Shown here piece by piece: positions 1 to 64,000 of a DNA stretch of 64,000 nt. A program made the position numbers and the translations under genes. The DNA is from an uncultured Oscillospiraceae bacterium. GTDB lineage: Bacteria > Bacillota > Clostridia > Oscillospirales > Oscillospiraceae. Numbering within the stretch: the first letter of the stretch is position 1; each line of letters starts with the position of its first letter. Location of the stretch: contig CANQMO010000006.1 in NCBI GenBank assembly GCA_947624985.1, positions 42,238 through 106,237 on the forward strand, given 5' to 3'. Below the pieces are notes generated by a model. It saw only the letters and a list, made by a program, of their open reading frames with translations. It ran no database searches and was not told the origin of the DNA.

Positions 1-89
1 CCCAGGATACCGTCGTCGATGAGGGCGGTCTCCGTCTCAAAATCCACGTCCGGGCGCAGGTCCTGCAATATTTCCATCAGATCTTCCAT
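1..89 (-). CDS. Acyl/aminoacyl carrier protein, 5' part only
   Basis: This gene runs off the left edge, so only about 29 N-terminal codons are visible. The peptide begins MEDLMEILQDLRPD and continues with an ETALIDDGIL segment. That is the helix I/loop pattern of stand-alone phosphopantetheine carrier proteins of the DltC/ACP type. The serine that carries the cofactor lies outside the window. A good ribosome site (GGAGGAGG) sits about 7 nt upstream of the ATG. The adjacent upstream hexapeptide acetyltransferase is on the same strand, so a polysaccharide- or teichoic-acid-type modification cluster is plausible. Such carriers usually sit next to an AMP-dependent ligase and an MBOAT acyltransferase, neither of which can be seen here. 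Confidence 0.7.
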   Translation of the reverse strand, partial: MEDLMEILQDLRPDVDFETETALIDDGIL

Positions 90-123
90 TGTTATCGTTC
101 CTCCTCCGAAATGGATGGTATGG

Positions 124-690
124 TCAGTTTTGGCCGGTGAGCTTTTTCTCCTGCTCCAGCAGGTACCGGCCGCGCTCCCTGAGCCGCCGGGCGGGAATGC
201 CCGCGTACACGCCCCAGGGCTCCGTGGAGCGGTTGATGAGGCTCATGGCGCCGAAGGAACAGCCCTCCGCCATGCGCACGCCGGGCAGCACCACGCAGCC
301 GGCGCCCAAAATGACGTGTTTTTCCATGGTGATGGGCGCCGATATCTCACGCCGGAAGGCGGCGGGGACGGTGGGGTTCGTAAGGCACACGCCGGAGTAG
401 TCGTCGCTGGTGGCGTACAGGGTGCAGCGGGAGCTCATGCCGGCGAAGTCGCATATGGTCACGCCGGCCTTACCGGCGTAAAGCTCGCAGTTGGAGCTTA
501 TATGCACATAGCTGCCCACGGTGATCGCGCCGTTCAAGATGGTGAAATCGTCGATGAGCACATGGCTGCCCAGACTGATCTGCTCCGGGGTATAGATACG
601 GCAGGTACGGCTGACCAGCACCTGGCGGCCCAGGGCCTTGAAGCCCATCTCCTGGAGCTCTTTTTTACTGTAATAGGGGTCCAGCTTCAT
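124..690 (-). CDS. Hexapeptide-repeat acyltransferase (LbH / maltose O-acetyltransferase-like)
   Basis: 188 residues. The protein shows left-handed beta-helix hexapeptide repeats, for example ISLGSHVLI, ITVGSYVHI and VILGAGCVVLPGV, ending in the GIPARRLRER motif typical of sugar or serine O-acetyltransferases. It probably transfers an acetyl or other acyl group to a sugar hydroxyl. The ORF track starts ten codons further upstream. I chose the internal ATG (MKLDPYYSKK) because AGAGGTG lies 7 nt before it. The carrier-protein gene follows 34 bp downstream on the same strand, suggesting a shared surface-polymer operon. The acceptor cannot be read from sequence. Confidence 0.75.
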   Translation of the reverse strand: MKLDPYYSKKELQEMGFKALGRQVLVSRTCRIYTPEQISLGSHVLIDDFTILNGAITVGSYVHISSNCELYAGKAGVTICDFAGMSSRCTLYATSDDYSGVCLTNPTVPAAFRREISAPITMEKHVILGAGCVVLPGVRMAEGCSFGAMSLINRSTEPWGVYAGIPARRLRERGRYLLEQEKKLTGQN

Positions 691-742
691 GGCGCACACC
701 TCTTTTGCGTATCTTAGCACACTCCCCCGGCAGTTGCAACCG

Positions 743-1558
743 TCAAAACACCAGCCCTGTACTCAAAGGGTACTCATAATACTCCGCTCCGGCCAGGCCG
801 TAGATACGCCCGGCGAAGCACAGCGTCCCGTCCCCGCCGAACCATATCCGATCGGTCTGGGTGTTGTCGGGTGAGGTGGTACGGTCCCGCTGGCCCTGGA
901 AAAACGCCGCGTCGGCGATCCCCTCGCCGGTGCCGAACTGGCGGGTGAACTCGTCGCCCAGCAGGGCCTGCTGCAAATTTCTGAGCTCGTTTTCGTCCTG
1001 GCCCAGCAGCGCCAGAAGCTCCGGCCCTGTCAGCGCCTGGCCGGAGAGCAGGTCCAGATTGTAGGGCGTGTACTCCGTCCAGTCATTGGGCCCGCCCTGG
1101 ATCATCACCACGCTCAGTATCCGCCCGCCGGCGCCCTTGGCGGCCTCATAGTGAAGATCACACAGGGGGTCCTCCGCCACGGAGGAAAACGCGCTGTCGA
1201 TGGCGGCGTTTATCTCCTCCGCGCCGGGGCAGTCCAGCGTGATCCGGGGCAGCGCATGCCCGCCCGGCTGCGGGGCCTCCACGCACTCGTCCACGGTCAG
1301 GGCGGTGAAGTCGGGCAGGTCCGCCGGGGCGGGCACGTCCTCGGTGGAGATGGTGCCGTCGCCTATGGCGGCGCCCTCCCCGTAGGCCGGGTCCTCCGGC
1401 GCGTTCTGGGGCGCCATGGGGTCCTCCGGATCGGGCGTGACGGCCGCGCCGCCGCCCTCGATCTGCCGGCGGATGTCCGTCAGCGCGTCCTCCACGCCGC
1501 ACGCCGCCAGCAGGCACACGCACAGCGCCAGCGCAAGGATGGGGATATATCGTCTCAT
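743..1558 (-). CDS. Secreted lipoprotein, DUF3298/DUF4163-like
   Basis: 271 residues. It has a lipoprotein signal peptide with the lipobox LLAAC at about residues 15-19, then a low-complexity Pro/Glu-rich linker to about residue 70. A globular domain follows, with segments such as LDLLSGQALTGPELL and YEYPLSTGLVF that resemble the DUF3298 (RsiV-type C-terminal) fold. The start was moved to MRRYIPIL because AAAGGAG precedes it; the longer track ORF is read-through of the mutY shadow. It lies 17 bp downstream of mutY on the same strand and is probably cotranscribed. It is likely anchored to the outer face of the membrane. Function unknown. Confidence 0.6.
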   Translation of the reverse strand: MRRYIPILALALCVCLLAACGVEDALTDIRRQIEGGGAAVTPDPEDPMAPQNAPEDPAYGEGAAIGDGTISTEDVPAPADLPDFTALTVDECVEAPQPGGHALPRITLDCPGAEEINAAIDSAFSSVAEDPLCDLHYEAAKGAGGRILSVVMIQGGPNDWTEYTPYNLDLLSGQALTGPELLALLGQDENELRNLQQALLGDEFTRQFGTGEGIADAAFFQGQRDRTTSPDNTQTDRIWFGGDGTLCFAGRIYGLAGAEYYEYPLSTGLVF

Positions 1559-1575
1559 GAAAGAAAACTCCTTTC

Positions 1576-2622
1576 TCATTTCATAAGGGCTTTGTATGCC
1601 CGGAAAGCGGACGGGACGGGATAGCCCTCCGCCCGCTGGGCGCTGTCCGTCCAGACGAACCGGTCCGGCGCGGCGGCGCATTTTATATACCAGCCGGTCA
1701 TGTGCCACTCCAGGTGGGTGAAGATATGCACGGCCTGGCCGCAGGGGGCGGCCTCCTCCGGGGCGCAGCCCCAGGCCGCCGCCTGGCGGAGCGCTTGGCT
1801 CCGGGTGAGGGCGCCCTCCACATTGGGGAATTCCCACAGCCCGGCCAGCAGCCCCTTATCGGGCCGTCTGACCAGGGCGATACGCCCGTTCCGCTCCAGC
1901 AGGAACACCGTCCTGCGCTGGACCCGCCGGGGCGCCTTGTAAGGCATGACGGGCCAGTCCGTCTCCCGCCCGGCCCTGTGGGCGGCGCAGCGGTCCGCCA
2001 GCGGGCACGCCTCGCAGTCCGGGGTGCCCGGCAGGCACACCGTCTCTCCCAGCTCCATGAGGGCGGAGGTGAATTCCCCGCATTTCCCCCCCGCCGGGTA
2101 CTGCCGCCGCAGCGCCTCCCGGAAGGCGTCCTTCACCTTCCGCTCCCCAATGCTGTCCGCACAGCAGGTGAGCCGGGCGCAGATACGCAGCACGTTCCCG
2201 TCCACCGCGGGCTCCGGCAGGCCGAAGGCGATGGAGGCCACCGCTCCGGCGGTGTACTCTCCGACGCCCGGCAGGGACCGCAGGGCCTTCACATCCGCGG
2301 GAAGCGCCCCGCCGTACCGCTCCGTCACAAGAATGGCGGCCCGGCGCAGGTTCCGGGCCCGGGAGTAGTAGCCCAGACCCTCCCACAGCTTCAGCACCGC
2401 CTCCTCCGGGGCGGCGGCCAGATCCGCCAGGGTGGGCAGGGCGGCCATGAACCGCTCAAAGTATCCCCGGGCCGCCTCGATACGGGTCTGCTGGAGCATG
2501 ATCTCCGACACCCACACCCGATAGGGCGTCGGATCCCGCCGCCAGGGCAGATCCCGGGCGTTGGCCTCGTACCAGGGGACGAGGACCTCCGCCATCGTCT
2601 CCGGAAGCTTCTCCACGCGCAC
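1576..2622 (-). CDS. mutY: A/G-specific adenine glycosylase MutY
   Basis: 348 residues, normal length for MutY. It removes adenine mispaired with 8-oxoguanine in base-excision repair. The N-terminal HhH-GPD domain has SEIMLQQTR (catalytic Glu), LPGVGEYTAGAVAS (hairpin) and AVDGNVLRI (catalytic Asp). The 4Fe-4S loop is C-X6-C-X2-C-X5-C near residue 195-210. A C-terminal NUDIX-like domain (RRTVFLLERNGR, LLAGLWEFPN) recognises 8-oxoG. The start shown is GTG at 2622, but a second GTG two codons later is better spaced from the AAAGGGGGG ribosome site and may be the true start. Confidence 0.95.
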   Translation of the reverse strand: MRVEKLPETMAEVLVPWYEANARDLPWRRDPTPYRVWVSEIMLQQTRIEAARGYFERFMAALPTLADLAAAPEEAVLKLWEGLGYYSRARNLRRAAILVTERYGGALPADVKALRSLPGVGEYTAGAVASIAFGLPEPAVDGNVLRICARLTCCADSIGERKVKDAFREALRRQYPAGGKCGEFTSALMELGETVCLPGTPDCEACPLADRCAAHRAGRETDWPVMPYKAPRRVQRRTVFLLERNGRIALVRRPDKGLLAGLWEFPNVEGALTRSQALRQAAAWGCAPEEAAPCGQAVHIFTHLEWHMTGWYIKCAAAPDRFVWTDSAQRAEGYPVPSAFRAYKALMK

Positions 2623-2746
2623 CCCCCTTTCCCGTCCCTATTAAATCACGTCCGCTCCGTCCGGTCAAGCGGGATACGGGCGGGCCGGGTCCGTATCTGC
2701 GCAAAAAGCGGCCCGGCGGAGGGCCCGGATTTGTGCAATTCGGCGG

Positions 2747-2775
2747 TTGACAAAACCCGGCGGCAACTGTATCAT
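2747..2775 (+). promoter_or_regulatory. Sigma-A promoter of the uracil permease leader
   Basis: TTGACA at 2747-2752 and TATCAT at 2770-2775 are separated by 17 bp. It lies about 160 bp upstream of the permease start, leaving room for the structured leader described next. Confidence 0.75.
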
Positions 2776-2812
2776 TTTCAGATAGTGAACCACAATATGC
2801 AGTGTCTTTTTA

Positions 2813-2892
2813 CCGATTCGCTTTCCGTCGGCAAGGCGCGACAGAACGATCCTTTACCTGGTCTCTTGCCGAACTGGCAGGGGCTTTTTTTT
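2813..2892 (+). promoter_or_regulatory. Transcription attenuator in the uraA leader
   Basis: CTCTTGCC (2863-2870), loop GAACT, GGCAGGGG (2876-2883), then C and eight T form an intrinsic terminator with an 8-bp stem that includes two G-U pairs. Upstream TCGGCAAG (2828-2835) is perfectly complementary to CTTGCCGA (2865-2872), which overlaps the terminator's 5' arm. It could therefore act as an antiterminator. A short CCGA/TCGG stem could in turn sequester it. PyrR is the usual regulator of such leaders on uracil permeases, but I do not see a convincing PyrR binding-loop consensus, so the trans factor or ligand is unassigned. Confidence 0.6.
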
Positions 2893-2936
2893 CTGCCCAT
2901 TCATCCACAAAATCATACATATAAAAGGAGAGAGCG

Positions 2937-4304
2937 ATGAATCTTATCTATGGGATCAAGGACAAGCCGAAATTTGGCCAGGTCGTGCTGTTCGCCATCC
3001 AGCAGCTTCTGGCGATCATGGCCGCCACCATCGCGGTGCCAGCCGTTGTCAACTCCGGCTGCGGCACGGCGCTGACCGCCTCCGCCGCCATCTTTGGCGC
3101 CGGTATGGGCACCTTCGTGTACCTGATTTTCACCAAGAGTGCCAGCCCCGTGTTTCTGGGGTCCTCCTTCGCGTTCATCGGCTCCATGATGAGCGCCTTT
3201 TCCGGCGCGGCCAGTATGGCGGTGGGCTACTGGGGCCTGATCATCGGCGCGTTTATGGCGGGCGCGGTGTATGTGGTGCTGGCCATCGTCATCAAGGTCT
3301 GCGGCGTGGCGTGGATCAACAAGCTCATGCCCCCGGTCATCATCGGGCCCACCGTGGCCATCATCGGTCTGTCTCTGGCGGGCAACGCCGTGGGCGATCT
3401 GACCAGCTCCAGCGTGGAGGGCGGCTCGGTCTATGTGGCCATCGTCTGCGGCCTGGTGACCCTGGCGGCCACCATCCTGGCCTCCACCTACGGCAAGAAG
3501 ATGGTCCGCATGGTCCCCTTCATCATCGGCATCCTGGCCGGCTACGCCTGCGCCAGCCTGTTCGCTCTGCTGGGCTACACCACCGGCAACCCGGCGTTCA
3601 AGGTCATCAATTATGACGCTCTGGCCAATGTGGGCTTCGTGGCGGCTCCCGACTTTACCTTCCTGCTGGGCGGCAGTCTCAAGGACATCACCCCCACTTA
3701 TCTTCTCACCCTGTTCACCGCCTATGTACCGGTGGCCTTCGTGGTGTTCGCGGAGCATTTGGCGGACCACAAGAACCTGAGCTCCATCATCGGCACCGAC
3801 CTGCTGGAGACGCCCGGCCTGACCCGGACCCTGCTGGGCGACGGTGTGGGCTCCATGGTGGGCGCGGTCTTTGGCGGCTGCCCCAATACCACCTACGGCG
3901 AGTCCATCGCCTGCGTGGCCATCACCCGCAACGCCTCCACCGTCAGTATCTGGGGCGCGGCGGTGCTGTGTATCATCGTCAGCTTCATCTCCCCGCTGAT
4001 GGCCTTTTTGCAGACCATCCCCTCCTGCGTCATGGGCGGCGTGTGCGTGGCGCTGTACGGCTTCATCGCCATGAGCGGCTTCAAAATGCTCCAGGGCGTG
4101 GACCTGAACAAGAACCGCAACCTGTTCGTGGCGTCCATCATCTTCATCACCGGCGTGGGCGGCCTGTCCGTCAGCTTCGGCGCGGTGGAGATCCGTACCG
4201 TGGCCTGCTCCCTGATCCTGGGTATCCTGGCCAATGTGATGCTCTCCAAGGAGAAGGACGAGCAGACGGTCCCGGCGGAGAACGGAACGGAAGGGACGAA
4301 ATGA
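2937..4304 (+). CDS. uraA: Uracil:cation symporter, NCS2 family
   Basis: 455 residues with about 14 hydrophobic segments, matching the NCS2/UraA fold. It imports uracil across the cytoplasmic membrane. The substrate-contact motifs FAEHLADHKNL and GGCPNTTYGE carry the two conserved glutamates of uracil permeases. A GGAGAGAG ribosome site precedes the ATG. The gene follows a promoter and an attenuator-like leader, so expression is probably tied to pyrimidine supply. A xanthine substrate is less likely because the TTYGE loop is of the uracil type. Confidence 0.88.
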   Translation: MNLIYGIKDKPKFGQVVLFAIQQLLAIMAATIAVPAVVNSGCGTALTASAAIFGAGMGTFVYLIFTKSASPVFLGSSFAFIGSMMSAFSGAASMAVGYWGLIIGAFMAGAVYVVLAIVIKVCGVAWINKLMPPVIIGPTVAIIGLSLAGNAVGDLTSSSVEGGSVYVAIVCGLVTLAATILASTYGKKMVRMVPFIIGILAGYACASLFALLGYTTGNPAFKVINYDALANVGFVAAPDFTFLLGGSLKDITPTYLLTLFTAYVPVAFVVFAEHLADHKNLSSIIGTDLLETPGLTRTLLGDGVGSMVGAVFGGCPNTTYGESIACVAITRNASTVSIWGAAVLCIIVSFISPLMAFLQTIPSCVMGGVCVALYGFIAMSGFKMLQGVDLNKNRNLFVASIIFITGVGGLSVSFGAVEIRTVACSLILGILANVMLSKEKDEQTVPAENGTEGTK

Positions 4305-4343
4305 GTTCCCCGGTCCGGCCCGCTGGCCAGACCCGGCAGAGTA

Positions 4344-4383
4344 TGATATAATGGCCAGCGGCGACATGCCGCTGGCCATTTTC
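4344..4383 (+). terminator. uraA terminator with overlapping extended -10 promoter for trmO
   Basis: ATGGCCAGCGGC / GCCGCTGGCCAT (4351-4379) is a perfect 12-bp stem with a 5-nt loop, followed by TTTTC. Immediately before and overlapping it, TGATATAAT (4344-4352) is an extended -10 element that could start the trmO transcript; no good -35 is seen. The hairpin ends just before the trmO ribosome site. Confidence 0.65.
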
Positions 4384-4394
4384 AGGAGGATCAC

Positions 4395-5105
4395 ATGCTG
4401 GAGGAAAGACGGCTCATCGAGCCCATTGCCCATATCGAGACGGACCTGTCCACCAAGTTCGGCCTGCCCCGGCAGAGCGGACTGGCGCCGGCCCTGCGGG
4501 CCCGGATGGTGTTTGGACCGAAATACCGGGACCCGGTGGCCTTCCGGGGGCTGGAGGGTTTTTCCCATATCTGGCTGATCTGGGGCTTTTCGGCCAACGA
4601 GCGGGACGGCTTTGCCGCCACGGTGAAGCCCCCCAGACTGGGAGGCAACAGGCGCATGGGCGTTTTTGCCACCCGGTCCCCCTACCGGCCCAACGGTCTG
4701 GGGCTGTCCTGCGTGGAGCTCGTGGCGCTCACGCGGGACGAGAAGCTGGGCCCGGTGCTGACCGTTGCCGGCGCGGATCTGATGGACGGCACGCCCATCT
4801 ATGACGTGAAGCCTTATCTGCCCTATACCGACAGCCGTCCCGGGGCGGTGGGCGGCTTCGCGGAGGATGTGCTGGACTACGCTCTGGAGGTGGATTTCCC
4901 TCCGGCGCTGCTCTCGCGCATACCGGAGGACAGGCGGGAGGCGCTGCTGGAGCTGCTGGCCCAGGACCCCCGCCCGGCCTACATCGACGATCCCGCCCGG
5001 CGGTACGGGTTCAACTATCTCACATTCGACGTGCGCTTCACCGTGGCGGACGGCCGGCTGACGGTGGTGGACGTTGTAGACCTGCAAAAGGAGAACGCTC
5101 TATGA
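4395..5105 (+). CDS. tsaA: tRNA (N6-threonylcarbamoyl-A37) N6-methyltransferase TrmO (TsaA)
   Basis: 236 residues, the usual length. TrmO uses S-adenosylmethionine to methylate t6A at position 37 of tRNA. Family hallmarks are the N-terminal PIAHIETDL strand, LEGFSHIWLIW, GVFATRSPYRPNGLGLS and DGTPIYDVKPYLPY. AGGAGG lies 6 nt upstream of the ATG. The stop codon overlaps the start of the ACT-domain gene by 4 nt (ATGA), so the two are translationally coupled. Confidence 0.92.
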   Translation: MLEERRLIEPIAHIETDLSTKFGLPRQSGLAPALRARMVFGPKYRDPVAFRGLEGFSHIWLIWGFSANERDGFAATVKPPRLGGNRRMGVFATRSPYRPNGLGLSCVELVALTRDEKLGPVLTVAGADLMDGTPIYDVKPYLPYTDSRPGAVGGFAEDVLDYALEVDFPPALLSRIPEDRREALLELLAQDPRPAYIDDPARRYGFNYLTFDVRFTVADGRLTVVDVVDLQKENAL

Positions 5106-5371
5106 AAGCCATCGTATCCGTATTTTCCAAGGACCGTATCGGTATCATCGCGGACGTTTGCACGGTGCTGGCCCGGATGAAGGTGAACGTGCTGGACCTG
5201 AGCCAGACCATCATGGACGGGGTGTTCACCATGGTCATGCTGGTGGACACCGCCACCTCCGCGCTGACCTTCGACCAGATCCAGACCACCCTGACCGAAC
5301 AGGGCCGGGCCATGGACCTGAACATCCGTATCCAGCGCAAGGACATCTTCGACGCCATGCACCAGATATAA
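5102..5371 (+). CDS. ACT-domain protein, UPF0237 family
   Basis: 89 residues forming a single ACT domain: the first strand KAIVSVFSKDRIGIIADV with the Gly loop, then NVLDLSQTIMDGVFTMVMLVD. ACT domains bind amino acids or other small ligands and usually regulate a partner. The gene overlaps trmO by 4 nt and is followed 21 bp later by the PFL-family gene, an adjacency that is common in Firmicutes and points to a joint function. The ligand is unknown. Confidence 0.88.
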   Translation: MKAIVSVFSKDRIGIIADVCTVLARMKVNVLDLSQTIMDGVFTMVMLVDTATSALTFDQIQTTLTEQGRAMDLNIRIQRKDIFDAMHQI

Positions 5372-5392
5372 TGATCATTACGAGGTGACGGC

Positions 5393-6751
5393 ATGCTGAA
5401 CACCATAGACATTTTACAGACTCTGGACATGCTGGACCGGCAACATCTGGACATCCGCACGGTCACCATGGGTGTGAATCTGCTGGACTGCGCCGGCGGG
5501 GACATCGACGCCTGCGCCCGGCGCGTCTACGATAAGATATGCCGCCGGGCGGAGAAGCTGCTGCCTGTGACAAGGGGTATCGAGGCGGAGCTCGGCATCC
5601 CCATCGTCAACAAGCGTATCTCCGTGACCCCCATCGCCATGGTGGCCCAGGCCAGCGGCGCCGCGGACTATACCCCCGTGGCCATGGCCATGGACCGGGC
5701 GGCCAAGACCTGCGGCGTGGACTTCATCGGCGGGTTCTCCGCCCTGGTGCAAAAGGGCTTCACCGACGGGGACCGGAAGCTGGTGGAGAGCATCCCCCGG
5801 GCCCTGGCGGAGACGGATCTGGTGTGCGCCAGCGTGAACGTGGGCTCCACCAAGGCGGGTATCAACATGGACGCGGTGGCGGCCATGGGCCGGATCGTGA
5901 AGGCCACCGCCGCCGCCACGGCGGACCGGGGCAGTATCGGCTGCGCCAAGCTGGTGGTGTTTTGCAACGCGGTGGAGGATAATCCCTTCATGGCCGGCGC
6001 CTTTCACGGGCCGGGAGAGCCGGAGTGCGCCGTCAATGTGGGCGTGTCCGGTCCCGGCGTGGTGTACAGCGCCTTGCAGGGGGTGCGGGGCAAGAGCTTT
6101 GACGAGGTGGCGGAGCTGGTGAAAAAGACCGCCTTCCGTATCACCCGCATGGGCCAGCTGGTGGCCCGGACGGCCTCGGAGCGGCTGGGGGTGCCCTTTG
6201 GGGTGGTGGACCTGTCCTTGGCGCCCACCCCGGCGGTGGGGGACAGCGTGGCCCGGATATTGGAGGAGATGGGCCTTGCGGTCTGCGGCGCCCACGGCAC
6301 CACGGCGGCTCTGGCCCTTTTGAACGACGCGGTGAAAAAGGGCGGCCTGATGGCCTCCGGCCGGGTGGGCGGCCTGTCCGGGGCCTTTATCCCGGTCAGC
6401 GAGGACGAGGGCATGATCGCCGCGGCCCGGGCCGGGACGCTGACGGTGGATAAGCTGGAGGCCATGACCAGCGTCTGCTCCGTGGGGCTGGACATGATCG
6501 CCGTGCCCGGGGACACCCCGGCGGAGACCATCGCCGCCATCATCGCCGACGAGGCGGCCATCGGCATGGTCAACAACAAGACCACCGCCGTGCGGCTCAT
6601 CCCCGCGGCGGGCTGCCGGGTGGGGGACAGCGTGGACTTCGGCGGACTTCTGGGCACCGCCCCCATCATGCCGGTCCACCCGGAGAGCGCCGCCGCCTTC
6701 ATCGCCCGGGGCGGACACATCCCCGCGCCTCTGCACAGCCTGAAAAATTGA
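5393..6751 (+). CDS. PFL-family protein, UPF0210 (DUF711)
   Basis: 452 residues, full length for UPF0210. Members resemble pyruvate formate-lyase/ribonucleotide reductase-like barrels but have no established reaction. Visible segments include [32 protein letters not shown] and [15 protein letters not shown]. There is no signal peptide or membrane segment, so it is cytoplasmic. It is paired with the ACT protein just upstream, which may sense its effector. It is followed by a bidirectional terminator. Confidence 0.88.
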
Positions 6752-6757
6752 AGAAAA

Positions 6758-6791
6758 AGCGGGCGTGCCACCCAGGGAGGCACGCCCGCTT
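6758..6791. terminator. Bidirectional terminator between convergent genes
   Basis: AGCGGGCGTGCC / GGCACGCCCGCT forms a 12-bp stem with a 9-nt loop. It has an A-run on one side and a T-containing tail on the other, between the PFL-family gene and the convergent lipoprotein gene. Confidence 0.8.
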
Positions 6792-6805
6792 CATTTAATA
6801 ACCGG

Positions 6806-7393
6806 TCAGTCCAGCACGACCTGACTGAGCCACCGGGGGATCAGCGCACCGTCGGACGCGCCCTCCGGGCAGACGCCGGTCACACAGCCGAAAGACCCGT
6901 CGCCCGCTTTCAGCACATAATATACCGACTGCCCGTCGCTGTCGATCCAGTCCGCGAACAGGCTGCCGAGATCATCCGTGGCGAATCCCACGGCCTGGGG
7001 AACGGCGCCGCGCGCCAGGTCCGAGGCGGCGAACGCCTCCAGATCCGCCGGCATCGAAGTCCCCGCCGCCGCAAAGTACTCCGCCCCATAACGGTAGGCG
7101 GTGACGCGCGTGTTTCCCCTGACGAAGGTGACGGTGCGCGGGGCGTCCGGCCCGGCGACCTCCTCCGGGACCATGGTAAAGCCCTGGGGCAGATAAAACC
7201 GGCCCACGCCCTCCGCCACATATTCCTGGGGGGCGTTCGGGTCCGCCGTCTCGTTGGGAGCCGGCGTGCGCACGGCTTCGGCGGCCTCTTCCAGAGGCAT
7301 GGGGGCCGCCGCCGGTCCGCTGTCCTCGGCACATCCGCTCAGCAGCGCGCCGCACAGACAAAAAACCAACAGGATCGGGAGACTCTTTTTCAT
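6806..7393 (-). CDS. Small lipoprotein of unknown function
   Basis: 195 residues. The signal peptide ends in the lipobox LLSGC (Cys at about residue 21). An acidic, proline-rich spacer to about residue 60 precedes a compact domain (GRFYLPQGFTMVP, TVTFVRGNTRVTAYRYG). No family recognised. It should be anchored on the outer face of the membrane. GGAGAT precedes the ATG. It stands alone between a terminator and a divergent small membrane gene. Confidence 0.6.
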   Translation of the reverse strand: MKKSLPILLVFCLCGALLSGCAEDSGPAAAPMPLEEAAEAVRTPAPNETADPNAPQEYVAEGVGRFYLPQGFTMVPEEVAGPDAPRTVTFVRGNTRVTAYRYGAEYFAAAGTSMPADLEAFAASDLARGAVPQAVGFATDDLGSLFADWIDSDGQSVYYVLKAGDGSFGCVTGVCPEGASDGALIPRWLSQVVLD

Positions 7394-7505
7394 TCTGTAT
7401 CTCCTTTCCGGGACCGCAGGCCGCCGGATATGTCCGCATTATACAGCACAGGGGGATATTTGTAAATAATTTGGAAAAAGTTTCCTATTTTTGAAACATC
7501 ATGCG

Positions 7506-7511
7506 TATAAT
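7506..7511 (+). promoter_or_regulatory. Possible -10 element for the DUF378 gene
   Basis: TATAAT at 7506-7511 lies in an AT-rich stretch upstream of the DUF378 start. The best -35 candidate (TTTCCT at 7481-7486) is weak and 19 bp away, so this is tentative. Confidence 0.35.
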
Positions 7512-7578
7512 TTGCGGTGGTTTGGGACAGAATAGGCCGTGCAAGACCATTTAGTCTGATCGAAAAGGAGTCTTTTTC

Positions 7579-7791
7579 ATGGTCATCGACAGGATAGCTC
7601 TGATCCTTGCCATCATCGGCGGACTGAACTGGGGCAGCGTGGGTCTGTTCCGGTTCGATATCGTCGCGTGGATCTTTGGCGGGCAGACCAATCCGGTGAG
7701 CCGGGTGGTCTACACGCTGGTGGGTCTGGCGGCGCTGTGGTGCATTTCGCTGCTGTTCCGCGCCCGGGACGAGGCGGACGAAGAGGCGTAA
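7579..7791 (+). CDS. DUF378 small membrane protein (YuzA-like)
   Basis: 70 residues with two membrane segments (about residues 4-24 and 42-60). The family signature IGGLNWGSVGLF is near the N-terminus, with a charged DEADEEA tail. DUF378 proteins are small integral membrane proteins with no assigned function. AAAAGGAG lies before the ATG. Monocistronic between the divergent lipoprotein and a terminator-like hairpin. Confidence 0.88.
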   Translation: MVIDRIALILAIIGGLNWGSVGLFRFDIVAWIFGGQTNPVSRVVYTLVGLAALWCISLLFRARDEADEEA

Positions 7792-7812
7792 ATGCGCCGT
7801 AAAAATGAATGA

Positions 7813-7838
7813 GACCGGGGCCCGTCAGGGTCCCGGTC
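7813..7838. terminator. Hairpin between convergent DUF378 and CD1247-type genes
   Basis: GACCGGGGCCC / GGGTCCCGGTC pairs with one internal mismatch around a short GTCA loop. AT-rich sequence follows on both sides, so it can serve as a terminator in either direction. Confidence 0.55.
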
Positions 7839-7854
7839 CGGTATATTTTGGGAT

Positions 7855-8274
7855 TCACTCGGTCTTGCCGTCCTCGCCGGTCAGCTCGAACTCCAGGGTC
7901 TCGCCGCAGGCGGGACAGTCGATGGAGCCCTGGGCCAGATCGCTCTCGCTGAAAGTCACGGTCTCGCCGCAGGCGGGGCACTTGACGTCGTAATAGACGG
8001 TCTTGCCGTCCCAGTCCTCGATCTCCAGGTCCTCGTTGTCCTCGTCGTCCGGCTGGCCGAAGAGGATATCCTCCACATCGGACAGATCGTCGCTGACGGC
8101 GTCCAGCCCGTCGGCGAGCTCCGCTACGTCCCCGGCCAGGTCCTCCTGATCCAGCGCCAGATCCTCCAGCACGTCTAGGATGGCGGCCAGCAGCTTGCCC
8201 TCTTTGGTAGCGGCGTCTATGCCGTAGCCCTCGGCCAGGCCCTTCAGGTACGCGACTTTTTCAGAAGTGGTCAT
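7855..8274 (-). CDS. CD1247 N-terminal domain / zinc-ribbon protein
   Basis: 139 residues. The N-terminal helical half (EKVAYLKGLAEGYGID, then an acidic coiled segment) matches the clostridial CD1247 domain. The C-terminal half is a zinc ribbon with two CPACGET knuckles (about residues 99-102 and 119-122). Function unknown; a small cytoplasmic binding protein is likely. It lies 50 bp downstream of efp on the same strand and probably shares its promoter. Confidence 0.8.
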   Translation of the reverse strand: MTTSEKVAYLKGLAEGYGIDAATKEGKLLAAILDVLEDLALDQEDLAGDVAELADGLDAVSDDLSDVEDILFGQPDDEDNEDLEIEDWDGKTVYYDVKCPACGETVTFSESDLAQGSIDCPACGETLEFELTGEDGKTE

Positions 8275-8324
8275 AATGGCAAAAGCCTCCTTAAATGGGT
8301 CAGCTTATCCGCGGGCGCGAAGGC

Positions 8325-8888
8325 TCAGCCCTTGGCCCGGCCCAGATATTCGCCGGTGCGGGTGTCGATCTCGATGCGCTCGCCGGGCTCGATGAACAGC
8401 GGGACCTTGATCTCCGCGCCGGTCTCCAGGGTGGCGGGCTTGGTGGCGTTGGTGGCCGTGTTGCCGGCGAAGCCCGGGTCGGTCTCGGTGATCTCCAGGG
8501 TGACGAAGTTGGGGGGATCCACGGCGAACACCACGCCCTTGTAGGAGCTGATGGTGCAGACCTCGTTCTCCTTGACGAAGCGGAAGCCGTCGGACAGCTT
8601 GCTCTTGTCGATGGGGACGAGCTCATAGGTCTCGCCGTCCATGAAGTAGTAGATATCGCCGTCGGCATAGCTGTATTCCATGTTCTTGCGCTCCACATAG
8701 GCGTTTTCGAACTTCTGGGTGGGGTTGAAGGAGGTCTCCACCACGGCGCCGGTGATGACGTTCTTCATCTTGGTGCGCACAAAGGGGGAGCCCTTGCCGG
8801 GCTTGACGTGCTGGAACTCGATGACCTGCATGACCTGGCCGTCCATCTCGAAGGTCACGCCGTTGCGGAATTCGCCTGCTGAAATCAT
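8325..8888 (-). CDS. efp: Translation elongation factor P
   Basis: 187 residues, standard length, with three beta-barrel domains. EF-P binds near the ribosomal E site and relieves stalling at polyproline stretches. The loop [14 protein letters not shown] carries Lys32, the position that is modified in other bacteria. No modification enzyme is visible in the window. GGAGG sits 7 nt upstream of the ATG. It has its own promoter between it and the peptidase gene. Confidence 0.96.
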
Positions 8889-8929
8889 ATATTCATCCTC
8901 CGTTTGAGTGTTTGTTTCAACAACAAATC

Positions 8930-8958
8930 ATTGTACAATAATTTTTCCTCTTTGACAA
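8930..8958 (-). promoter_or_regulatory. Sigma-A promoter of efp
   Basis: On the minus strand, TTGTCA (8953-8958) and TACAAT (8930-8935) are 17 bp apart, about 40 bp upstream of the efp start. Confidence 0.75.
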
Positions 8959-8965
8959 CCCTCTT

Positions 8966-10027
8966 TTAGAGGATAATGAGCTCCCTGGGGGCCTTTGTCA
9001 GGTCCTCGGCGCCCCCGTCGCGGAGCCACAGCATATCCTCGATACGCACGCCGAACCGTCCGGGCAGGTAAATGCCCGGCTCCGCGGAGATCACCGCGCC
9101 CTCCGGCAGAGGCTCGTTGTTGCCCGGCCGGGCGCCCGGGTCCTCGTGTATCTCCAGACCGAGACTGTGGCCGAAGCTGTGGCCGAAATATTCCCCATAG
9201 CCCGCGTCCTCGATGACCTTCCGGGCGGCGCCGTCCACAGCCTGACCGGTGACGCCGGGGGCGGCGGCGGCGATACCCGCCTGCTGGGCGGCCAGCACGG
9301 TGTCGTAGACCCGGCGCATATCGTCCGTGGCGTGGCCCACCGCCACGGTGCGGGTCATGTCAGAGCAGTAGCCGTTGTACAGCGTGCCGAAGTCCATGGT
9401 CACGAAGTCGCCGTCCCGGATCACGTTGTCCCCGGGCACCCCGTGGGGCATGCTGCTCCGTGCCCCGGCCACCACGATGGGGTCGAAGGAGTTGCCCTCG
9501 CCGCCGTATTTGTACATCCGGTACACAAGCTCCGCGGCCACTTCCTTTTCCGTAAGGCCCGGGCGGATAAGGCCCAGCACCTCGTCCAGGGCCTTTTCCG
9601 CGATCCGCTGGGCGGCGACGATGGCGTCCACCTCGTCCCGGTCCTTTCTGGCCCGCAGGTCCCCCAGGACGCTCCCGGCGTCCGCCAGGGGCACGCCCAC
9701 GGCCTTTTCCAGCCGGTCCCACTGGCTATGGCTGAGCCGGTCCGGCAGAGCGCCGGCCTTTTCAAAGCCGTTTTGGGCGAATATCTCCCCCAGGAGCCGG
9801 CTGAGGCCCCGGTCCTTGCCGACGCACAGCACCTCCATATCCCGGATGGCCTTTTCGGCCGCCTCCACATACCGGGAGTCGGTGATCACCCAGGCCCTGT
9901 CGCGGCCGATGACGGCGGCGCCGTCGTCGATGTGGAAGCCGCAGGCGTAGCGTATGCTGACCGGGTCCGTCACCACCAGGGCGGGCAGGGCGCCAAGGGC
10001 CTGCTGTATCTTCTTTACATGTGACAT
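8966..10027 (-). CDS. Aminopeptidase P-family Xaa-Pro peptidase (M24B)
   Basis: 353 residues: an N-terminal creatinase-like domain (about 1-125) and a C-terminal pita-bread metallopeptidase. The five metal ligands are visible in TMDFGT (Asp), CSDMTR (Asp), GHSFGHSLGLEIHEDP (His), SAEPGIY (Glu) and VRIEDM (Glu). It should cleave X-Pro dipeptides or N-terminal X-Pro bonds in the cytoplasm. It starts 1 bp after the histidine kinase stop and is the last gene of the comEA-regulator-kinase-peptidase operon. In many Firmicutes this peptidase is next to efp, as here. Confidence 0.92.
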   Translation of the reverse strand: MSHVKKIQQALGALPALVVTDPVSIRYACGFHIDDGAAVIGRDRAWVITDSRYVEAAEKAIRDMEVLCVGKDRGLSRLLGEIFAQNGFEKAGALPDRLSHSQWDRLEKAVGVPLADAGSVLGDLRARKDRDEVDAIVAAQRIAEKALDEVLGLIRPGLTEKEVAAELVYRMYKYGGEGNSFDPIVVAGARSSMPHGVPGDNVIRDGDFVTMDFGTLYNGYCSDMTRTVAVGHATDDMRRVYDTVLAAQQAGIAAAAPGVTGQAVDGAARKVIEDAGYGEYFGHSFGHSLGLEIHEDPGARPGNNEPLPEGAVISAEPGIYLPGRFGVRIEDMLWLRDGGAEDLTKAPRELIIL

Positions 10028-10028
10028 A

Positions 10029-11516
10029 TCATTGCTCCTTTTCAGGTAAAAGATCGTTGCCGGCCGTCTCCGCCGGGACGCACAGGGGGAAGCGGACGGT
10101 GAACACGGTGCCGCCCCCGGCCCGGGGGCCTGCCTGGATGGCGCCGCCGTTGGCCACCACCGCGTCGTGGACGATGGCCAGCCCCAGACCGCTGCCGCCG
10201 GAGGCCCGGGACCGGGCCTTATCCACCCGGTAGAACCGGTCGAAAATATGTTCCATATCCCCCTCGGGGATACCGATACCCGTGTCCGCCACGGTGAGCA
10301 GGGCCTGACCGTCCGCCTGCCGGAGAGACAGGTACACGCTGCCGCCGGGCTGGTTGTACTTCACGGCGTTTTCCGCCAGGTTGAAGATGATCTGGTACAG
10401 GTCGTCCGCCGACGCCGCCGTGACGCACCCCTGGTCCAGGTCCGTCTCCAGCGTCACGTTCTGCTCCGCGGCCAGGGGCTCCAGCAGGTGCAGCGTCCGC
10501 TCCGCCACCGCCCTGATATCCACCGGCTCCGCCTGACGGGCCGTCACGCCGGAGTCCAGCTTGGTGAGGGTCATGAGCTTTTCCGTGATACGCTGGAGCC
10601 GGTCGGCCTCGCTGCCGATGTCCCGGGCGAATTCCCGCATGGTGGCCTCGTCCATGCCGTCGGACTGGGTGATACTGTCGGAGAGAAGCCGGATGGCGGC
10701 CAGGGGCGTGCGCAGCTCGTGGGAGGCGTCGGACACGAACCGGCGGCGGATCTCCTCGGTACTCTCCAGACGCCCGGTGAGGACGTTGAACTGCTCCGCC
10801 AGCTCCGCCAGCTCGTCCTTGCCCCTGACCGGCACCCGCTGGCTGTAATCCCCGTCCCGGACCACGTCCATGGCGGCGGACAGCCGCTTGATCCGTCGGG
10901 TCAGGGTGGAGGACGCCACGAAAATGAGCACCAGGCCCGCCCCGCCGAACAGCACCGACATGCTGCCCAGATTCTGTTGCAGGCCGGCGATGATGTCGCC
11001 CTGTTCGGTGTCGTATTCGTAAAGGCACACCGCGCCGGTGACGGCGCCGCCGTTCATCACCGGCACGGCGCAGCGGCTGGTGAAGGCGCCGGCGGTGTAG
11101 GAGTAGGCGCAGGAAAAGGGCGCGTATCCCTTCAGCGCGTCCTCCACGCCCCACAGGGCCCCGGCGTTCCCTGGGCTGCCGGCGTCGGCGCCGGTGTCAT
11201 AGAGGATACGCCGGTCCTGGTCGGTGATGACCAGGCGGGTCATGGGGGCCGTGTCCAGAAGCTCCATGACTTGCTCCACGCTCTCGGCGGTGAGCTGCTC
11301 CAGAGCGGACAGGGAACTGGAGATGACCGAGCCCTGGCTCTGCAAGGCGCCCTGCTTGGTGGCGAACACCATGTCCCGGCTGACGAATATGGGATAGATG
11401 TTCAAAAACAGCAGCAGCGCCGCCGTGAACAGAGAGAAGATCGACGCAATCTTGAACCGGACGGAGACGAACCGTCTGGTCCTTTTTTCCTCAGTCCTTA
11501 AAATAGTAACCCACAC
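10029..11516 (-). CDS. Sensor histidine kinase, HAMP type
   Basis: 495 residues. TM1 is near residues 22-42, an extracytoplasmic sensor region runs to about 185, TM2 is near 188-204, and a HAMP linker follows. The phosphoacceptor is His266 in SDASHELRTP. The ATPase domain has N, G1 and G2 boxes (NLAENAVKYNQ, DTGIGIP, GGSGLGLAI). It should autophosphorylate and pass phosphate to the regulator encoded immediately upstream. The start shown is a GTG that overlaps the regulator gene by 26 nt; no strong ribosome site marks it, so the true start is uncertain within the first 20 codons. Confidence 0.92.
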   Translation of the reverse strand: MWVTILRTEEKRTRRFVSVRFKIASIFSLFTAALLLFLNIYPIFVSRDMVFATKQGALQSQGSVISSSLSALEQLTAESVEQVMELLDTAPMTRLVITDQDRRILYDTGADAGSPGNAGALWGVEDALKGYAPFSCAYSYTAGAFTSRCAVPVMNGGAVTGAVCLYEYDTEQGDIIAGLQQNLGSMSVLFGGAGLVLIFVASSTLTRRIKRLSAAMDVVRDGDYSQRVPVRGKDELAELAEQFNVLTGRLESTEEIRRRFVSDASHELRTPLAAIRLLSDSITQSDGMDEATMREFARDIGSEADRLQRITEKLMTLTKLDSGVTARQAEPVDIRAVAERTLHLLEPLAAEQNVTLETDLDQGCVTAASADDLYQIIFNLAENAVKYNQPGGSVYLSLRQADGQALLTVADTGIGIPEGDMEHIFDRFYRVDKARSRASGGSGLGLAIVHDAVVANGGAIQAGPRAGGGTVFTVRFPLCVPAETAGNDLLPEKEQ

Positions 11517-12174
11517 CCCACTTGGTGATGATGCACGCCGGCCGGGCCGGGTCGCGCTCCAGCTTTTCCCGCAGACGGCGGATATGCACGTCCACCGTGC
11601 GGATGTCGCCCTGATAGTCGTAGCCCCAGACGAGATCCAGCAGGTTTTCCCGGGAATACACCTTGCCGGGGTTGCGCATGAGAAGCTCCGCCAGGTCGAA
11701 CTCCTTCACCGTCAGGTCCACGGGCCGGCCGTCCGTCTCGGCGGAGCGGCGCTCCCGGTCCAGCGTGATGTGGCCCCGGGTCAGCCTGCCGCTCTCGTCC
11801 GGGCCGCCGCTCTGCTGGCCCGCCCGGCGCAGCAGCGCCCGGACCCGGGCCTTGAGCTCCAGGATGTTGAAGGGCTTGGTGATATAGTCGTCGGCGCCGT
11901 ACTCGAAGCCGAGGAGCTTGTCGGTGTCCTCGCTCTTGGCGGTGAGCATGATGACGGGCACCGCGGAAAACTCCCGTATCTTCATGCAGGCGGAAAGGCC
12001 GTCCAGCTTCGGCATCATCAGGTCCAGCAGGATGAGGCTGTAGCCCCCGGTCCGGGCCATGTCCACCGCCGCCTGCCCGTCATAGCACACATCTACCTCG
12101 TAGCCCTCGTTTTCCAGATTAAATTTGATCCCCTTGACGAGCAGCTCCTCGTCGTCTACGACCAAAATCTTCAC
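11491..12174 (-). CDS. OmpR/PhoB-family response regulator
   Basis: 227 residues. The receiver domain has the acidic pair VVDDEE, phosphoacceptor Asp51 in LILLDLMMP, the Thr of MLTAK and the Lys of ITKPF. The C-terminal winged helix ends DVHIRRLREKLE and TKWGVGYYF. The partner kinase is the next gene. It overlaps comEA by 4 nt. Sequence style resembles PhoP/WalR regulators, but the regulon cannot be inferred. Confidence 0.93.
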   Translation of the reverse strand: MKILVVDDEELLVKGIKFNLENEGYEVDVCYDGQAAVDMARTGGYSLILLDLMMPKLDGLSACMKIREFSAVPVIMLTAKSEDTDKLLGFEYGADDYITKPFNILELKARVRALLRRAGQQSGGPDESGRLTRGHITLDRERRSAETDGRPVDLTVKEFDLAELLMRNPGKVYSRENLLDLVWGYDYQGDIRTVDVHIRRLREKLERDPARPACIITKWGVGYYFKD

Positions 12175-12533
12175 GGCGTTCTCTCCTCACTATAGCGCAC
12201 ATAGGGGGCGATGGCCCGGCACAGAGCGGGCCCCACGCCGGGCACCTGCTCCAGAGCCTCCGGTCCGTCGAAGGGACCGTGCTCCTCCCGCCAGTCCAGG
12301 ATACGCTGGGCCAGCACCGGACCTACGCCCGGCAGATCCTCCAATTCTTCGGCGGTGGCGGCGTTCACGTTCAGCGCCGCCTGCTGCTGCCGGACGGCGG
12401 GCTCCGCCGGGGCCAGGCGCACCGGCTGCATATCCCGCCGGTCCCGGGCATACCAGCCCAGCACCGCCGCCGCCACGGCTCCGGTCAGGACCCAGAGGGC
12501 CCACGCCGGGACGCCGTTACCCTTTCCGGACAT
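12171..12533 (-). CDS. comEA: ComEA-like helix-hairpin-helix DNA-binding protein
   Basis: 120 residues. One membrane segment (about 10-28) precedes a variable linker and two tandem HhH motifs (LEDLPGVGPVLAQRIL and LEQVPGVGPALCRAI) in the LNVNAATAEEL context typical of ComEA. ComEA binds incoming DNA outside the membrane during uptake. This one is short and sits first in a two-component operon rather than next to comEC, so a role in competence is not certain. Confidence 0.75.
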   Translation of the reverse strand: MSGKGNGVPAWALWVLTGAVAAAVLGWYARDRRDMQPVRLAPAEPAVRQQQAALNVNAATAEELEDLPGVGPVLAQRILDWREEHGPFDGPEALEQVPGVGPALCRAIAPYVRYSEERTP

Positions 12534-12559
12534 TTAAGAAAGTTTTCATAAAACAGTGG

Positions 12560-12588
12560 TTGCTTTTCCGATGGATTTTTCTTATAAT
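12560..12588 (+). promoter_or_regulatory. Promoter of the S11-like gene
   Basis: TTGCTT (12560-12565) and TATAAT (12583-12588) are separated by 17 bp, about 55 bp upstream of the start. Confidence 0.7.
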
Positions 12589-12642
12589 AGGTTGAAAAGC
12601 ATCTTCTAGGATATATCATACCATACTTTCCCGGAGAATGAC

Positions 12643-14307
12643 ATGAAAAAATTCAAGCTGTTGCCCCTTCTTCTGATCTTATCGCTGTTCGTGTCTGTGC
12701 TGTCCGTGCCCGCTCTGGCGCTGACCGGGCCGGAGATGGCGGGCATGAGCGCCGTGGCGACGGACGCGGCCACGGGACAGGTGTTGTTCGACAAGAGCAG
12801 CGATATGTCCGTGGAAGCGGGCGGAATGACGTTTCTCATGACGGCGCTGCTGGCGGGCGAGGCCGTTGACCGGCAGGACATTTTTATGGACGACGCCGTG
12901 GTGGTCACGGCGACGGGCGGCTATAACCTGGGGGAGGGCGCCGTGCTGGCCGATCCGGCTCTTGCCGAGGGCGAATCGCTGACGGTGGAGGACCTGCTGT
13001 ACCTCATGCTCTTTGGGGGCGCCCAGGACGCGGCCAATGTGCTGGCGGAATATGTGGGCGGGTCCATTGACGCGTTCGTGGCGTCCATGAACGCCCGGGC
13101 CGCGGAGCTCGGCTGCACCGGCACCAATTTCGTGAACACCAACGGCGTGTCGGCGAACGGCCATTTTACCACCGCGCAGGATATCGCCCGGATCGCCAAG
13201 GCGGTCTTTGAAAACGCCACGCTGCGGCCGGTCCTTCAGGCGCCGAACCACACCACCGCCGCCACGGAGGTGAACGCCCCCCGGACGGTCACCAACCCGA
13301 ACTCTCTGACGAGCGATGAATCCGGCCTGAAGTATGAGCACACCACCGCGGGCCTGCCCGTGCTGATGCCCATGGGCTGGGGCATAGTGGCCGCGGCAAC
13401 CTATAACGAGATAACCGTCATCGCCGTGACGCTGGGCTGCGTGGACGACGCTACCCGCTGCACCGATATGGGGACCCTGTTCCGGTGGGTGTATGAGAAC
13501 TACGGCTTCCAGACGCTCCTGAGCTCCACCGACATTTTGGACACCGTGCCCGTGTCGATGGGCGACCCGGAGGCCGTGGGCGTCCGGGCGGAGACCGGCA
13601 TACGCATCATGCGGGCCAATGACCAGCCCCTGGGGGAGATCACCCATAAGATCACCTACCAGCATGAGACGGACGGCACGACCCTCACGGCGCCCATCGA
13701 GGTGGGCGCTTACCTGGGCGACGTGACGGTGTACATGGACGGCGTGGAGTACGGCACGTCCCGGCTGGTGGCGGCGTCCTCTGTGGAGATATCCCGGTCT
13801 CAGTACCTGCACAGCCAGCTGGATGTGCTCATGCAGTCCGAGTCTGTGCGCCAGATCATCAAAATACTCATTATCGTGCTGGGCGTGTATCTGCTTCTGG
13901 TCTGCTTCTATCTGCTCCAGCGGGTCCGCCATCTGCACAGCCTGCGCAAGGCCAGAAAGGAGCGGGCCCGGGCCCGCAGCCAGCAGGAGATCGAATGGCT
14001 GGATCTTGGGCAGGAGACGCCGGAGAGCGCTGAGCCGTCTGGTTATATCCGGCAGGAAGCCGGGGACCGGCCCGGCCCGGAGGGGGAGGACGGCGAGTAC
14101 CCCGACGGGGAAGGCGAGTACCCCGACGAGAGCGGCGAGTACGCCGACGAAGACGGTGAGTACGCCGAAGAAGACGGCGAGTACGCCGAAGAAGACGGTG
14201 AGTACGCTGACGAGGACGGCGAGTACGCCGACGAAGACGGTGAGTACGCCGACGAGGACGGCGAGTATGCCGGCGAGGACGGCCGGGATGACGGCCTCCG
14301 CTATTGA
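12643..14307 (+). CDS. Catalytically dead D-Ala-D-Ala carboxypeptidase (S11) homologue with membrane anchor and acidic repeat tail
   Basis: 554 residues. The signal peptide covers residues 1-26. Residues 30-265 align along their length with DacA-type carboxypeptidases (TDAATGQVLFDK, TVEDLLYLML, FVNTNGVSANGHFTTAQDIA). All three catalytic motifs are changed. SxxK (expected SMTK) reads GMTF at 61-64, SxN reads GAQ at 126-128, and KTG reads KYE at 230-232. So it should not cut peptidoglycan or bind penicillin covalently. A second domain (about 290-395), a membrane helix (about 403-425), a basic stretch and a cytoplasmic acidic tail of nine heptads follow. It may bind peptidoglycan or lipid-linked precursors as a sensor or scaffold; that is inference. 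Confidence 0.85.
   Translation: MKKFKLLPLLLILSLFVSVLSVPALALTGPEMAGMSAVATDAATGQVLFDKSSDMSVEAGGMTFLMTALLAGEAVDRQDIFMDDAVVVTATGGYNLGEGAVLADPALAEGESLTVEDLLYLMLFGGAQDAANVLAEYVGGSIDAFVASMNARAAELGCTGTNFVNTNGVSANGHFTTAQDIARIAKAVFENATLRPVLQAPNHTTAATEVNAPRTVTNPNSLTSDESGLKYEHTTAGLPVLMPMGWGIVAAATYNEITVIAVTLGCVDDATRCTDMGTLFRWVYENYGFQTLLSSTDILDTVPVSMGDPEAVGVRAETGIRIMRANDQPLGEITHKITYQHETDGTTLTAPIEVGAYLGDVTVYMDGVEYGTSRLVAASSVEISRSQYLHSQLDVLMQSESVRQIIKILIIVLGVYLLLVCFYLLQRVRHLHSLRKARKERARARSQQEIEWLDLGQETPESAEPSGYIRQEAGDRPGPEGEDGEYPDGEGEYPDESGEYADEDGEYAEEDGEYAEEDGEYADEDGEYADEDGEYADEDGEYAGEDGRDDGLRY
14095..14283 (+). repeat. Nine tandem 21-bp units coding for the EY-x-x-E-x-G heptad tail
   Basis: The 3' end of the S11-like gene consists of nine in-frame 21-bp units, each coding for a variant of EYADEDG. 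The middle units are nearly identical at DNA level and the edges diverge (EYPDGEG, EYAGEDG). This pattern suggests growth by slippage or unequal recombination. Confidence 0.9.
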
Positions 14308-14345
14308 TGAGGCCCCGCCGGCTGACAGACACTGACAGAAAGCTG

Positions 14346-14375
14346 ACCCGGAGAGCGAACGGCTCTCCGGGTTTT
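14346..14375 (+). terminator. Terminator of the S11-like gene
   Basis: ACCCGGAGAGC (14346-14356) pairs with GCTCTCCGGGT (14362-14372) as an 11-bp stem with a 5-nt loop, followed by TTTG. The minus-strand AraC gene ends just beyond it. Confidence 0.75.
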
Positions 14376-14376
14376 G

Positions 14377-15612
14377 TCATCGCGGCGGCCGCTCTCCGTC
14401 CGGGCGGGACAGAGCCCCGTCCCGGTAGGCCGTGGGCGGGCAGCCGAAGTGTTTTTTGAAAAGAGCGCTGAAATAGTGGGGGTCTTTGAACCCGGCGGCC
14501 CGGGCCACATGCCCGGCGGGCATGGCCGTGGTGCGCAGGAGCCGCCGGGCGAGCTCCAGCCGCTTTTCCGTGACGTACCCGGTAAAGGTGCGGCCCAGCT
14601 CCCGGCGGAACAGGGCGGACAGGTAGCTGGGGGTGATCCCGGCGTATCCGGCAGCGGCGCTCAGCGACAGGGACGGGTCGCCGATACGGCTGTGGATATA
14701 TCCCAGGGCCAGACCCAGCGGCCCGGGCCTGTCCGCGCCGGCGGTCTCGTCCCGCAGGTCCAGCGCCGCGGCGAGGATGTCCTCCACCGCCTGGCGGACC
14801 TCCGCCTGATCCCCCGGCTCCGTCCAGGGGCCCAGGCGGCTGTATAACTGTTCCGGGGCGGCGCCCAGGGCGCTCACGGCCTGCCCGGCGGCGAACCGGA
14901 CGGTCAGGACCACATAGTGGCGGAAGGGCCGGAAGGCCAGCGCTCCGGCCAGACCGGACAGATATTCCTCCGCGAACGCGCCCGCGTCCGCTCTGTGTCC
15001 CGTGGCCAGAAAGGCCCGAACGGGGGCCGGGTCCGCGCCGGCGGGACCCGCCGCCAGAAGGGCGCGCTCGTCTCCCGGCCCGGTGTCCCGCCGGGCAGCG
15101 CCGGGCCGCAGTATGTGCACCTCCGGACGGGTGAACCGCAGCGCCCACAGCCGGGACACCTCCCGCCAGCAGTCCGGCAGGTCCTCCAGCCGGGAGACCG
15201 GGCCGCTCACAGCCACATGCCAGTCCAGCAGGCCGCCCCGCTCGAACTGGGTCCGCACCGTCTCCACGCACCGGCGGATCAGGTCCGGCATCCGCCCGCC
15301 CTGGATGAGCACCGCCGAAAGCTCCGGGCCGCAGGGGATGAGCTCATATTCGGAGTATTTCATGAAGTATGCCAGCAGACCGCTGCGGACCTGGCCGGCG
15401 GGGTCGGAAAAGAATCCCGCCGCGTCCGAGGGCTGGAGAGGCAGTTCCAGCAGCGCCAGGGCATACTCTGGCCCGCAGAGCTCCATGTCCAGCCGCCGGG
15501 CGATCTCCCGGGCCCGGTCCGGGGCAAGGAGCCCCGCCGCCAGCTGGTCGAAAAACCAGCGGCGGACAAAGGGCGCGAATTCCGGTTCCCCGAGGATGTC
15601 GTCCAGCGTCAC
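14377..15612 (-). CDS. AraC/XylS-family transcriptional regulator
   Basis: 411 residues. A poorly conserved N-terminal/central region of about 300 residues is followed by a C-terminal double-HTH AraC domain (LSLSAAAGYAGITPSYLSALFRRELG, then HVARAAGFKDPHYFSALFKKHFG). It starts at GTG, overlapping the GntR/AraR-type gene by 4 nt, so the two regulators are translationally coupled. The location opposite the arabinose operon suggests local control. The effector domain is not a recognisable cupin and there is no receiver domain. Confidence 0.85.
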   Translation of the reverse strand: MTLDDILGEPEFAPFVRRWFFDQLAAGLLAPDRAREIARRLDMELCGPEYALALLELPLQPSDAAGFFSDPAGQVRSGLLAYFMKYSEYELIPCGPELSAVLIQGGRMPDLIRRCVETVRTQFERGGLLDWHVAVSGPVSRLEDLPDCWREVSRLWALRFTRPEVHILRPGAARRDTGPGDERALLAAGPAGADPAPVRAFLATGHRADAGAFAEEYLSGLAGALAFRPFRHYVVLTVRFAAGQAVSALGAAPEQLYSRLGPWTEPGDQAEVRQAVEDILAAALDLRDETAGADRPGPLGLALGYIHSRIGDPSLSLSAAAGYAGITPSYLSALFRRELGRTFTGYVTEKRLELARRLLRTTAMPAGHVARAAGFKDPHYFSALFKKHFGCPPTAYRDGALSRPDGERPPR

Positions 15613-16715
15613 GGCGTTGCCCCCTCCATCCGGTCATATATCGTGCGGCTGCTGGCCCGCTCCATCAGCTCCCAGTCCAGAGATCGGGACGCGCCGGGCT
15701 GGCCCTGGAGGATATGGATCAGTTCCTCCGCCGCCACCCGTCCCATCCGGCTGTGCCGGTGCCAGAGGGAGGTGATGTGTACGGGCCCGATCTGGCTGTA
15801 GTAGCTGTTGTCGAAGCTGACCACCGCCATATCCTCCGGCACGCGCCGGCCCATGGCCAGCAGTTCCCGGATCAGGTGGAAGGCCACCTCGTCGTTGTAG
15901 CAGATCACCGCCGTCACATCGCTGAGCCGCTCGGTCAGGAACCGGCGCAGAAGCTGGCTGTCCGGCCGCTCCAGCATGTCCAGCCGGTCCTGGGTGTCGT
16001 ACCAGCAGAAGCGCCGGTCGGAGATGGACAGGCCCTGATCCCGGATGGCGGAGAGAGAGCCGTGATAGCGCTGGGGGCCCTGCACGTCGTCGGATTTGAA
16101 AATGCCGCCGATACGGGTGTGGCCCCGCTCGATGAGGTAACGGGCCAGCTTGTAGCCGCCGCCATAGTTGTCGTCGGCGATACAGGGTATGCCCGCCAGC
16201 TCCCCGTAAGCCCCGTGGAGGAACGCCATGGGGACGCCGGACCGGCGCAGCTGCTGATACAGGTCCGAGTTTGGGCTGGGCAGCGCGGTCTTGGAGCCCT
16301 CCACCAAAATGGCGGCCACAGGCCGCTCCAGCAGCTTCAGCAGTATCTCCCGCTCCCGGCTGACCTGGTTTTCCGTGGCAAAGACCACGATGGAGTAGCC
16401 GTGATCGGCAAAGACGTTCTGGGCGTCGTGGAGGATGGTGGGAAAGATATAGTCGTCCAGGAACGAGGATATGACGGCCACCTGCCGCCCGGCGGGACTG
16501 TCGGTCTTGCCGGTGGCGAAGGTGCCGCTGCCCTGGCGGGAGCGGATCACGCCCTCCTCCGTCAAAAGCCCCAGGGCCCGGCGGACAGTCTGACGGCTGA
16601 CCTGAAAACGGCGGCACAGCGCCGCCTCCGTGGGCAGCCGGTGACCCTCCGTCCACTCCTGGGAGTACATCTCCTCCCGCAGTTGATCGGCCAGAAGCCG
16701 GTATTTCAGCGCCAC
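15609..16715 (-). CDS. araR: AraR-type transcriptional repressor (GntR wHTH + LacI-type sugar-binding domain)
   Basis: 368 residues. Residues 1-70 are a GntR-type winged helix (GHRLPTEAALCRRFQVSRQTVRRAL, GSGTFATG). Residues 78-360 are a LacI/periplasmic-binding-type effector domain (AVISSFLDDYIFP, AVICYNDEVAFHLIRELLAMGRRVPEDMAVVSFD). This fusion is the architecture of the L-arabinose repressor AraR, and the gene diverges from an L-arabinose operon. It starts at GTG with GGGAGGTG 9 nt upstream. I infer arabinose-relieved repression of the divergent operon; operators are not certain. Confidence 0.85.
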   Translation of the reverse strand: MALKYRLLADQLREEMYSQEWTEGHRLPTEAALCRRFQVSRQTVRRALGLLTEEGVIRSRQGSGTFATGKTDSPAGRQVAVISSFLDDYIFPTILHDAQNVFADHGYSIVVFATENQVSREREILLKLLERPVAAILVEGSKTALPSPNSDLYQQLRRSGVPMAFLHGAYGELAGIPCIADDNYGGGYKLARYLIERGHTRIGGIFKSDDVQGPQRYHGSLSAIRDQGLSISDRRFCWYDTQDRLDMLERPDSQLLRRFLTERLSDVTAVICYNDEVAFHLIRELLAMGRRVPEDMAVVSFDNSYYSQIGPVHITSLWHRHSRMGRVAAEELIHILQGQPGASRSLDWELMERASSRTIYDRMEGATP

Positions 16716-17215
16716 GCCGGCAACACCTCCCGGTTATCGTAAACTGTGCGTTTTTTCGCCGCTGCCGGACCGTCCGGGACCGGCGTCGCAAAAAAGCCAA
16801 AAAATGGGACGAAAAAGCGGACGAATCACCCAAATTTGTCTGTTTTTATGGAGAATTACAATACAAATTTTGATATTCTCATAACGTTCTCCCCGGAGGG
16901 GACCGGATATTTTGGGCATATGAGCAATTTGCCGAAAGGGTTTTCTGTAGAAAGCCAGTCCGGAATCATAAAATTTCAAACTGATTATGCCACAAAATCA
17001 AAAATAATTCAACTAAAAATGGAAATAACCGGAGAAGTTTTCAAAAAGTTGTTTTTAAATGAAGTAAAACGAAAAAGATTTGTATTATTTAAATGAAACG
17101 AATTTGGTGAAATACACAAAAACCGGATTGACTTATCCGGGCATTTTTGCTTTAATACATATATCAATCACCCGGGCGCAGTCCGGGTAAATATTAGGAA
17201 GGAGCAGAATACATT
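16716..17215. other. AT-rich divergent regulatory region between araR and the arabinose operon
   Basis: About 500 bp, far richer in A+T than its surroundings, with no convincing gene. Two small track ORFs here have no ribosome site or family resemblance. It holds the promoter listed next. Half-sites resembling the AraR ATTTGT/ACAAAT pattern occur at 16834-16839 with 16863-16868, and at 17078-17083 with 17098-17103 (ACGAAT). Their spacings differ from the classic 16-bp operator, so these are weak candidates. Confidence 0.5.
17128..17188 (+). promoter_or_regulatory. Promoter and 5'-UTR hairpin of the arabinose ABC operon
   Basis: TTGACT (17128-17133) and TTTAAT (17151-17156) are 17 bp apart. 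Downstream, ACCCGG (17170-17175) and CCGGGT (17183-17188) form a small stem-loop in the leader, before the AGGAAGGAG ribosome site. The hairpin may stabilise the mRNA. Confidence 0.6.
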
Positions 17216-18265
17216 ATGAAGAAGATCCTTGCGCTTGTGCTGGCGCTGACCATGGTCCTGAGCCTGGGCGCCATCGCTTTTGCGGACGACGAGCCCATCA
17301 AGGTCGGTATCATCAACAACGACCCCAACGAGTCCGGCTACCGCACCGCCAATGTGGCTGACTTCGAGCGCGTTTTCTCCGAGGAGAACGGCTATGAGGC
17401 TCAGACCTTCTACAGCCTGAAGAACGACGAGCAGATCGCCGCCGCTCAGCAGATGATCCAGGGCGACATCGACTTCCTGCTGCTGTCCGCCGCCGCTACC
17501 ACCGGCTGGGACTCCGTCCTCCAGGACGCCCAGACCAACGGCATCCCCGTGATCCTGTTCGACCGCACCATCGACGCTGACGAGAGCCTGTATGTTGCCT
17601 CCGTCGTGTCCGACATGGCCAAGGAAGGCGAGACCGCTGTCACCTGGCTGGCCGATCAGGGCCTGGATGAGTACAACATCATCCACATTCAGGGCACCAT
17701 GGGCTCCGCCGCTCAGGTGGGCCGCACCGGCGCTCTGGACGAGAAGGTCGCCGCTGAGGACAACTGGAACATCGTGACCCAGCAGACCGCCGACTGGAAC
17801 GCTGAGACCGCTCAGCAGATCGTGCAGTCCGTCATCGACTCCGGCGAGGAGTTCAACGTCATCTACGCTGAGAACGACGATATGGCCCGCGGCGCTGTGG
17901 CCGCTCTGGACAAGGCCAACATCACGCACGGCGTTGACGGCGATGTCATCGTCATGGGCTTCGACTGCAACAAGTGGGCTCTTGAGGAAGTGCTCGCCGG
18001 CCGCTGGAACTACGACGGCCAGTGCAACCCCTTCCAGGCTGACACCATCGACGGTATCATCAAGGACCTGATGGCCGGCAACGAGCCCGCCGAGAAGACC
18101 ATCATCATGGAAGAGGTCGGCTTTGACGCCGCCACCATCACCCAGGAAGACATCGACGCCTCCGGCATTGGTGTCGGCTCTGAGGAGATGGCCGAGGACG
18201 CCGAGGAGGAAGCTCCCGCTGACGAGGCTGAGGAGGACGCCGAGGCTGAGGAAGCCGCCGAATAA
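17216..18265 (+). CDS. Sugar ABC transporter substrate-binding protein (pentose/furanose type)
   Basis: 349 residues. A signal peptide ends near AIAFA-DD, followed by a periplasmic-binding type I fold (KVGIINNDPNESGYRTANVADF, VILFDRTIDAD, VIYAENDDMARGAVAALD, VIVMGFDCNKWALEEVLAG). It resembles YtfQ/galactofuranose- and arabinose-type binding proteins. It captures sugar for the permease encoded downstream. Unusually there is no lipobox cysteine, so it is not obviously tethered. The last 27 residues are an acidic Glu/Ala tail. First gene of the operon; codon choice suggests high expression. Confidence 0.87.
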   Translation: MKKILALVLALTMVLSLGAIAFADDEPIKVGIINNDPNESGYRTANVADFERVFSEENGYEAQTFYSLKNDEQIAAAQQMIQGDIDFLLLSAAATTGWDSVLQDAQTNGIPVILFDRTIDADESLYVASVVSDMAKEGETAVTWLADQGLDEYNIIHIQGTMGSAAQVGRTGALDEKVAAEDNWNIVTQQTADWNAETAQQIVQSVIDSGEEFNVIYAENDDMARGAVAALDKANITHGVDGDVIVMGFDCNKWALEEVLAGRWNYDGQCNPFQADTIDGIIKDLMAGNEPAEKTIIMEEVGFDAATITQEDIDASGIGVGSEEMAEDAEEEAPADEAEEDAEAEEAAE

Positions 18266-18285
18266 ATCCCCACAATCTGACACAA

Positions 18286-18321
18286 ACACGCGGTACGGTA
18301 TTTTCATACCGCACCGCGTGT
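18286..18321 (+). terminator. Intercistronic stem-loop after the binding-protein gene
   Basis: ACACGCGGTaCGGTAT pairs with ATACCGcACCGCGTGT (one mismatch) around a TTTC loop. It lies between the binding-protein and ATPase genes, where partial termination or 3'-end protection would give excess binding protein, as is common in ABC operons. Confidence 0.7.
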
Positions 18322-18346
18322 ATTTCTTATCTAGGAGGCGAATGCA

Positions 18347-19861
18347 ATGCAGGAAGGCGCAGTACTGGAATTGCGCGGGATCAGCAAATTCTTCCCCGGC
18401 GTCAAAGCCCTGCAAAACGTGGACTTCACCCTTCGCGCCGGCGAGGTCCACGCGCTCATGGGCGAGAACGGCGCCGGCAAGTCCACCCTTATCAAGTGCC
18501 TGACCGGCGTCTATCCCAAGGACGAGGGCGAGATCTATATGGCCGGCCATGACAAGGCCGTGAACATCCGTTCCCCCCAGGACGCCCAGAACATCGGTAT
18601 CAGCACGGTCTATCAGGAGATCACCCTCTGCCCCAACCTGACGGTGGCGGAGAATATGTACATAGGCCGCACCAAAGGCTCTGTCACCCACTGGAAGCAG
18701 ATGAACCGGGGGGCGGAGAAGATCCTCTCGGAGCTTGGCATCCCGGCGGCACCCGGCCAGCAGCTGTCCAGCTGCTCCATCGCGGTGCAGCAGATGGTGG
18801 CCATCGCCCGGGCGGTGGACATGGACTGCAAGGTCCTGATCCTTGACGAGCCTACCTCCTCTCTGGACGAGTCGGAGGTGGCGAAGCTGTTCAATCTCAT
18901 GCGGGACCTGAAGGCCCGGGGCGTGGGGATCATCTTCGTGACCCACTTCCTGGATCAGGTCTATGAGATCAGCGACCGGATCACGGTCCTGCGGGACGGC
19001 CAGCTGGTGGGCGAATACGTCATTGAGGATATGCCCCGGGTGCAGCTGGTCAGCAAAATGCTGGGCAAGGAGCTGGGAGACATATCCGGTATCAAAGAGC
19101 AGAGCGACGCGTCGGTGGACATGGGCTCCGTGCCGGTGCTGGAGGCGGAGCAGCTTGCCAGCACGGCGGGTATCAAGCCCTTTGACTTCTCCATCCACAA
19201 GGGCGAGGTCAACGGCTTCACGGGCCTTCTGGGCTCCGGCCGCAGCGAGTGCGTCCGGGCCATCTTCGGCGCGGACCGCACCGTGGGCGGCACCATCAAG
19301 ATGAACGGCAAGCCCGTGAAGATCCGTAAGCCTTTGGACGCCATGAAAAACGGCATTGGGTATCTGCCGGAGGACCGGAAGCTGGACGGTATCGTGGGCG
19401 ACCTGTCGGTCCGGGACAACATCATTCTGGCCCTACAGGTGATGAAAGGCTTCTTCAAGCCCTTCAGCCGGGCCCAGGCGGAGGCGTTCGCGGACGAGTA
19501 CATAAAGCTGCTGGAGATCAAGACCGCGTCCTCGGACACCCCCATCAACTCCCTCAGCGGCGGCAACCAGCAAAAGTGCATCGTGGCCCGGTGGCTGCTC
19601 ACCAACCCGGTGTACCTCATTCTGGACGAACCGACCCGCGGTATCGACGTGGGCACCAAGACAGAGATACAGAAGCTGGTCCTTCAGCTGGCCGGCGAGG
19701 GAAAGAGCGTCACGTTCATCTCCTCCGAGACCGATGAGATGCTCAACACCTGCTCCCGGCTCATCGTCATGCGCGACCGGAAGGTCGTGGGCGAGCTGAA
19801 GGGCGCGGACCTGAATCAGGATATGATCATGGCCACCATCGCAGGAGGTGAAGCGCAATGA
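18347..19861 (+). CDS. Sugar ABC transporter, dual ATPase (MglA/AraG/YtfR type)
   Basis: 504 residues with two fused ABC domains. Domain 1 has Walker A GENGAGKSTL and Walker B VLILDEPTSSLD, with a degenerate signature (LSSCSIAVQQ). Domain 2 has the intact signature LSGGNQQK and Walker B LILDEPTRGID, but no standard Walker A. This asymmetry is normal for the CUT2 family. It energises uptake through the two permeases that follow. TAGGAGG lies 8 nt before the ATG. The stop overlaps the next gene by 4 nt. Confidence 0.94.
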   Translation: MQEGAVLELRGISKFFPGVKALQNVDFTLRAGEVHALMGENGAGKSTLIKCLTGVYPKDEGEIYMAGHDKAVNIRSPQDAQNIGISTVYQEITLCPNLTVAENMYIGRTKGSVTHWKQMNRGAEKILSELGIPAAPGQQLSSCSIAVQQMVAIARAVDMDCKVLILDEPTSSLDESEVAKLFNLMRDLKARGVGIIFVTHFLDQVYEISDRITVLRDGQLVGEYVIEDMPRVQLVSKMLGKELGDISGIKEQSDASVDMGSVPVLEAEQLASTAGIKPFDFSIHKGEVNGFTGLLGSGRSECVRAIFGADRTVGGTIKMNGKPVKIRKPLDAMKNGIGYLPEDRKLDGIVGDLSVRDNIILALQVMKGFFKPFSRAQAEAFADEYIKLLEIKTASSDTPINSLSGGNQQKCIVARWLLTNPVYLILDEPTRGIDVGTKTEIQKLVLQLAGEGKSVTFISSETDEMLNTCSRLIVMRDRKVVGELKGADLNQDMIMATIAGGEAQ

Positions 19862-20970
19862 GTACCGAAACAAAGACCCCCGTCAGGAAAGAGAGCCGCA
19901 GCATCGGCGAAATGCTGAAAGGGCTGGTCCGGCAGCAGATGTTCATCCCCGTCGCCGCGCTGCTGGCGCTGGTGCTGTTCAACCTGATCGCCGACCCCTC
20001 GTTTTTCGCCATCAAGCTGGGCACCAACAGCGCCGGTGACCCGGTGCTGACGGGCTACCTGATCACCATTCTGGACAACGCCTCGGAGCTCGTCATCCTG
20101 GCCATCGGCATGACGCTGGTGACGGCGGCCTCCGGCGGACAGGACATCAGCGTGGGCGCCACCATCGCCATCGCCGGCAGCGTGATGTTGCGGGTGCTGT
20201 GCGGTGCCAACGCCTCGTCCACCATGCAGGCCCCCATATGGGTGGCGTTCCTGATCTGCTGTGTGGTGAGCATGCTGTTCGGCGCGTTCAACGGTGTTCT
20301 GGTGGCCTATCTGAAGATACAGCCCATGGTGGCCACGCTGATCCTGTTCACCGCGGGCCGGTCTATCGCCGCCTGGATCAACAACAACCAGCTGCCCATC
20401 ATCAGCGACCCGGTCTTCAGCTACGCGGGCACCTTCATCCCCGGCTGCCCGGTGCCCACGCCCATCTTCATCGCCATCGCGTGCGTGGCGGTCATCTTCC
20501 TGGTCCTGAAATTCACCAACCTGGGCCTGTACACCCAGGCGGTGGGTATCAACGCCCAGTCCTCCCGGCTCAACGGGATCAACCCGGAGAAGATCAAGTT
20601 CCTGGCCTATGTGATCCTGGGCCTGTGCGTGGCCGTGGCGGGCTACATCAAGGTCAGCCGCTTCTCCACCATCAACTACTCCGTGGTGGCCAAGGACATT
20701 GAGATGGACGCCATTCTGGCGGTGGCTCTGGGCGGCAACGCTCTGGGCGGCGGCAAGTTCAACATGGCCGCGTCCATCCTGGGCGCCTATGTTATCCAGT
20801 TTTTGACCACGACGCTGTTCAAGTTCAACGTGAACTCCAGCGCTCTGCCCGCCTACAAGGCCGTGGTCGTGATCATCCTGGTGGTCATGAGCGCGCCCGC
20901 CGTGAAGGCCAAGCTGGGCAGCCTGCACAAGAAAAACGGCTCGGCAAAACCGGCAAAGGAGGCGGCGTGA
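19858..20970 (+). CDS. Sugar ABC transporter permease 1 (YtfT-like)
   Basis: 370 residues with about ten hydrophobic segments and the CUT2 permease signature region (ELVILAIGMTLVTAASGGQDISVGA; AVALGGNALGGGKFN). It pairs with the next gene to form a heteromeric channel, as in the YtfT/YjfF galactofuranose system. Overlaps the ATPase gene by 4 nt. Context argues for L-arabinose, possibly in its furanose form. Confidence 0.92.
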   Translation: MSTETKTPVRKESRSIGEMLKGLVRQQMFIPVAALLALVLFNLIADPSFFAIKLGTNSAGDPVLTGYLITILDNASELVILAIGMTLVTAASGGQDISVGATIAIAGSVMLRVLCGANASSTMQAPIWVAFLICCVVSMLFGAFNGVLVAYLKIQPMVATLILFTAGRSIAAWINNNQLPIISDPVFSYAGTFIPGCPVPTPIFIAIACVAVIFLVLKFTNLGLYTQAVGINAQSSRLNGINPEKIKFLAYVILGLCVAVAGYIKVSRFSTINYSVVAKDIEMDAILAVALGGNALGGGKFNMAASILGAYVIQFLTTTLFKFNVNSSALPAYKAVVVIILVVMSAPAVKAKLGSLHKKNGSAKPAKEAA

Positions 20971-20971
20971 C

Positions 20972-22003
20972 ATGAAAGAGGATAAGACGCTCCTGAAAAA
21001 ACACGGCATGTCCGACACGAACACCCTTCTGACCATCACCATCACGGTATTCGTGCTGATGTATGTGTTCGCCATGGTCTTTCTTAAGGGCGCGTTTTTG
21101 AAGCCCCAGACCTTCTGCAACCTGCTCAACGAGAACGCGGCACTGATCATCCTGGCTTGCGGCATGAGCCTTGTGATGATCACCGGCGGTATCGACATCA
21201 GCGTGGGCTATCTGACCGCGCTGGTGTGCATGAGCTGCGCGGTGCATTTGGACTACGGCGGCGGCAGCGTGCCCACCGCCATGCTTCTGGCGCTGGGTAT
21301 CGGCGTGGCCTTCGGCGTGGTGCAGGGCTTTTTGGTGGCCTATCTGGAGATCCAGCCCTTTATCATCACGCTGGCGGGCATGTTCTTTGCCAAGGGCATG
21401 ACCACCATCGTCAACAATACCCAGTTCAACGTGGCCCACGAGGGCTTCCAGGCCCTGAAGGCCACCCGTATCTATCTCCCTGTCGGTTCGGTGAACCGGC
21501 TGGGCAACTATGTGCCGGCCTATGTGGAGATCGGCGTCATCGTGGCGCTGGTGGTCGTGGCGGTGCTGTTCGTGGTGCTCCGCTGGACCAGGCTCGGCCG
21601 CAGCTTCTACGCCGTGGGCGGCAACAACCAGAGCGCCAACATGCTGGGTATCAACGTCAAACGCAACAAGTTTTACGCCCACCTTCTGTGCAGCATACTG
21701 GCCAGTATCGGCGGCTTCGTGTACTTCCTGCATGTGGGCTCCGGCTCGCCCTCCCACGCCAGCGGTTATGAGATGAACGCCATCGCCTCCTCCATCATCG
21801 GCGGCACGCTGCTGACGGGCGGCGTGGGCAACATCGCCGGCACGTTCTTCGGCGTGCTGAGCCTTGGCACCATCAAGAACATCGTCTCCTCCCTGGGTCT
21901 GGACGAGGCTTGGTGGACTAACATCACCGTGGCCTTCATGATCTGCCTGTTCCTGATCATCCAGAGCGTGGTGCTGATGCGCAAGAACAAGAAAAAGGTG
22001 TGA
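20972..22003 (+). CDS. Sugar ABC transporter permease 2 (YjfF-like)
   Basis: 343 residues with about nine to ten membrane segments. The conserved stretches ILACGMSLVMITGGIDISVG, VGGNNQSANMLGINV and IIGGTLLTGGVGNIAGTFFG are shared with YjfF/RbsC permeases. It starts 1 bp after permease 1, and the kinase gene follows 4 bp later. Together with the binding protein and ATPase it completes a four-gene importer. Confidence 0.92.
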   Translation: MKEDKTLLKKHGMSDTNTLLTITITVFVLMYVFAMVFLKGAFLKPQTFCNLLNENAALIILACGMSLVMITGGIDISVGYLTALVCMSCAVHLDYGGGSVPTAMLLALGIGVAFGVVQGFLVAYLEIQPFIITLAGMFFAKGMTTIVNNTQFNVAHEGFQALKATRIYLPVGSVNRLGNYVPAYVEIGVIVALVVVAVLFVVLRWTRLGRSFYAVGGNNQSANMLGINVKRNKFYAHLLCSILASIGGFVYFLHVGSGSPSHASGYEMNAIASSIIGGTLLTGGVGNIAGTFFGVLSLGTIKNIVSSLGLDEAWWTNITVAFMICLFLIIQSVVLMRKNKKKV

Positions 22004-22007
22004 GCGT

Positions 22008-23543
22008 ATGAGCGACAAAAAACTCTATCTCGGCGTGGAGTTCGGCTCCACCCGTATCAAGGCCGTGGCCATAGACGGGGCGTACCGCCCCGTCTCCACC
22101 GGCGACTACACCTGGGCCAGCACCTATGAAAACGGCGTCTGGACCTACCCGCTGGAGGACGCCTGGACGGGACTGAAAACGGCTCTGTCCGGCGTGGAGC
22201 ACCGGGAGGATATCTGTGCCATGGGCGTTTCCGCCATGATGCACGGGTATTTGGCCTTCGACGCCAACTGGGAGCTGCTGGTGCCCTTCCGCACCTGGCA
22301 GAACACCATCACCGGCCCCGCCGCGGCGGAGCTGACAGCCCTTTTCGGCTTCAATATCCCCCAGCGCTGGAGCATCGCCCACCTGTATCAGGCGGTGCTG
22401 AACGGGGAGGAGCATGTGGACCGTATCGCCCACATCACCACCCTGGCGGGCTATTTCCACCATGCCCTCACCGGCGTGAACGCCGTGGGCGTGGGCGAGG
22501 CCAGCGGCATGTTCCCCATCGCCGCCGGCGGCAAGGGGTACGACGCGGATATGCTGGCGAAATTTGAGACGCTGGCCCGGAGCAAGGGCGTGAAATGGTC
22601 CCTGTCGGACCTGCTGCCGGCGGTGTTGCCGGCGGGGGAGAGCGCGGGCTGTCTTACGGAGGCCGGCGCGGCGCTGCTGGACGGCCTGCTGCCGGCGGGC
22701 ATCCCCCTGGCGCCCCCGGAGGGGGACGCGGGCACCGGCATGACCGCCACCAACGCGGTGGCGCCCCGGACCGGCAACGTGTCCGCCGGTACCAGTATCT
22801 TCTCCATGGTGGTGCTGGAAAAGCCCCTGGCCCATGTCCACGAGGAGATCGACGTGGTGACCACCCCCACGGGCAAGCCCGTGGCCATGGTCCACTGCAA
22901 CAACTGCACCAACGACACCAACGCCTGGGTGGGCGTGCTGCGCGAGACGGCGGCGCTTTTCGGCGCCCAGCCCGACGCCGGCGCGCTCTACACCAAGCTC
23001 TATGAAAAGAGCCTGGAGGGGGACCCGGACTGCGGCGGCGTGCTGGTGTGCAACTATCTGGCTGGGGAGGGCGTGACCCATATGGACGCGGGCCGGCCCC
23101 TGGTGGTCCGGACCCCGGACGCCGCCTTTACCCTGGCGAACTTCTTCCGGGCCCAGCTCTACGCCACCATGTCCACCTTGAAGATCGGCATGGACATTCT
23201 CGCGGAGGAGCATGTGGCCATCGACTCGCTGACCGGCCACGGCGGTCTTTTCAAGACCCCGCTGGTGGGACAGAAGTACATGGCCGCGGCCTGCAACGCC
23301 CCGGTGACCTGCATGGAGACCGCCGGTGAGGGCGGCCCCTACGGCATGGCTCTGCTGGCCGCCTATCTGGTGGATAGGGCCCCGGGCGAGAGCCTGGAGG
23401 ACTATCTGGCCGCCCATGTGTTCGCGGGCGTGACCGGGTCCACCGTGGCGCCGGACCCGGCGGACGTGGCGGGCTTCACCGCCTATATCCGCCGGTACAG
23501 GGCGCTGCTGGACGTGGAGCGGACCGCGGTCGGGAAGCTGTAA
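22008..23543 (+). CDS. FGGY-family carbohydrate kinase, likely ribulokinase
   Basis: 511 residues. The N-terminal FGGY domain starts YLGVEFGSTRIKAVAID with the phosphate loop. The C-terminal domain has GNVSAGTSIFSMVV, GGVLVCNYLAGEGVTHMDAGRP and ETAGEGGPYGMALLAAYL. It is not the classic AraB sequence type, but it sits directly between the transporter and araA/araD. Phosphorylation of L-ribulose to L-ribulose-5-phosphate is the step that would otherwise be missing. The assignment is by context, hence no symbol. Confidence 0.85.
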   Translation: MSDKKLYLGVEFGSTRIKAVAIDGAYRPVSTGDYTWASTYENGVWTYPLEDAWTGLKTALSGVEHREDICAMGVSAMMHGYLAFDANWELLVPFRTWQNTITGPAAAELTALFGFNIPQRWSIAHLYQAVLNGEEHVDRIAHITTLAGYFHHALTGVNAVGVGEASGMFPIAAGGKGYDADMLAKFETLARSKGVKWSLSDLLPAVLPAGESAGCLTEAGAALLDGLLPAGIPLAPPEGDAGTGMTATNAVAPRTGNVSAGTSIFSMVVLEKPLAHVHEEIDVVTTPTGKPVAMVHCNNCTNDTNAWVGVLRETAALFGAQPDAGALYTKLYEKSLEGDPDCGGVLVCNYLAGEGVTHMDAGRPLVVRTPDAAFTLANFFRAQLYATMSTLKIGMDILAEEHVAIDSLTGHGGLFKTPLVGQKYMAAACNAPVTCMETAGEGGPYGMALLAAYLVDRAPGESLEDYLAAHVFAGVTGSTVAPDPADVAGFTAYIRRYRALLDVERTAVGKL

Positions 23544-23556
23544 GGAGGACGACATT

Positions 23557-25029
23557 TTGAGAAAATACGAATTCTGGTTCGTGGTAGGCAGCCAGTTCCT
23601 GTACGGCCCCGAGGTCCTTCAGACCGTGGAGGCCCGGGCAAAGGAGATGGCGGCGGAGATGAGCGGGGCCCTGCCCTATCCTCTGGTCTACAAGGTGACC
23701 GCCAAGACCAACAAGGAGATCGCCGATGTGGTCAAAGAGGCCAATCATGACGACGCCTGCGCCGGTATCATCACCTGGTGCCACACCTTCTCCCCCAGCA
23801 AGATGTGGATCAACGGCCTGGCCGCGCTGCAAAAGCCCTACTGCCACTTTGCCACCCAATACAACAAAGAGATCCCCAATGACGAGATCGACATGGACTT
23901 CATGAATCTGAACCAGGCCGCCCACGGCGACCGGGAGCACGGATTCATCGCCGCCCGGCTGCGCATGCCCCGGAAGGTCATCGCCGGGTACTGGAAGGAC
24001 GAAAAGGTCCGCGAACGTATCGGCAGCTGGATGAAGACCGCCGTGGGCGTGGCCGTGTCCAGGAGCATGAAGGTCATGCGCTTCGGGGACAACATGCGGG
24101 AGGTGGCCGTCACCGAGGGCGACAAGGTAGAGGTCCAGACCAAGCTGGGCTGGCAGGTGAACACCTGGGCCGTGGGCGATCTGGTGAAGGAGATGAACGC
24201 GGTCACGGAGGACGAGATCGACGCGCTGGTGGCCGAGTACCAGGCCAGCTACGACGTGGCCACCGATAACGCCGCCGCCATCCGCTACCAGGCCCGAGAG
24301 GAGATCGCCATCAAGAAGATGATGGACGCCGAGGGCTGCCGGGCCTTTGCCAACACGTTCCAGGACCTGTACGGCATGGAGCAGCTTCCCGGCCTGGCCA
24401 GCCAGCACCTGATGGCCCAGGGCTACGGTTACGGCGGCGAGGGCGACTGGAAGGTGTCCGCCATGACCGCCATCATGAAGGCCATGGGCGAGGGCGGCAA
24501 CGGAGCCTCTGGCTTCATGGAGGATTACACCTACCATCTGGTGGAGGGCCAGGAGTACTCTCTGGGCGCCCACATGCTGGAGGTGTGCCCCTCTCTGGCC
24601 GCCGGCAAGCCCCGGATCGAGACCCACCACCTGGGTATCGGCATGAACGAGAAGGACCCGGCCCGGCTGGTGTTCGAGGGCAAGGCCGGTCCCGCCATCG
24701 TGGTGAGCCTGATCGATATGGGCGGGCGGCTGCGGCTGGTCTGCCAGGACATCGAGGCGGTCAAGCCCATCATGCCCATGCCCAACCTGCCCGTGGCACG
24801 GGTGATGTGGCGGGCCATGCCGGACCTTTTGACCGGCGTGGAGTGCTGGATCACGGCGGGCGGCGCCCACCACACGGTGCTCAGCTACGACGTGACCGCC
24901 GGGCAGATGAAGGACTGGGCGAACATGATGGGCATCGAGTTCGTCCACATCAGCAAAGACACCACGGTGGAGGGTCTGGAAAAGGAGCTTTTCTGGAACG
25001 ACATCGCCTGGAAGCTGAAAGCCATTTAA
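23557..25029 (+). CDS. araA: L-arabinose isomerase
   Basis: 490 residues, normal for AraA. It converts L-arabinose to L-ribulose in the cytoplasm using Mn2+. Signature segments are [63 protein letters not shown] and [18 protein letters not shown], with metal-site residues of the family. The start codon is TTG at 23557, supported by AAGGAGG 7-8 nt upstream. It is followed by a 28-bp perfect palindrome before araD. Confidence 0.96.
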
Positions 25030-25037
25030 ACCGGATC

Positions 25038-25065
25038 GCCGCCGGGCAGGATCCTGCCCGGCGGC
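25038..25065 (+). repeat. 28-bp perfect palindrome between araA and araD
   Basis: GCCGCCGGGCAGGA is followed directly by its reverse complement, giving a perfect 28-bp inverted repeat within the 58-bp araA-araD gap. There is no T-run, so it is more likely an mRNA processing or stabilising hairpin than a strong terminator. Confidence 0.75.
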
Positions 25066-25087
25066 CGTTACAAGAGGAAGTGAAGCC

Positions 25088-25786
25088 ATGCTTGAAGATC
25101 TGAAAAAAACGGTTTTGGAGGCCAACCTGCTTCTGCCGAAGCACGGCCTCGTCACATTCACCTGGGGCAATGTGTCCGGCATAGACCGGGCGTCCGGCCT
25201 GGTGGTCATCAAGCCCTCCGGGGTGGAATATGACGGCATGCAGGCCGAGGACATGGTGGTGGTGGACCTGGACGGCAACCGGGTGGAGGGGAAGTACAAG
25301 CCCTCCAGCGACACGCCCACCCACCTGGCGCTGTATAAGGCGTTCCCCGCTCTGGGGGGCGTGGTCCACACCCACAGCCGCTGGGCGGCCAGCTTTGCCC
25401 AGGCCGGGCGGGGCATCCCCGCCTATGGCACCACCCAGGGGGACTACTTCTACGGCGAGATCCCCTGCACCCGAAAAATGACGCCGGAGGAGATCGGCAA
25501 CGGAAAGTATGAGCTGGAGACCGGCAACGTCATCGTCGAGACGTTCCGGACCCGGCACATCGACCCGGCCCAGGTGCCCGCCGTGCTGGTGTACAGCCAC
25601 GGGCCCTTCGCCTGGGGGACCGACGCCATGAACGCGGTCCACAACGCGGTGGTGCTGGAGGAGGTGGCCTTTATGGCCTTCCACGCCCTGGCGCTGACCC
25701 CGGACCTGCCCCCCATGCAGCAGGAGCTGCTGGATAAACACTATCTGCGCAAGCACGGCCCCGGCGCCTATTACGGCCAGGGCTGA
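25088..25786 (+). CDS. araD: L-ribulose-5-phosphate 4-epimerase
   Basis: 232 residues, typical AraD. It epimerises L-ribulose-5-P to D-xylulose-5-P, feeding the pentose phosphate pathway. Class II aldolase/epimerase motifs: [20 protein letters not shown], the Zn ligands in [18 protein letters not shown], and [19 protein letters not shown] precedes the ATG. Last gene of the arabinose operon. Confidence 0.95.
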
Positions 25787-25806
25787 GCGCGTCCGCTCAC
25801 AGCGAA

Positions 25807-25828
25807 CGGCCCCCGGAAACGGGGGCCG
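25807..25828 (+). terminator. Terminator of the arabinose operon
   Basis: CGGCCCCCG and CGGGGGCCG pair around a GAAA tetraloop, followed by an AT-rich tail, between araD and the MATE gene. Confidence 0.65.
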
Positions 25829-25853
25829 CACAGTTATTTTCCCGGAGGACCCA

Positions 25854-27227
25854 ATGGAAAAAGACAACGCATTTCTCGGTACGGAGCCGGTGGGAAAGCT
25901 CCTGTTCAGGCTGGCCATCCCCACCATCGCGGCCCAGCTGATCAACATGCTCTACAACATCGTGGACCGGATCTACATCGGCCACATGCCCGAAAACGGG
26001 GACCTGGCCCTGACGGGCGTGGGGGTGTGCATGCCCATCATCATGTTCATCTCCGCTTTCGCGGCCCTCATCAGTGCCGGAGGCGCGCCCAGGGCGTCCA
26101 TCTACATGGGCCGGGGCGACAACGACACGGCGGAAAAGACCATGGGCAGCTGCTTCAGCTTACAGCTGGTCATCTCCGCGGTGCTGACGGCGGCGCTGCT
26201 GCTGTGGGCCCGGCCCATGCTGCTGGCCTTCGGCGCCAGCGGGAACACCATAGAGTACGCCGTGGCCTACATACGGCTCTACGCCGTAGGAACGGTGTTC
26301 GTACAGATCACCCTGGGCATGAACGCCTACATCACCGCCCAGGGCTTCGCCCGGACGGGGATGCTGACCGTGCTGATCGGCGCGGTGTGCAACATCGTGC
26401 TGGACCCGGTGTTCATCTTCCTGCTGGGCATGGGGGTCCGGGGCGCGGCGCTGGCCACGGTGCTGAGCCAGGGGGTGTCCTGCGTGTGGGTGGTGTGCTT
26501 CCTGAGCGGGAAAAAGAGCATACTGCGCCTGAAAAAGAACACGCTTCCCATCCGGATGAAGCTGGCGCTGCCCTGCGTGGCTCTGGGGACGGCCACCTTC
26601 ATCATGCAGGCCAGCGAGAGCGTCATCTCCGTGTGCTTCAACTCGTCGCTGCTGAAGTACGGCGGCGACATCGCCGTGGGCAGCATGACCATCCTGACCA
26701 GCGTGATGCAGTTCGCCATGATGCCCTTGCAGGGGCTGGGGCAGGGGGCCCAGCCCATCACCAGCTACAACTACGGCGCGGGCAACGCGGCGCGGGTGAA
26801 GCAGATATTCCGGCTGCTTCTGGCGGTGAGCCTGACCTATTCCATCACGCTTTGGGCGCTTATCATGGCCTTTCCCCGGCTGTTCGCGGGCATTTTCACC
26901 CCGGACGCGGCGCTGCTGGACTTCACGGGGAAGGCGCTGCGCGTCTACTGCGGGGCCGCGCTGTTGTTTGGTATCCAGATCGCCTGTCAGATGACCTTCG
27001 TGTCCCTGGGCAACGCCAAGGCGTCGGTGACCGTGGCGGTGGTGCGCAAGTTCGTGCTGCTGCTGCCGCTGATCTATCTCATGCCTCTGCTGATGGCCGA
27101 CAAGACCATGGCGGTCTACACCGCCGAGCCGGTGGCGGACGTCATCGCCGTCACCTTCACGGCCATACTGTTCGCCGGGCAGTTCAAAAAGGCGATACGG
27201 GAGATATCCGCGCCCAACGGGAAATGA
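25854..27227 (+). CDS. MATE-family multidrug/metabolite exporter
   Basis: 457 residues with twelve membrane segments. The DinF/NorM-like opening is LGTEPVGKLLFRLAIPTIAAQLINMLYNIVDRIYIG, and the second half repeats the pattern (PLQGLGQGAQPITSYNYGAGN). Such proteins export cationic compounds by Na+ or H+ antiport. GGAGGAC precedes the ATG. It lies between two terminators, so it appears monocistronic. Substrate unknown. Confidence 0.92.
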   Translation: MEKDNAFLGTEPVGKLLFRLAIPTIAAQLINMLYNIVDRIYIGHMPENGDLALTGVGVCMPIIMFISAFAALISAGGAPRASIYMGRGDNDTAEKTMGSCFSLQLVISAVLTAALLLWARPMLLAFGASGNTIEYAVAYIRLYAVGTVFVQITLGMNAYITAQGFARTGMLTVLIGAVCNIVLDPVFIFLLGMGVRGAALATVLSQGVSCVWVVCFLSGKKSILRLKKNTLPIRMKLALPCVALGTATFIMQASESVISVCFNSSLLKYGGDIAVGSMTILTSVMQFAMMPLQGLGQGAQPITSYNYGAGNAARVKQIFRLLLAVSLTYSITLWALIMAFPRLFAGIFTPDAALLDFTGKALRVYCGAALLFGIQIACQMTFVSLGNAKASVTVAVVRKFVLLLPLIYLMPLLMADKTMAVYTAEPVADVIAVTFTAILFAGQFKKAIREISAPNGK

Positions 27228-27235
27228 TAAGGAAA

Positions 27236-27279
27236 AATAAACGAAGGCCGGCGGACAGACCCGCCGGCCTTCGTTTATT
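27236..27279. terminator. Bidirectional terminator between MATE gene and psd
   Basis: AATAAACGAAGGCCGGCGG (27236-27254) pairs with its complement at 27261-27279 around a 6-nt loop, giving a 19-bp stem with A/T-rich ends suited to termination in both directions. Confidence 0.85.
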
Positions 27280-28093
27280 CCGCCGCCGTCCAGCGGCCCA
27301 CCCGCCGGCCCTGGCGGACGGGGGTCTCGTTCCCCGCCCGGGAGGCGGCCTCTATGGCCGGGTCCGGCGCGGCGGCGCCCAGCGGGGTGACGAGAAGGAT
27401 GGTGGACCCGCCAAAGGCGAAATTGCCCTTTTCCTGCCCCCGCCTGACCGGCCCGGTAACGGGCCGGTTCTCTATTTTCCCCACGAAAAGCGCTCCCACC
27501 TCCATGACCAGCAGCGGACCGCCGGTTGTATCCAGCAGGCGGTACTCCCGGGCGTTTTCGTGGTAGACGGGCGCCTGACCACGGTCCAGGGGCTGGACCG
27601 TGTGCAGCACGCCGGGGACGGACACCGCCGGGCCCGGGGTCCCATCCGCGGTCCAGATGTAGCGGTGATAATCCTCCGGGGTCAGCCGGAACAGCCAAAC
27701 CAGCCCGCCCCGGAACCGCCGGGCCAGGTCCTCGTCCGCCAGCAGCCGGGGGAGGGTGTACGCCGTGCCCTTCACGGGAAAGCGCCCTTCCGGCGTGACG
27801 GGCCAGACGGTGAGACGCCCGTCGCAGGGGCTTATAAAGGCGGCGGGGTCCCCGTCCACAGGCCGGGCTTCCGGGGGGAGGGTCCGGGTAAAGAAGTCGT
27901 TGAAGGAGGCAAACTCCGTTCGGGGGCACTGGGTCATGTCGATGTTATGGCGGCGGATGAAGGGCTTTATCGCCAGGGCGGACAGCCGGGTGGACAGAAG
28001 CCGGCCCGCCAGCCGGGATACGCCCGGACGGACCAGGCCCCGGAGCAGGAACCGCCCCGGGGCCGTGCCGTAGAGAAATGACAGCGCCCTCAT
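27275..28093 (-). CDS. psd: Phosphatidylserine decarboxylase
   Basis: 272 residues. It converts phosphatidylserine to phosphatidylethanolamine at the membrane. The self-cleavage site that generates the pyruvoyl cofactor is FGGST near residue 240. Other family blocks are SFNDFFTRTLPPEARPV, ISPCDGRL and LTPEDYHRYI. I start it at MRALSFLYG, which overlaps pssA by 4 nt; the longer track ORF runs through pssA in another frame. Last gene of the PAP2-flippase-pssA-psd operon. Confidence 0.93.
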   Translation of the reverse strand: MRALSFLYGTAPGRFLLRGLVRPGVSRLAGRLLSTRLSALAIKPFIRRHNIDMTQCPRTEFASFNDFFTRTLPPEARPVDGDPAAFISPCDGRLTVWPVTPEGRFPVKGTAYTLPRLLADEDLARRFRGGLVWLFRLTPEDYHRYIWTADGTPGPAVSVPGVLHTVQPLDRGQAPVYHENAREYRLLDTTGGPLLVMEVGALFVGKIENRPVTGPVRRGQEKGNFAFGGSTILLVTPLGAAAPDPAIEAASRAGNETPVRQGRRVGRWTAAE

Positions 28094-28758
28094 GCGGCGC
28101 TTACCCGCCGCAGCACCCATTTCCAGGGCAGCGCGCTGCCCCACAGGTGACAGGCCAGTATGTACAGCACCACCAGTGCCACAAAGGCGATAAGAGCGAA
28201 AAGCTCCTGATTGGTGGGCTTGCGGAAGGGGAAGCGGAGGATGAACGCGACGCCGGTCAGCAGCATCACCGCGCACAGCGCCAGGGGGAAACGGTCGGGG
28301 AAAAACCCGCCCGCGGCGTAGGCCACCGGCAGGATCACAGCGATGGAAGTGATGGGCAGGCCCTGATAGTACTTTTTCCCGTCGTCCCGGGGCGACTCCC
28401 GCCCGGCGGTCACGTTGAACCAGGCGAGCCTTATGAGCCCCGCCAGGCAGTACAGGATCAAAACGACCATGCCGGGCAGATCGTGCATGCCCAGGTGGAA
28501 GCAGATGATGACCGGCAGCGCGCCGAAGCAGACGATGTCGCACAGAGAGTCGATCTGCACGCCGAATTCCTTTTCTGTCTCGGTCCGGTCCGCCTTTGTC
28601 CGGGCCACCTTGCCATCAAAGGCGTCCAGCAGGCCCGACAGAGCCAGACAGGCCAGGGCACAGCGGATATGGCCGGAGCAGGCCAGACCCATGCCGCCCA
28701 CGGAAGACGCCAGGCTCAGATATGTCAGTATGACGGTGTAGTCGTATATGCCTATCAT
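28090..28758 (-). CDS. pssA: CDP-diacylglycerol-serine O-phosphatidyltransferase
   Basis: 222 residues with about seven membrane segments. It makes phosphatidylserine from CDP-diacylglycerol and serine. The CDP-alcohol phosphotransferase motif D-G-x2-A-R-x(n)-G-x3-D-x3-D is visible as DAFDGKVARTKADR and FGVQIDSLCDIV. Overlaps of 4 nt with genes on both sides show tight translational coupling; its product is the substrate of Psd. Confidence 0.93.
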   Translation of the reverse strand: MIGIYDYTVILTYLSLASSVGGMGLACSGHIRCALACLALSGLLDAFDGKVARTKADRTETEKEFGVQIDSLCDIVCFGALPVIICFHLGMHDLPGMVVLILYCLAGLIRLAWFNVTAGRESPRDDGKKYYQGLPITSIAVILPVAYAAGGFFPDRFPLALCAVMLLTGVAFILRFPFRKPTNQELFALIAFVALVVLYILACHLWGSALPWKWVLRRVSAA

Positions 28759-29795
28759 AGATCCACCTCTCTCTTTCTGTGCCGGCCCAGGAGCAGGGCG
28801 GCCGCCAGGGTGAATACGGCTGACACCAGCAGCCTACAGTAAAACTCCGTGCCCCGGCTCAGCACCATGGCCGGCAGGACGAGCTGACCGAACACCGGCT
28901 GGAACACCGTGAGGAACAGCCCTTCCGACACCCCCAGGCCCCCCGGCAGGGGCAGCATGTCCGCCGCCACGGAGATGACGGCCTGCAAGCCGGCGATGTC
29001 CAGCCACCGGACCGCCGTCAGCCCCATCGCCCGGCACACCAGCCAGGGCACGGTGAACAGGGCGAACCGCTGAACGAAGGTGACGGCCTGCACCAGGGCC
29101 ATGAGTCCCATGTGGCTCTTGAAATAGGCCGCCGTCTCGTGGTACCGGTCCATGGCGGCCCAGAGCCGCTCCCGCCGGGCGGGGTTTTCCCGCAGGATAC
29201 GCAGCCGCTCCAGCGCCGTCAAGGTCCGGTCCGCCAGCTTTCTGGCCAGACGGGGGTGGAAGATCAGCAGCATGAGCAGGGCCACGAACCCGCAGGTGAG
29301 GGCCAGACCGACCCAGAAAAGGATAAACATGTTCCCGAAATGGTCCCGCAGAAAGTCCAGCCGGAACGCCGCCAGGGACAGGCCCGTGACCACCAGCACC
29401 ATTTTATAGGTAAGGGTGACGGCCATGAGCGTCACCGCCCCCACCGCCACGGGCACCCGCTCCTTGCGGAGGAAGTACACCTGCATGGGCTGTCCGCCCC
29501 CGGCGGAAGGGGTCACGGCGGAGAAGAAAAAGCCCACCGACGCCACCAGCCAGCATTTTCCCAGCCCCAGACGCTGGCCCTCCGAGCGCAGCAGCAGCCG
29601 CAGGATGACCGCTTCGCCGCCGATGAACGCGGCCACGCAGCCCAGTCCCGGCAGCAGCCAACGGCTGTCGCAGCTGCGGATGGCCTGACGGACCGCGTGC
29701 AGGTCCTCCCCGTGGAACACGGCGACTATCGTCAGCGCCAGGATGAGCGCGAACAGAAGGCCGTTGAGCGCGATCTTTTTGCCCTTATCTCCCAT
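28755..29795 (-). CDS. Flippase-like membrane protein (LPG synthase TM / UPF0104 family)
   Basis: 346 residues with about eight membrane segments. The conserved FFFSAVTPSAGGGQPMQ and DMLPLPGGLGVSEG loops are typical of the flippase-like domain also found in MprF. No aminoacyl-transferase domain is present. It may flip a lipid made by the adjacent genes. I chose MGDKGKK as the start because AAAGGAGG precedes it, which gives an 11-nt overlap with the PAP2 gene and a 4-nt overlap with pssA. Confidence 0.85.
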   Translation of the reverse strand: MGDKGKKIALNGLLFALILALTIVAVFHGEDLHAVRQAIRSCDSRWLLPGLGCVAAFIGGEAVILRLLLRSEGQRLGLGKCWLVASVGFFFSAVTPSAGGGQPMQVYFLRKERVPVAVGAVTLMAVTLTYKMVLVVTGLSLAAFRLDFLRDHFGNMFILFWVGLALTCGFVALLMLLIFHPRLARKLADRTLTALERLRILRENPARRERLWAAMDRYHETAAYFKSHMGLMALVQAVTFVQRFALFTVPWLVCRAMGLTAVRWLDIAGLQAVISVAADMLPLPGGLGVSEGLFLTVFQPVFGQLVLPAMVLSRGTEFYCRLLVSAVFTLAAALLLGRHRKREVDL

Positions 29796-30465
29796 CCCGG
29801 CCTCCTTTCCGCCGGCGCCAGAGCCGCCCGTACCAGGCCCCCAGCCCGGTCCGGCCCGCCAGCTGCCAGCAAAGCTCCCCCAGCGCGAAGCCCGCGGCCA
29901 CGTCCGCCAGCACATGCTGCCTGGTGGTCAGGGTGGAGACGCCCACCGCCAGCGCCATAAGGAGCGAGAAGGCCCGGTACCGGGCCGACACCTCCCCGCG
30001 TCCCCGGATGCCCGCCCAGCACAGCCAGCTGTTGAAACAGTGGATGGAGGGGAACAGGTTATCCGGCGTGTCCAGCATATAGATGAGCCCCAAAAGCCCG
30101 CCCAGCGGCGCCTCCGCCGGGATGACGGGACGAATGATGGCGGTGGGCAGCAGCAAAAAGGCCCCGAGACAAACGGTCTTGCCCAGCATGTCCGCCGCCA
30201 GGAACCGCCAGGCCCGGTCCTCTCCCTGCCGGACCGCCAGCAGATAATTCGCGGCCCAGAAGAAGTAGGCCGCCACATACACCGCCACCGTCCAGGGCAG
30301 AAAGGGCACTGCGCCGTCCAGGGCCGTGGCCATGTGCCAGTGCCGCCAGCCGGCGGTGAACAGGCGGGTGCCGCTGAATACGATGCACTGATAGAGCAGC
30401 GCGCCCGCCAACGCCCACCCGGTCCGGGGCGGCAGGGGGCCGTATCGAGAGGGGCGAAGCTTCAT
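29785..30465 (-). CDS. PAP2-superfamily membrane phosphatase
   Basis: 226 residues with about six membrane segments. PAP2 motifs 2 and 3 are visible as NLFPSIHCFNSW (PSxH) and TTRQHVLADVAAG (HxxxD). Motif 1 (KxxxxxxRP) is weaker, around PTAIIRPVIP. It probably dephosphorylates a phospholipid or lipid-linked pyrophosphate at the outer membrane face. First gene of the lipid operon, with its own promoter upstream. Confidence 0.85.
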   Translation of the reverse strand: MKLRPSRYGPLPPRTGWALAGALLYQCIVFSGTRLFTAGWRHWHMATALDGAVPFLPWTVAVYVAAYFFWAANYLLAVRQGEDRAWRFLAADMLGKTVCLGAFLLLPTAIIRPVIPAEAPLGGLLGLIYMLDTPDNLFPSIHCFNSWLCWAGIRGRGEVSARYRAFSLLMALAVGVSTLTTRQHVLADVAAGFALGELCWQLAGRTGLGAWYGRLWRRRKGGRDGR

Positions 30466-30522
30466 AACGGGCTCCTTTGCTACAACGAGCGGCGGATGGC
30501 CGGGAAGGTTTGTTATAGAATT

Positions 30523-30551
30523 ATCATACTACAAAACACACAGCCTGTCCA
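30523..30551 (-). promoter_or_regulatory. Promoter of the PAP2-flippase-pssA-psd operon
   Basis: On the minus strand, TGGACA (30546-30551) and TATGAT (30523-30528) are 17 bp apart in the 108-bp gap after the GT2 gene. The lipid operon can therefore be transcribed separately from GT2. Confidence 0.65.
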
Positions 30552-30573
30552 CACGGCGCGCCTTACATTTCCC

Positions 30574-31830
30574 TTACGATTTTGTAACAGCCACGTCCTG
30601 AACGGTCATCGCCGCGGTATGGCGCACCGGCCTCCAGACGAAGGGCCGGAAGCAGGCGGTCAGGGCAATGGGGACGTATGTCAGCATGAAAAGGGGGAAG
30701 GCGGCCAGGCACAGGAGGGTCTGCCGCCCGCCGGGCAGATACCGTCTCTCGGAGGCGGCGGTCATGGCCCCCATCAGCGCCAGGCTGCCCGCCATGCCCG
30801 GCAGGGAGAGGAGAAGCTCCCGGACAGAGCCGCCGGCCGCCAGCGCGGTCAGGGCGGCCAGAACGCCCGCCAGCGCGCAGGCTCCGTAGCCGTACATGGT
30901 CAGCGTCAGCGCCTCAAAGCAGCCCCATCGCTCCCGGATACCGCCCCGAAAAAGGCCCCGGCAGAGCCGCCCGGCGTATTTCAGGCTCACCTGGATCCCT
31001 CCCTGGACCCAGCGGGTGCGCTGGACCCAGGACTGGCGGAGGGTGACGGGCTGCTCGTCGTAGACCACCGCGTCCGCGCAGTAGCCCATGCGGACGCCGT
31101 TCACCGTGCACCAGGCGTTGAACTCCACGTCCTCCACCAGCGTGAAGAACTCCCACCCGTCCATCCGGTCCAACAGGGCCCGGGTGAAGCCGAAGCCGGT
31201 GCCCGTGCAGGCGCAGGTCACGCCCAGCCCCATCCGGGAGGCGTTCAGATGGGCGCTGTCGTGCAGGTACCACATGGCGGACCCGGCGGAGACCCAGCTG
31301 GCGCCCGGGTTTTTGGAGGCCCGGTAGCCGCACGCGGTCTCATATCCCGCCGCGAACACCCGGTCTATCCGCCGCACATAATCCGGCGAGAGAAGGTTAT
31401 CCGCGTCAAAGACGAGAAAGACGCCGTATTCATCCAGCGTCCCGGTCCGGCGCATGTGCTCGATGAGGGCGTGCAGGGCGTAGCCCTTGCCCACGCGGGT
31501 CTCGTCGTGCCGCTCAAAGACGATGGCCCCGTGGGCACGCGCCAGAGCGGCGGTGTCGTCGGTGCAGTTGTCCGCGATGACGAAAGGCGTGACATGCCCG
31601 GGGTAGTCCTGAGCGCGGATGCTGTCCAGCAGCCAGGGCAGTACCGCCCGCTCGTTCCGGGCGGCGATGAGGACGGCGTAGTCCACCGGCCCGGTCCGGA
31701 TGGGCGCCGGCGGCGGGGAGCGCCTTTTGAAAAGCGGCAGGAACAGATATACCGCCTGATAGAGATAGCACAGCGCCAGCGCCGCCGGCAGCGCCGGGAA
31801 TACCCACCGGGCCAGCCATGATATGTCCAT
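30574..31830 (-). CDS. Membrane glycosyltransferase, family 2
   Basis: 418 residues: an N-terminal membrane helix, a GT-A catalytic domain (about 45-290) and four or so C-terminal membrane segments. Catalytic motifs are VLIAARNE, FDADN (nucleotide-sugar/metal), EDVEF (base) and QRTRWVQG (QxxRW), the set used by processive GT2 enzymes. Start chosen at MDISWLARW, with AGAAGGTG 7 nt upstream. The neighbouring PAP2, flippase and phospholipid genes suggest a lipid-linked sugar or glycolipid product; donor and acceptor are unknown. Confidence 0.88.
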   Translation of the reverse strand: MDISWLARWVFPALPAALALCYLYQAVYLFLPLFKRRSPPPAPIRTGPVDYAVLIAARNERAVLPWLLDSIRAQDYPGHVTPFVIADNCTDDTAALARAHGAIVFERHDETRVGKGYALHALIEHMRRTGTLDEYGVFLVFDADNLLSPDYVRRIDRVFAAGYETACGYRASKNPGASWVSAGSAMWYLHDSAHLNASRMGLGVTCACTGTGFGFTRALLDRMDGWEFFTLVEDVEFNAWCTVNGVRMGYCADAVVYDEQPVTLRQSWVQRTRWVQGGIQVSLKYAGRLCRGLFRGGIRERWGCFEALTLTMYGYGACALAGVLAALTALAAGGSVRELLLSLPGMAGSLALMGAMTAASERRYLPGGRQTLLCLAAFPLFMLTYVPIALTACFRPFVWRPVRHTAAMTVQDVAVTKS

Positions 31831-31881
31831 GTGAGACACCTTCTTTCCGTGACCTTTACAAACTGAATGATAAAGACCGGA

Positions 31882-31911
31882 GGTAAAGGGAACGGTAAAG
31901 GAAGGGGTAAA
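31882..31911. repeat. Three GGTAAA direct repeats, 12-bp period, upstream of GT2
   Basis: GGTAAA occurs at 31882, 31894 and 31906 (TTTACC on the GT2 coding strand), about 50-80 bp before the GT2 start. OmpR-type regulators often bind short direct repeats about one helical turn apart, and such a regulator is encoded 1.4 kb upstream. Candidate site only. Confidence 0.4.
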
Positions 31912-31946
31912 ACTTATGGGCATGGCCCCGCGCGGGGGCAAAAAGG

Positions 31947-33278
31947 TCAGCTTTGGCCCGGGAGCGGGCCCTCCGCCGCGTCCTGGGCCGGGAGCAGGAT
32001 GGTCATGCGGGAGCCCACGCCCTCATAGGAGCGCAGGGAGAACGAGCCCCCGTGCCGGGACACGATCCACCGGGCGATGGCCAGACCCAGCCCGCTGCCC
32101 CCGGCGGCGCTGTTGCGGGCCGCGTCCGCCCGGTAGAACCGGTCGAAGATATGGGGCGCGTCCTGGGGGGCGATGCCTGTGCCGTTGTCCTGGACCTGGG
32201 CGCAGGCCCGGGACCCGTCCCGGTAAGAGCGCAGGGTGATCCGGGTGCCTGCGGGGGAGTATTTGCGGGCGTTGTCCACCAGGACCCTGACCGCCTGCTT
32301 CACCAGCGCCTCGTCCCCGAGAACGGTGAGCGGCCCTGGCGCGTCCAGCACATATATGTGCTCCCGGTCGATCATCCGGCTCTCCTCAAAGACCTCCCGC
32401 ACTGTGGCGGCCAGGTCCATGGGCTTCATTTTCAGCTCCTGCCGGCCCGCGTCGCCCCGGGCCAGGAACAGAAGCTGCTCCACCAGTGTCTTCATGTGCT
32501 CCGTCTCGGTCTGGATGGCCCGGATGGACTCGTTCAGGACCTTTTCATCCGTCTTGCCCCAGCGGGCCAGCATGTCGGCGTAGCCCTGGATGACCGCGAT
32601 AGGGGTGCGCAGCTCGTGGCTGGCGTCGTCCACGAACCGGACCTGCCGCCGGTACCCGGCGTGCATGCGCACGATCAGGTTGTTCACCGCCGTCTCCAGA
32701 CCGGCCAGATCATCGTCGCCGATGTGGAGCTGTTCGTCCGGGGAGGCCCCGTTCAGATGGTCGATGGCGTCCTCCAGAGAGTGGAACTTGCTCTCGTCAA
32801 AGCCATGGGAGGATATGCTCTCCGTCACCTGGGCGATGTCGTCGATGGGCTTTAGATACCGCCGTATCCGGGCCGTGGCCCGAAAGCAGCCCAGCGTCCA
32901 CAGCAGCAGCCGCGCTCCCGTCAGGCAGACCAGGCAAAAGCTCAGCCAGAACAGGAACACGCTCATATCCGCGGTGGTCTTTCCGACCTGAAAGACCACT
33001 ATCCCGGTAAGGACGTCCTCACCCTGGAGCTGCCGGATCACGCTGTGGGCGAATGTGTGCAGATCGGCGAAGGCCCTGTCGGCCGGCTGGATATACCACT
33101 CGGTGCCGGCGGTCAGGGACACGCCCGCCGCCTGGGCCGTGGCGAAGCACCACGCCGCCACGGCCACGGCGAACAGGACCAGGGTCTGAAAGAGGATCCG
33201 CCAGAGCTTTTTCCACTGCAACGACCAGCCGATCCGCCGGGCGATGGAGGTGGTGCGGGTGCGTCTGCCCTCGTTCAT
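31947..33278 (-). CDS. Sensor histidine kinase
   Basis: 443 residues. TM1 is about 27-50, a short external loop of about 50 residues carries WYIQPADRAF, and TM2 is about 105-130. The phosphoacceptor is His221 in VDDASHELRTP, and the ATPase domain has VDNARKYSPAG, DNGTGIAPQD and GGSGLGLAIARW. The small external loop suggests membrane-level or modest extracytoplasmic sensing. It overlaps its regulator by 4 nt. GT2 follows downstream on the same strand after 116 bp. Confidence 0.92.
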   Translation of the reverse strand: MNEGRRTRTTSIARRIGWSLQWKKLWRILFQTLVLFAVAVAAWCFATAQAAGVSLTAGTEWYIQPADRAFADLHTFAHSVIRQLQGEDVLTGIVVFQVGKTTADMSVFLFWLSFCLVCLTGARLLLWTLGCFRATARIRRYLKPIDDIAQVTESISSHGFDESKFHSLEDAIDHLNGASPDEQLHIGDDDLAGLETAVNNLIVRMHAGYRRQVRFVDDASHELRTPIAVIQGYADMLARWGKTDEKVLNESIRAIQTETEHMKTLVEQLLFLARGDAGRQELKMKPMDLAATVREVFEESRMIDREHIYVLDAPGPLTVLGDEALVKQAVRVLVDNARKYSPAGTRITLRSYRDGSRACAQVQDNGTGIAPQDAPHIFDRFYRADAARNSAAGGSGLGLAIARWIVSRHGGSFSLRSYEGVGSRMTILLPAQDAAEGPLPGQS

Positions 33279-33961
33279 GCCCCGTCCCCCTTGATGACGT
33301 AGCCCACGCCCCGGACGGTGTGGATGAGCTTGACGCCGAAGGGGTCGTCGAGCTTCTGGCGCAGGTAGCGGATGTACACGTCCACCACGTTCGTCTCCCC
33401 GGCGTAGTCGTAGCCCCAGACCTTCTCCAGCAGCATGTCCCGGGTCTGCACGATATCCCGGTTTTCCAGCAGGGTCTGCAAAAGCAGGAATTCCTTATAG
33501 GTCAGCTGTACCGGCGTGCCGTCATAGGCCGCCGTGTGCCGGGCCGGGTCAAGCTCCAGCGCGCCGCAGCGCAGGGCCGCCGTCTTTTTGGACGCGGCCG
33601 CGCCGGTGCGCAGCGCCGCCCGGATACGGGCCAGAAGCTCCTCGATGGAGAAGGGCTTGGTGATATAGTCGTTGGCGCCCATGTCCAGGCCGCTGACCTT
33701 GTCCATCACCGAGTCCCGGGCGGTGAGCAGTATGACGGGCAGATCCTTTTCGTTCCGGAGCCGCCGCAGCACCTCCAGACCGTTCAGGCCCGGCAGCATC
33801 ACGTCCAGCAGAATAAGGTCGGGCTCCCCGGTCAGAGCCATCTCCAGCCCGGTGCGCCCGTCGGCGGCCCGGGATACGGTGTAGCCCTCGTGGTCGAGCT
33901 CCAGTTCGATGAACCGGGCCAGCCGCGCCTCGTCCTCCACGATGAGAATGTGTGCGCTCAT
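33275..33961 (-). CDS. OmpR/PhoB-family response regulator
   Basis: 228 residues. The receiver has phosphoacceptor Asp53 in LILLDVMLP, preceded by the VEDEA acidic pair and followed by LLTARDS and ITKPFSIEE. The C-terminal winged helix ends VDVYIRYLRQKLDDPF and HTVRGVGYVI. Cognate kinase overlaps by 4 nt. Direct repeats before GT2 are a candidate target. Confidence 0.94.
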   Translation of the reverse strand: MSAHILIVEDEARLARFIELELDHEGYTVSRAADGRTGLEMALTGEPDLILLDVMLPGLNGLEVLRRLRNEKDLPVILLTARDSVMDKVSGLDMGANDYITKPFSIEELLARIRAALRTGAAASKKTAALRCGALELDPARHTAAYDGTPVQLTYKEFLLLQTLLENRDIVQTRDMLLEKVWGYDYAGETNVVDVYIRYLRQKLDDPFGVKLIHTVRGVGYVIKGDGA

Positions 33962-34031
33962 ATCTGTCTGTCCTCCTGTACGGGACGGGGGACCGGCTTT
34001 TGCGCCGGTCCCCCTGGTGTGCTGGGCCGTA

Positions 34032-34574
34032 TCAGCCGTTCTGGTCCTCGTCGCTCTGGATGGACTCTTTGATACTGTCGGCGATGTCGCTCATTTTGCC
34101 CATGGCGTTGTTGATACCGTCCCGGCCAAGCTGCCGGCCCTCGAACCGGTACTGACAGCTGCAAAACAGTCCCGCGATCAGCACCACCAGCATGAGCCCG
34201 AAGCTGGCCAGCAGCAGCACCACCAGCACCAGCACCGGCACGGCCAGGAGCTGCTTGCCGTGGCGCATGACCACAAAGTCGTTGTCCAGAGAGATCTGGA
34301 ACAGCCGCTTTATATATCCCCAGAGCTCCGCGAAGCCGTTGGAGAAGAAGTTGGGCCCCTGATGGGAGCTTACGTTTTTCACCTGCTTCACGCCGGGGTC
34401 CGTATATCCGCCGTCCGTCTCCACGTTCACGCCGCCCGCGGTCTTGTGTGCCCGCTCCAAAAGGACCATGGCGTCCAGCATATCCCAGTCGGCCTCCTCC
34501 AGAGCGGCCCGGGCCTCCTCCAGAGATACGCCCGCCTTTTTGCTCAGAAGCTCTGCCATCTCGTACCGTTCCAT
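34032..34574 (-). CDS. UBA-like / DUF4342 membrane protein
   Basis: 180 residues. The N-terminal 40 residues form a UBA-like three-helix domain (LLSKKAGVSLEEARAALEEADWDMLDAMVLLE), as at the start of EF-Ts. A central DUF4342 segment (FVVMRHGKQLLAVPVLVLVVLL) and a hydrophobic region (about 103-138) follow, then a charged tail. Family function is unknown; it resembles a membrane-bound adaptor. GGAGGTATCG precedes the start. Confidence 0.8.
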   Translation of the reverse strand: MERYEMAELLSKKAGVSLEEARAALEEADWDMLDAMVLLERAHKTAGGVNVETDGGYTDPGVKQVKNVSSHQGPNFFSNGFAELWGYIKRLFQISLDNDFVVMRHGKQLLAVPVLVLVVLLLASFGLMLVVLIAGLFCSCQYRFEGRQLGRDGINNAMGKMSDIADSIKESIQSDEDQNG

Positions 34575-34671
34575 TACGATACCTCCTTGTCTTTATCGGC
34601 TCAAAGCTTAACACGCCATGTTTAGAAGCAAATGCAAAGCTGATTAAAATCGGATTAAAAACGGATGGGCT

Positions 34672-35865
34672 CTATAAGAAAATGGGCGCGGGCGTGGGGA
34701 CGGGGGTGGCGTCGGGGGCCGGGGTCTCCGCCGGGGCGAAATAGCCAAAGTTCTCAGGGCAGGCGGGATATTGGCTGGTGTCCCACCAGTAAGCGCCCCA
34801 CAGGTCCCGGTCCCCGGCCAGGAACACCGGCGGCGTGCGCTCCGCCCAGCCGGACACGTCCACATGGTATCCCGCTCCGGCCAGGGTCACAATGTTCCAG
34901 AAATGGGTCTCGCCGTCCAGCCGTCCGGTCACGGTCACGCACTCGAAGCCCAGCGCCCGGCACCCGGCCTCCATGGCCAGCGCCAGCCCCTGGCTGTCCG
35001 CCGCCCGGCCCACCAGTGCGTCCCACACGGTGGCTCCGGCGTCCTCGTCCCATTGGCAGAGGTCGGAGAGATACTGACAGAGATCGTAGAGGCTCACCGC
35101 GGCCAGAGGGCCGTTGTCGCTGTCCGGCGCGGGTGTCAGCGCCTGCGTCAGGGCGTCCAGCGCCCCGGCGAGCTCCTGCCGCCGCCGGTCCAGCGCCTCC
35201 TGGCCCATATCGTAGTCCAGACCGATCTCCGCGATCCGGTCCGGGCCCGTCTCCGGGTAGAAGGTCACCGCCGCCTCCGGCAGCACCGGGCAGGCGGTCA
35301 GATCGGCAAAATAAGCGTCGGATATACACGCGCGCACCCCGTCCGCCGTCAGGGTCTCGTCGGTCACCTCCAGCGCCAGATAGGTCTCTCCGGCACGGAG
35401 GGCGCCGTCCAGCCGGGCGCGCAGCGCCCGCAGGCCGCCGGTCTGCTCCACTGTGGACATCTGTGCCGCGGAGCGGGTGTAGGTGATGGTCATGTCCGCC
35501 CGGTAGTAGCTGACGATACGGCTCAGGTCATAGGTGATGTCCTCCACCGCGAAGGCGCCCAGTGCCGTGGCGGACTTCACCTCCCAGCAGACGGCGGACA
35601 GGTCCTGGCTCACGTCGCCGTCGTAGTTGGCAAATTGCAGCCGGGCGCTCTCCTCCCGGCCGGCCACCAGCTCCATGATGGCCTGATACAGACCGTCCCG
35701 GTCCGCGATGCTGTGGTCGGCTCCGTCCGTGGGCGTGTCGTGGACGGCGGGGGCCTGGTACAGCTCGCTCACGGTGTACTCCGTATCGAACAGCCCCGCG
35801 CATCCAGTGAGGCAAAAAAGCAGCGCCAGCGCGGCCGGCGCCAGGACCCGGCGAAAGCGGCCCAT
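34672..35865 (-). CDS. Lipoprotein with transglutaminase-like domain lacking the catalytic Cys
   Basis: 397 residues. The lipobox LTGC lies near residue 22. The C-terminal third resembles the transglutaminase-like (papain-fold) core. Where active members have a VCQGYA-type nucleophile segment, this protein has ADSQGLALA (about residues 289-297), so Cys is replaced by Ser. The downstream His (THFWNIV) and Asp (YHVDVSGW) are kept. It should be catalytically impaired and may bind a surface substrate. It starts 1 bp after the LUD gene stop, suggesting cotranscription. Confidence 0.75.
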   Translation of the reverse strand: MGRFRRVLAPAALALLFCLTGCAGLFDTEYTVSELYQAPAVHDTPTDGADHSIADRDGLYQAIMELVAGREESARLQFANYDGDVSQDLSAVCWEVKSATALGAFAVEDITYDLSRIVSYYRADMTITYTRSAAQMSTVEQTGGLRALRARLDGALRAGETYLALEVTDETLTADGVRACISDAYFADLTACPVLPEAAVTFYPETGPDRIAEIGLDYDMGQEALDRRRQELAGALDALTQALTPAPDSDNGPLAAVSLYDLCQYLSDLCQWDEDAGATVWDALVGRAADSQGLALAMEAGCRALGFECVTVTGRLDGETHFWNIVTLAGAGYHVDVSGWAERTPPVFLAGDRDLWGAYWWDTSQYPACPENFGYFAPAETPAPDATPVPTPAPIFL

Positions 35866-35866
35866 C

Positions 35867-36454
35867 TCAGTAGCCCAGCGCCTCGTCCACGACCACCACT
35901 TCCATGCTCCGGCAGCCCATGGGCTTTTTCCACAGCACCACCAGGGCGTTGCAGATCCGGTCGGGACTGGCGCAGTCGTGGCAGACCCCGTCCACGGCGC
36001 AGGGGGTCTTTTTGCCCAGCCGCCTGGCGTTCAGCGGCGCGGCGACGTTGCGGGCCCGGTCCAGGGCCTCCGCCATAGGGCCGGCCAGCTTGTTGCGGCC
36101 CACCACGAAGATGACCCGCTCCTTGCTCATGAGCGTGCCCGCCACCCGGTTGCCCCGGCCGTCGATGTTCAGTATGTAGCCCTCTTGGGAGATGGCGTTG
36201 GCGCTGGTGATGTACACCTGGGCGTTATCGGCCTTTTCCATAGCGTCCGGGCCGGGGGCCGCCTGGTGCCAGTAGACGGTGTTGTCCGCCGTCAGCCGGT
36301 CGTATACGTCCAGTGCCTCCAGCGTCATGCTGCCGCCCATGCCGACGGACTTGCCGTGGAGCGTTTGCACCAGATAGTCCGCCGCGTCCTCCTTCGTGGC
36401 GCAGCGGGTGACGGTGAAGCCGTTTTTTTGCAGGTTTTCAAGGGTCTTTTCCAT
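35867..36454 (-). CDS. LUD-domain protein (DUF162, lactate-utilization type)
   Basis: 195 residues. Stand-alone LUD domain with GKSVGMGGSMTLEALDVYD, ITSANAISQEGYILNIDGRGNRVAG and VIFVVGRNKL. The C-terminal part contains Cys residues (VCHDCASPDRIC) that could bind metal. LUD proteins occur with FeS oxidoreductases for lactate oxidation, but no LldE/LldF partner is present here, so the reaction is unknown. It lies 27 bp downstream of yitT in the topoisomerase operon. Confidence 0.88.
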   Translation of the reverse strand: MEKTLENLQKNGFTVTRCATKEDAADYLVQTLHGKSVGMGGSMTLEALDVYDRLTADNTVYWHQAAPGPDAMEKADNAQVYITSANAISQEGYILNIDGRGNRVAGTLMSKERVIFVVGRNKLAGPMAEALDRARNVAAPLNARRLGKKTPCAVDGVCHDCASPDRICNALVVLWKKPMGCRSMEVVVVDEALGY

Positions 36455-36481
36455 GGAAGGTTCCTCCTGTCGATGGATGTA

Positions 36482-37369
36482 TCAGTCTACTTTTACGATA
36501 TCCTGAAAGTTCTTGCCAAACACCTCGTGGGACTGGGTGACGATGACGAAAGCGTTGGCGTCCATATCCGAGACGATCTTTTTCAGGGCGGGGATCTGGC
36601 TGCGCTTCACGGCGCACAGCACCACGTCCCGCTCCTCGCCGCTGTAGGCCCCCTCGCCCTTGAGCAGGGTGGCGCCCCGGCGGAGCCGGTCCCCGATGGT
36701 CCGGGCGATGTCGTGGGGGTGGACGGTGACGATGTAGCAAATGCTGGAGTTGGCGGTGCCGTACAGCAGCAGATTCACCACCCGGGAGGAGACGAACATG
36801 GTGATGATGGTGTACATGGCCGCGTCGAACCGGCGGAAGATGATGGCGAAGGCCGCCACCACCACCACGTCCAGTACCAGGCCGATGGTGCCCAGCTGGA
36901 TGTAGGCGTACTTGCGCCGCAGGAGCCGGGAGAGGATGTCCGTGCCGCCGCTGGTGCCGCCGGTGGTGAAGATGAGCCCGTAGCCCAGGCCCTTCAAAAG
37001 CCCGCCGTACACCGCCGCCAGCAGGATGTCGTTTGTCAGGGCGATGTGCAAGAGGTTGAAAAGGTCGATGGCCACGCTGGAGCCCACCATGCCGATGAGA
37101 GAGTAGATGATGAACCGCAAACCGAACTTCTTCCAAGCCATGATGAAAAGGGGCACGTTCATCACCATGATCATCACGCCCACAGGCAGGCCCAGCAGCA
37201 GATTCAGTATCTGGGCGATGCCGGTCAGGCCCCCGGACACGATGCTGTTGGGGTAGGTGAAAAAGGAGAAGCTCATCCCCGCGACGGCGCAGCCGATCAG
37301 ATTGACCGCCACGGCCTTCCCGTCCGTTTTCAAAAATCGTTTTACTTTATCCAAAATAATGCCTCGCAC
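36482..37369 (-). CDS. YitT-family membrane protein (DUF161 + DUF2179)
   Basis: 295 residues. Five to six membrane segments in the first 200 residues (GGLTGIAQILNLLLGLPVG), then a cytoplasmic DUF2179 domain (RGATLLKGEGAYSGEERDVVLCAVKR; FVIVTQSHEVFGKNF). Function unsettled. It starts 4 bp after the topoisomerase A-subunit stop, so it is cotranscribed with that pair. Confidence 0.92.
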   Translation of the reverse strand: MRGIILDKVKRFLKTDGKAVAVNLIGCAVAGMSFSFFTYPNSIVSGGLTGIAQILNLLLGLPVGVMIMVMNVPLFIMAWKKFGLRFIIYSLIGMVGSSVAIDLFNLLHIALTNDILLAAVYGGLLKGLGYGLIFTTGGTSGGTDILSRLLRRKYAYIQLGTIGLVLDVVVVAAFAIIFRRFDAAMYTIITMFVSSRVVNLLLYGTANSSICYIVTVHPHDIARTIGDRLRRGATLLKGEGAYSGEERDVVLCAVKRSQIPALKKIVSDMDANAFVIVTQSHEVFGKNFQDIVKVD

Positions 37370-37373
37370 TGCC

Positions 37374-39617
37374 TTACAGGATACTCAGTTGTTCTTCGCC
37401 TCTATCCGCGTCGGTGAGCTTGGCGCCGGCGGCGGGGATGGTGCGGACCCGGTAACGGGACTGGTTCTGGATGGCGGAGTCCGCCAGGAACTGGGCCCGG
37501 ACCACCGGGTGCTTTTTCACGTTCATGACCTGCACGCCCTGGGTGGTGCGGCTGGTCTTGGGAGAGAGCAGCGCGGAGGAGAACACCACGCACCGCCCCT
37601 CGGCGGAGGTGACGGCGATCTCCTGCTCGCCCTCCAGCGGCAGCAGAGCCACCAGAGGGCTCTTGTCGGAATAGGCGCCGGTGAGCCGCTTGCGGTTGGT
37701 CTTGGTGGCGTAGGCGCTAAGGGGCAGGCGGGCGCACTTGCCGTTTTGGAAGAACAGCAGGATGGTGCCGGAATAATCCCCCGCCGGCACCGCCGCAAGG
37801 AGGTTTTCCCCCTGGTCGAAGCCCAGCAGACCGGGCAGATAGTCGCCCAGCGCGCTGGCCTTGGTCTCCTTCACGTCGGCCACCCGCAGCTTGTACGCCT
37901 GCTGCCGGTCCGTGAACAGCAGCAGCTCCGCGGCGTTGGTGCTCTCCCAGTAGGCGCCCAGGCCGTCGTCCTCTTTGTATTTCTGCTCGCCGCTCATGCG
38001 CAGGCTCTGGGGGGTGATCTTCTTGAAATACCCGTGCCGGGACAGGAACAGGTGCACCGGATAGTCCGGCGCGGCGTCGGGACCGTCGTCATACTCCTCG
38101 ATCTCCCGGGCGTAGACGATGCCGGTCCGCCGGGGGGAGGGGTAGTTTTTCATGACGTTTTTCAGCTCGGCCGAGATGATGGCCCGCAGCCGCCGTTTGC
38201 TGGCCAGGGTCTCCTCCAGGTCGGCGATCTGGCGGCCCAGTTCCTCCGTCTCCGCCACCCGCTTGAGGATGTACTCCCGGTTGATGTTGCGCAGACGGAT
38301 CTCCGCCACATACTCGGCCTGGGTCTGGTCGATCCCGAAGCCGATCATCAGGTTGGGCACTACGTCCGCCTCCAGCTCCGTCTCCCGGATGATGGCGATG
38401 GCCCGGTCGATGTCCAGCAAAATGGCCTTCAGACCCTCCAGCAGGTGGAGCTTCTCCTTCTTTTTGGTCATGTCGAAGTATACCCGGCGGCGGACGCACT
38501 CCGTCCGCCAGGCGATCCACTCCGTCAGGATATCTCCCACGCCCAGCACTTGGGGGGAGCCGGCGATGAGGATGTTGAAGTTGCAGGGGTAGTTGTCCTG
38601 TAGGGGGGTGAGCTTATAGAGCTTCGCCATGAGCCGGTCCGGGTCCGTGCCCCGCTTTACGTCGATGGCCAGCTTCAGACCGCCCAGATCCGTCTCGTCG
38701 CGCATGTCGGCGATCTCTTTGATCTTACCCTCTTTGATAAGGTCCCGGCACTTGTCGATGATGGCCTCGGCGGTGGTGGTGTAGGGTATCTCGTATATCT
38801 CGATGATGTGCTCGCTCTCCACATAGCGCCAGCGGGCCCGGACCGGGAAGGAGCCCCGGCCCGTGCGGTATATCTCCGCCATCTGCCCGGGGTCGTAGAC
38901 GATCTCGCCGCCGGTGGGGAAGTCCGGGGCGGGCAGGGTGGAGAGGATCTCGTGGCCCGGGTCTTTGAGAAGCTCGATGGTGGTCTGGCACACCTCCGCC
39001 AGATTGAAGCCGCATATCTGGCTGGCCATGCCCACGGCTATGCCCAGGTTGGCGCTGACCAGCACGTTAGGGAAGGTGGTGGGCAGCAGGGCGGGCTCGG
39101 TGGTGGTGTTATCGTAGTTGGGGACGAAGTCCACCGTGTCCTTGTCGATGTCCCGGAACAGCTCCGCGCAGACGGGGGCCAGCTTGGCCTCGGTGTAGCG
39201 GCTGGCGGCATAGGCCATGTCCCGGCTGTACACCTTGCCGAAATTGCCCTTGGAGTCCACGAAGGGCACGTTCAGGGCCTCGTTGTCGGCGGTGAGCCGG
39301 ACCATGGTCTCATAGATGGCCGCGTCCCCGTGGGGGTTGTAGTGCATGGTCTGGCCCACGATGTTGGCGCTCTTGGTCCGGGCGCCGCTCAAAAGCCCCA
39401 TCTTGTACATGCAGTATAGAAGCTTCCGGTGGCTGGGCTTGAAGCCGTCGATCTCCGGGATGGCCCGGGACACGATCACGCTCATGGCGTAGGGCATGAA
39501 GTTCAGCTCCAGCGTATCGGTGATGGGCTGGTCGATGACCTCGCCCCGCAGGCCCATCACGTTGGGGTCCGCGCCGCGCTTTTTCGGCTGTTGGTCGTTT
39601 TTCGGTTTGCGTGCCAT
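37374..39617 (-). CDS. parC: Type IIA topoisomerase A subunit (ParC/GyrA-like)
   Basis: 747 residues, cleaving and rejoining DNA in the topoisomerase IV/gyrase reaction. The active-site tyrosine is Tyr141 in AASRYTEAK. Other family blocks are IPEIDGFKPSHRKLLY and NPHGDAAIYETMVRL. The C-terminal DNA-wrapping domain is shorter and more divergent than gyrase, and no GyrA box is evident. That favours topoisomerase IV or a clostridial paralogue of it. It starts 11 bp after the B-subunit stop. Confidence 0.88.
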   Translation of the reverse strand: MARKPKNDQQPKKRGADPNVMGLRGEVIDQPITDTLELNFMPYAMSVIVSRAIPEIDGFKPSHRKLLYCMYKMGLLSGARTKSANIVGQTMHYNPHGDAAIYETMVRLTADNEALNVPFVDSKGNFGKVYSRDMAYAASRYTEAKLAPVCAELFRDIDKDTVDFVPNYDNTTTEPALLPTTFPNVLVSANLGIAVGMASQICGFNLAEVCQTTIELLKDPGHEILSTLPAPDFPTGGEIVYDPGQMAEIYRTGRGSFPVRARWRYVESEHIIEIYEIPYTTTAEAIIDKCRDLIKEGKIKEIADMRDETDLGGLKLAIDVKRGTDPDRLMAKLYKLTPLQDNYPCNFNILIAGSPQVLGVGDILTEWIAWRTECVRRRVYFDMTKKKEKLHLLEGLKAILLDIDRAIAIIRETELEADVVPNLMIGFGIDQTQAEYVAEIRLRNINREYILKRVAETEELGRQIADLEETLASKRRLRAIISAELKNVMKNYPSPRRTGIVYAREIEEYDDGPDAAPDYPVHLFLSRHGYFKKITPQSLRMSGEQKYKEDDGLGAYWESTNAAELLLFTDRQQAYKLRVADVKETKASALGDYLPGLLGFDQGENLLAAVPAGDYSGTILLFFQNGKCARLPLSAYATKTNRKRLTGAYSDKSPLVALLPLEGEQEIAVTSAEGRCVVFSSALLSPKTSRTTQGVQVMNVKKHPVVRAQFLADSAIQNQSRYRVRTIPAAGAKLTDADRGEEQLSIL

Positions 39618-39628
39618 GTGTTACCTCT

Positions 39629-41611
39629 TTATGATATATCGGCCAGGTCCAGGTATTTGTAGCCGTCCTGGGCGATGTGCTGCTTCCGGCCCTCCAGGTC
39701 GTTGCCCTCGAACAGCTCAAAGTAATAGGCGGTGCGCTCCGCGTCCTCGGGCATGACCCGGATGAGCCGGCGAGTCTCGGGATTCATGGTGGTCAGCCAC
39801 ATCATTTCCGCCGAGTTTTCCCCCAGGCCCTTGGACCGGTTGACGGTGAAGCGGCTTTTGCCCAGCTCCTCCACGATCCGGTTCTTTTCCCCGTCGGTGT
39901 AGGCGTACCAGGTCTTTTCCCGGCAGGTGATCTCGTAAAGGGGCGACTCGGCGATGTACACATATCCCTCTCGGATGAGAGTGGGGGTCAGCCGCCAGAG
40001 CATGGTCAGGATCAGGGTGCGTATCTGGAAGCCGTCCACGTCCGCGTCGGTGCAGATGACCACCTTGTTCCAGCGCAGGTTGTCCAGATCGAAATTGTTC
40101 AGGTCCTTGCCGTGCTTTTCCACCTCCACGCCGCAGCCCAGCACCTTCAAAAGGTCCGTGATGACGTCGCTTTTGAAGATACGGCCATAGTCGGCCTTCA
40201 GGCAGTTGAGGATCTTGCCCCGCACGGGCATGATACCCTGAAATTCCGCGTCCCGGCCCATCTTGCAGGAGCCCAGAGCGGAGTCGCCCTCCACGATGTA
40301 AAGCTCCCGCCGGGACTGGTCCCGGCTGCGGCAGTCCACGAACTTCTCCACACGGCTGACGATATCCATGGAGCCGGTGAGCTTCTTCTTGATGTTCAGC
40401 CGGGCCCGCTCGGCCTGCTCTCGGCTGCGCTTGTTGATGAGCACCTGCTCGGCCATCCTGTCCGCCTCGGCCTTGTGCTCGATACACCAGATCTCCAGCT
40501 TCTCCTTGAAGAAGTCGGTCATGGCCTCCTGGAGGAACCGGTTGGTGACGGCTTTTTTCGTCTGATTCTCGTAGCTGGTCTGAGTGGAGAAGCAGTTGGT
40601 CACCAGCACCAGACAGTCCTGCACGTCCTGAAAGGATATCTTCGACTCGTTTTTCTGGTACTTGCCGAGCTTCTTGATGTAGGCGTCCACCGCGTACACG
40701 AAGCCCAGCCGGGCGGCCTTGTCCGGGGCGCCGCCGTGCTCCAGCCAGGAGGAGTTGTGGTAGTATTCCAGCAGGCTCACCCGGTTGGAGAAGCAGAAGG
40801 CCGCGGACAGCTTGACCTTGTATTCCGGCTTGTCCGCCCGGTCCCGGCCCCGGCGCTCTGCCTCGATGAACACCGGCGCGGTCAGCGTCTGCTCGCCGGC
40901 GGTCTCCGCCACATAGTCCAGGATACCGTGTTCATAAACGTAGTCCGTGGTCTCGAATCTCGACCCGTGCTGGATACGCAGCCGGAAGGTGACGCCCGCG
41001 TTCACCACCGCCTGCCGGCGGAGGGTCTGGCGGAACCATTCCTCCGGGATGTCCGTATCCGTGAACACGGCCAGGTCCGGCTTCCAGCGGTGGGTGGTGC
41101 CGGTCTTTTTCCGGTCCGCCGGGGCTTTTTTCAGCGCGCCCACGATCTCGCCCTTTTCAAAGCGCAGGTCGTACCGGCTCCCGTCCCGCCAGACCGTCAC
41201 GTCCATGTACTCGGAGGCGTACTGGGTGGCGCAGGCGCCCAGACCGTTCAGCCCCAGGGAGTACTCGTAGCTCTCGCCCTCTTCGTTTTCATACTTGCCG
41301 CCGGCGTACAGCTCGCAGTACACCAGCTCCCAGTTATAGCGGTTCTCCGTGGGGTTCCAGTCCACCGGGCAGCCCCGGCCAAAGTCCTCCACCTGGATGG
41401 ACCGGTCCTCGAACTTGGTGACGGTGATGAGCTCGCCGTACCCCGCCCGGGCCTCGTCGATGGAGTTGGACAATATCTCGAACACGGAGTGCTCGCAGCC
41501 CTCCAGCCCGTCGGAGCCGAAAATGACGCCGGGACGCTTGCGCACCCGGTCCGCCCCCTTGAGCTGGCTGATGGATTCGTTGCCGTAAACTTCCTTTTTC
41601 GCTTTTGCCAT
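39629..41611 (-). CDS. parE: Type IIA topoisomerase B subunit (ParE/GyrB-like)
   Basis: 660 residues. The GHKL ATPase domain has ILSNSIDEARAGYG and DFGRGCPVDW. The transducer and TOPRIM domains show IVEGDSALGSCKMGRD, RGKILNCLKADYGR and CTDADVDGFQIRTL. Several positions differ from standard ParE (for example EGDSALGS instead of EGDSAGGS), suggesting a divergent paralogue. Start chosen at MAKAKKEVYG. First gene of an operon running parE-parC-yitT-LUD-lipoprotein from a strong promoter. Confidence 0.88.
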   Translation of the reverse strand: MAKAKKEVYGNESISQLKGADRVRKRPGVIFGSDGLEGCEHSVFEILSNSIDEARAGYGELITVTKFEDRSIQVEDFGRGCPVDWNPTENRYNWELVYCELYAGGKYENEEGESYEYSLGLNGLGACATQYASEYMDVTVWRDGSRYDLRFEKGEIVGALKKAPADRKKTGTTHRWKPDLAVFTDTDIPEEWFRQTLRRQAVVNAGVTFRLRIQHGSRFETTDYVYEHGILDYVAETAGEQTLTAPVFIEAERRGRDRADKPEYKVKLSAAFCFSNRVSLLEYYHNSSWLEHGGAPDKAARLGFVYAVDAYIKKLGKYQKNESKISFQDVQDCLVLVTNCFSTQTSYENQTKKAVTNRFLQEAMTDFFKEKLEIWCIEHKAEADRMAEQVLINKRSREQAERARLNIKKKLTGSMDIVSRVEKFVDCRSRDQSRRELYIVEGDSALGSCKMGRDAEFQGIMPVRGKILNCLKADYGRIFKSDVITDLLKVLGCGVEVEKHGKDLNNFDLDNLRWNKVVICTDADVDGFQIRTLILTMLWRLTPTLIREGYVYIAESPLYEITCREKTWYAYTDGEKNRIVEELGKSRFTVNRSKGLGENSAEMMWLTTMNPETRRLIRVMPEDAERTAYYFELFEGNDLEGRKQHIAQDGYKYLDLADIS

Positions 41612-41786
41612 GTGTCCCTCGCTTCTATGATATAAACTGCTCGCCAGGAGTGGATCCCGGCGGCAGAAAGTCAAAAGCCTGTTGTTTTGCGGCTTTTGAC
41701 TTTGACGCGCGGGAATGCCGCGCGGCTTCGCCCACCCATACCTACATTTGGTGTTTAAGTGGACATAATTTACCTAGTATAAACAC

Positions 41787-41814
41787 ATTATAGCATATTT
41801 ACCGGGAAAATCAA
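41787..41814 (-). promoter_or_regulatory. Promoter of the topoisomerase operon
   Basis: On the minus strand, TTGATT (41809-41814) and TATAAT (41787-41792) are 16 bp apart. The -10 is extended (TGCTATAAT). Confidence 0.8.
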
Positions 41815-41821
41815 GAAAAGA

Positions 41822-41841
41822 GCGGGGGCAAAGGCCCCCGC
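41822..41841. terminator. Terminator-like hairpin between parE promoter and bofA
   Basis: GCGGGGGC and GCCCCCGC pair around a 4-nt loop. A T-rich tract follows on the minus strand. It may insulate the parE promoter from antisense transcription entering from bofA. Confidence 0.5.
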
Positions 41842-41928
41842 CCAGTGGTATTTGCTTTTCTCTCTGGGGGTAGTATACGTCTAAAAGGGGACGAACACAA
41901 ATACAATTTATGGAAAGGGGGACAGGCG

Positions 41929-42198
41929 ATGATATCCGAACCTTTGCTGAACGCCCTGTTCGTGGCGGCGGGGCTGCTGCTCGTAAAAATGCTGTACGGT
42001 CTGATGGGGCAGGTAAGGTCCTGGCCCGGCCTGGCGGTACTGCACGCCCTGGCGGGTCTGACGCTGCTGGTCACCGCCAATACCCTGGGCGGGCTGATGG
42101 GGCTGGGCGTGGGGCTGAACCGGCTGACCCTGCCGGTGTCGGCGGTGCTTGGCGCCCCGGGCGTGGGGTTGTTGTGGGCGGTAAAGTATCTGCTTTAA
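41929..42198 (+). CDS. bofA: Pro-sigma-K processing inhibitor BofA family protein
   Basis: 89 residues with two to three membrane segments: the N-terminal LLNALFVAAGLLLVKMLYGL and the C-terminal LGAPGVGLLWAVKYLL characteristic of BofA. In Bacillus BofA holds the SpoIVFB protease inactive in the forespore envelope, so its presence supports a spore former. GAAAGGGGG precedes the ATG; the longer track ORF is unsupported. Its 3' end (AVKYLL-stop) is repeated 131 bp downstream. Confidence 0.88.
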   Translation: MISEPLLNALFVAAGLLLVKMLYGLMGQVRSWPGLAVLHALAGLTLLVTANTLGGLMGLGVGLNRLTLPVSAVLGAPGVGLLWAVKYLL

Positions 42199-42329
42199 TG
42201 GGGTCCCCAAAAGGCTCGCCAGCCTTTTGGGGAGAGGAGGAGCATGGGAGCGGGCGGATGCTGCCGGCCTGCCGGCAGCGGAGCTTAGCGAACATTGCAA
42301 CGACGAGGGCTGTGAAGTATCTGTTGTGA
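42199..42329 (+). repeat. Small palindromic insert bounded by a duplicated bofA 3' end
   Basis: Right after the bofA stop lies CCCCAAAAGGCT / AGCCTTTTGGGG (42205-42232, 12-bp stem), then CTGCCGGC / GCCGGCAG (42261-42278). At 42309-42329 a second sequence encodes AVKYLL-stop. It shares AAGTATCTG exactly with the bofA end and differs at synonymous positions. This looks like a miniature repeat inserted at the bofA 3' end; the stem may now act as the bofA terminator. Confidence 0.5.
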
Positions 42330-42427
42330 CCGCCCATTCGTTATCATGATTTACTAAAGGAAAGCGGAAAAGTGCGGCGGGATGTTATCACAATCTCACA
42401 AAATCGCGGGATGCCGCCAAAAGACGG

Positions 42428-42457
42428 TTGACAGAGCCAAACGGGCGGTGTTATGAT
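42428..42457 (+). promoter_or_regulatory. Promoter of the lysine-riboswitch transcript
   Basis: TTGACA (42428-42433) and TATGAT (42452-42457) are separated by 18 bp, about 25 bp before the aptamer. The preceding 100 bp (42330-42427) holds nothing else I recognise. Confidence 0.75.
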
Positions 42458-42479
42458 AGGCGTGCTTGAAAAATGAATC

Positions 42480-42655
42480 GCTTGAACAGAGGCGCGGTTT
42501 TCATCAGTACCCGCTCCCAAGGCCAGACAGCCGGGACCGGGAAAAGGGAACGCCGCCGAAGTGGCGGGAGAGTGTCTGATCTCCCTCCGCTGGGCCGTCG
42601 GAGAATATCCGCCGGACTGTCACAAAGTTTTGTGGAGCGCTGTCATGGCCGATGG
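42480..42655 (+). ncRNA. Lysine riboswitch (L-box)
   Basis: The conserved L-box core elements appear in order: AGAGGCGCGG, an AGTA segment, AAGGGAACGCCGCCGAAGTGGCGGGAGAG, the GGGCCGTCGGAGAATATCCGCCGGACTGTCAC arm, and TGGAGCGCTGTCATGG closing the basal helix. The 5' GGCGC and 3' GAGCGCT segments pair at the base. It binds free lysine, so lysine should shut off downstream genes through the terminator that follows. This points to lysine as the transporter's substrate. Confidence 0.93.
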
Positions 42656-42685
42656 AAAGTCCCTGGGGACTGAACCGAAATTCCG

Positions 42686-42719
42686 TGGATCGCTTGACAA
42701 AGCGGTCCATTTTTCTTTT
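42686..42719 (+). terminator. Riboswitch expression-platform terminator
   Basis: TGGATCGCTT and AAGCGGTCCA pair (one G-U) around GACA, followed by TTTTTCTTTT. It lies 30 bp after the aptamer, as expected for lysine-induced termination. The remaining 220 bp to the transporter start holds a GGCGGG/CCGCC hairpin and no supported gene. Confidence 0.85.
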
Positions 42720-42943
42720 GGGGCATGCCAGTGCGCTGGCCATGCACCCGGACGGCGGGTCTTTTTCCGCCGGGCTTTGTTGGTCTTTCTTGAAATACAC
42801 AAAGTATTCCTGCGAAAGACCGCCTCGCCCGACGAAAAACTTCCTCGCCGCCGGATACATATCCAGCGCCCCGACAAGCCCCTTGGGCCTACGTCCTGAC
42901 CCGCAGCAGAGGACGAAACATTCTGAAAAGGAGAACGAAAACA

Positions 42944-43861
42944 ATGAGAAGACTTACCGCTATGCTGATGGCCCTGTGCCTGGTGCTCAGCCTGAGCGCC
43001 GCCGCGTTCGCTGACGAGGCGCCCGCCGGGGAAGAGGATCTGCTGCCCGCTCCCGACTTTGCCGACGTGGACACCAGCGCCATCCCCGGCCTGGAGGACG
43101 GCGTGTTCACCGTGGGCATGGAGTGCGCCTACGCGCCCTACAACTGGACCCAGATGGACGCCGCCGACGGGGCCGTGCCCATCTCCAATGTGCCCGGCGC
43201 TTACGCCAATGGCTACGACGTGATGATGGCCCAGCGTATCTGCGACGCCTACGGCTGGGAGCTTGAGGTCGTGTCCAGCGCCTGGGAGAGCCTGACCCCG
43301 GCGGTCCAGTCCAAGACCATGGACGCCAACATCGCCGGCCAGTCCATGACCGCCGACCGCATGGCCGAGGTGGACATGGCGGGCCCCTACATCTACGCCA
43401 CTATCGTGTGCCTGACCACCGCCGACAGCGAGTATGCGGACGCCGAGTCCATCGCCGACCTGGCCGGCGGCACCTGCACCAGCCAGTCTGGCACCATCTG
43501 GTATGACACCTGCCTGCCCCAGATCGAGGACGCCGACATCCTGGCCCCCGCCGACACGGCCCCGGCCATGATCATGCAGCTGGAGACCGGCACCGTGGAT
43601 TTCGTCTGCACCGACCTGCCCACCGCGATGGGCGCCGTGGCCAAGAACGACCAGCTGGTCATTCTGAACTTTGAAGGCACCGACGGGGACTTCCAGTTCG
43701 CCGACGAGGCCGAGCGGGCCGAGAACGTGAACATCGGTATCTCCGTGCTCAAGGGCAACACCGAACTGCTGGACGCGATCAACGCCGTTCTGGACGAGTA
43801 CACCGCCGACGACTTCAACCAGCTGATGGACTACGCCATCTCCATCCAGCCTGAGATATAA
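42944..43861 (+). CDS. Amino-acid ABC transporter substrate-binding protein (lysine by riboswitch)
   Basis: 305 residues. The signal peptide ends near AAAFA-DE with no lipobox cysteine. A family 3 solute-binding fold follows (FTVGMECAYAPYNW, GYDVMMAQRICDAYGWELEV, DLAGGTCTSQSGT, MQLETGTVDFVCTDLP). It delivers amino acid to the permease encoded next. The lysine riboswitch upstream argues for lysine or another basic amino acid. AAAAGGAG precedes the ATG. The missing lipid anchor is odd for a Gram-positive importer. Confidence 0.88.
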   Translation: MRRLTAMLMALCLVLSLSAAAFADEAPAGEEDLLPAPDFADVDTSAIPGLEDGVFTVGMECAYAPYNWTQMDAADGAVPISNVPGAYANGYDVMMAQRICDAYGWELEVVSSAWESLTPAVQSKTMDANIAGQSMTADRMAEVDMAGPYIYATIVCLTTADSEYADAESIADLAGGTCTSQSGTIWYDTCLPQIEDADILAPADTAPAMIMQLETGTVDFVCTDLPTAMGAVAKNDQLVILNFEGTDGDFQFADEAERAENVNIGISVLKGNTELLDAINAVLDEYTADDFNQLMDYAISIQPEI

Positions 43862-43882
43862 GGCTGCCGGAGACTGCGCCCC

Positions 43883-44758
43883 ATGAACTTATTTTCCAAG
43901 CTCGTCAACGACGTTTCCCGCCTGTGGGCCAATTATGCCTCCGCCTATCTGGGCGGTATGTGGAGCACCCTGAAGCTGGCGGTGGTCGCCACGGTCATCG
44001 GCGTGCTGATCGGCCTTGTGTGCGGCATATTGAACACCATCCCCTGCGGGAAGAACGACTCCCTGCCCAGGCGGGTGCTGCTGGGCCTGATCCGGTTCGT
44101 CGTGCGGGCCTATGTGGAGATATTCCGGGGCACCCCCATGGTGCTCCAGGCCGTATTCATTTACTACGGCCTGCCCTACTTCTCCAACAACACCCTGCGC
44201 TTTGACGACATCTGGGCGGCGGCCATCCTGATCGTGTCCATCAACACGGGCGCGTACATGGCCGAATCCGTCCGGGGCGGCATCATCTCCGTGGACCCGG
44301 GCCAGACCGAGGGGGCCAAGGCCATTGGCATGACCCATGTGCAGACCATGGTGAACGTGATATTGCCCCAGGCGTTTCGCAACATCATCCCCCAGATCGG
44401 CAACAACTTCATCATCAACATCAAGGATACCTCCGTCATGTTCATCATCGGTTTCACGGAGTTTTTTGCCTTCCACCGGTACATCACCGGCGTGAACAAC
44501 ATGTACTTCCCCTCCGCCACTATCGAGATGATCGGTTACCTGACCATGACGCTGGTCGCCTCGTTCCTGCTGCGGTGGCTGGAAAAACGGCTGGACGGCT
44601 CCGACAACTACGAGCTCGTCAGCGACGACCAGCTGGTCATGGCCGCCGGCACTTACAGCTATCCGGACCGGGGCTCTCCTTTCGACGAGCGGCACAAGCC
44701 GTCCCGGGAAGCGGTGATCCAGGAGGTCAAGTTCGGCCGGAACAGGGGGGAGCGGTGA
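43883..44758 (+). CDS. Amino-acid ABC transporter permease (HisM/GlnP type)
   Basis: 291 residues with about five membrane segments. The EAA loop is [38 protein letters not shown], with the typical RGTPMVLQ segment upstream. A C-terminal extension of about 50 polar residues follows the last helix. It forms a homodimeric channel with the ATPase encoded 1 bp downstream. Confidence 0.93.
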
Positions 44759-44759
44759 C

Positions 44760-45500
44760 ATGGCGGATACTATTCTTGAAATACGCCACCTCTCCAAGAG
44801 CTTCGGCTCCCATGAAGTGCTCAAAGACATCGACTTCACCGTCTCCAAAGGGGATGTGACGGCCATCATCGGGGCCTCCGGCTCCGGCAAGAGCACCCTT
44901 CTGCGGTGCGTGAACCTGCTGGAGACCCCCACCAGCGGGGAGATACTCTTCCACGGCAAGGACGTGACCGGCCGGGGGGTGAACGCCCCGGAATACCGGT
45001 CCCATGTGGGCATGGTGTTCCAGTCGTTCAACCTTTTCAACAACATGACCGTGCTGGAAAACTGTATCGTGGGCCAGGTGAAGGTGCTGAAAAGGTCCAA
45101 GGCGGAGGCCAGGGAGACCGCCCTGCGGTATTTGCAGTATGTGGGCATGGCGCCGTTCATCAACGCCCGGCCCCGGCAGATCTCCGGCGGGCAGAAGCAG
45201 CGGGTGGCCATCGCCCGGGCTCTGGCCATGGGGCCGGAGGTGCTGCTGTTCGACGAGCCCACCAGCGCTCTGGACCCGGAGATGGTGGGGGAAGTGCTTG
45301 CCGTCATGCAGCATTTGGCCGGAGAGGGCATGACCATGCTGGTGGTCACCCACGAGATGGCTTTCGCCCGGGACGTGTCCACCCAGGTGGTGTACATGAA
45401 CCAGGGGGTCATCTGCGAGCAGGGCCCGCCGGCGGACGTGCTGGAAAATCCCCAGCGGCAGGAGACCAGAGACTTTCTGGCCCGGTTCCGGAAGAATTGA
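44760..45500 (+). CDS. Amino-acid ABC transporter ATPase (GlnQ/HisP type)
   Basis: 246 residues, standard length. Walker [11 protein letters not shown], signature [15 protein letters not shown], Walker [13 protein letters not shown] and the switch [11 protein letters not shown] are all present. It powers lysine uptake with the preceding permease and binding protein. Last gene of the riboswitch-controlled operon; two hairpins follow. Confidence 0.95.
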
Positions 45501-45511
45501 ACAGATGATAC

Positions 45512-45577
45512 GGGGCGCGTTGCAAAACGCGCCCCACATTGTTGAGCGCCTCCCTCCGACGAGGGAGGCATATTTTT
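45512..45577 (+). terminator. Tandem hairpins ending the lysine transporter operon
   Basis: The first stem is GGGGCGCGTT/AACGCGCCCC (45512-45535). The second is GCCTCCCTC/GAGGGAGGC with a CGAC loop, followed by ATATTTTT (45548-45577), and has the better intrinsic-terminator form. Confidence 0.75.
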
Positions 45578-45595
45578 GGGCGCGGCGGGAAACGA

Positions 45596-45617
45596 GCCTC
45601 CCTCTCACGAGGGAGAC
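45596..45617. repeat. Second copy of the GCCTCCCTC-GAGGGAGGC palindrome
   Basis: GCCTCCCTC-TCAC-GAGGGAGAC is a near copy of the terminator palindrome 48 bp upstream, without a T-run. Two close copies suggest a small repeat family rather than two independent terminators. Confidence 0.55.
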
Positions 45618-45652
45618 GGAAGGAGAGATATGCAAAGGCGGGAAAATTTCAC

Positions 45653-45681
45653 TTGACATAAAACCCGTTTCGCATTAGAAT
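45653..45681 (+). promoter_or_regulatory. Promoter of rny
   Basis: TTGACA (45653-45658) and TAGAAT (45676-45681) are 17 bp apart, about 120 bp before the rny start. Confidence 0.8.
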
Positions 45682-45803
45682 TAATTAGTTACAGTAGTAT
45701 AAGTGGATGATTATGCTGCTGTTGCGTCCTTGATTGATCGGATGGGGTGCTTGATACCCGCCGTATGCAGAATTTCACAGGATGGGAGGTGTGTATACTT
45801 ACA

Positions 45804-47345
45804 ATGCCAATATGGTCATGGATCGTTCTGATCCTGGCGGGCCTTGCCCTGGGCTTCGGCTCGGGCACGATCTACCGCAAGCGTGTGAGCGAGCGGGAGA
45901 TAGGCTCGGCGGAGGAGGAAGCGAAGAGGATACTCAACGACGCCATAAGATCCGCGGAGAGCAAGAAACGGGAGGCCCTCCTGGAGGCAAAAGAAGAGAT
46001 ACACAAAAACCGCGCAGAATACGAGCGCGAAGTCAAGGAGAGACGAGCGGAGCTTTCCAAGCAGGAGCACCGCTTACAGCAGAAGGAAGAGCACCTGGAC
46101 AAAAAGACCGACGCCATCGATCGGAAAAACGAGCTTCTCACCAAGAAGATCTCCGAGGTGGAGGCCCAGCAGGAAGAGATCCAGAAACTCAAAAACAGCC
46201 AGCTTGAGGTGCTGGAGCGTATCTCCGGCTACAGTGCCGAGGACGCCAAGCAGCTTCTCATCGACTCTCTGGCAAGCGAGGTGACCCACGAACAGGCCGT
46301 CAAGGTACGGGAGATCGAGGCACAATTCAAGGAAGAAGCGGACCAGCGGGCCAGGGAGGTCATCGCTCTGGCCATCCAGCGCTGTGCCGCCGACCACGCC
46401 AGCGAGGTCACCGTCTCCGTGGTCAGCCTGCCCAATGACGAGATGAAGGGCCGTATCATCGGCCGCGAGGGGCGGAACATCCGCTCCATCGAAAATCTCA
46501 CCGGCGTGGACCTGATCATTGACGACACCCCGGAGGCCATCACGGTCTCCTGCTTCGACCCGGTCCGCCGGGAGGTGGCCCGGCTGGCTCTGGAGAAGCT
46601 CATCGCGGACGGACGCATCCATCCGGCCCGCATTGAGGAAATGATCGCCAAGGCCCAGAAGGAGGTCAACGCCACCATCAAGGCGGAGGGCGAGCGCGCC
46701 GTGTTCGAGACCGGTGTGCACGGCCTGCACCCGGAACTGATAAAGCTGCTGGGCCGCCAGAAATACCGCACCAGCTACGGCCAGAACGTGCTGAACCACT
46801 CCATGGAGGTGGCCCATATCTCCGGGCTCATCGCCGCGGAGCTGGGCGTGGACATCGCCACCGCCAAGCGGGCGGGGCTGCTGCATGACATCGGCAAGAG
46901 CATCGACCACGAGGTAGAGGGCAGCCACGTCACCATCGGCGTGGATATCGCCAAGAAGTACAAGGAATCCCCCGAGGTCGTCCACGCCATCCACGCCCAC
47001 CACGGGGACGTGGAGCCCCAGACGGTCATCGCCTGTATCGTCCAGGCGGCGGACGCCATCTCCGCCAGCCGCCCCGGCGCCCGGCGGGAGAACATCGAAA
47101 ACTACGTCAAGCGTCTGGAGAAGCTGGAGGAGGTATCCATGTCCTTCCCGGGTATCGACAGCTGCTATGCCATCCAGGCCGGCCGGGAGATCCGTATCAT
47201 GGTCAAGCCCGAGCAGGTCACCGAGGACCAGATGACGCTCCTGGCCCGGGACATCGCCAAGAAGATCGAGGAGGAGCTCACCTACCCCGGCCAGATCAAG
47301 GTCCATGTCCTGCGGGAGACGAAAGCGGTCGAGTACGCCAAGTAA
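45804..47345 (+). CDS. rny: Ribonuclease Y
   Basis: 513 residues. RNase Y is the membrane-anchored endonuclease that starts mRNA decay in Firmicutes. An N-terminal membrane helix (about 5-22) is followed by a long charged coiled coil (about 30-150), a KH domain ([21 protein letters not shown]) and an HD domain with [10 protein letters not shown] and [13 protein letters not shown]. Start chosen at MPIWSWI, with GGGAGGTG 12 nt upstream; an upstream GTG is possible. The last 52 bp of coding sequence before the final two codons are repeated at 61813-61864, marking the left edge of an inserted island. Confidence 0.95.
47287..47338 (+). repeat. Left direct repeat of the rny-linked island (attL-like)
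   Basis: These 52 bp in the rny 3' end are identical to 61813-61864. After the repeat the left copy ends GCCAAGTAA and the right GCAAAATAA, both coding Ala-Lys-stop. Confidence 0.9.
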
Positions 47346-47370
47346 ATGCAAAAAGAGCAAAAAGAAACGT

Positions 47371-47450
47371 AAACGATCGTCCTCCGGCACAGGAGCATTG
47401 TATCGTTTTTCACAAATGGCATGGCTCTGAGAGCCATGCCATTTTCTTTT
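47371..47450 (+). terminator. Two terminators after the rebuilt rny stop
   Basis: First, AAACGAT and ATCGTTT enclose an inner CCTCC/GGAG pair and end in TTTTT (47371-47410). Second, ATGGCATGGCTC and GAGCCATGCCAT form a perfect 12-bp stem with a TGA loop, then TTTCTTTT (47416-47450). Both would belong to the inserted DNA if integration occurred within the repeat. Confidence 0.75.
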
Positions 47451-47460
47451 GTTACAAAGA

Positions 47461-47735
47461 ACCACGGGCTATGCCCGTGGGGCCAAAAAGGTTATACCTA
47501 TGCACAGGAACAGGGAATGAGCAAGAGAGGAAATAGGGAGACGTTATAGAAAACGTGGTTCCAAAAATTTGTAGAAGTTATGAGAGCTCGCAGAGCAAAG
47601 AAAGAAAACCCCACAGCCAATCAAATTGGCTGTAGGGCATGTGTGCGCAAGAAAGAGGTATCGTAGGCCTTTAGGCCAAGCCAGTAACACCCCTTATAGG
47701 GGTGGAGCAGGCCACCCGCTATGCGGGTGGTCCTG
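47461..47735. mobile_element. Hairpin-rich element with paired terminal stem-loops (IS200/IS605-like ends)
   Basis: CCACGGGC-TAT-GCCCGTGG (47462-47480) and CCACCCGC-TAT-GCGGGTGG (47712-47730) have the same shape: 8-bp stems with TAT loops. Between them lie further stems: ACAGCCAAT-CAA-ATTGGCTGT (47613-47633), GGCCT/AGGCC (47666-47677) and CACCCC/GGGGTG (47688-47704). There is no ORF. Subterminal hairpins of this kind mark IS200/IS605 elements, so this may be a non-autonomous derivative or a structured RNA. The rest of the gap to 47831 holds another TGCGGC/GCCGCA stem. Confidence 0.45.
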
Positions 47736-47831
47736 ACTGCGGCAGTTCATGGATGGGGATCATGCCGCAATATCCTTATGCGCCGTGCTTTAGCGCTCTC
47801 GCAGAGACAATAGAAACAAGGTTTGATTAAT

Positions 47832-47869
47832 ATCCGCTGACTTCACCTTGATAGGTGGGTTCAGCGGAT
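47832..47869 (-). terminator. Terminator of the tocopherol-cyclase-like gene
   Basis: ATCCGCTGA and TCAGCGGAT pair around an inner CACC/AGGT(G) helix. On the minus strand the hairpin begins at the stop codon and is followed by ATTAATC. Confidence 0.6.
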
Positions 47870-48729
47870 TATTTGTTATATTCATACTCAAACGACGCGT
47901 GGTTGGTCGTGAAGTCAAAAACCAGCTCTCCGCCGATCTCAAACCGATAGCGGGCCTTGCAGGCGGCGCTTTCATGGATAGTCCTTGACATCTCTCCTCC
48001 CACTGGTGCGTTCAGCGGATAAGACGCTTTCTCAATAAGACGCGCCATAAAAAGCTTGTCACGCTGCTTGACAGTTATCGCTTGATCGGCAATTTTCAGC
48101 GCGCTTGCGCCGAGATAGGTGGCGATCCTGTACTCCCGCCCCCGCCAAATGATCGCGCCAATAACGCCTGTGAAATGGAGCCCAAGCACCGGAATATCCG
48201 CGGCGCTCAGCATTAGCGAGCCCCCGTCGAAATGACACTGTGTCCAGATGTATTCCTTGGGAAACGACCGGCCGCGGTCACCCTCGATATATCCTGAAGC
48301 GTTGTCAAAGTTAAAAACATCACCGTTCACGCTCATTTCACCCGTGACGGAATGCATCATGCTGACGACGCTGTGGCGGCACTCCATGAACGGGACATAC
48401 CGAAACGGCCCCATTATATCATAGCGAATCGGCGTAAGCCGTCCGAAATATACCGCTCCTTCGACCGTGCAAGCGGTGTTTTTCAGTTTCATCCTTATAC
48501 CGCCCGCGTCAAAAACATTCTCCCCTATGCGCACGCCAAACTCTCGTGGGTTTTCCCGATATGCCTCATATGGAAAGTCGAATGTCCATGCGCCGCTATT
48601 GGTTATGAGCTGAACCGACGAGGAGCTTCCTTGCCCGGATTTATGCGCGGCGGGAATCACTGCTAAGGTCATGGAATCCTTCTGACACTTGAAATACCAC
48701 CCGCGAAAATGATCCACACAATCACCCAT
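47869..48729 (-). CDS. Tocopherol cyclase-like family protein
   Basis: 286 residues. The N-terminal HFRGWYFKCQK motif, the VQLIT strand and the GENVFDAGGI segment match the bacterial tocopherol-cyclase-like (PF14249-type) beta-barrel family. Bacterial members have no proven reaction, and true tocopherol synthesis is not expected here. There is no clear ribosome site before the annotated ATG, so the start is uncertain. It is the only minus-strand gene in the island and points towards the rny boundary. Confidence 0.75.
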   Translation of the reverse strand: MGDCVDHFRGWYFKCQKDSMTLAVIPAAHKSGQGSSSSVQLITNSGAWTFDFPYEAYRENPREFGVRIGENVFDAGGIRMKLKNTACTVEGAVYFGRLTPIRYDIMGPFRYVPFMECRHSVVSMMHSVTGEMSVNGDVFNFDNASGYIEGDRGRSFPKEYIWTQCHFDGGSLMLSAADIPVLGLHFTGVIGAIIWRGREYRIATYLGASALKIADQAITVKQRDKLFMARLIEKASYPLNAPVGGEMSRTIHESAACKARYRFEIGGELVFDFTTNHASFEYEYNK

Positions 48730-48893
48730 AATTAGTTTGAACGGAGATAGCGGGATTATTCATGAAAGGATCTTTTGCCCGCTTGCCGATGGTTGATGTC
48801 AGTGTAGCAAAAATACGGCTTTTTCAGTATGATCGGGAAGAACTTTGTGTAGTGTTAACAAAAAGCGAACGAGCAAACTTGTGGATTTGCCAA

Positions 48894-48934
48894 TTGACAA
48901 TGAATTCTGAATGCTGTATCCTGTATACAGTATA
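48894..48934 (+). promoter_or_regulatory. Promoter and FadR/GntR-type operator of the sugar-acid operon
   Basis: TTGACA (48894-48899) and TATCCT (48917-48922) are 17 bp apart. CTGTATACAG (48921-48930), a 10-bp palindrome of the kind bound by FadR-type GntR regulators, overlaps the -10 and start region and continues as TACAGTATA. The same TACAGTAT sequence overlaps the -10 of the regulator's own gene at 59512. The 280 bp between the two divergent genes otherwise shows nothing recognisable. Confidence 0.6.
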
Positions 48935-49009
48935 AAACGAGATGAGAGATTTGATCGGATGATGGTGCGCGTAGCGGCCATCCAACCAGTGGATATGGAG
49001 GGTGACGAC

Positions 49010-49942
49010 ATGAAACAATTGCGCGGGGTCGTGCCGATTTTGCCGGCGACCTTCAGCGAGGACGGCCGCTCTATCGACCATGAGAGCCTTGCCAACACGG
49101 TTGTGGCGGCGATGGACGACGGCGCGGATGCCGTGGCGCTTTTTGGGATCGTCACGGAGTTTTACAAGCTTTCCGATGACGAGCGGAAGGCGATGATCAA
49201 GACGACCGTTGCGGCGTCTTCCGGTCGTGTTCCCGTGATCGTCTCGGTCACCAGGAATTCGACGGAGCTCGCCGTGCAGGACGCAAGGCTGGCGGAGGAA
49301 CTGGGCGCCGACTGCCTGATGATGTTCTCTCCCCACTTTTTCCCGCCCTCTACCGCGCAGCTGCTGGATCATATCCAGGCCATTGCGGAGAGCGTGGATA
49401 TCCCGCTGATCATTCAATATACACCCGGCGTCGGCGGCGGGAAGCTGGAGGCGGAGGATATTTTTTCCATCCAGAGTCGTGTGCGCAACGAGATCTACCT
49501 GAAAGCGGAGCCGGTGCCCAACGGGCCGATCATCAGCCGCCTCATGGAACTGTCCGGCGGAAGCGCGCGGATTTTTATCGGCAACGCCGGATTCCATATG
49601 ATCGACGCGTTTCAACGCGGGGCCGTGGGCGTTATGCCGGGCAGCGCGGTGGTGAAGGTGTATAAGACGATCTATCAGTCGTTTATGAGCGGGGATCTGG
49701 AAAGCGCCTGGCGGCAGTACGGTGCCATCATGCCGCTGTTCCTGCTGATCAATCAGTCGGCGGAGATGCTCACGGCTTTTGAAAAGCGAATCTTGAAGCA
49801 GCGAGGAATCATCCGTTCCGACTGCTGCCGCAAGCCGTGCTTTACCATTGACCGGCAGTATTGGCAGACGGCCATGCGTCATTACCAGACCATCCGAGAG
49901 ACGATGGACGTGGGAAAAGACTACGACTTTTTTCATAGGTGA
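49010..49942 (+). CDS. DapA/NAL-family aldolase 1
   Basis: 310 residues, a (beta/alpha)8 class I aldolase of the dihydrodipicolinate synthase / N-acetylneuraminate lyase / keto-deoxy-sugar-acid aldolase superfamily. The Schiff-base lysine is Lys165 in EIYLKAEP and the conserved tyrosine is Tyr137 in IIQYTPG. The usual GxxGE loop is altered to GIVTEF. Given the neighbours it probably cleaves or forms a 2-keto-3-deoxy sugar acid to pyruvate plus aldehyde. Start chosen at MKQLRG, with GGAGGGTG 5 nt upstream. First gene of the long operon. Confidence 0.85.
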   Translation: MKQLRGVVPILPATFSEDGRSIDHESLANTVVAAMDDGADAVALFGIVTEFYKLSDDERKAMIKTTVAASSGRVPVIVSVTRNSTELAVQDARLAEELGADCLMMFSPHFFPPSTAQLLDHIQAIAESVDIPLIIQYTPGVGGGKLEAEDIFSIQSRVRNEIYLKAEPVPNGPIISRLMELSGGSARIFIGNAGFHMIDAFQRGAVGVMPGSAVVKVYKTIYQSFMSGDLESAWRQYGAIMPLFLLINQSAEMLTAFEKRILKQRGIIRSDCCRKPCFTIDRQYWQTAMRHYQTIRETMDVGKDYDFFHR

Positions 49943-49947
49943 AGACA

Positions 49948-51063
49948 ATGCTGAAGATCACGGATATTCAGACCATGGTATTTGAATCCCCCGTGCAGGA
50001 GGAGAAGTGGTACAAGCTGCCGATCCAGCGGCCATATACCAAATATCCGGAGGCGGACGCCATCCAGCGTCTGTACAGAACCGGCGGGATATTTGTCGTC
50101 AAGGTGGTGTGCAGCGACGGGGCGTATGGCTACGGCACGACCGGCACGTACAACGTGTGCCGGGATATGGTCGAACATTTTTTCCGCCCTCTGCTGGTGG
50201 GCAGCAACGCCCTGGAGATCGAGAGGCTGTGGGATGTGATGTTCAACGCCTCCCTGCCCTTTGGTCGCCGCGGCGCGGCTCTGATGGCCATTTCCGCTAT
50301 CGACACGGCGCTGTGGGATATCTTCGGCAAGGAGACGGGACTGCCCGTGTATCAGCTTCTTGGCGGCAAGGTACGGGAGGGAATGCGCTGTTACGGCACC
50401 GGCCCTCAGATCGAGCAGCACAAGGCCATGGGATATTTCGGCTCAAAGATCCCCATGCCCTACGGGCCGGAAGCGGGCGCCTGGGGAATGCGGGAGAATG
50501 AGGCTCGCGTCCGTCAGGTCCGGGAGTTCATGGGCGGGGACGCGGAGATCATGTGCGACTGCTGGTGCGGATGGGATTACCCCTACACGGTCAGAATGGC
50601 CGAAAGACTGAGGCCGTACGGCATCACATGGATCGAGGAACCGCTGATGCCCGACGATCTGGAGGGATACAGGCGGCTGCGTCCGGTCCTCAACCGCATG
50701 GGTATCCTGCTCACCACCGGAGAGCACGAACACACCCGGTGGGGAGCCCGGGAGCTGATCGACAAAGGGTGTGTAGATATCCTCCAGGCGGACGTGGAGT
50801 ATTGCGGGGGCGTGAGCGAGCTGAAAAAAATCATGAACTATGCCTCCGCTCACCATGTGCATGTGATCCCGCACACGCCCAGCGTTCCGGGAATGCATGT
50901 GATCATCAACAGCACCGCCTCTCCCTGCATCGAGCGCATCACCCTGGGCGCGACGCCGCTTTTCCTCACGGACTACGAGGAAAAGGATGGATATGTTTAT
51001 CTCTCCGATTCCCCCGGTTTCGGGATAGAGCTGAATCCGGATCTCACTAGGAGAGAACCGTGA
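49948..51063 (+). CDS. Enolase-superfamily sugar-acid dehydratase, L-rhamnonate dehydratase-like
   Basis: 371 residues. N-terminal capping domain and barrel domain of the mandelate racemase subgroup. SKIPMPYGP, CDCWCGWD (metal Asp), WIEEPL (metal Glu), TTGEHEHTRWG (metal Glu) and VIPHTPS (His) closely follow the L-rhamnonate dehydratase pattern. It should remove water from a 6-deoxy or related aldonate to give a 2-keto-3-deoxy acid. ATG at 49948 is preferred over the upstream GTG because AGGTG precedes it. Exact substrate unproven. Confidence 0.87.
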   Translation: MLKITDIQTMVFESPVQEEKWYKLPIQRPYTKYPEADAIQRLYRTGGIFVVKVVCSDGAYGYGTTGTYNVCRDMVEHFFRPLLVGSNALEIERLWDVMFNASLPFGRRGAALMAISAIDTALWDIFGKETGLPVYQLLGGKVREGMRCYGTGPQIEQHKAMGYFGSKIPMPYGPEAGAWGMRENEARVRQVREFMGGDAEIMCDCWCGWDYPYTVRMAERLRPYGITWIEEPLMPDDLEGYRRLRPVLNRMGILLTTGEHEHTRWGARELIDKGCVDILQADVEYCGGVSELKKIMNYASAHHVHVIPHTPSVPGMHVIINSTASPCIERITLGATPLFLTDYEEKDGYVYLSDSPGFGIELNPDLTRREP

Positions 51064-51146
51064 GAAGCGCGGCGACGGTATGTGTATAACAGCGGAACGT
51101 ATGCCGCTGTGGTGCAAAAAAATAAAAAAGAAAGAGGTATCGAGCA

Positions 51147-52202
51147 ATGAAAAAATTCCTGGCACTCCTTCTTGCGCTGGTCCTGATGCTGTCTCTGACC
51201 GGGTTTACCGCCGGTTCTAAACCCGCAGCGGCGGCGGAGAATGCTGACGGCGCCGCGCCCGACCCCTATGCCGATCTGGACCCGATCAAGATCCGCGTGC
51301 TTGTGACTGGCCTGGAGGACGAGACAGGCAGCATCGCCGTGAAGAACATCACCGACATGATCACCGAGCGCAGCGGCGGAAAGATCACCTGCGAACTGAC
51401 CTATGGCGCTTCCACCATCTACAACGGCGAGCCGGAGATCTTTGACATGGTTCGCTCGGGGACCTGCGAGATCGCAAACTTTGCCTTGACCCAGTGCAAC
51501 GCCTACGCGCCTGAAGTGGATGTCACCTGCTGGCCGTACGTGTTCGAGAGCAAGGATCACCTGATGACCTTCTTCCAGAGCGAGGCGGGCGACGCCCTCA
51601 TCGGCAAGATCGAGGATCAGGCCGGCATCAAGCACCTGTTTACCACCTTCGGTGGCTGCCGCGTGGTCACCACGGAGGGCATTGAGGTGCGCAAGCCGGA
51701 GGATCTGGCGGGCGTTAAGCTCAGATGTATGGACAGCGCCATCTATGTGGCCGGCATCAACGCCATGGGCGCGACCGCTGTCCCCATCACCTGGGGCGAG
51801 ACCTATTTCTCCCTGCAGACCGGCGTGGTCGACGGCCACGAAAACGCGCCCAGCGTCATCTTGCAGAACAACATCTACGAGGTGCAGGACACGCTGAGCC
51901 TGACCAATCACCTGTATTCCCTCACGTCCTACTTTGCCAACGGCGAATGGTTTGACAGCCTGCCCGAGGCGTATCAGGACCTGATCCTGGATTGCTACGC
52001 GGAGGGCGCCACGACCTACGCCGACGAACTCGACGAAATGAACACCGGTTTTGTGGAGGATCTGGCGGAGAACGGGATGAAAATAGTCGACGATGTGGAC
52101 ATCCAGGCTTTCGTGGAAGTCACCAAGGACGCCTTTATGGAGCGCTATGCCGACGAGCCCGATTTCATCCAACTCTATGAAGACATCAAATCCGTCCTGT
52201 AA
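51147..52202 (+). CDS. TRAP transporter substrate-binding protein (DctP family)
   Basis: 351 residues. The signal peptide lacks a lipobox (LSLTGFTAGS where related proteins have a Cys). DctP fold: KITCELTYGASTIYNGEPEIFDMVRSG, LAGVKLRCMDSAIYVAGINAMGA with the conserved Arg, and YFSLQTGVVDGHENAP. It binds an acidic substrate such as a sugar acid and feeds the Q/M membrane subunits. AAAGAGGTATCG precedes the ATG. Confidence 0.9.
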   Translation: MKKFLALLLALVLMLSLTGFTAGSKPAAAAENADGAAPDPYADLDPIKIRVLVTGLEDETGSIAVKNITDMITERSGGKITCELTYGASTIYNGEPEIFDMVRSGTCEIANFALTQCNAYAPEVDVTCWPYVFESKDHLMTFFQSEAGDALIGKIEDQAGIKHLFTTFGGCRVVTTEGIEVRKPEDLAGVKLRCMDSAIYVAGINAMGATAVPITWGETYFSLQTGVVDGHENAPSVILQNNIYEVQDTLSLTNHLYSLTSYFANGEWFDSLPEAYQDLILDCYAEGATTYADELDEMNTGFVEDLAENGMKIVDDVDIQAFVEVTKDAFMERYADEPDFIQLYEDIKSVL

Positions 52203-52321
52203 GCTCACCTGACGACTGAGGTCCCGCGCCGAGGGGGACTGCCGCACGGGGATAACCGGGCAGCAGTTCCCTATGCGCGGACCCTGGGTGTCCGTCGGAA
52301 CAGTCTGTTTGGGAGGAGACA

Positions 52322-52813
52322 ATGAAAAAAGCACTGCGTTTTTTAGACCGCAACGCGGAGACGATCATTCTCGTGATTTTTGGCTCCGTCCTGTGCCTTT
52401 CGGTGACGCTGCAAGTGGCGACGCGGCTTTTAAACCACCCGTTTTCCTGGACGGAGGAGGTGGCGCGTTTCGCGTATGTCTGGTTCAGCCTGCCTGGGAT
52501 CGCCTTTGGGATCAAGGCGGATTCGCAGATCCGCTTTGAGCTGATCATCGGGAAAATGCACGGCAGATTCCGCGCGTTTTGGGAGGTAATCCTGCAGCTC
52601 GCCGTACTGGCGATATGGATATTTATCCTCTATCTCTGCTTTGATTTTATCGAGTTTGGGCACAACAGGAAGGCGCCTGCTCTCAATGTGTCCATGGATA
52701 TTTTGAATTACAGCATCGTCTTGGGCAGTGTCTGCTGCGTGATCCGCACACTGCAGAAGGTGATCGAAAATCTTCGTGCCGCGCTGAAGCGCCCGGACGG
52801 AAAGGAGACATGA
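52322..52813 (+). CDS. TRAP transporter small membrane subunit (DctQ)
   Basis: 163 residues with four membrane segments and the family pattern FSWTEEVARFAYVWFSLPGIAFGIKADSQIRF. It couples DctP to DctM. GGGAGGAG precedes the ATG, and it ends 1 bp before the DctM gene. Confidence 0.9.
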   Translation: MKKALRFLDRNAETIILVIFGSVLCLSVTLQVATRLLNHPFSWTEEVARFAYVWFSLPGIAFGIKADSQIRFELIIGKMHGRFRAFWEVILQLAVLAIWIFILYLCFDFIEFGHNRKAPALNVSMDILNYSIVLGSVCCVIRTLQKVIENLRAALKRPDGKET

Positions 52814-52814
52814 G

Positions 52815-54098
52815 ATGGCGTTAACGTGGCTTTGTGTCGTTACCATTGTGCTGATGGTAATGGGCGCGCCTCTGTATGCGTGCTTTTTGGGCGGATGCGC
52901 CGTCTATTTTCTGATAGATCCGGGCCTGTCGCTCATGATGCTGCCGACAAAGCTGGTGGCAGCGATGAACTCGTTCCCCTTCCTGGCCATCCCCTTCTTC
53001 ATCTTTGCCGGCCAGATCATGAACCGAGGCGGCATTACCACGCGGATATTCCACTTTTCCGACACGCTGGTCGGCCGGTTCCGGGGCGGCCTGGCCTATG
53101 TGAATATTCTGGCCAGCTTTATCTTCTCCGGCATGTCCGGCTCCGCGCTGGCGGACCTGGGCGGTCTGGGCCCCATAGAGATGAAGGCCATGACCGACCA
53201 GGGCTTTGACGAGGATTTCTCTCTGGGCATCACCGCCGCGTCCTCGACCATCGGGCCCATCGTGCCGCCCAGCATCCCCTTTGTCAGCTATGCGCTGTTT
53301 TCCGGCGCGTCTCTGGGTGGGCTGTTCATGGCCGGCTTTATGCCGGGTATCGCCATGGTGGTCACATTGAGCATCATGACCTATATCATCGCGAAAAAGC
53401 GCAACTACCCGAAGGGAAAGAAGTATTCCCTCAAGGAGATTGCTCAGTCGTTTGCGTCCAGTATCTGGGCGCTGCTGTCGCCGGCTATTCTGATCTTCGG
53501 CATCTGGTTCGGCTGGTTCACCCCGACGGAGGCGGCCATGGTATGCGTCCTGTACAGCTTCATCGTGGGCCTTTTCATCTACCACGATCTGAAGCCCCGG
53601 GATATTCCCGGCATCGTGCTGGAGACGTTCCGCTCCGTGATCCCCGTCACGTCCATCGTCATCGCCACGGTCCTGCTGGCGTTCATCGTGAACTATGAGG
53701 GACTGACGGACAAGATCTATGTATTCATGTCCGGCATCACGGACAACAAGTATGTTTTCCTGATGCTTATCAACATTTTCCTGATCTTCATGGGCATGGT
53801 TGCGGACCCCAGCGCCTATTCCGTCGTGCTGATCCCGATTCTGGCACCTGTGGCCCAGGCATACGGCATCCATGTAATCCATTTCGGCGTCATCTTTGTC
53901 CTGAATGAGATGATCGGCCTGCTGACGCCGCCGGTGGGGATGTCTCTGTATCTCATGACCACGGTGTTCAAAAAGCCGTTTTCCGAGGTCCGCCACGCTG
54001 TGACGCCCTGGCTGATCCCCCTCTATGCGGCGCTGATTATCTGCACATACTGCGAGGACCTCGTGATGTTCGTTCCCCGGCTCATGGGACTGGGCTGA
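52815..54098 (+). CDS. TRAP transporter large permease subunit (DctM)
   Basis: 427 residues with about twelve membrane segments. The DctM signatures SFPFLAIPFFIFAGQIMNRGG, SGMSGSALADLGGLG and TAASSTIGPIVPPSIPFVSYA are complete. It carries out sodium-coupled uptake of the DctP-bound acid. With DctP and DctQ it forms a full TRAP importer, the entry point for the island's substrate. Confidence 0.95.
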   Translation: MALTWLCVVTIVLMVMGAPLYACFLGGCAVYFLIDPGLSLMMLPTKLVAAMNSFPFLAIPFFIFAGQIMNRGGITTRIFHFSDTLVGRFRGGLAYVNILASFIFSGMSGSALADLGGLGPIEMKAMTDQGFDEDFSLGITAASSTIGPIVPPSIPFVSYALFSGASLGGLFMAGFMPGIAMVVTLSIMTYIIAKKRNYPKGKKYSLKEIAQSFASSIWALLSPAILIFGIWFGWFTPTEAAMVCVLYSFIVGLFIYHDLKPRDIPGIVLETFRSVIPVTSIVIATVLLAFIVNYEGLTDKIYVFMSGITDNKYVFLMLINIFLIFMGMVADPSAYSVVLIPILAPVAQAYGIHVIHFGVIFVLNEMIGLLTPPVGMSLYLMTTVFKKPFSEVRHAVTPWLIPLYAALIICTYCEDLVMFVPRLMGLG

Positions 54099-54137
54099 CG
54101 GACCGTAGCGAGAGGATGTACTCGGGGAGGATAGACG

Positions 54138-55085
54138 ATGAAAAGCGTTTGGACCATGGGCGAGATGCTTGTGGAGATCATGCGGCCGGGTCCGGACATT
54201 CCCCATGACAGGCCTGACGCCTATCTCGGCCCCTATCCCAGCGGCGCGCCGGCGATTTTTGCCGACGCCGCCGCCCGGATGGGTGCCGCGAGCGGGATCG
54301 TGGGCGGCGTGGGAACGGACGGTTTCGGCGCGTGCCTTTTGCGGCGCCTGACAGAGGATGGGGTGGACTGCCGGTTCGTCCGCAGAAATGATGGCGCGCC
54401 CACCGGCGCCGCCTTTGTCACCTATGATTCCGCCGGAGAGCGGGAGTTTATCTTTCATATCAAGGGCACGGCGGCCACGGACGTGGAGGTGCCGCCGGTC
54501 CCGGAGGACGCGGGTTTTTTCCATATCATGGGCTGTTCCCTGACCGTGGACGCGCCGTTCCGGGAAAAGATCTACGCGTTGATGCGGGCCATGGCCCGGG
54601 CGGGGGCGGCGATCTCCTTTGATCCCAATATCCGCCCGGAGTTGCTGCGCGGCGACATCCGAGACGTGATCGCGCCGGTCATGGAGCGGTGCTCCATTCT
54701 GATGCCGGGTGTGGGCGAGCTGCTGACCATTGCCGGGGCGGACAGCGTCCCGCGGGCCTGTGAAAAGCTCTTTGAAAACCCGGTGCTGGAGATGATCGTG
54801 CTGAAAAACGGGAAGGAAGGCGCCTCGGTCATACGCCGGGACGGCTGCCGGAACCAGCCGGCCTTTCCCGTAGAGCAGGAAGACCCTACCGGGGCCGGGG
54901 ACTGCTTTGACGGGGCGTTTATCGCCGCGTTGGCGGCGGGAAAGGACACGGACACGGCCCTGCGGGATGCGGCAGCGGCAGGAGCCGTCAACGCGGCGGC
55001 CTTCGGCCCCATGGAGGGTCGTGTGGACCGCGGCTCGGTCGACAGACTGACCGGCGCCGTAGGCCGGCGGCAGGCTTCAATCTAG
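54138..55085 (+). CDS. PfkB-family sugar kinase, probable 2-keto-3-deoxygluconate-type kinase
   Basis: 315 residues. Ribokinase fold with the C-terminal anion-hole/base motif DPTGAGDCFDGAF and the N-terminal Gly-rich segment GPYPSGAPAIFADAAARMGA. The TMGEMLVEIM opening resembles KDG kinases. It would phosphorylate a 2-keto-3-deoxy acid from the dehydratases before aldol cleavage. Preceded by GGGAGGATAGACG. Confidence 0.85.
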   Translation: MKSVWTMGEMLVEIMRPGPDIPHDRPDAYLGPYPSGAPAIFADAAARMGAASGIVGGVGTDGFGACLLRRLTEDGVDCRFVRRNDGAPTGAAFVTYDSAGEREFIFHIKGTAATDVEVPPVPEDAGFFHIMGCSLTVDAPFREKIYALMRAMARAGAAISFDPNIRPELLRGDIRDVIAPVMERCSILMPGVGELLTIAGADSVPRACEKLFENPVLEMIVLKNGKEGASVIRRDGCRNQPAFPVEQEDPTGAGDCFDGAFIAALAAGKDTDTALRDAAAAGAVNAAAFGPMEGRVDRGSVDRLTGAVGRRQASI

Positions 55086-55093
55086 GAGGTAGT

Positions 55094-56104
55094 ATGCGAA
55101 AAGCGCTTCTGGACGCGAAGGGCGTCCTTGCCATACCCCTCACACCGTTTCGGGAGTCGGATGAATCCATCGACTACGGCGTGCTGGAGAAGGAAATAGA
55201 GTTTATCAACCGGTCTGACGTCAAGGGTATCTGCACGCCGATGATCTCTTCGGAGTTTATGACTCTCTCGGAGAGCGAGCGGGAAGAGATGATTCGCGTC
55301 CCTTTCCGTCTGGCGCGGGAGGACTACATAAAAGTCGCCAATGTGGCGGCGTGCAATATCAACACGGCACTCCGGTATCTGGAGGCCGGGGAAAAGGCCG
55401 GGGCGGACGCGGTGATCTCCACGCCGCCATACTGCGGTGATTTGGACGCCAACGGGATTTCCCATTATTTCGGGGCCATCGCGGAGCACACGTCTCTGCC
55501 GGTGGTGATTCAGAACGTAGGACTTCCCAATACCGCCCAGACGCCCGCCCAGCTTCTCCGGCTGTGCGAGAGCTATCCCAACATCCGGTGGGTCAAGGAG
55601 GAGGTCGTACCGCCGCCCCTGTCGATCGAGCGGCTGAACAGTCTGCGCACCGACGCCCTGGAGGGGATCATGAGCGGCTATGGCGGCTTTTACAATCTGA
55701 TGGACTTTGCCAACGGAGCCGTGGGCACCATCCAGGCCTGCGAATTCAGCGATGTGACGCAGCGGATCTGGGATCTGATGTACCAGGGAAATGAGAGGGC
55801 GGCCCGGGAGCTGCACTATCTCACACTCCCCATGGTGCAGATGGAGCTTTTGTACGGCCCTGCCTTCGCCAAGGACATGCTGGTTCGCCGCGGGATCTTT
55901 AAAAACCGGATCACCCGCAACAAGCGGGCGGAGATATCCAGAGCGGCTGTCCGCGAGTTCGATAGGATCTGGGATCTGATGGAGCCGCTCATTGAAAATG
56001 AAGGGTCTGCCGTCCGCCCCGCGGGCCGCGAGGCCATGTCTGCGCACCGGGTCGCCCCGCGAAGCGCAGGAAAGGAGCTATATGATGCAGAAGGAACATT
56101 TTGA
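55094..56104 (+). CDS. DapA-family protein 2 with altered active-site tyrosine
   Basis: 336 residues. Same barrel family as the first gene but only distantly similar. The Schiff-base lysine is Lys168 in IRWVKEEV. Where the family normally has Tyr (YNxP), this protein reads QNVGLPN (Gln140), so proton transfer must differ from the canonical mechanism. The C-terminus is extended by about 30 polar residues overlapping the next gene. TAGGAGG precedes the ATG. The product and substrate are uncertain. Confidence 0.8.
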   Translation: MRKALLDAKGVLAIPLTPFRESDESIDYGVLEKEIEFINRSDVKGICTPMISSEFMTLSESEREEMIRVPFRLAREDYIKVANVAACNINTALRYLEAGEKAGADAVISTPPYCGDLDANGISHYFGAIAEHTSLPVVIQNVGLPNTAQTPAQLLRLCESYPNIRWVKEEVVPPPLSIERLNSLRTDALEGIMSGYGGFYNLMDFANGAVGTIQACEFSDVTQRIWDLMYQGNERAARELHYLTLPMVQMELLYGPAFAKDMLVRRGIFKNRITRNKRAEISRAAVREFDRIWDLMEPLIENEGSAVRPAGREAMSAHRVAPRSAGKELYDAEGTF

Positions 56105-57539
56105 GGAGACCCTGGAATTTGTCAACACCTATTCCCGCCCTTCCCAGCTGAAGATCACGGACATGCGTTTTGCGGAGCTGGACGGCGCGCCCTATCCGTG
56201 CATCCTCATGAAGATCTACACGAACCAGGGGATCGTGGGATTCGGCGAGGTCCGGGATATGGCGTCGAAGAAGTACGCGCTGATGCTCAAGGGCCGGCTG
56301 CTGGGAGAAAACCCCTGCAATGTGGACAAGCTCTTCCGGCGCATCCGGCAGTTTGGGTCCCACGGTCGTCAGGGCGGCGGCGTGTCGGGCATAGAGATCG
56401 CCCTGTGGGATCTGGCGGGCAAGGCATACGGCGTGCCCGTATATCAGATGCTGGGGGGAAAATTCCGGGACAAGATCCGGATATACTGTGACACAGACGC
56501 CAACATCAGCGAGAACCGATCCGCCGGCGAGGCCATGGGCGAGGCGCTGACCCGCCGCATGCAACGCGGCTACACGCTGTTGAAAATGGATCTGGGGCTG
56601 GCGCAGCTGCTGGATGTGCCGGGAGCGGTCTGCGCGCCGCTTGGATACTTGGAGGAGAGCCGGCGGCTCAACGATGAGGCAAACCGGTACTGCCCCGCTA
56701 TGTACGACTTCCCGGAGAATAAGTTCGAGATCTATGACAAGCTCCGCCGCAGTTCGGACAAGGAATACGTGATGAAGGCGTTTAACGCCAGGAACAGGAA
56801 TTATGACCGGCATTCCATCCAGCATCCTTTCACCGGCGTGCAGATCACGGAGAAGGGCCTTGACTATCTGGAGAGCTATGTGCGGGACGTGCGGTCCATG
56901 ATCGGCTATGAGATCCCGCTGGCTATCGACCATCTGGGAAAGATCGGCGTGGAGGAGGTGATAAAGCTCGCCCACCGTCTGGAGCGGTACAACATTGCCT
57001 GGCTGGAGGACCCGATCCCCTGGCAGTACACCGCCCAGTGGCACCGGCTGGTGAACGCGACGTCCGTGCCCATCTGCACCGGAGAGGACATCTATCTGGC
57101 GGAGAATTTTGTGCCCCTTCTCGAGCAGGGCGGCGTGTCCGTCGTCCACCCGGACGCCATGACGGCGGGAGGCATTCTGGAGACGAAAAAGATCGGCGAC
57201 CTGGCCCAGCGATACGGAGTCCGCATGGTCCTGCACCAGGCGTCCACGCCGGTCCACGCGCTGGCGGCTGCCCATATCGGCGCGGCCACAGAGAATTTCT
57301 GGGCCTGCGAGTACCACGCCAACGACGTGCCCTGGTGGAACGACATCGTTGGTCAGGGCTACTATGAAAAGCCGCTGGTCAAGGACGGCTTTATAACTGT
57401 GCCGGACGCGCCCGGCCTGGGGATCGAGGCGCTAAACGACGAGGTGCTCCGGGAGCACAACAGCCGGATCAACCCGGGACTCTGGGAACCCACGGACGAG
57501 TGGGACATGGAATACGCGGTGGACACGATCTATAACTGA
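56085..57539 (+). CDS. Enolase-superfamily dehydratase/racemase 2, long form
   Basis: 484 residues, about 80 longer than typical members. The metal ligands appear as AIDHLG, WLEDPIPW and CTGEDIYL, with a catalytic-type His in VLHQASTP. An extra segment at about residues 180-260 (rich in Arg, Tyr and Asn) interrupts the barrel before the first ligand. It clearly differs from the RhmD-like enzyme upstream, so it probably acts on another acid sugar. ATG at 56085 is 7 nt after AAGGAG; ATG at 56082 is also possible. Overlaps the preceding gene by 20 bp. Confidence 0.8.
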   Translation: MQKEHFEETLEFVNTYSRPSQLKITDMRFAELDGAPYPCILMKIYTNQGIVGFGEVRDMASKKYALMLKGRLLGENPCNVDKLFRRIRQFGSHGRQGGGVSGIEIALWDLAGKAYGVPVYQMLGGKFRDKIRIYCDTDANISENRSAGEAMGEALTRRMQRGYTLLKMDLGLAQLLDVPGAVCAPLGYLEESRRLNDEANRYCPAMYDFPENKFEIYDKLRRSSDKEYVMKAFNARNRNYDRHSIQHPFTGVQITEKGLDYLESYVRDVRSMIGYEIPLAIDHLGKIGVEEVIKLAHRLERYNIAWLEDPIPWQYTAQWHRLVNATSVPICTGEDIYLAENFVPLLEQGGVSVVHPDAMTAGGILETKKIGDLAQRYGVRMVLHQASTPVHALAAAHIGAATENFWACEYHANDVPWWNDIVGQGYYEKPLVKDGFITVPDAPGLGIEALNDEVLREHNSRINPGLWEPTDEWDMEYAVDTIYN

Positions 57540-57564
57540 TCTGTGGAGGAAAGGAGCGGCAGTC

Positions 57565-58623
57565 ATGGACAATATGAGGATCGGCAGCGGGAAGTTTTTA
57601 TATGGCGGCGGCGCCATCGTCCAGTTGGTCCCAGAGATAAAGAGGCTGGGCGCGAGGCCGGCTGTCATAGGCGGTCCGTCCAGCGTCAGCCGGGTAATGG
57701 CGCTGGCCGGGGAAGAGATGAGGGCCGCTTTCAGCGATCTCACCGTGATCCCTTACACAGGGTATTGCTCCCAGCCGGCGGGCAGGCGGCTGGCCGCGCG
57801 GATCGCAGATGAGGGCTGCGACGTAATCGTGGGTGTGGGAGGCGGAAAATGCATCGATCTGGCAAAATACGTGTCAATGATCGCCCGCCTGCCTGTCGTC
57901 ACGGTCCCCACGTCGATTGCCACCTGCGTCGCCAGCTCGTCGGTGTGCATCATGTACACGGACGAGGGGCGCATCGACACAAGCGTCTCCATGGACCGGG
58001 AGGTGGATGTGGTTGTGGCCGACACGGATATCATCAAAAGCCAGGAGCCGAGGTTGCTTGCCGCAGGTATATGCGACTGTCTTGCCAAATATCCGGAGAC
58101 GGTGTCCAACTCCGGCGCGTCGGATTTTTACGGTGCCACACTTCCCATGTACATTGCCACCGTAAACGCCAAGGCCATCTATGTTTTTCTCATGGCCGAG
58201 GGGCCGAAGGCGTACAGGGAGGGGGCGTCGTATCAACGCTATGACGACATGGTTTTGACGAATCTGCTGCACACCTCGCTGGTGACCGGTTTCTTCGGGC
58301 AGGGGCGCCAGGGCGTGGCGCACGCGCTTTACGGCTACCTCCGCCGCCGCTTCACCAGACAGGCGGAGAAGTTCCTCCACGGGGAGATCGTGGGCGTGGG
58401 ACTGATCGCCCAGCTCATCGTCAACGATGCGCCCGAGGAGGAGACGAAGCGGTATATTGCGGCCATGCACGCCATGAACATGCCCACGACCGTCCGGCAG
58501 CTGGGCTGCCCTCTGACGCCGGAGGACGTGGCTGAGCTGAAGACGGAAATTTTGCAGACCACCAATGTGGACGAGAAGACCCAGGACGCGCTGCTGGACC
58601 TGGCGCTGAGCCGGATCCTCTGA
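57565..58623 (+). CDS. Iron-type alcohol / glycerol dehydrogenase family oxidoreductase
   Basis: 352 residues. The NAD-binding GGGK motif (VIVGVGGGKCIDLAK), the VPTSIATCASS-type loop and three metal ligands are visible: Asp in GICDCLAKYPE, His in GVAHALYG and His in EKFLHGEIVG. This is the GldA pattern. It may reduce an aldehyde product of the aldolases or interconvert a sugar acid and its keto form. GGAGGAAAGGAG lies upstream. Confidence 0.87.
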   Translation: MDNMRIGSGKFLYGGGAIVQLVPEIKRLGARPAVIGGPSSVSRVMALAGEEMRAAFSDLTVIPYTGYCSQPAGRRLAARIADEGCDVIVGVGGGKCIDLAKYVSMIARLPVVTVPTSIATCVASSSVCIMYTDEGRIDTSVSMDREVDVVVADTDIIKSQEPRLLAAGICDCLAKYPETVSNSGASDFYGATLPMYIATVNAKAIYVFLMAEGPKAYREGASYQRYDDMVLTNLLHTSLVTGFFGQGRQGVAHALYGYLRRRFTRQAEKFLHGEIVGVGLIAQLIVNDAPEEETKRYIAAMHAMNMPTTVRQLGCPLTPEDVAELKTEILQTTNVDEKTQDALLDLALSRIL

Positions 58624-58634
58624 GGGGGCGTGAA

Positions 58635-59417
58635 ATGACAGATTTGAAGGAAAACATCCATAACGGCGCCAAGCCGGTGGGGACGTTTGTCTGGGAGTAC
58701 AGCGCGCCCGCCGTCCCCATGACCCTGCTCCAGGCCGGAATGGACTTTGTGGTGCTGGACAACGAACACGGGCATTTCTCCTATGAGACGCTGCTGTGCA
58801 TGATCCAGCTGGCCCATAGCTGCGGCGGAGACGCGCTGGTCCGGGCGCCCGGTCTCACCCGGGAGGCGGTGCAGCGCTACTGCGACCTGGGATGCGACGG
58901 GCTGGTATTTCCCATGATCAGCACGCCCCAGCAGGCTTCGGAAGCCGTGCGGCTGTCCCACTATCCTCCTCTGGGCGAGAAGGGGATGGCCTTTGGCAAG
59001 GGGAACATGCGCTACCGGGCCGACGGGGATGGACAAAGCTTCATCCGCCAGATCAATCAGCGGCTGCTGCTCCTGTGTCAGATCGAGACCGTAGAGGGCG
59101 TGGCCAATGTGGAGAAGATCCTGGCGGTCCCCGGTGTGGACGGGGTGTTCATTGGGCCGCTGGATCTCTCCAGCGCCATGAACAGATTGCAGCAGTTTGA
59201 GGACGCGGAGTTCCTGGAGACGGTCGCCCGCGTCATGAAGGCGGCGAAGCTGGCCGGGAAGATCGTCTGTTCCTATGCCGGCGATGAGAAATTCGCGGCG
59301 TTCTGCCGCGCCCACGGGTGCGACATGATCGTCTGGAAAACGGAGTCCTCGCTGCTATTTGAGGCGGCGGGTCAGGCGAAAAAAATGCTGACGGAGGTGA
59401 TGCGTATACCGGGATGA
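58635..59417 (+). CDS. HpcH/HpaI-family class II aldolase
   Basis: 260 residues. Metal-dependent pyruvate aldolase fold with FVVLDNEHGHFSYE, QIETVEGVANVE (metal Glu) and DGVFIGPLDLSSAM (metal Asp). Relatives cleave 2-keto-3-deoxy-L-rhamnonate or 4-hydroxy-2-ketoheptanedioate. Together with the RhmD-like dehydratase it would complete a non-phosphorylated route to pyruvate and an aldehyde. Last gene before the regulator's own promoter. Confidence 0.87.
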   Translation: MTDLKENIHNGAKPVGTFVWEYSAPAVPMTLLQAGMDFVVLDNEHGHFSYETLLCMIQLAHSCGGDALVRAPGLTREAVQRYCDLGCDGLVFPMISTPQQASEAVRLSHYPPLGEKGMAFGKGNMRYRADGDGQSFIRQINQRLLLLCQIETVEGVANVEKILAVPGVDGVFIGPLDLSSAMNRLQQFEDAEFLETVARVMKAAKLAGKIVCSYAGDEKFAAFCRAHGCDMIVWKTESSLLFEAAGQAKKMLTEVMRIPG

Positions 59418-59487
59418 GCAAACAGCACAGAGAAGCCTTACGCCCACTTTTGCAGATAAAAGATTTGGCAGAATCGTTCAATTACCC

Positions 59488-59517
59488 TTGACTTTTGAAT
59501 ACAACGTACAGTATGCT
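59488..59517 (+). promoter_or_regulatory. Promoter and operator of the FadR-type regulator gene
   Basis: TTGACT (59488-59493) and TATGCT (59512-59517) are 18 bp apart. GTACAGTATG over the -10 matches the TACAGTAT at the operon promoter (48926 onwards), suggesting autoregulation. Confidence 0.5.
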
Positions 59518-59547
59518 AAGAAAAAACCATTTTTTAGGTGATATAAC

Positions 59548-60255
59548 ATGCAGCAAATCGTCTTGACATCGGAGAGCCTTGGAGATAAGGCATACAAGAT
59601 TCTGCGGAGTTTTATCCTTAAGGGTGAGATCAGACCTGGCACGCGCCTTACGGAGAGCCAGCTGGCGGGGGAAATGCGCATAAGCCGCACACCTGTGCGG
59701 GATGCGCTACGGCTTCTGGAAAAAGACGGCCTGCTCATAAGCGAGGGACTGAAGGGCTACACGGTAATCCATTTTTCCTGCAAGAGCATTGACGAGATCT
59801 TTGACACCCGTTTGATGATCGAGACCCATGCGCTAAGAACCGCATCTCCTCCGGAACTGGACAAGTGGATCGCGCAGCATACGGGAGAGCCGATGCCGGC
59901 TGGAGAGATCGAGCCGATCATAGATATGGACGACGCGTTTCATACGGGCCTTGTGACAGCGATGAACAACCAAATGATCAGCGACTTCTACTACAACGTC
60001 AACACCCGCATGAAAGTCCTTTGGCTGTACATCTACAGCGACGAGGAATACCAAGTACACAATACCATGCTCAGCAGCATCATGAGTCACGGCTCGATCA
60101 TCGAGTCGTGCAAGGCTGGCGATATCGACCAGGCGGTGGAACGGTTGACCAAGCATGTCAATGACAGCCGTGATTACGCGCTCAAGCATTTCAAGGAAAA
60201 AACCGTGGCAGAGAAGAAGCAGGCGCTTTTTGCCTCCGCCGAACAGGACGGCTGA
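59548..60255 (+). CDS. GntR-family regulator, FadR subfamily (FCD domain)
   Basis: 235 residues. N-terminal winged helix (residues about 12-75: TRLTESQLAGEMRISRTPVRDALRLLEKDGLL) and C-terminal all-helical FCD domain. Candidate metal/ligand residues sit in DMDDAFHTGL, IMSHGSIIESC and LTKHVNDS. FCD regulators usually repress sugar-acid or organic-acid genes until the acid binds, which matches the neighbouring operon. A terminator follows. Confidence 0.9.
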   Translation: MQQIVLTSESLGDKAYKILRSFILKGEIRPGTRLTESQLAGEMRISRTPVRDALRLLEKDGLLISEGLKGYTVIHFSCKSIDEIFDTRLMIETHALRTASPPELDKWIAQHTGEPMPAGEIEPIIDMDDAFHTGLVTAMNNQMISDFYYNVNTRMKVLWLYIYSDEEYQVHNTMLSSIMSHGSIIESCKAGDIDQAVERLTKHVNDSRDYALKHFKEKTVAEKKQALFASAEQDG

Positions 60256-60313
60256 ACGGGTTCCGGGACAGGACACCCGCGCGGTCCGTTTAAGACAGGG
60301 GAACAACATATAC

Positions 60314-60353
60314 GAGGAGACTGATGGGAAGATCATGTCTCCTCTTGTTTTTG
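60314..60353 (+). terminator. Terminator after the FadR-type gene
   Basis: GAGGAGAC pairs with GTCTCCTC, extended inwards by TGAT/ATCA with one bulge, followed by TTGTTTTTG. The 214-bp gap to the GatZ-like gene otherwise holds only its ribosome site. Confidence 0.7.
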
Positions 60354-60469
60354 CTGCCTTAAGGCGTGAAATGGCTCTGGTCCTGCCGGGACGCGGCTTC
60401 CGGACACACAGGAGCGGGGAAGGGATCATCGTCCCGCCCGCAGAGCATTTCAGCAAAGGAGTGACGTTT

Positions 60470-61774
60470 ATGCATCCGCTAAAAACTGTTTTCAGTGGCC
60501 GGCAGGGCCAGCGGGGAGTGTTTTCTGTTTGTACGGCCAATCCCATTGTGCTGCTCGCGGCGATGCTGCACGCAAAACGCAATGGCTATGTGATTGTGAT
60601 CGAGGCGACCGCCAACCAGGTCAACCAGTTCGGTGGTTATACGGGGATGACGCCGGCGGACTATATGTCCTTAGCGGAGGGGATCCGAAAAAGCGCGGGA
60701 CTGCCCGCGGAACAGGTCGTTTTTGGCGGGGACCATTTAGGCCCGCTCACCTGGAGGGAGCTTCGCTCGCCGGAGGCCATGGAGAACGCCGCGGCGCTGG
60801 TCCGGGCCTATACGCGGGCGGGGTTCACCAAGATCCATCTGGACACCAGCATGCGCATGGCGGATGACGACCCAGCGGCGCCGCTGGACGTGGAGGTCTG
60901 CGCCCGGCGCGGGGCCGCGCTGGCCAAGGTGGTCATGGAAGCTTACGCCGATTTGCGCCGGGACAAGCCGGACGCCCAGCGGCCGGTGCTGGTCATCGGC
61001 AGCGAGGTGCCGATTCCCGGAGGCAGCCAGCGGCCGGAGTCCTCCGTGACCCCTACGGCTCCGGAGGAGTTCTGCCGACAGTACCGGGTGTTCAAGGAGG
61101 CGTTTACCCGGGAGGGGATCCCCTTTGAGGACGTGATCGCCTTCGTGGTGCAGCCGGGCGTGGAGTTCGGCGACGATTTCGTGTTTCAATATGACCGCCA
61201 GCGGGCAGCCGGCCTGTGCGCGGCCCTGCGGGAGGTTGCCCCGCTGGTCTTCGAGGGGCATTCCACCGATTATCAGACTGCGGAGAGCCTGTCCGCCATG
61301 GTGGAGGACGGGATACGCATTCTGAAAGTTGGACCCTCGCTCACCTTTGGCCTGCGGGAGGCCCTGTTCATGCTGGAGGAATGCGAGGCGGTAATGGTCT
61401 CCGACAAAAAAGCGCGCTCCGGCCTGCAGCAGGCGGTGCTGCGGGAGATGGACGCGGACAAAAAGTATTGGAGGAGCTATTACAGGGGCACGGCGGAGGA
61501 GATCGCGTACAAGAAACTGTACAGCTATTCGGACCGCTGCCGGTATTATCTGCCGGCTGCGGGGATCACCGCCGCCGCCGAACGGCTGTTGGCCAATGCG
61601 ATCCATGTGCCCCATGCGCTGATCAGCCAGTATTTTCCCCGGCAGTATGAGCGGGTCATTTCCGGCTGGCTGGGGGACGACGGCCTGTCGCTGATTCTGG
61701 ACAGGATCTGTGATTGGCTGGATGTGTATGCCGGAGCATGCGGGATATCGCCGCAGCATCCGGCGCGGACATAA
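60470..61774 (+). CDS. GatZ/KbaZ-like D-tagatose-1,6-bisphosphate aldolase subunit
   Basis: 434 residues, usual GatZ length. Family segments include QFGGYTGMTPADYM, VVFGGDHLGPLTW, IHLDTSMRMADD, VIGSEVPIPGG and FEGHSTDYQT. In enterobacteria GatZ/KbaZ supports the catalytic class II aldolase GatY/KbaY, but no GatY-like gene is in the window. It may act alone as a non-canonical aldolase or epimerase on a keto-sugar phosphate. I start it at ATG 60470, 7 nt after AAAGGAGTG; the long 5' extension of the track ORF is unsupported. Confidence 0.85.
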   Translation: MHPLKTVFSGRQGQRGVFSVCTANPIVLLAAMLHAKRNGYVIVIEATANQVNQFGGYTGMTPADYMSLAEGIRKSAGLPAEQVVFGGDHLGPLTWRELRSPEAMENAAALVRAYTRAGFTKIHLDTSMRMADDDPAAPLDVEVCARRGAALAKVVMEAYADLRRDKPDAQRPVLVIGSEVPIPGGSQRPESSVTPTAPEEFCRQYRVFKEAFTREGIPFEDVIAFVVQPGVEFGDDFVFQYDRQRAAGLCAALREVAPLVFEGHSTDYQTAESLSAMVEDGIRILKVGPSLTFGLREALFMLEECEAVMVSDKKARSGLQQAVLREMDADKKYWRSYYRGTAEEIAYKKLYSYSDRCRYYLPAAGITAAAERLLANAIHVPHALISQYFPRQYERVISGWLGDDGLSLILDRICDWLDVYAGACGISPQHPART

Positions 61775-61812
61775 TACAGATCTGCCATAAAAAGCGGGCG
61801 AGAGGCCGGGCT

Positions 61813-61871
61813 CCGGCCAGATCAAGGTCCATGTCCTGCGGGAGACGAAAGCGGTCGAGTACGCAAAATAA
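61813..61871 (+). pseudogene. Detached 3' end of rny (right repeat, attR-like)
   Basis: Nineteen codons of the RNase Y C-terminus ([18 protein letters not shown] and stop), without a start or upstream rny sequence. The first 52 bp equal 47287-47338. The last two codons and stop differ silently from the intact gene (GCAAAATAA). The fragment sits just before a strong terminator. Confidence 0.9.
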
Positions 61872-61888
61872 ACGGAACAAAGCAAAAG

Positions 61889-61916
61889 CGGCCCCCTCCG
61901 GTGAAGGAGGGGGCCG
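61889..61916. terminator. Bidirectional terminator, probably the original rny terminator
   Basis: CGGCCCCCTCC (61889-61899) and GGAGGGGGCCG (61906-61916) form an 11-bp GC-rich stem with a 6-nt loop, 18 bp after the rny-fragment stop. On the minus strand the tail CTTTTGCTTT follows the stem, serving the SLH gene. Confidence 0.8.
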
Positions 61917-61924
61917 TCGGTCTT

Positions 61925-63151
61925 TCAGGAGAAGCTGAGGTAGACGAAGGAGCCGTCCCGGTTGCCCAGGCTGTAGCTCTCGCTCATGGGCTCGGCGTCG
62001 TCCAGTATGATGTAGCCGCCGCCGGCCGGGTCAGAAATCAGGTAATCGCTGTGGGCGGTGTCCGTCCAGCCGATGAACAGGACGTAATGGGTGCCGGCCG
62101 TGGAGACGCTCTGCACGGAGGCTATGATGGGCACGCCGCGGCTCAGGGAACTGTCGATGACGGAGCGCAGCCCCTCCAGATCGGTGCTGTTGAAGGTGTA
62201 GGTGTAGGCGTGGCCGTCGGTGCCCTGGAAGGTGGTGCCCGAGGGCACGGAAAGGCTGTCGTCGGTGTCGCTGCCGGTCCAGTCGAACGCCCCGTATTCG
62301 TCCCGGCCCATGATCATATTCACCGCCATGGAAAAGCTCGTGGCCAGGCAGCAGTACCGGTCCCCCTGGTCGAGATGGCTGACCAGCGCGGCGTTCGCCA
62401 GCAGCGTGCCGGGGGTGGGCTGCCAGGGCTCCCCGCTGCCGGGGGTCTCGGGACCGGGCGTCGTGCCGGAGGGCTGCTGCACACCGGAAGAATATCCGCC
62501 GCAGGCGCTGTCAAAGCGCTGGATCATGGCCGCCGTCTCCGCCCGGGAGACCGGGTTACGGGGGTTGAACGCACCCTTCTCGTCCCCCTTCACCACACCG
62601 CCGCGCTGCATGGCGTATACACTGTCCCGGGCCCAGCCGCTGATGTTCCCGTCGTCCGGGAACGTGGCCGCCCCCGCGCTCTGCCCGAGCGCGATCCCCA
62701 TCACCGTGGCGAACCGGTTCAGCATGGTGCATACCTCCTGCCGGGTGATGTTCCCGCTGGGATTGAAGGTGCTGGCGGAGCCGTCGCCGGTGACGACTCC
62801 CTTCTCAAAGGCCCATACCGCGTATCCGGCATAGTATTTATCGGCGCTCACATCGGAAAAGGCGTGATAGGCCCCGGTGTTCCAGGCCGCCGCGTCCACA
62901 TTGGCGTACCGGCCCAGGACCGTGATGAACATGCCCCGGGTCATGGCCGCGTTGGGACTGAACGCCGTGGCGGATGTGCCCTGGAAAAGCCCCTTGTTGG
63001 CGACGAAGTTCACAGCGTCATAATACCAGTCCGAGCCGGAGACGTCTCCAAAGGCGCCGGCCGCCCCGGCCGGCACGGCCAGTCCGGCCAGCAGTCCGAT
63101 CACCAGGATCGCCGCCGCGAGCTTTCTGCAAATGCGGGCTGTGTGCGCCAT
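61925..63151 (-). CDS. S-layer-homology protein with C39-like peptidase domain
   Basis: 408 residues. Signal peptide to about Ala30, then three SLH domains (about 33-80, 96-142, 160-212; FSPNAAMTRGMFITVLGRYA, FNPSGNITRQEVCTMLNRFA, FNPRNPVSRAETAAMIQRF), a Pro/Gly/Thr linker (about 220-248) and a papain-like C39-type domain. The latter has Cys267/Cys268 in DRYCCLATSFSM, His355 in GTHYVLFIGW and Asp374 in LISDPAGG. It should be held on the cell wall by SLH domains and may cut peptides outside the cell. AAAAGGAGG precedes the ATG. Confidence 0.88.
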   Translation of the reverse strand: MAHTARICRKLAAAILVIGLLAGLAVPAGAAGAFGDVSGSDWYYDAVNFVANKGLFQGTSATAFSPNAAMTRGMFITVLGRYANVDAAAWNTGAYHAFSDVSADKYYAGYAVWAFEKGVVTGDGSASTFNPSGNITRQEVCTMLNRFATVMGIALGQSAGAATFPDDGNISGWARDSVYAMQRGGVVKGDEKGAFNPRNPVSRAETAAMIQRFDSACGGYSSGVQQPSGTTPGPETPGSGEPWQPTPGTLLANAALVSHLDQGDRYCCLATSFSMAVNMIMGRDEYGAFDWTGSDTDDSLSVPSGTTFQGTDGHAYTYTFNSTDLEGLRSVIDSSLSRGVPIIASVQSVSTAGTHYVLFIGWTDTAHSDYLISDPAGGGYIILDDAEPMSESYSLGNRDGSFVYLSFS

Positions 63152-63212
63152 CGTTTTGCCTCCTTTTCATGAGAGGGAGAAAGTGATACATTGGATATAC
63201 TGCAACATCTAT

Positions 63213-63241
63213 AATATAAACAAAAAATTACAATTTGTCAA
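63213..63241 (-). promoter_or_regulatory. Promoter of the SLH-C39 gene
   Basis: On the minus strand, TTGACA (63236-63241) and TATATT (63213-63218) are 17 bp apart in an AT-rich stretch. Confidence 0.8.
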
Positions 63242-63268
63242 CAAATTGGTATCTTTTTATAAAACTGG

Positions 63269-63290
63269 CCCTCCGGCACTTGCCGGAGGG
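63269..63290 (-). terminator. Terminator of the XRE gene
   Basis: CCCTCCGGCA and TGCCGGAGGG form a 10-bp stem with a 2-nt apparent loop. The minus-strand tail reads CCAGTTTTAT. It separates the XRE gene from the SLH promoter. Confidence 0.75.
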
Positions 63291-63295
63291 TCGCT

Positions 63296-63499
63296 TTATC
63301 GTTCGTCGGTCAGGCCTAAAATATAATCGGTACTGACGTGATAATACTTTGCCAGCTCGATCACTGCCCAAACGGGTATCTCATGAACGCCTTTTTCATA
63401 ACGGCGATACACCTCCCGTTTACAGTGCAGCACATCCGCTATCTCCTGCTGGGTCTTGTCCGCGTCGACCCGCAGATCCTCCAGCCGCTGAAAATACAT
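63296..63499 (-). CDS. Small XRE-family HTH regulator
   Basis: 67 residues forming a single Cro/CI-type HTH: KTQQEIADVLHCKREVYRRYEKGVHEIPVWAVIELAKYYHVSTDYILGLTD. No effector domain. Start taken at the ATG three codons inside the track ORF, because the upstream GTG is itself part of the GAGGTG ribosome site. It is preceded by two tandem operator-like repeats, so it probably represses its own promoter. Confidence 0.88.
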   Translation of the reverse strand: MYFQRLEDLRVDADKTQQEIADVLHCKREVYRRYEKGVHEIPVWAVIELAKYYHVSTDYILGLTDER

Positions 63500-63516
63500 A
63501 TCCGTCACCTCGGAGA

Positions 63517-63571
63517 TATGCTATTATTTTGTGGCATATTCTGGCGAAATATGCTACAATTTAGTGGCATA
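63517..63571. promoter_or_regulatory. Tandem 22-bp operator-like repeats upstream of the XRE gene
   Basis: TATGCTATTATTTTGTGGCATA (63517-63538) and TATGCTACAATTTAGTGGCATA (63550-63571) are imperfect palindromes of the form TATGC-N9-GTGGCATA, 33 bp apart (about three helical turns). A minus-strand promoter, TTGACT (63590-63595) with TATGCC (63566-63571) at 18 bp, overlaps the distal copy. Confidence 0.7.
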
Positions 63572-63637
63572 AGGAGCCTGCGAATAAAAAGTCAAGCCCA
63601 AAATGAAGAAAAAGTGTAGGTAAGGAATGGGCACGAC

Positions 63638-63660
63638 AAAAAGGCTGGCGAGAGCCAGCC
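63638..63660 (-). terminator. Terminator of the right-edge HTH/zinc-ribbon gene
   Basis: GGCTGGC and GCCAGCC pair around a GAGA loop; the minus-strand tail is TTTTTG. Confidence 0.75.
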
Positions 63661-63679
63661 GGGACGGCAGATATGAACT

Positions 63680-64000
63680 TTAGGGAAAGATAATGGCCGC
63701 GTGGTCGTAGTTGTTCCAGTCCAGCCTTTGGCCGCAGCGGTCACAGTAGTTCTGGTACTCGCGCTCCAGTGTGCATCCACAGTTGGGGCAGACAGGGTAA
63801 GCCGTCAGTCCATGGCAGGTATGAAAATACCGGGTGAAAATCACAGCCATTGGGATGCTGCGCATATCAGCTTTCGCCAGTACCGGATAGCCCAGCAGCT
63901 CGTTGGGCGATTTCTCAAAGCCAGTACAGATGTTCTCAAGAACAGTAATGGTGGGCGAGGATTCCTTTCGGACGATACGCCCGAAATATCGTGGGCTCAC
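63680..64000 (-). CDS. HTH-domain protein with C-terminal zinc ribbon, 5' end outside the window
   Basis: About 106 C-terminal residues are visible. The first 40 (SPRYFGRIVRKESSPTITVLENICTGF, then SPNELLG) are the second half of an XRE-type HTH. The end is a zinc ribbon with CPNCGCTL and YCDRCGQRLDW (two CxxC pairs). The gene enters from the right edge, so the internal Met shown in the track is not a supported start. Probably a regulator that uses zinc for structure. Confidence 0.75.
   Translation of the reverse strand: MSPRYFGRIVRKESSPTITVLENICTGFEKSPNELLGYPVLAKADMRSIPMAVIFTRYFHTCHGLTAYPVCPNCGCTLEREYQNYCDRCGQRLDWNNYDHAAIIFP

Follow-up and report, generated by a model that had tools for sequence, protein, structure and literature searches.

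The question raised by this locus is why a gut bacterium should keep a protein of the D,D-carboxypeptidase fold from which the catalytic residues have gone. The gene lies in the window, by which we mean the whole stretch of 64,000 nucleotides that was analysed. It and the parts of its product are the following.

12643..14307, plus strand: coding sequence for a predicted S11/PBP5-type pseudoenzyme of 554 amino acids, with an ATG start; orthologues in 35/35 genomes of its Oscillospiraceae genus
12643..12720, plus strand: signal peptide, residues 1-26, with an ALA cleavage-like site (hydropathy)
12727..13437, plus strand: S11 (D,D-carboxypeptidase-fold) domain, residues 29-265 (Pfam Peptidase_S11, E=1.5e-35; AlphaFold2 and Foldseek)
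12823..12834, plus strand: SxxK column, GMTF at residues 61-64, with Ser and Lys gone (alignment)
13018..13026, plus strand: SxN column, GAQ at residues 126-128 (alignment)
13354..13362, plus strand: KTG column, LPV at residues 238-240 (orthologue alignment)
13513..13788, plus strand: PBP5_C beta domain, residues 291-382 (Pfam, E=8e-5; 15/15 conserved columns kept)
13849..13914, plus strand: transmembrane helix, about residues 403-424 (hydropathy; a continuous helix in the AlphaFold2 model)
13921..13983, plus strand: basic juxtamembrane segment RVRHLHSLRKARKERARARSQ, on the cytoplasmic side (genus-wide conservation)
14008..14304, plus strand: acidic cytoplasmic tail, residues 456-554, without the C-terminal DYFDSFF of intact relatives
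14086..14283, plus strand: 21-bp tandem repeat, 9.4 copies, encoding GEYADED

The best matches of the protein, in sequence and in fold, are the class C type-5 low-molecular-weight penicillin-binding proteins (PBPs), such as PBP5 and PBP6 (DacA and DacC) of E. coli and PBP3 of S. pneumoniae. It has in common with them an S11 domain followed by PBP5_C (PF07943, 23.1 bits against a cut-off of 21.2), but differs in being without all three catalytic motifs. An AlphaFold2 model built with 44 aligned relatives had a mean pLDDT of 94.2 and a pTM of 0.79; its top Foldseek match was E. coli PBP6 (E=1.2e-31), and against V. cholerae 5tr7 the target TM-score was 0.92. The confidence of the model and these matches indicate that the fold is intact in spite of the lost residues, and the initial annotation, which had read a DacA-type fold from the letters, is borne out by the agreement of the Pfam domains S11 and PBP5_C, the pLDDT of 94 and the Foldseek matches to PBP5/6.

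The manner of anchoring differs from that of PBP5, which is held by a C-terminal amphipathic helix. No such surface-lying helix ends the window protein; there is instead a hydrophobic transmembrane helix, the only one after the ectodomain by hydropathy, and behind it come a basic segment and then a long tail. After the helix stands RVRHLHSLRKARKERARAR, in keeping with the positive-inside rule, and the acidic tail follows (43 D/E against 4 K/R in residues 456-554), a large part of it encoded by the tandem repeat. The membrane helix and cytoplasmic acidic tail described earlier are both placed by hydropathy. At the other end, A24 and A26 of the signal peptide are conserved in inactive and intact forms alike. 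Among the inactive orthologues the number of GEYADED repeats and the length of the tail vary strongly.

To set the motif columns, 164 sequences were aligned, and an intact orthologue served as anchor. The earlier claim that three motifs are erased holds for all of them, and GMTF and GAQ were correctly read; the third, which had been given as KYE (residues 230-232, 13330-13338), lies eight residues upstream of the real column, where the window protein has LPV. The position of this column is clear from close orthologues, L002 reading VGLPG and L004 AGKTA where intact forms have GIKTG. The protein therefore has the fold and profile of an S11 enzyme but neither SxxK, SxN nor KTG, and it is best described, from its sequence, as an S11 homologue that would fall short of catalysis; activity is predicted to be absent.

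It has to be considered how the motifs came to be lost. Within the genus all three are kept in ten of 35 species, while SxxK and SxN are both lost in the other 25, eight of which still have KTG. On a careful tree, from which the motif columns were left out, the 25 inactive species form a single clade (support 100/99) nested within the genus beside intact lineages, which themselves split in two, and the outgroups from other genera are intact. Because the inactive species make up one nested clade, the state of the genus is explained if SxxK and SxN were lost once, as a derived change, and the ancestor of the window protein had its catalytic residues intact. KTG changes state at least four times on the same tree, and its erosion came later than the loss of SxxK and SxN, and several times over. 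An assembly error or an oddity of one genome is ruled out by a loss common to 25 species. Replacement by an unrelated paralogue is ruled out as well, inactive and intact species having the same locus with comEA upstream and a single gene tree placing the genus as one clade.

A quick wider tree of 104 rows gave at least eight changes of state at SxxK, its branches being long and polarity set only for the window's genus. The columns lost in genera elsewhere in the family are largely the same ones, and these losses appear to be separate from that in the window's genus. The window protein is then an S11 pseudoenzyme specific to its lineage, and comparable losses are seen in other Oscillospiraceae genera. 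Homologues in other genera that are missing at least one motif are L093, L109, L135, L150, L108, L111, L113, L115, L121, L131, L134, L145 and L159; the tails of such homologues (L093, L109, L135 and others) are short and do not have the DYF motif described below.

The locus is conserved, and the surroundings of the gene include the following.

12560..12588, plus strand: promoter-like TTGCTT-N17-TATAAT, conserved in the genus (comparison of upstream regions)
12612..12642, plus strand: conserved leader TATCATACCATACTTTCCCGGAGAATGAC with a ribosome-binding site (comparison of upstream regions)
12171..12533, minus strand: comEA-like helix-hairpin-helix protein, a divergent neighbour conserved across the family
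11491..12174, minus strand: OmpR-type response regulator, synteny conserved
10029..11516, minus strand: HAMP/HisKA histidine kinase, synteny conserved

One orthologue was found in each of the 35 genomes of the genus, free of internal stops and full-length except for one that ends at a contig end. In the family sample 197 of 201 genomes gave a match at E<=1e-25, as did 129/129 genomes of good quality, the orthologue being taken as the best match per genome and backed by synteny and topology where the flanks were long enough. Both in the genus and in many others of the family, the S11 gene is divergent from the genes for the comEA-like protein, response regulator and histidine kinase. The promoter (TTGCTTTTC...TATAAT), with a perfect TATAAT at 12583-12588 spaced 17 nt from TTGCTT, and the leader (TATCATACCATACTTT...GGAGAATGACATG) are kept in inactive and intact species of the genus. 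An automatic consensus scan did not list the TTGCTT pair, because only 3/6 of its bases agree with TTGACA, and gave TTGAAA-N16-TATCAT at 12592-12619 instead.

The genus has two further S11 paralogues, and these read STTK or SVTK, SGN or SAN, and KTG in 30/30 genomes each. Since both are intact, the erosion is specific to the window gene and catalysis is covered elsewhere; genome-wide relaxation of S11 enzymes is ruled out. Such redundancy would also suit a gene in slow decay, drifting towards loss and retained by chance or under mild constraint. The S11 domain is less conserved in the inactive than in the intact forms, and although dN/dS between wider pairs of inactive orthologues never exceeds 0.55, it reaches 0.4-0.5 between more distant species, values which are rough because of saturation. 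Together these suggest that a partial relaxation of the inactive forms is likely, and the tail has also been expanded by repeats. Against decay are the retention of the gene without stops in 35/35 genomes, a dN/dS of 0.02-0.33 (Nei-Gojobori) over the ectodomain when inactive orthologues are compared in six close pairs, the conserved promoter, and the preservation of PBP5_C and the fold columns. We regard decay as unlikely. Close-pair dN/dS well below 1 and a conserved promoter speak for maintenance by selection, and the initial annotation's view of a selected non-catalytic role gains from these, from the clade of 25 species, from the pLDDT of 94 and from the intact paralogues.

The ectodomain has 85 columns conserved in 30 intact forms, and the inactive clade loses 23 of them; the losses affect 15 of the 30 columns within ten residues of a motif and 8 of the 55 elsewhere (hypergeometric p=6e-4), a test that counts the motif columns too and takes nearness to the active site along the sequence, not in space. 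A control of 61 more distant intact forms loses 5/85. In the PBP5_C region (residues 266-385) the inactive clade keeps 15/15 conserved columns. The positions of the catalytic Ser, Lys and Asn are filled by residues that vary by species, without a new consensus, the commonest residue reaching 24% at column 61 and 33% at each of columns 64 and 128. Most of the columns newly fixed in the clade, for example Y339 and R374, belong to PBP5_C or the membrane segment. As far as alignments can tell, constraint has gone from the catalytic cleft and remains on the fold core, PBP5_C, the membrane helix and the basic segment.

It is conceivable that the fold has acquired a new active site, as in esterases of the DltE/FmtA type. 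These too are PBP-like envelope proteins, and DltE, inactive on the peptidoglycan stem peptide, sets a precedent by acting on lipoteichoic acid as a D-Ala esterase (PMC10241514). DltE is still a serine enzyme, however, and needs Ser128 (PMC10241514), whereas the window motif keeps neither Ser nor Lys and the newly conserved columns of the clade provide no Ser, Lys, His or Cys site in the S11 domain. A repurposed enzyme is for these reasons very improbable.

The same columns bear on the suggestion that the protein is a transmembrane sensor, in which the degenerate pocket would bind muropeptides or another wall ligand and pass a signal inward by way of the helix and acidic tail, possibly to the histidine kinase encoded alongside. 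The outside-in topology with a cytoplasmic tail would suit a sensor, and the regulator-kinase pair is syntenic across the family. If the old pocket were used for sensing, however, it would be expected to stay consistent, and its columns differ across species, so that docking or scaffolding fits better than ligand sensing. Relatives whose active site is intact have the helix and cytoplasmic tail too, and this topology is ancestral; topology alone is then no pointer to sensing. Several species that carry the inactive form (L004, L015-L018) have neither kinase nor regulator at the locus. A beta-lactam sensor would in addition require an acylatable serine, and the window protein is predicted to be beyond acylation by a beta-lactam. 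Nor does the protein resemble the receptors BlaR1 and MecR1: it has no sensor serine or lysine in SxxK, and a Pfam search of it found no integral membrane metalloprotease domain of the BlaR1/MecR1 type. The initial annotation had proposed a peptidoglycan or beta-lactam sensor; a variable pocket, the missing serine, the ancestral topology and the 15/15 columns of PBP5_C argue against a pocket-based role of either kind, and we consider any form of sensor doubtful. It had also anticipated orthologues with the same substitutions and topology. The loss and the topology are indeed common to them, but the replacement residues differ. Obligatory coupling to the adjacent histidine kinase finds no support, since some species have no kinase and regulator next to the gene.

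We suggest that the window protein descends from a membrane-anchored S11 D,D-carboxypeptidase, has become a pseudoenzyme and now serves the cell-wall machinery, with a probability of roughly 0.55, as a scaffold or adaptor in the membrane, without catalysis. The ectodomain of S11 and PBP5_C would dock outside the cell on cell-wall proteins or wall material, and the conserved helix and basic juxtamembrane segment would anchor the protein and link it to the cytoplasm. Because the fold is preserved and the catalytic residues are all erased, the job is now likely to be non-enzymatic; the step from an inactive and selected protein to a scaffold is one that we infer. A fold retained for stability alone, with the function in the tail, would leave a similar pattern. 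A narrower version of the scaffold is a regulatory decoy, whose ectodomain would compete or dimerise with the catalytic S11 paralogues and so tune their activity. Intact paralogues are present in the same cells, and elsewhere in the family intact and degenerate S11 domains are fused (L091, L105), but the decoy is a special case of the scaffold and the interaction is a proposed one, and little probability is given to it. In the two fused proteins (L091:352-3138 and L105:986-3805) the first S11 domain has STTK/SAN/KTG, while the second has DTVK or DTTK, with Ser changed to Asp, and SGD.

Other PBPs have a structural or localising role that is independent of catalysis. B. subtilis can divide with a PBP 2B that is catalytically inactive (PMC5656894), and PBP4 of E. 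coli reaches midcell even when it has no activity (PMC9166362), but both are active enzymes inactivated in the laboratory, and PBP 2B is of class B, whereas the window protein was inactivated by evolution. DipM, one of the LytM-domain pseudoenzymes, is reported likewise to have a cell-wall hydrolase fold, to be non-catalytic and to regulate other enzymes, its fold and family being different (PMC10336132). SCO4439 of Streptomyces coelicolor is unlike the window protein in being active, with three intact motifs and a reversed domain order, and its complementation requires DD-CPase and TM (PMC4751497). The nearest comparison is with the intact transmembrane-tailed S11 orthologues of Oscillospiraceae, which have the same locus, topology, promoter and PBP5_C, but in which STTK/SAN/KTG are intact and DYF[DE]xFF is often found at the C-terminus. 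No description of a natural S11-family pseudoenzyme was found in a full-text open-access search, which covered one library and leaves novelty unproven; a literature search on YxkC-DacA was without result.

An S11 protein with a transmembrane helix and tail is near-universal in Oscillospiraceae and may have shed its catalytic site repeatedly, with its second domain, membrane segment and promoter retained. It might therefore be proposed, with somewhat less than even confidence, that its main job was structural all along and that the carboxypeptidase was dispensable. Low-molecular-weight PBPs are usually viewed as redundant trimming enzymes with mild phenotypes. An active site erased from a protein that is kept in every species of a lineage would mean that its function is separable from catalysis, and if this were true the Oscillospiraceae would amount to an experiment, performed and replicated by nature, in separating the functions of a low-molecular-weight PBP. 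The presence of intact, half-eroded and fully eroded orthologues in one genus makes the separable function directly testable.

A C-terminal DYF[DE]xFF-like motif is found at 21/27 of the nearest loci in the family and in those intact members of the genus for which the end is sequenced, and six inactive members keep it; in the window protein and its closest kin it is absent, with GEYADED-type repeats in its place. From this it appears that the tail was remodelled after the active site was lost. It also counts against a scaffold that DYFDSFF, which would be the likeliest element to make contact in the cytoplasm, is missing from the window protein and its closest kin. In a DNA-pattern search of twelve genomes DYF[DE]xFF was matched in nine, once each, at the S11 gene; with at most one match per genome, the idea of a general cytoplasmic signal is not borne out. 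The conserved DYF[DE]xFF ends in L071-L085, L024, L025, L030 and others are candidate binders of a cytoplasmic partner.

Follow-up and report, generated by a model that had tools for sequence, protein, structure and literature searches.

A non-autonomous IS200-type element and its association with terminator-like hairpins in an uncultured Oscillospiraceae bacterium

Sequence comparison and folding analysis of a 64,000-nucleotide stretch of DNA (hereafter, the window) from an uncultured Oscillospiraceae bacterium indicate that a hairpin-rich stretch downstream of the rny gene is a new non-autonomous IS200-type element, or MITE. The explanation that accounts best for the observations taken together, and which appears very probable, is that of an IS200-group MITE that is mobilized in trans by a Y1 transposase (TnpA) and targets a terminator-like hairpin followed by TTG(T). 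The wider proposition is that IS200-group Y1 transposases pick their targets by structure, with the terminator hairpin serving as a surrogate right end and joining occurring ~9 nt 3' of it at TTG(T); the chances for and against this proposition seem evenly balanced.

The first-pass annotation had described two matched stem-loops with perfect 8-bp CCAC...GTGG stems and TAT loops, 250 bp apart, enclosing further perfect stems and no open reading frame (ORF). All of this was recovered: the enclosed perfect stems have 9, 4 and 7 bp, in addition to a small one (Table 1), and no ORF of at least 60 amino acids lies within 47466-47789. The unit is slightly larger than previously described, extending over about 47452-47738, plus the TTG target at 47449-47451. 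When the 290-nt stretch is folded as single-stranded DNA, it reaches -56.2 kcal/mol compared with a shuffle mean of -32.5 kcal/mol (z = -7.2), and none of 200 dinucleotide shuffles folded as well.

Table 1. Structural features of the element and of its insertion site (positions in the window)
Feature	Position	Strand	Remark
Host terminator-like hairpin GGCATGGCTCTGAGAGCCATGCC, 10 bp, then ATTTTCTTTTG	47418..47440	+	Downstream of rny; putative target structure
TTG, putative left cleavage/target site, cut 3' of G	47449..47451	+	Position deduced by comparison
Non-autonomous IS200-type element (MITE), 287 bp	47452..47738	+	Six near-identical copies in the genome
Left-end hairpin CCACGGGC-TAT-GCCCGTGG	47462..47480	+	Identical hairpin in both tnpA-carrying elements
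Small left-end stem AGGT-TAT-ACCT	47489..47499	+	AGGC-TAT-GCCT in the tnpA elements
Interior 9-bp stem ACAGCCAAT-CAA-ATTGGCTGT	47613..47633	+	Within the MITE-specific core
Right-end stem GGCC-TTTA-GGCC	47666..47677	+	Position common to the tnpA elements
Right-end stem CACCCCT-TAT-AGGGGTG	47688..47704	+	Position common to the tnpA elements
Right-end hairpin CCACCCGC-TAT-GCGGGTGG	47712..47730	+	
TCCTGACT, spacer and putative right cleavage site	47731..47738	+	Similarity of the copies ends exactly after T47738

The suggestion that the stretch is a non-autonomous relative of IS200/IS605 elements is borne out by six dispersed copies, by ends held in common with two Y1_Tnp elements, by uninterrupted sites in sister species and by covarying hairpins. 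The source genome (2.28 Mb, 44 contigs, 88% complete) contains the 293 bp around the feature at five more places (C4, C22, C23, C25 and C29) with 99-100% identity, so that the search of genomes for multiple copies yielded six copies with conserved ends, all in the element's own genome, rather than a single-copy sequence. When the six are aligned together with their flanks, identity begins with TTGTTACAAAG and ends exactly after ...GGTCCTGACT, and the sequences outside are unrelated. Six copies with different flanks indicate a mobile repeat and not a single-copy RNA. Among the 149 genomes searched, the full MITE was limited to the source genome and was absent from all 148 relatives, which have no more than the left ~43 nt and the right 48-72 nt in common with it; within the genus, most right-end matches stop at the right base of the MITE (T47738). 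Collections of plasmid, phage and viral sequences contained no copy of the MITE, the sole match being a 57-nt right end on one plasmid.

For two of the copies, the joined flanks align without interruption in other genomes, namely in G010 and G002 for the C4 copy and in G010, G017, G014 and G012 for the C23 copy, and the hairpin is present at the insertion point in these empty sites. The genomes in question represent sister species with ~73-81% DNA identity and not strains, and they do not fix the left cut to the base; read as empty sites, these loci prove insertion. No target-site duplication is visible, the left flanks ending in TTG and the right flanks being variable.

It should be noted that in G006 and G012 many contigs end inside insertion sequence copies (L153-L163, L019-L020, L033-L034, L039-L040 and L044-L045); because high-copy elements break the assembly, the copy numbers in these MAGs are underestimates. 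In addition, solitary left-end palindromes for which no right end was seen occur in four genomes (L167 in G030, L168 in G013, L113 in G020 and L166 in G034), with TTG at one flank and CAA at the opposite flank in G013, G020 and G030, and partly so in G034. These are possibly REP-like remnants or minimal elements.

Two relatives of ~750 bp with the same ends reside in the genome (C13:74499-75239 and C6:12388-13128, coordinates from the left hairpin). The C6 relative contains an intact 161-aa ORF (C6:12509-12991) that encodes a Y1_Tnp protein (PF01797, E = 3e-41) and resembles solved IS200/IS605 transposases in the PDB, ISHp608 TnpA included; the protein has an HUH motif at residues 65-67, and its predicted catalytic tyrosine, read by position only, is Y129. 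The tnpA gene of the C13 relative (L009, C13:74200-75500) has one in-frame TGA stop, and these two were the only Y1_Tnp genes found in the 88%-complete genome, one of them intact. The partner elements measure 741 bp from the left hairpin to the right cut and contain tnpA only, without the tnpB that marks the IS605 group. The ends of the MITE are 88% identical to theirs over the left 42-43 nt and 92-94% identical over the right 48 nt, and the small left-end stem differs from theirs by a two-sided, compensatory change (AGGT/ACCT versus AGGC/GCCT). Covariation of the end hairpins, which the first-pass annotation had named as a check, was indeed observed across relatives: the right hairpin has 17 two-sided changes and no broken cells in 14 sequences, in the selection of which the inner pairs played no part, and for the left hairpin 38 sequences gave 70 two-sided changes, a count that is biased since a palindrome search had supplied the left-end hairpins at the 52 GTDB loci, so that these hairpins were picked as palindromes.

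The MITE seems to be moved by an IS200-type transposase, which would act in trans. Between TTG and the left hairpin, the MITE has TTACAAAG where the resident insertion sequence copies have GCAACCGAC and GAAACAGGC, and therefore the mobilizer may be a lost or unsequenced relative; across sublineages these guide-like bases vary, and no consistent scheme for their putative pairing with the cut sites emerged. An origin of the MITE core simply by deletion of tnpA was considered and rejected, as the best tblastn match (E = 0.009, minus strand, 23 aa) was not convincing; 14 nt of the core also match left-end sequence, but with E = 0.34 this was ignored. A congener, G029, harbors a 267-bp internal-deletion derivative in which nearly all of tnpA is gone (L165, G029:C38:17400-18400, left hairpin at 462); this is an independently formed non-autonomous element.

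All six copies of the MITE and both tnpA copies are located directly 3' of a GC-rich hairpin, with a left flank that ends in TTG, and in most cases a T-rich stretch follows the hairpin. The survey of targets was extended from the source genome to congeners, to 52 loci in GTDB genomes found via TnpA (70-82% identity), and to further copies in Staphylococcus, Vescimonas, a deltaproteobacterium, Fusobacterium, E. coli and a Salmonella plasmid. A hairpin of -10 kcal/mol or lower was present in 72 of the 74 distinct left flanks versus 21 of the 49 right flanks (Fisher p = 3e-12), against a background of 406 of 1410 random windows (29%). When a 36-nt window was moved along 87 left flanks, the median folding energy peaked at -17 kcal/mol in the window ending 17 nt before the left hairpin, and was -2.8 to -3.1 kcal/mol at 40-50 nt upstream, so that the signal falls off within ~25 nt. 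The distance from the hairpin foot (the last GC pair) to the cut has a median of 9 nt (interquartile range 8-11, n = 61), which resembles the spacing of 8 nt between hairpin and cut at the right end of the element itself.

T accounts for 56-71% of the bases at positions -9 to -5 before the cut and for 71% of the bases that directly follow TTG (TTG itself was used as the anchor). TTG is found at the 63 analyzed left junctions of the main subgroup, which were chosen for a TTG at a distance of 8-14 nt from the left-end hairpin. With a strict rule-based terminator detector, 51 of 74 left flanks, 5 of 49 right flanks and 103 of 940 random windows scored; as it overlooked terminators that could be recognized by eye, folding energy and the GC-foot measure were used instead. 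The left-flank hairpin was present in all three E. coli copies and in five of the six Fusobacterium copies. A few copies in the survey lack a good hairpin (L245 and L268) or have a distant or atypical one (L157 and L160).

The main alternative is that the element is an IS200/IS605 MITE of the ordinary kind that recognizes only a short sequence (TTG in T-rich surroundings), and that the association with terminators reflects survivorship, since insertions immediately after genes are the least damaging. Terminators are rich in T, an insertion just behind one does no harm, and published descriptions of IS608 and ISDra2 place their insertions 3' of a guide-chosen tetra- or pentanucleotide (PMC7290912, PMC2806898). 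However, the hairpin signal is limited to one side and, there, to a few nucleotides at the junction, and selection for harmless positions would fix neither the one-sidedness nor the spacing. Furthermore, the IS200 copy L195 immediately follows the right-end hairpin of a second IS200 copy and not a gene terminator. This alternative is thus judged unlikely. For the C23 copy, the neighboring gene is on the minus strand and would use the other side of the hairpin, with the T tract on the minus strand; hence, the hairpin and TTG on the strand of the element seem to matter, and not the direction of transcription.

The negative control was a distant IS605-type element with tnpB, the TnpA of which is 29% identical and of which one Deferribacter megaplasmid carries 18 copies or fragments. 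None of the 18 left flanks had a hairpin of -8 kcal/mol or lower, and the median was -1.2 kcal/mol; the terminator habit is therefore not general to Y1 elements. The Deferribacter replicon is AT-rich, but so is Fusobacterium, the copies of which nevertheless have the hairpin. Two copies of ISEfa4 were readable, and neither had a left-flank hairpin.

Targeting of terminator-like hairpins by an IS200-type MITE could proceed as follows. The MITE consists of two IS200-type ends without a transposase gene and would be mobilized by a Y1 (HUH) TnpA such as that encoded at C6:12509-12991. Movement would most likely occur as single-stranded DNA, by analogy with the chemistry of IS608, with TnpA binding the left and right hairpins and cleaving after TTG at the left end and after TCCTGACT at the right end. 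The excised circle would then be joined to another single-stranded target 3' of a TTG, and no target duplication would arise. In the clade of the MITE, this target would be more than a short sequence, namely a terminator-like hairpin with a T-rich stretch that ends in TTG(T), the cut being placed ~9 nt past the hairpin foot. The right end of the element itself has this arrangement (hairpin, 8 nt, cut), and the host hairpin is therefore probably recognized by TnpA in place of a right end. The comparisons show past mobility with copies and empty sites, the shared ends, the transposase family and a one-sided target structure at a fixed spacing; mobilization in trans, the exact cut positions, including the cut after TTG, single-strand excision and joining as in IS608, and the surrogate-end step are inferred.

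The first-pass annotation had also raised the possibility of a structured RNA. Such an RNA, similar to a small RNA or a riboswitch, would have been spread by duplication, and its hairpins would act in RNA. The RNA folding of the stretch (z = -5.4 relative to dinucleotide shuffles) and its location just downstream of a gene are compatible with this reading, and the 5' RNA of the IS200 tnpA is a known small RNA in Salmonella (PMC12594629). However, no Rfam family reached the gathering score over the stretch, the lysine riboswitch being the only match in the whole window, and the copies have unrelated neighbors, ends that match those of transposase-bearing elements, and a similarity that ends exactly at the right cut; moreover, none of the 148 relatives searched yielded the full MITE. 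A functional RNA is therefore not needed as an explanation and is highly improbable. Equally remote is the movement of the copies by another integrase-type system or their origin as recombination products (similar to integron cassettes or REP/RAYT), for although the hairpin ends, the extragenic position and the solitary palindromes of G013, G020, G030 and, in part, G034 recall REP sequences, the copies in the source genome have two distinct asymmetric ends in a layout identical to that of the tnpA-bearing IS200 elements, and the resident TnpA is of the short IS200 type (741-bp hairpin-to-end unit).

Although few insertion sequences are as widespread as IS200, it is described as hardly mobile. 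The group (IS200, IS1541) agrees with the system of the IS200-type MITE and its partners in the ~750-bp tnpA-only partner, the Y1_Tnp domain, the perfect-palindrome end hairpins and the lack of a visible target duplication, and the nearest named element encountered was ISSep3, the TnpA of which is ~75% identical over 155 aa. The MITE differs in the lack of tnpA and in its terminator-hairpin target, which is undescribed for the group in the openly licensed literature. In that literature, neither a report of terminator targeting by IS200 nor a stated target rule for the group was found, which is weak evidence of absence as most subscription journals lie outside this scope. PATEs and similar MITEs consist of IS200/IS605 ends around unrelated or deleted DNA and occur in several copies. 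The present family is like them in its IS200/IS605 ends and several copies, but is species-specific among the 149 genomes and has its own core and the terminator target.

IS608 and ISDra2 are of the IS605 type (tnpA plus tnpB) and have in common with the MITE system a Y1 transposase, hairpin ends and insertion 3' of a T-rich short motif, but their described target, like that given for IS200/IS605 elements in the openly licensed papers, is a tetra- or pentanucleotide only (PMC7290912, PMC2806898, PMC4227781). REP sequences and their TnpA-REP (RAYT) proteins are similar in that a Y1 enzyme with kinship to IS200/IS605 acts on hairpins (PMC8266576); however, the REP system combines short single palindromes, which contain a GTAG motif, with a domesticated TnpA, whereas the MITE has two distinct ends around 287 bp. 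A habit of targeting terminators is already known for group IIC introns, which insert just 3' of Rho-independent terminator stem-loops, with attC-type members at TTGT/T (PMC7923331). These introns are reverse-splicing RNA elements with a reverse transcriptase and have no kinship with the MITE in sequence or chemistry, and therefore the choice of target is convergent. A large survey has reported that IS200 is over-represented between convergent gene ends (PMC9208149), which fits terminator targeting.

If true, the rule of terminator hairpin, T tract and TTG would have several consequences: it would explain why IS200 lies outside genes and costs its host little, read-through at the ends of operons would be expected to be affected, it would make target choice by Y1 transposases directly testable, and it would mean that the safe-site strategy of an IS200 clade converges with that of the unrelated group IIC introns on the same site.

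In the neighborhood of the MITE, the 3' end of rny (RNase Y, TIGR03319) at 47300-47362 is repeated at 61817-61871 with ~90% identity, and the two repeats flank a block of ~14 kb for sugar-acid utilization, with a TRAP transporter, DHDPS-type and mandelate-racemase-type enzymes, a GntR-type regulator and an AgaZ/GatZ-like protein. The native-looking terminator is the one behind the right rny copy, and this points to an insertion or a duplication at the 3' end of rny; the part that was examined revealed no integrase. The first ORF beyond the MITE (47872-48729, minus strand) has a weak Pfam match to Tocopherol_cycl (E = 8e-8). The lysine riboswitch (RF00168, 100 bits) is located at 42479-42650, upstream of an amino-acid ABC transporter-like gene pair.
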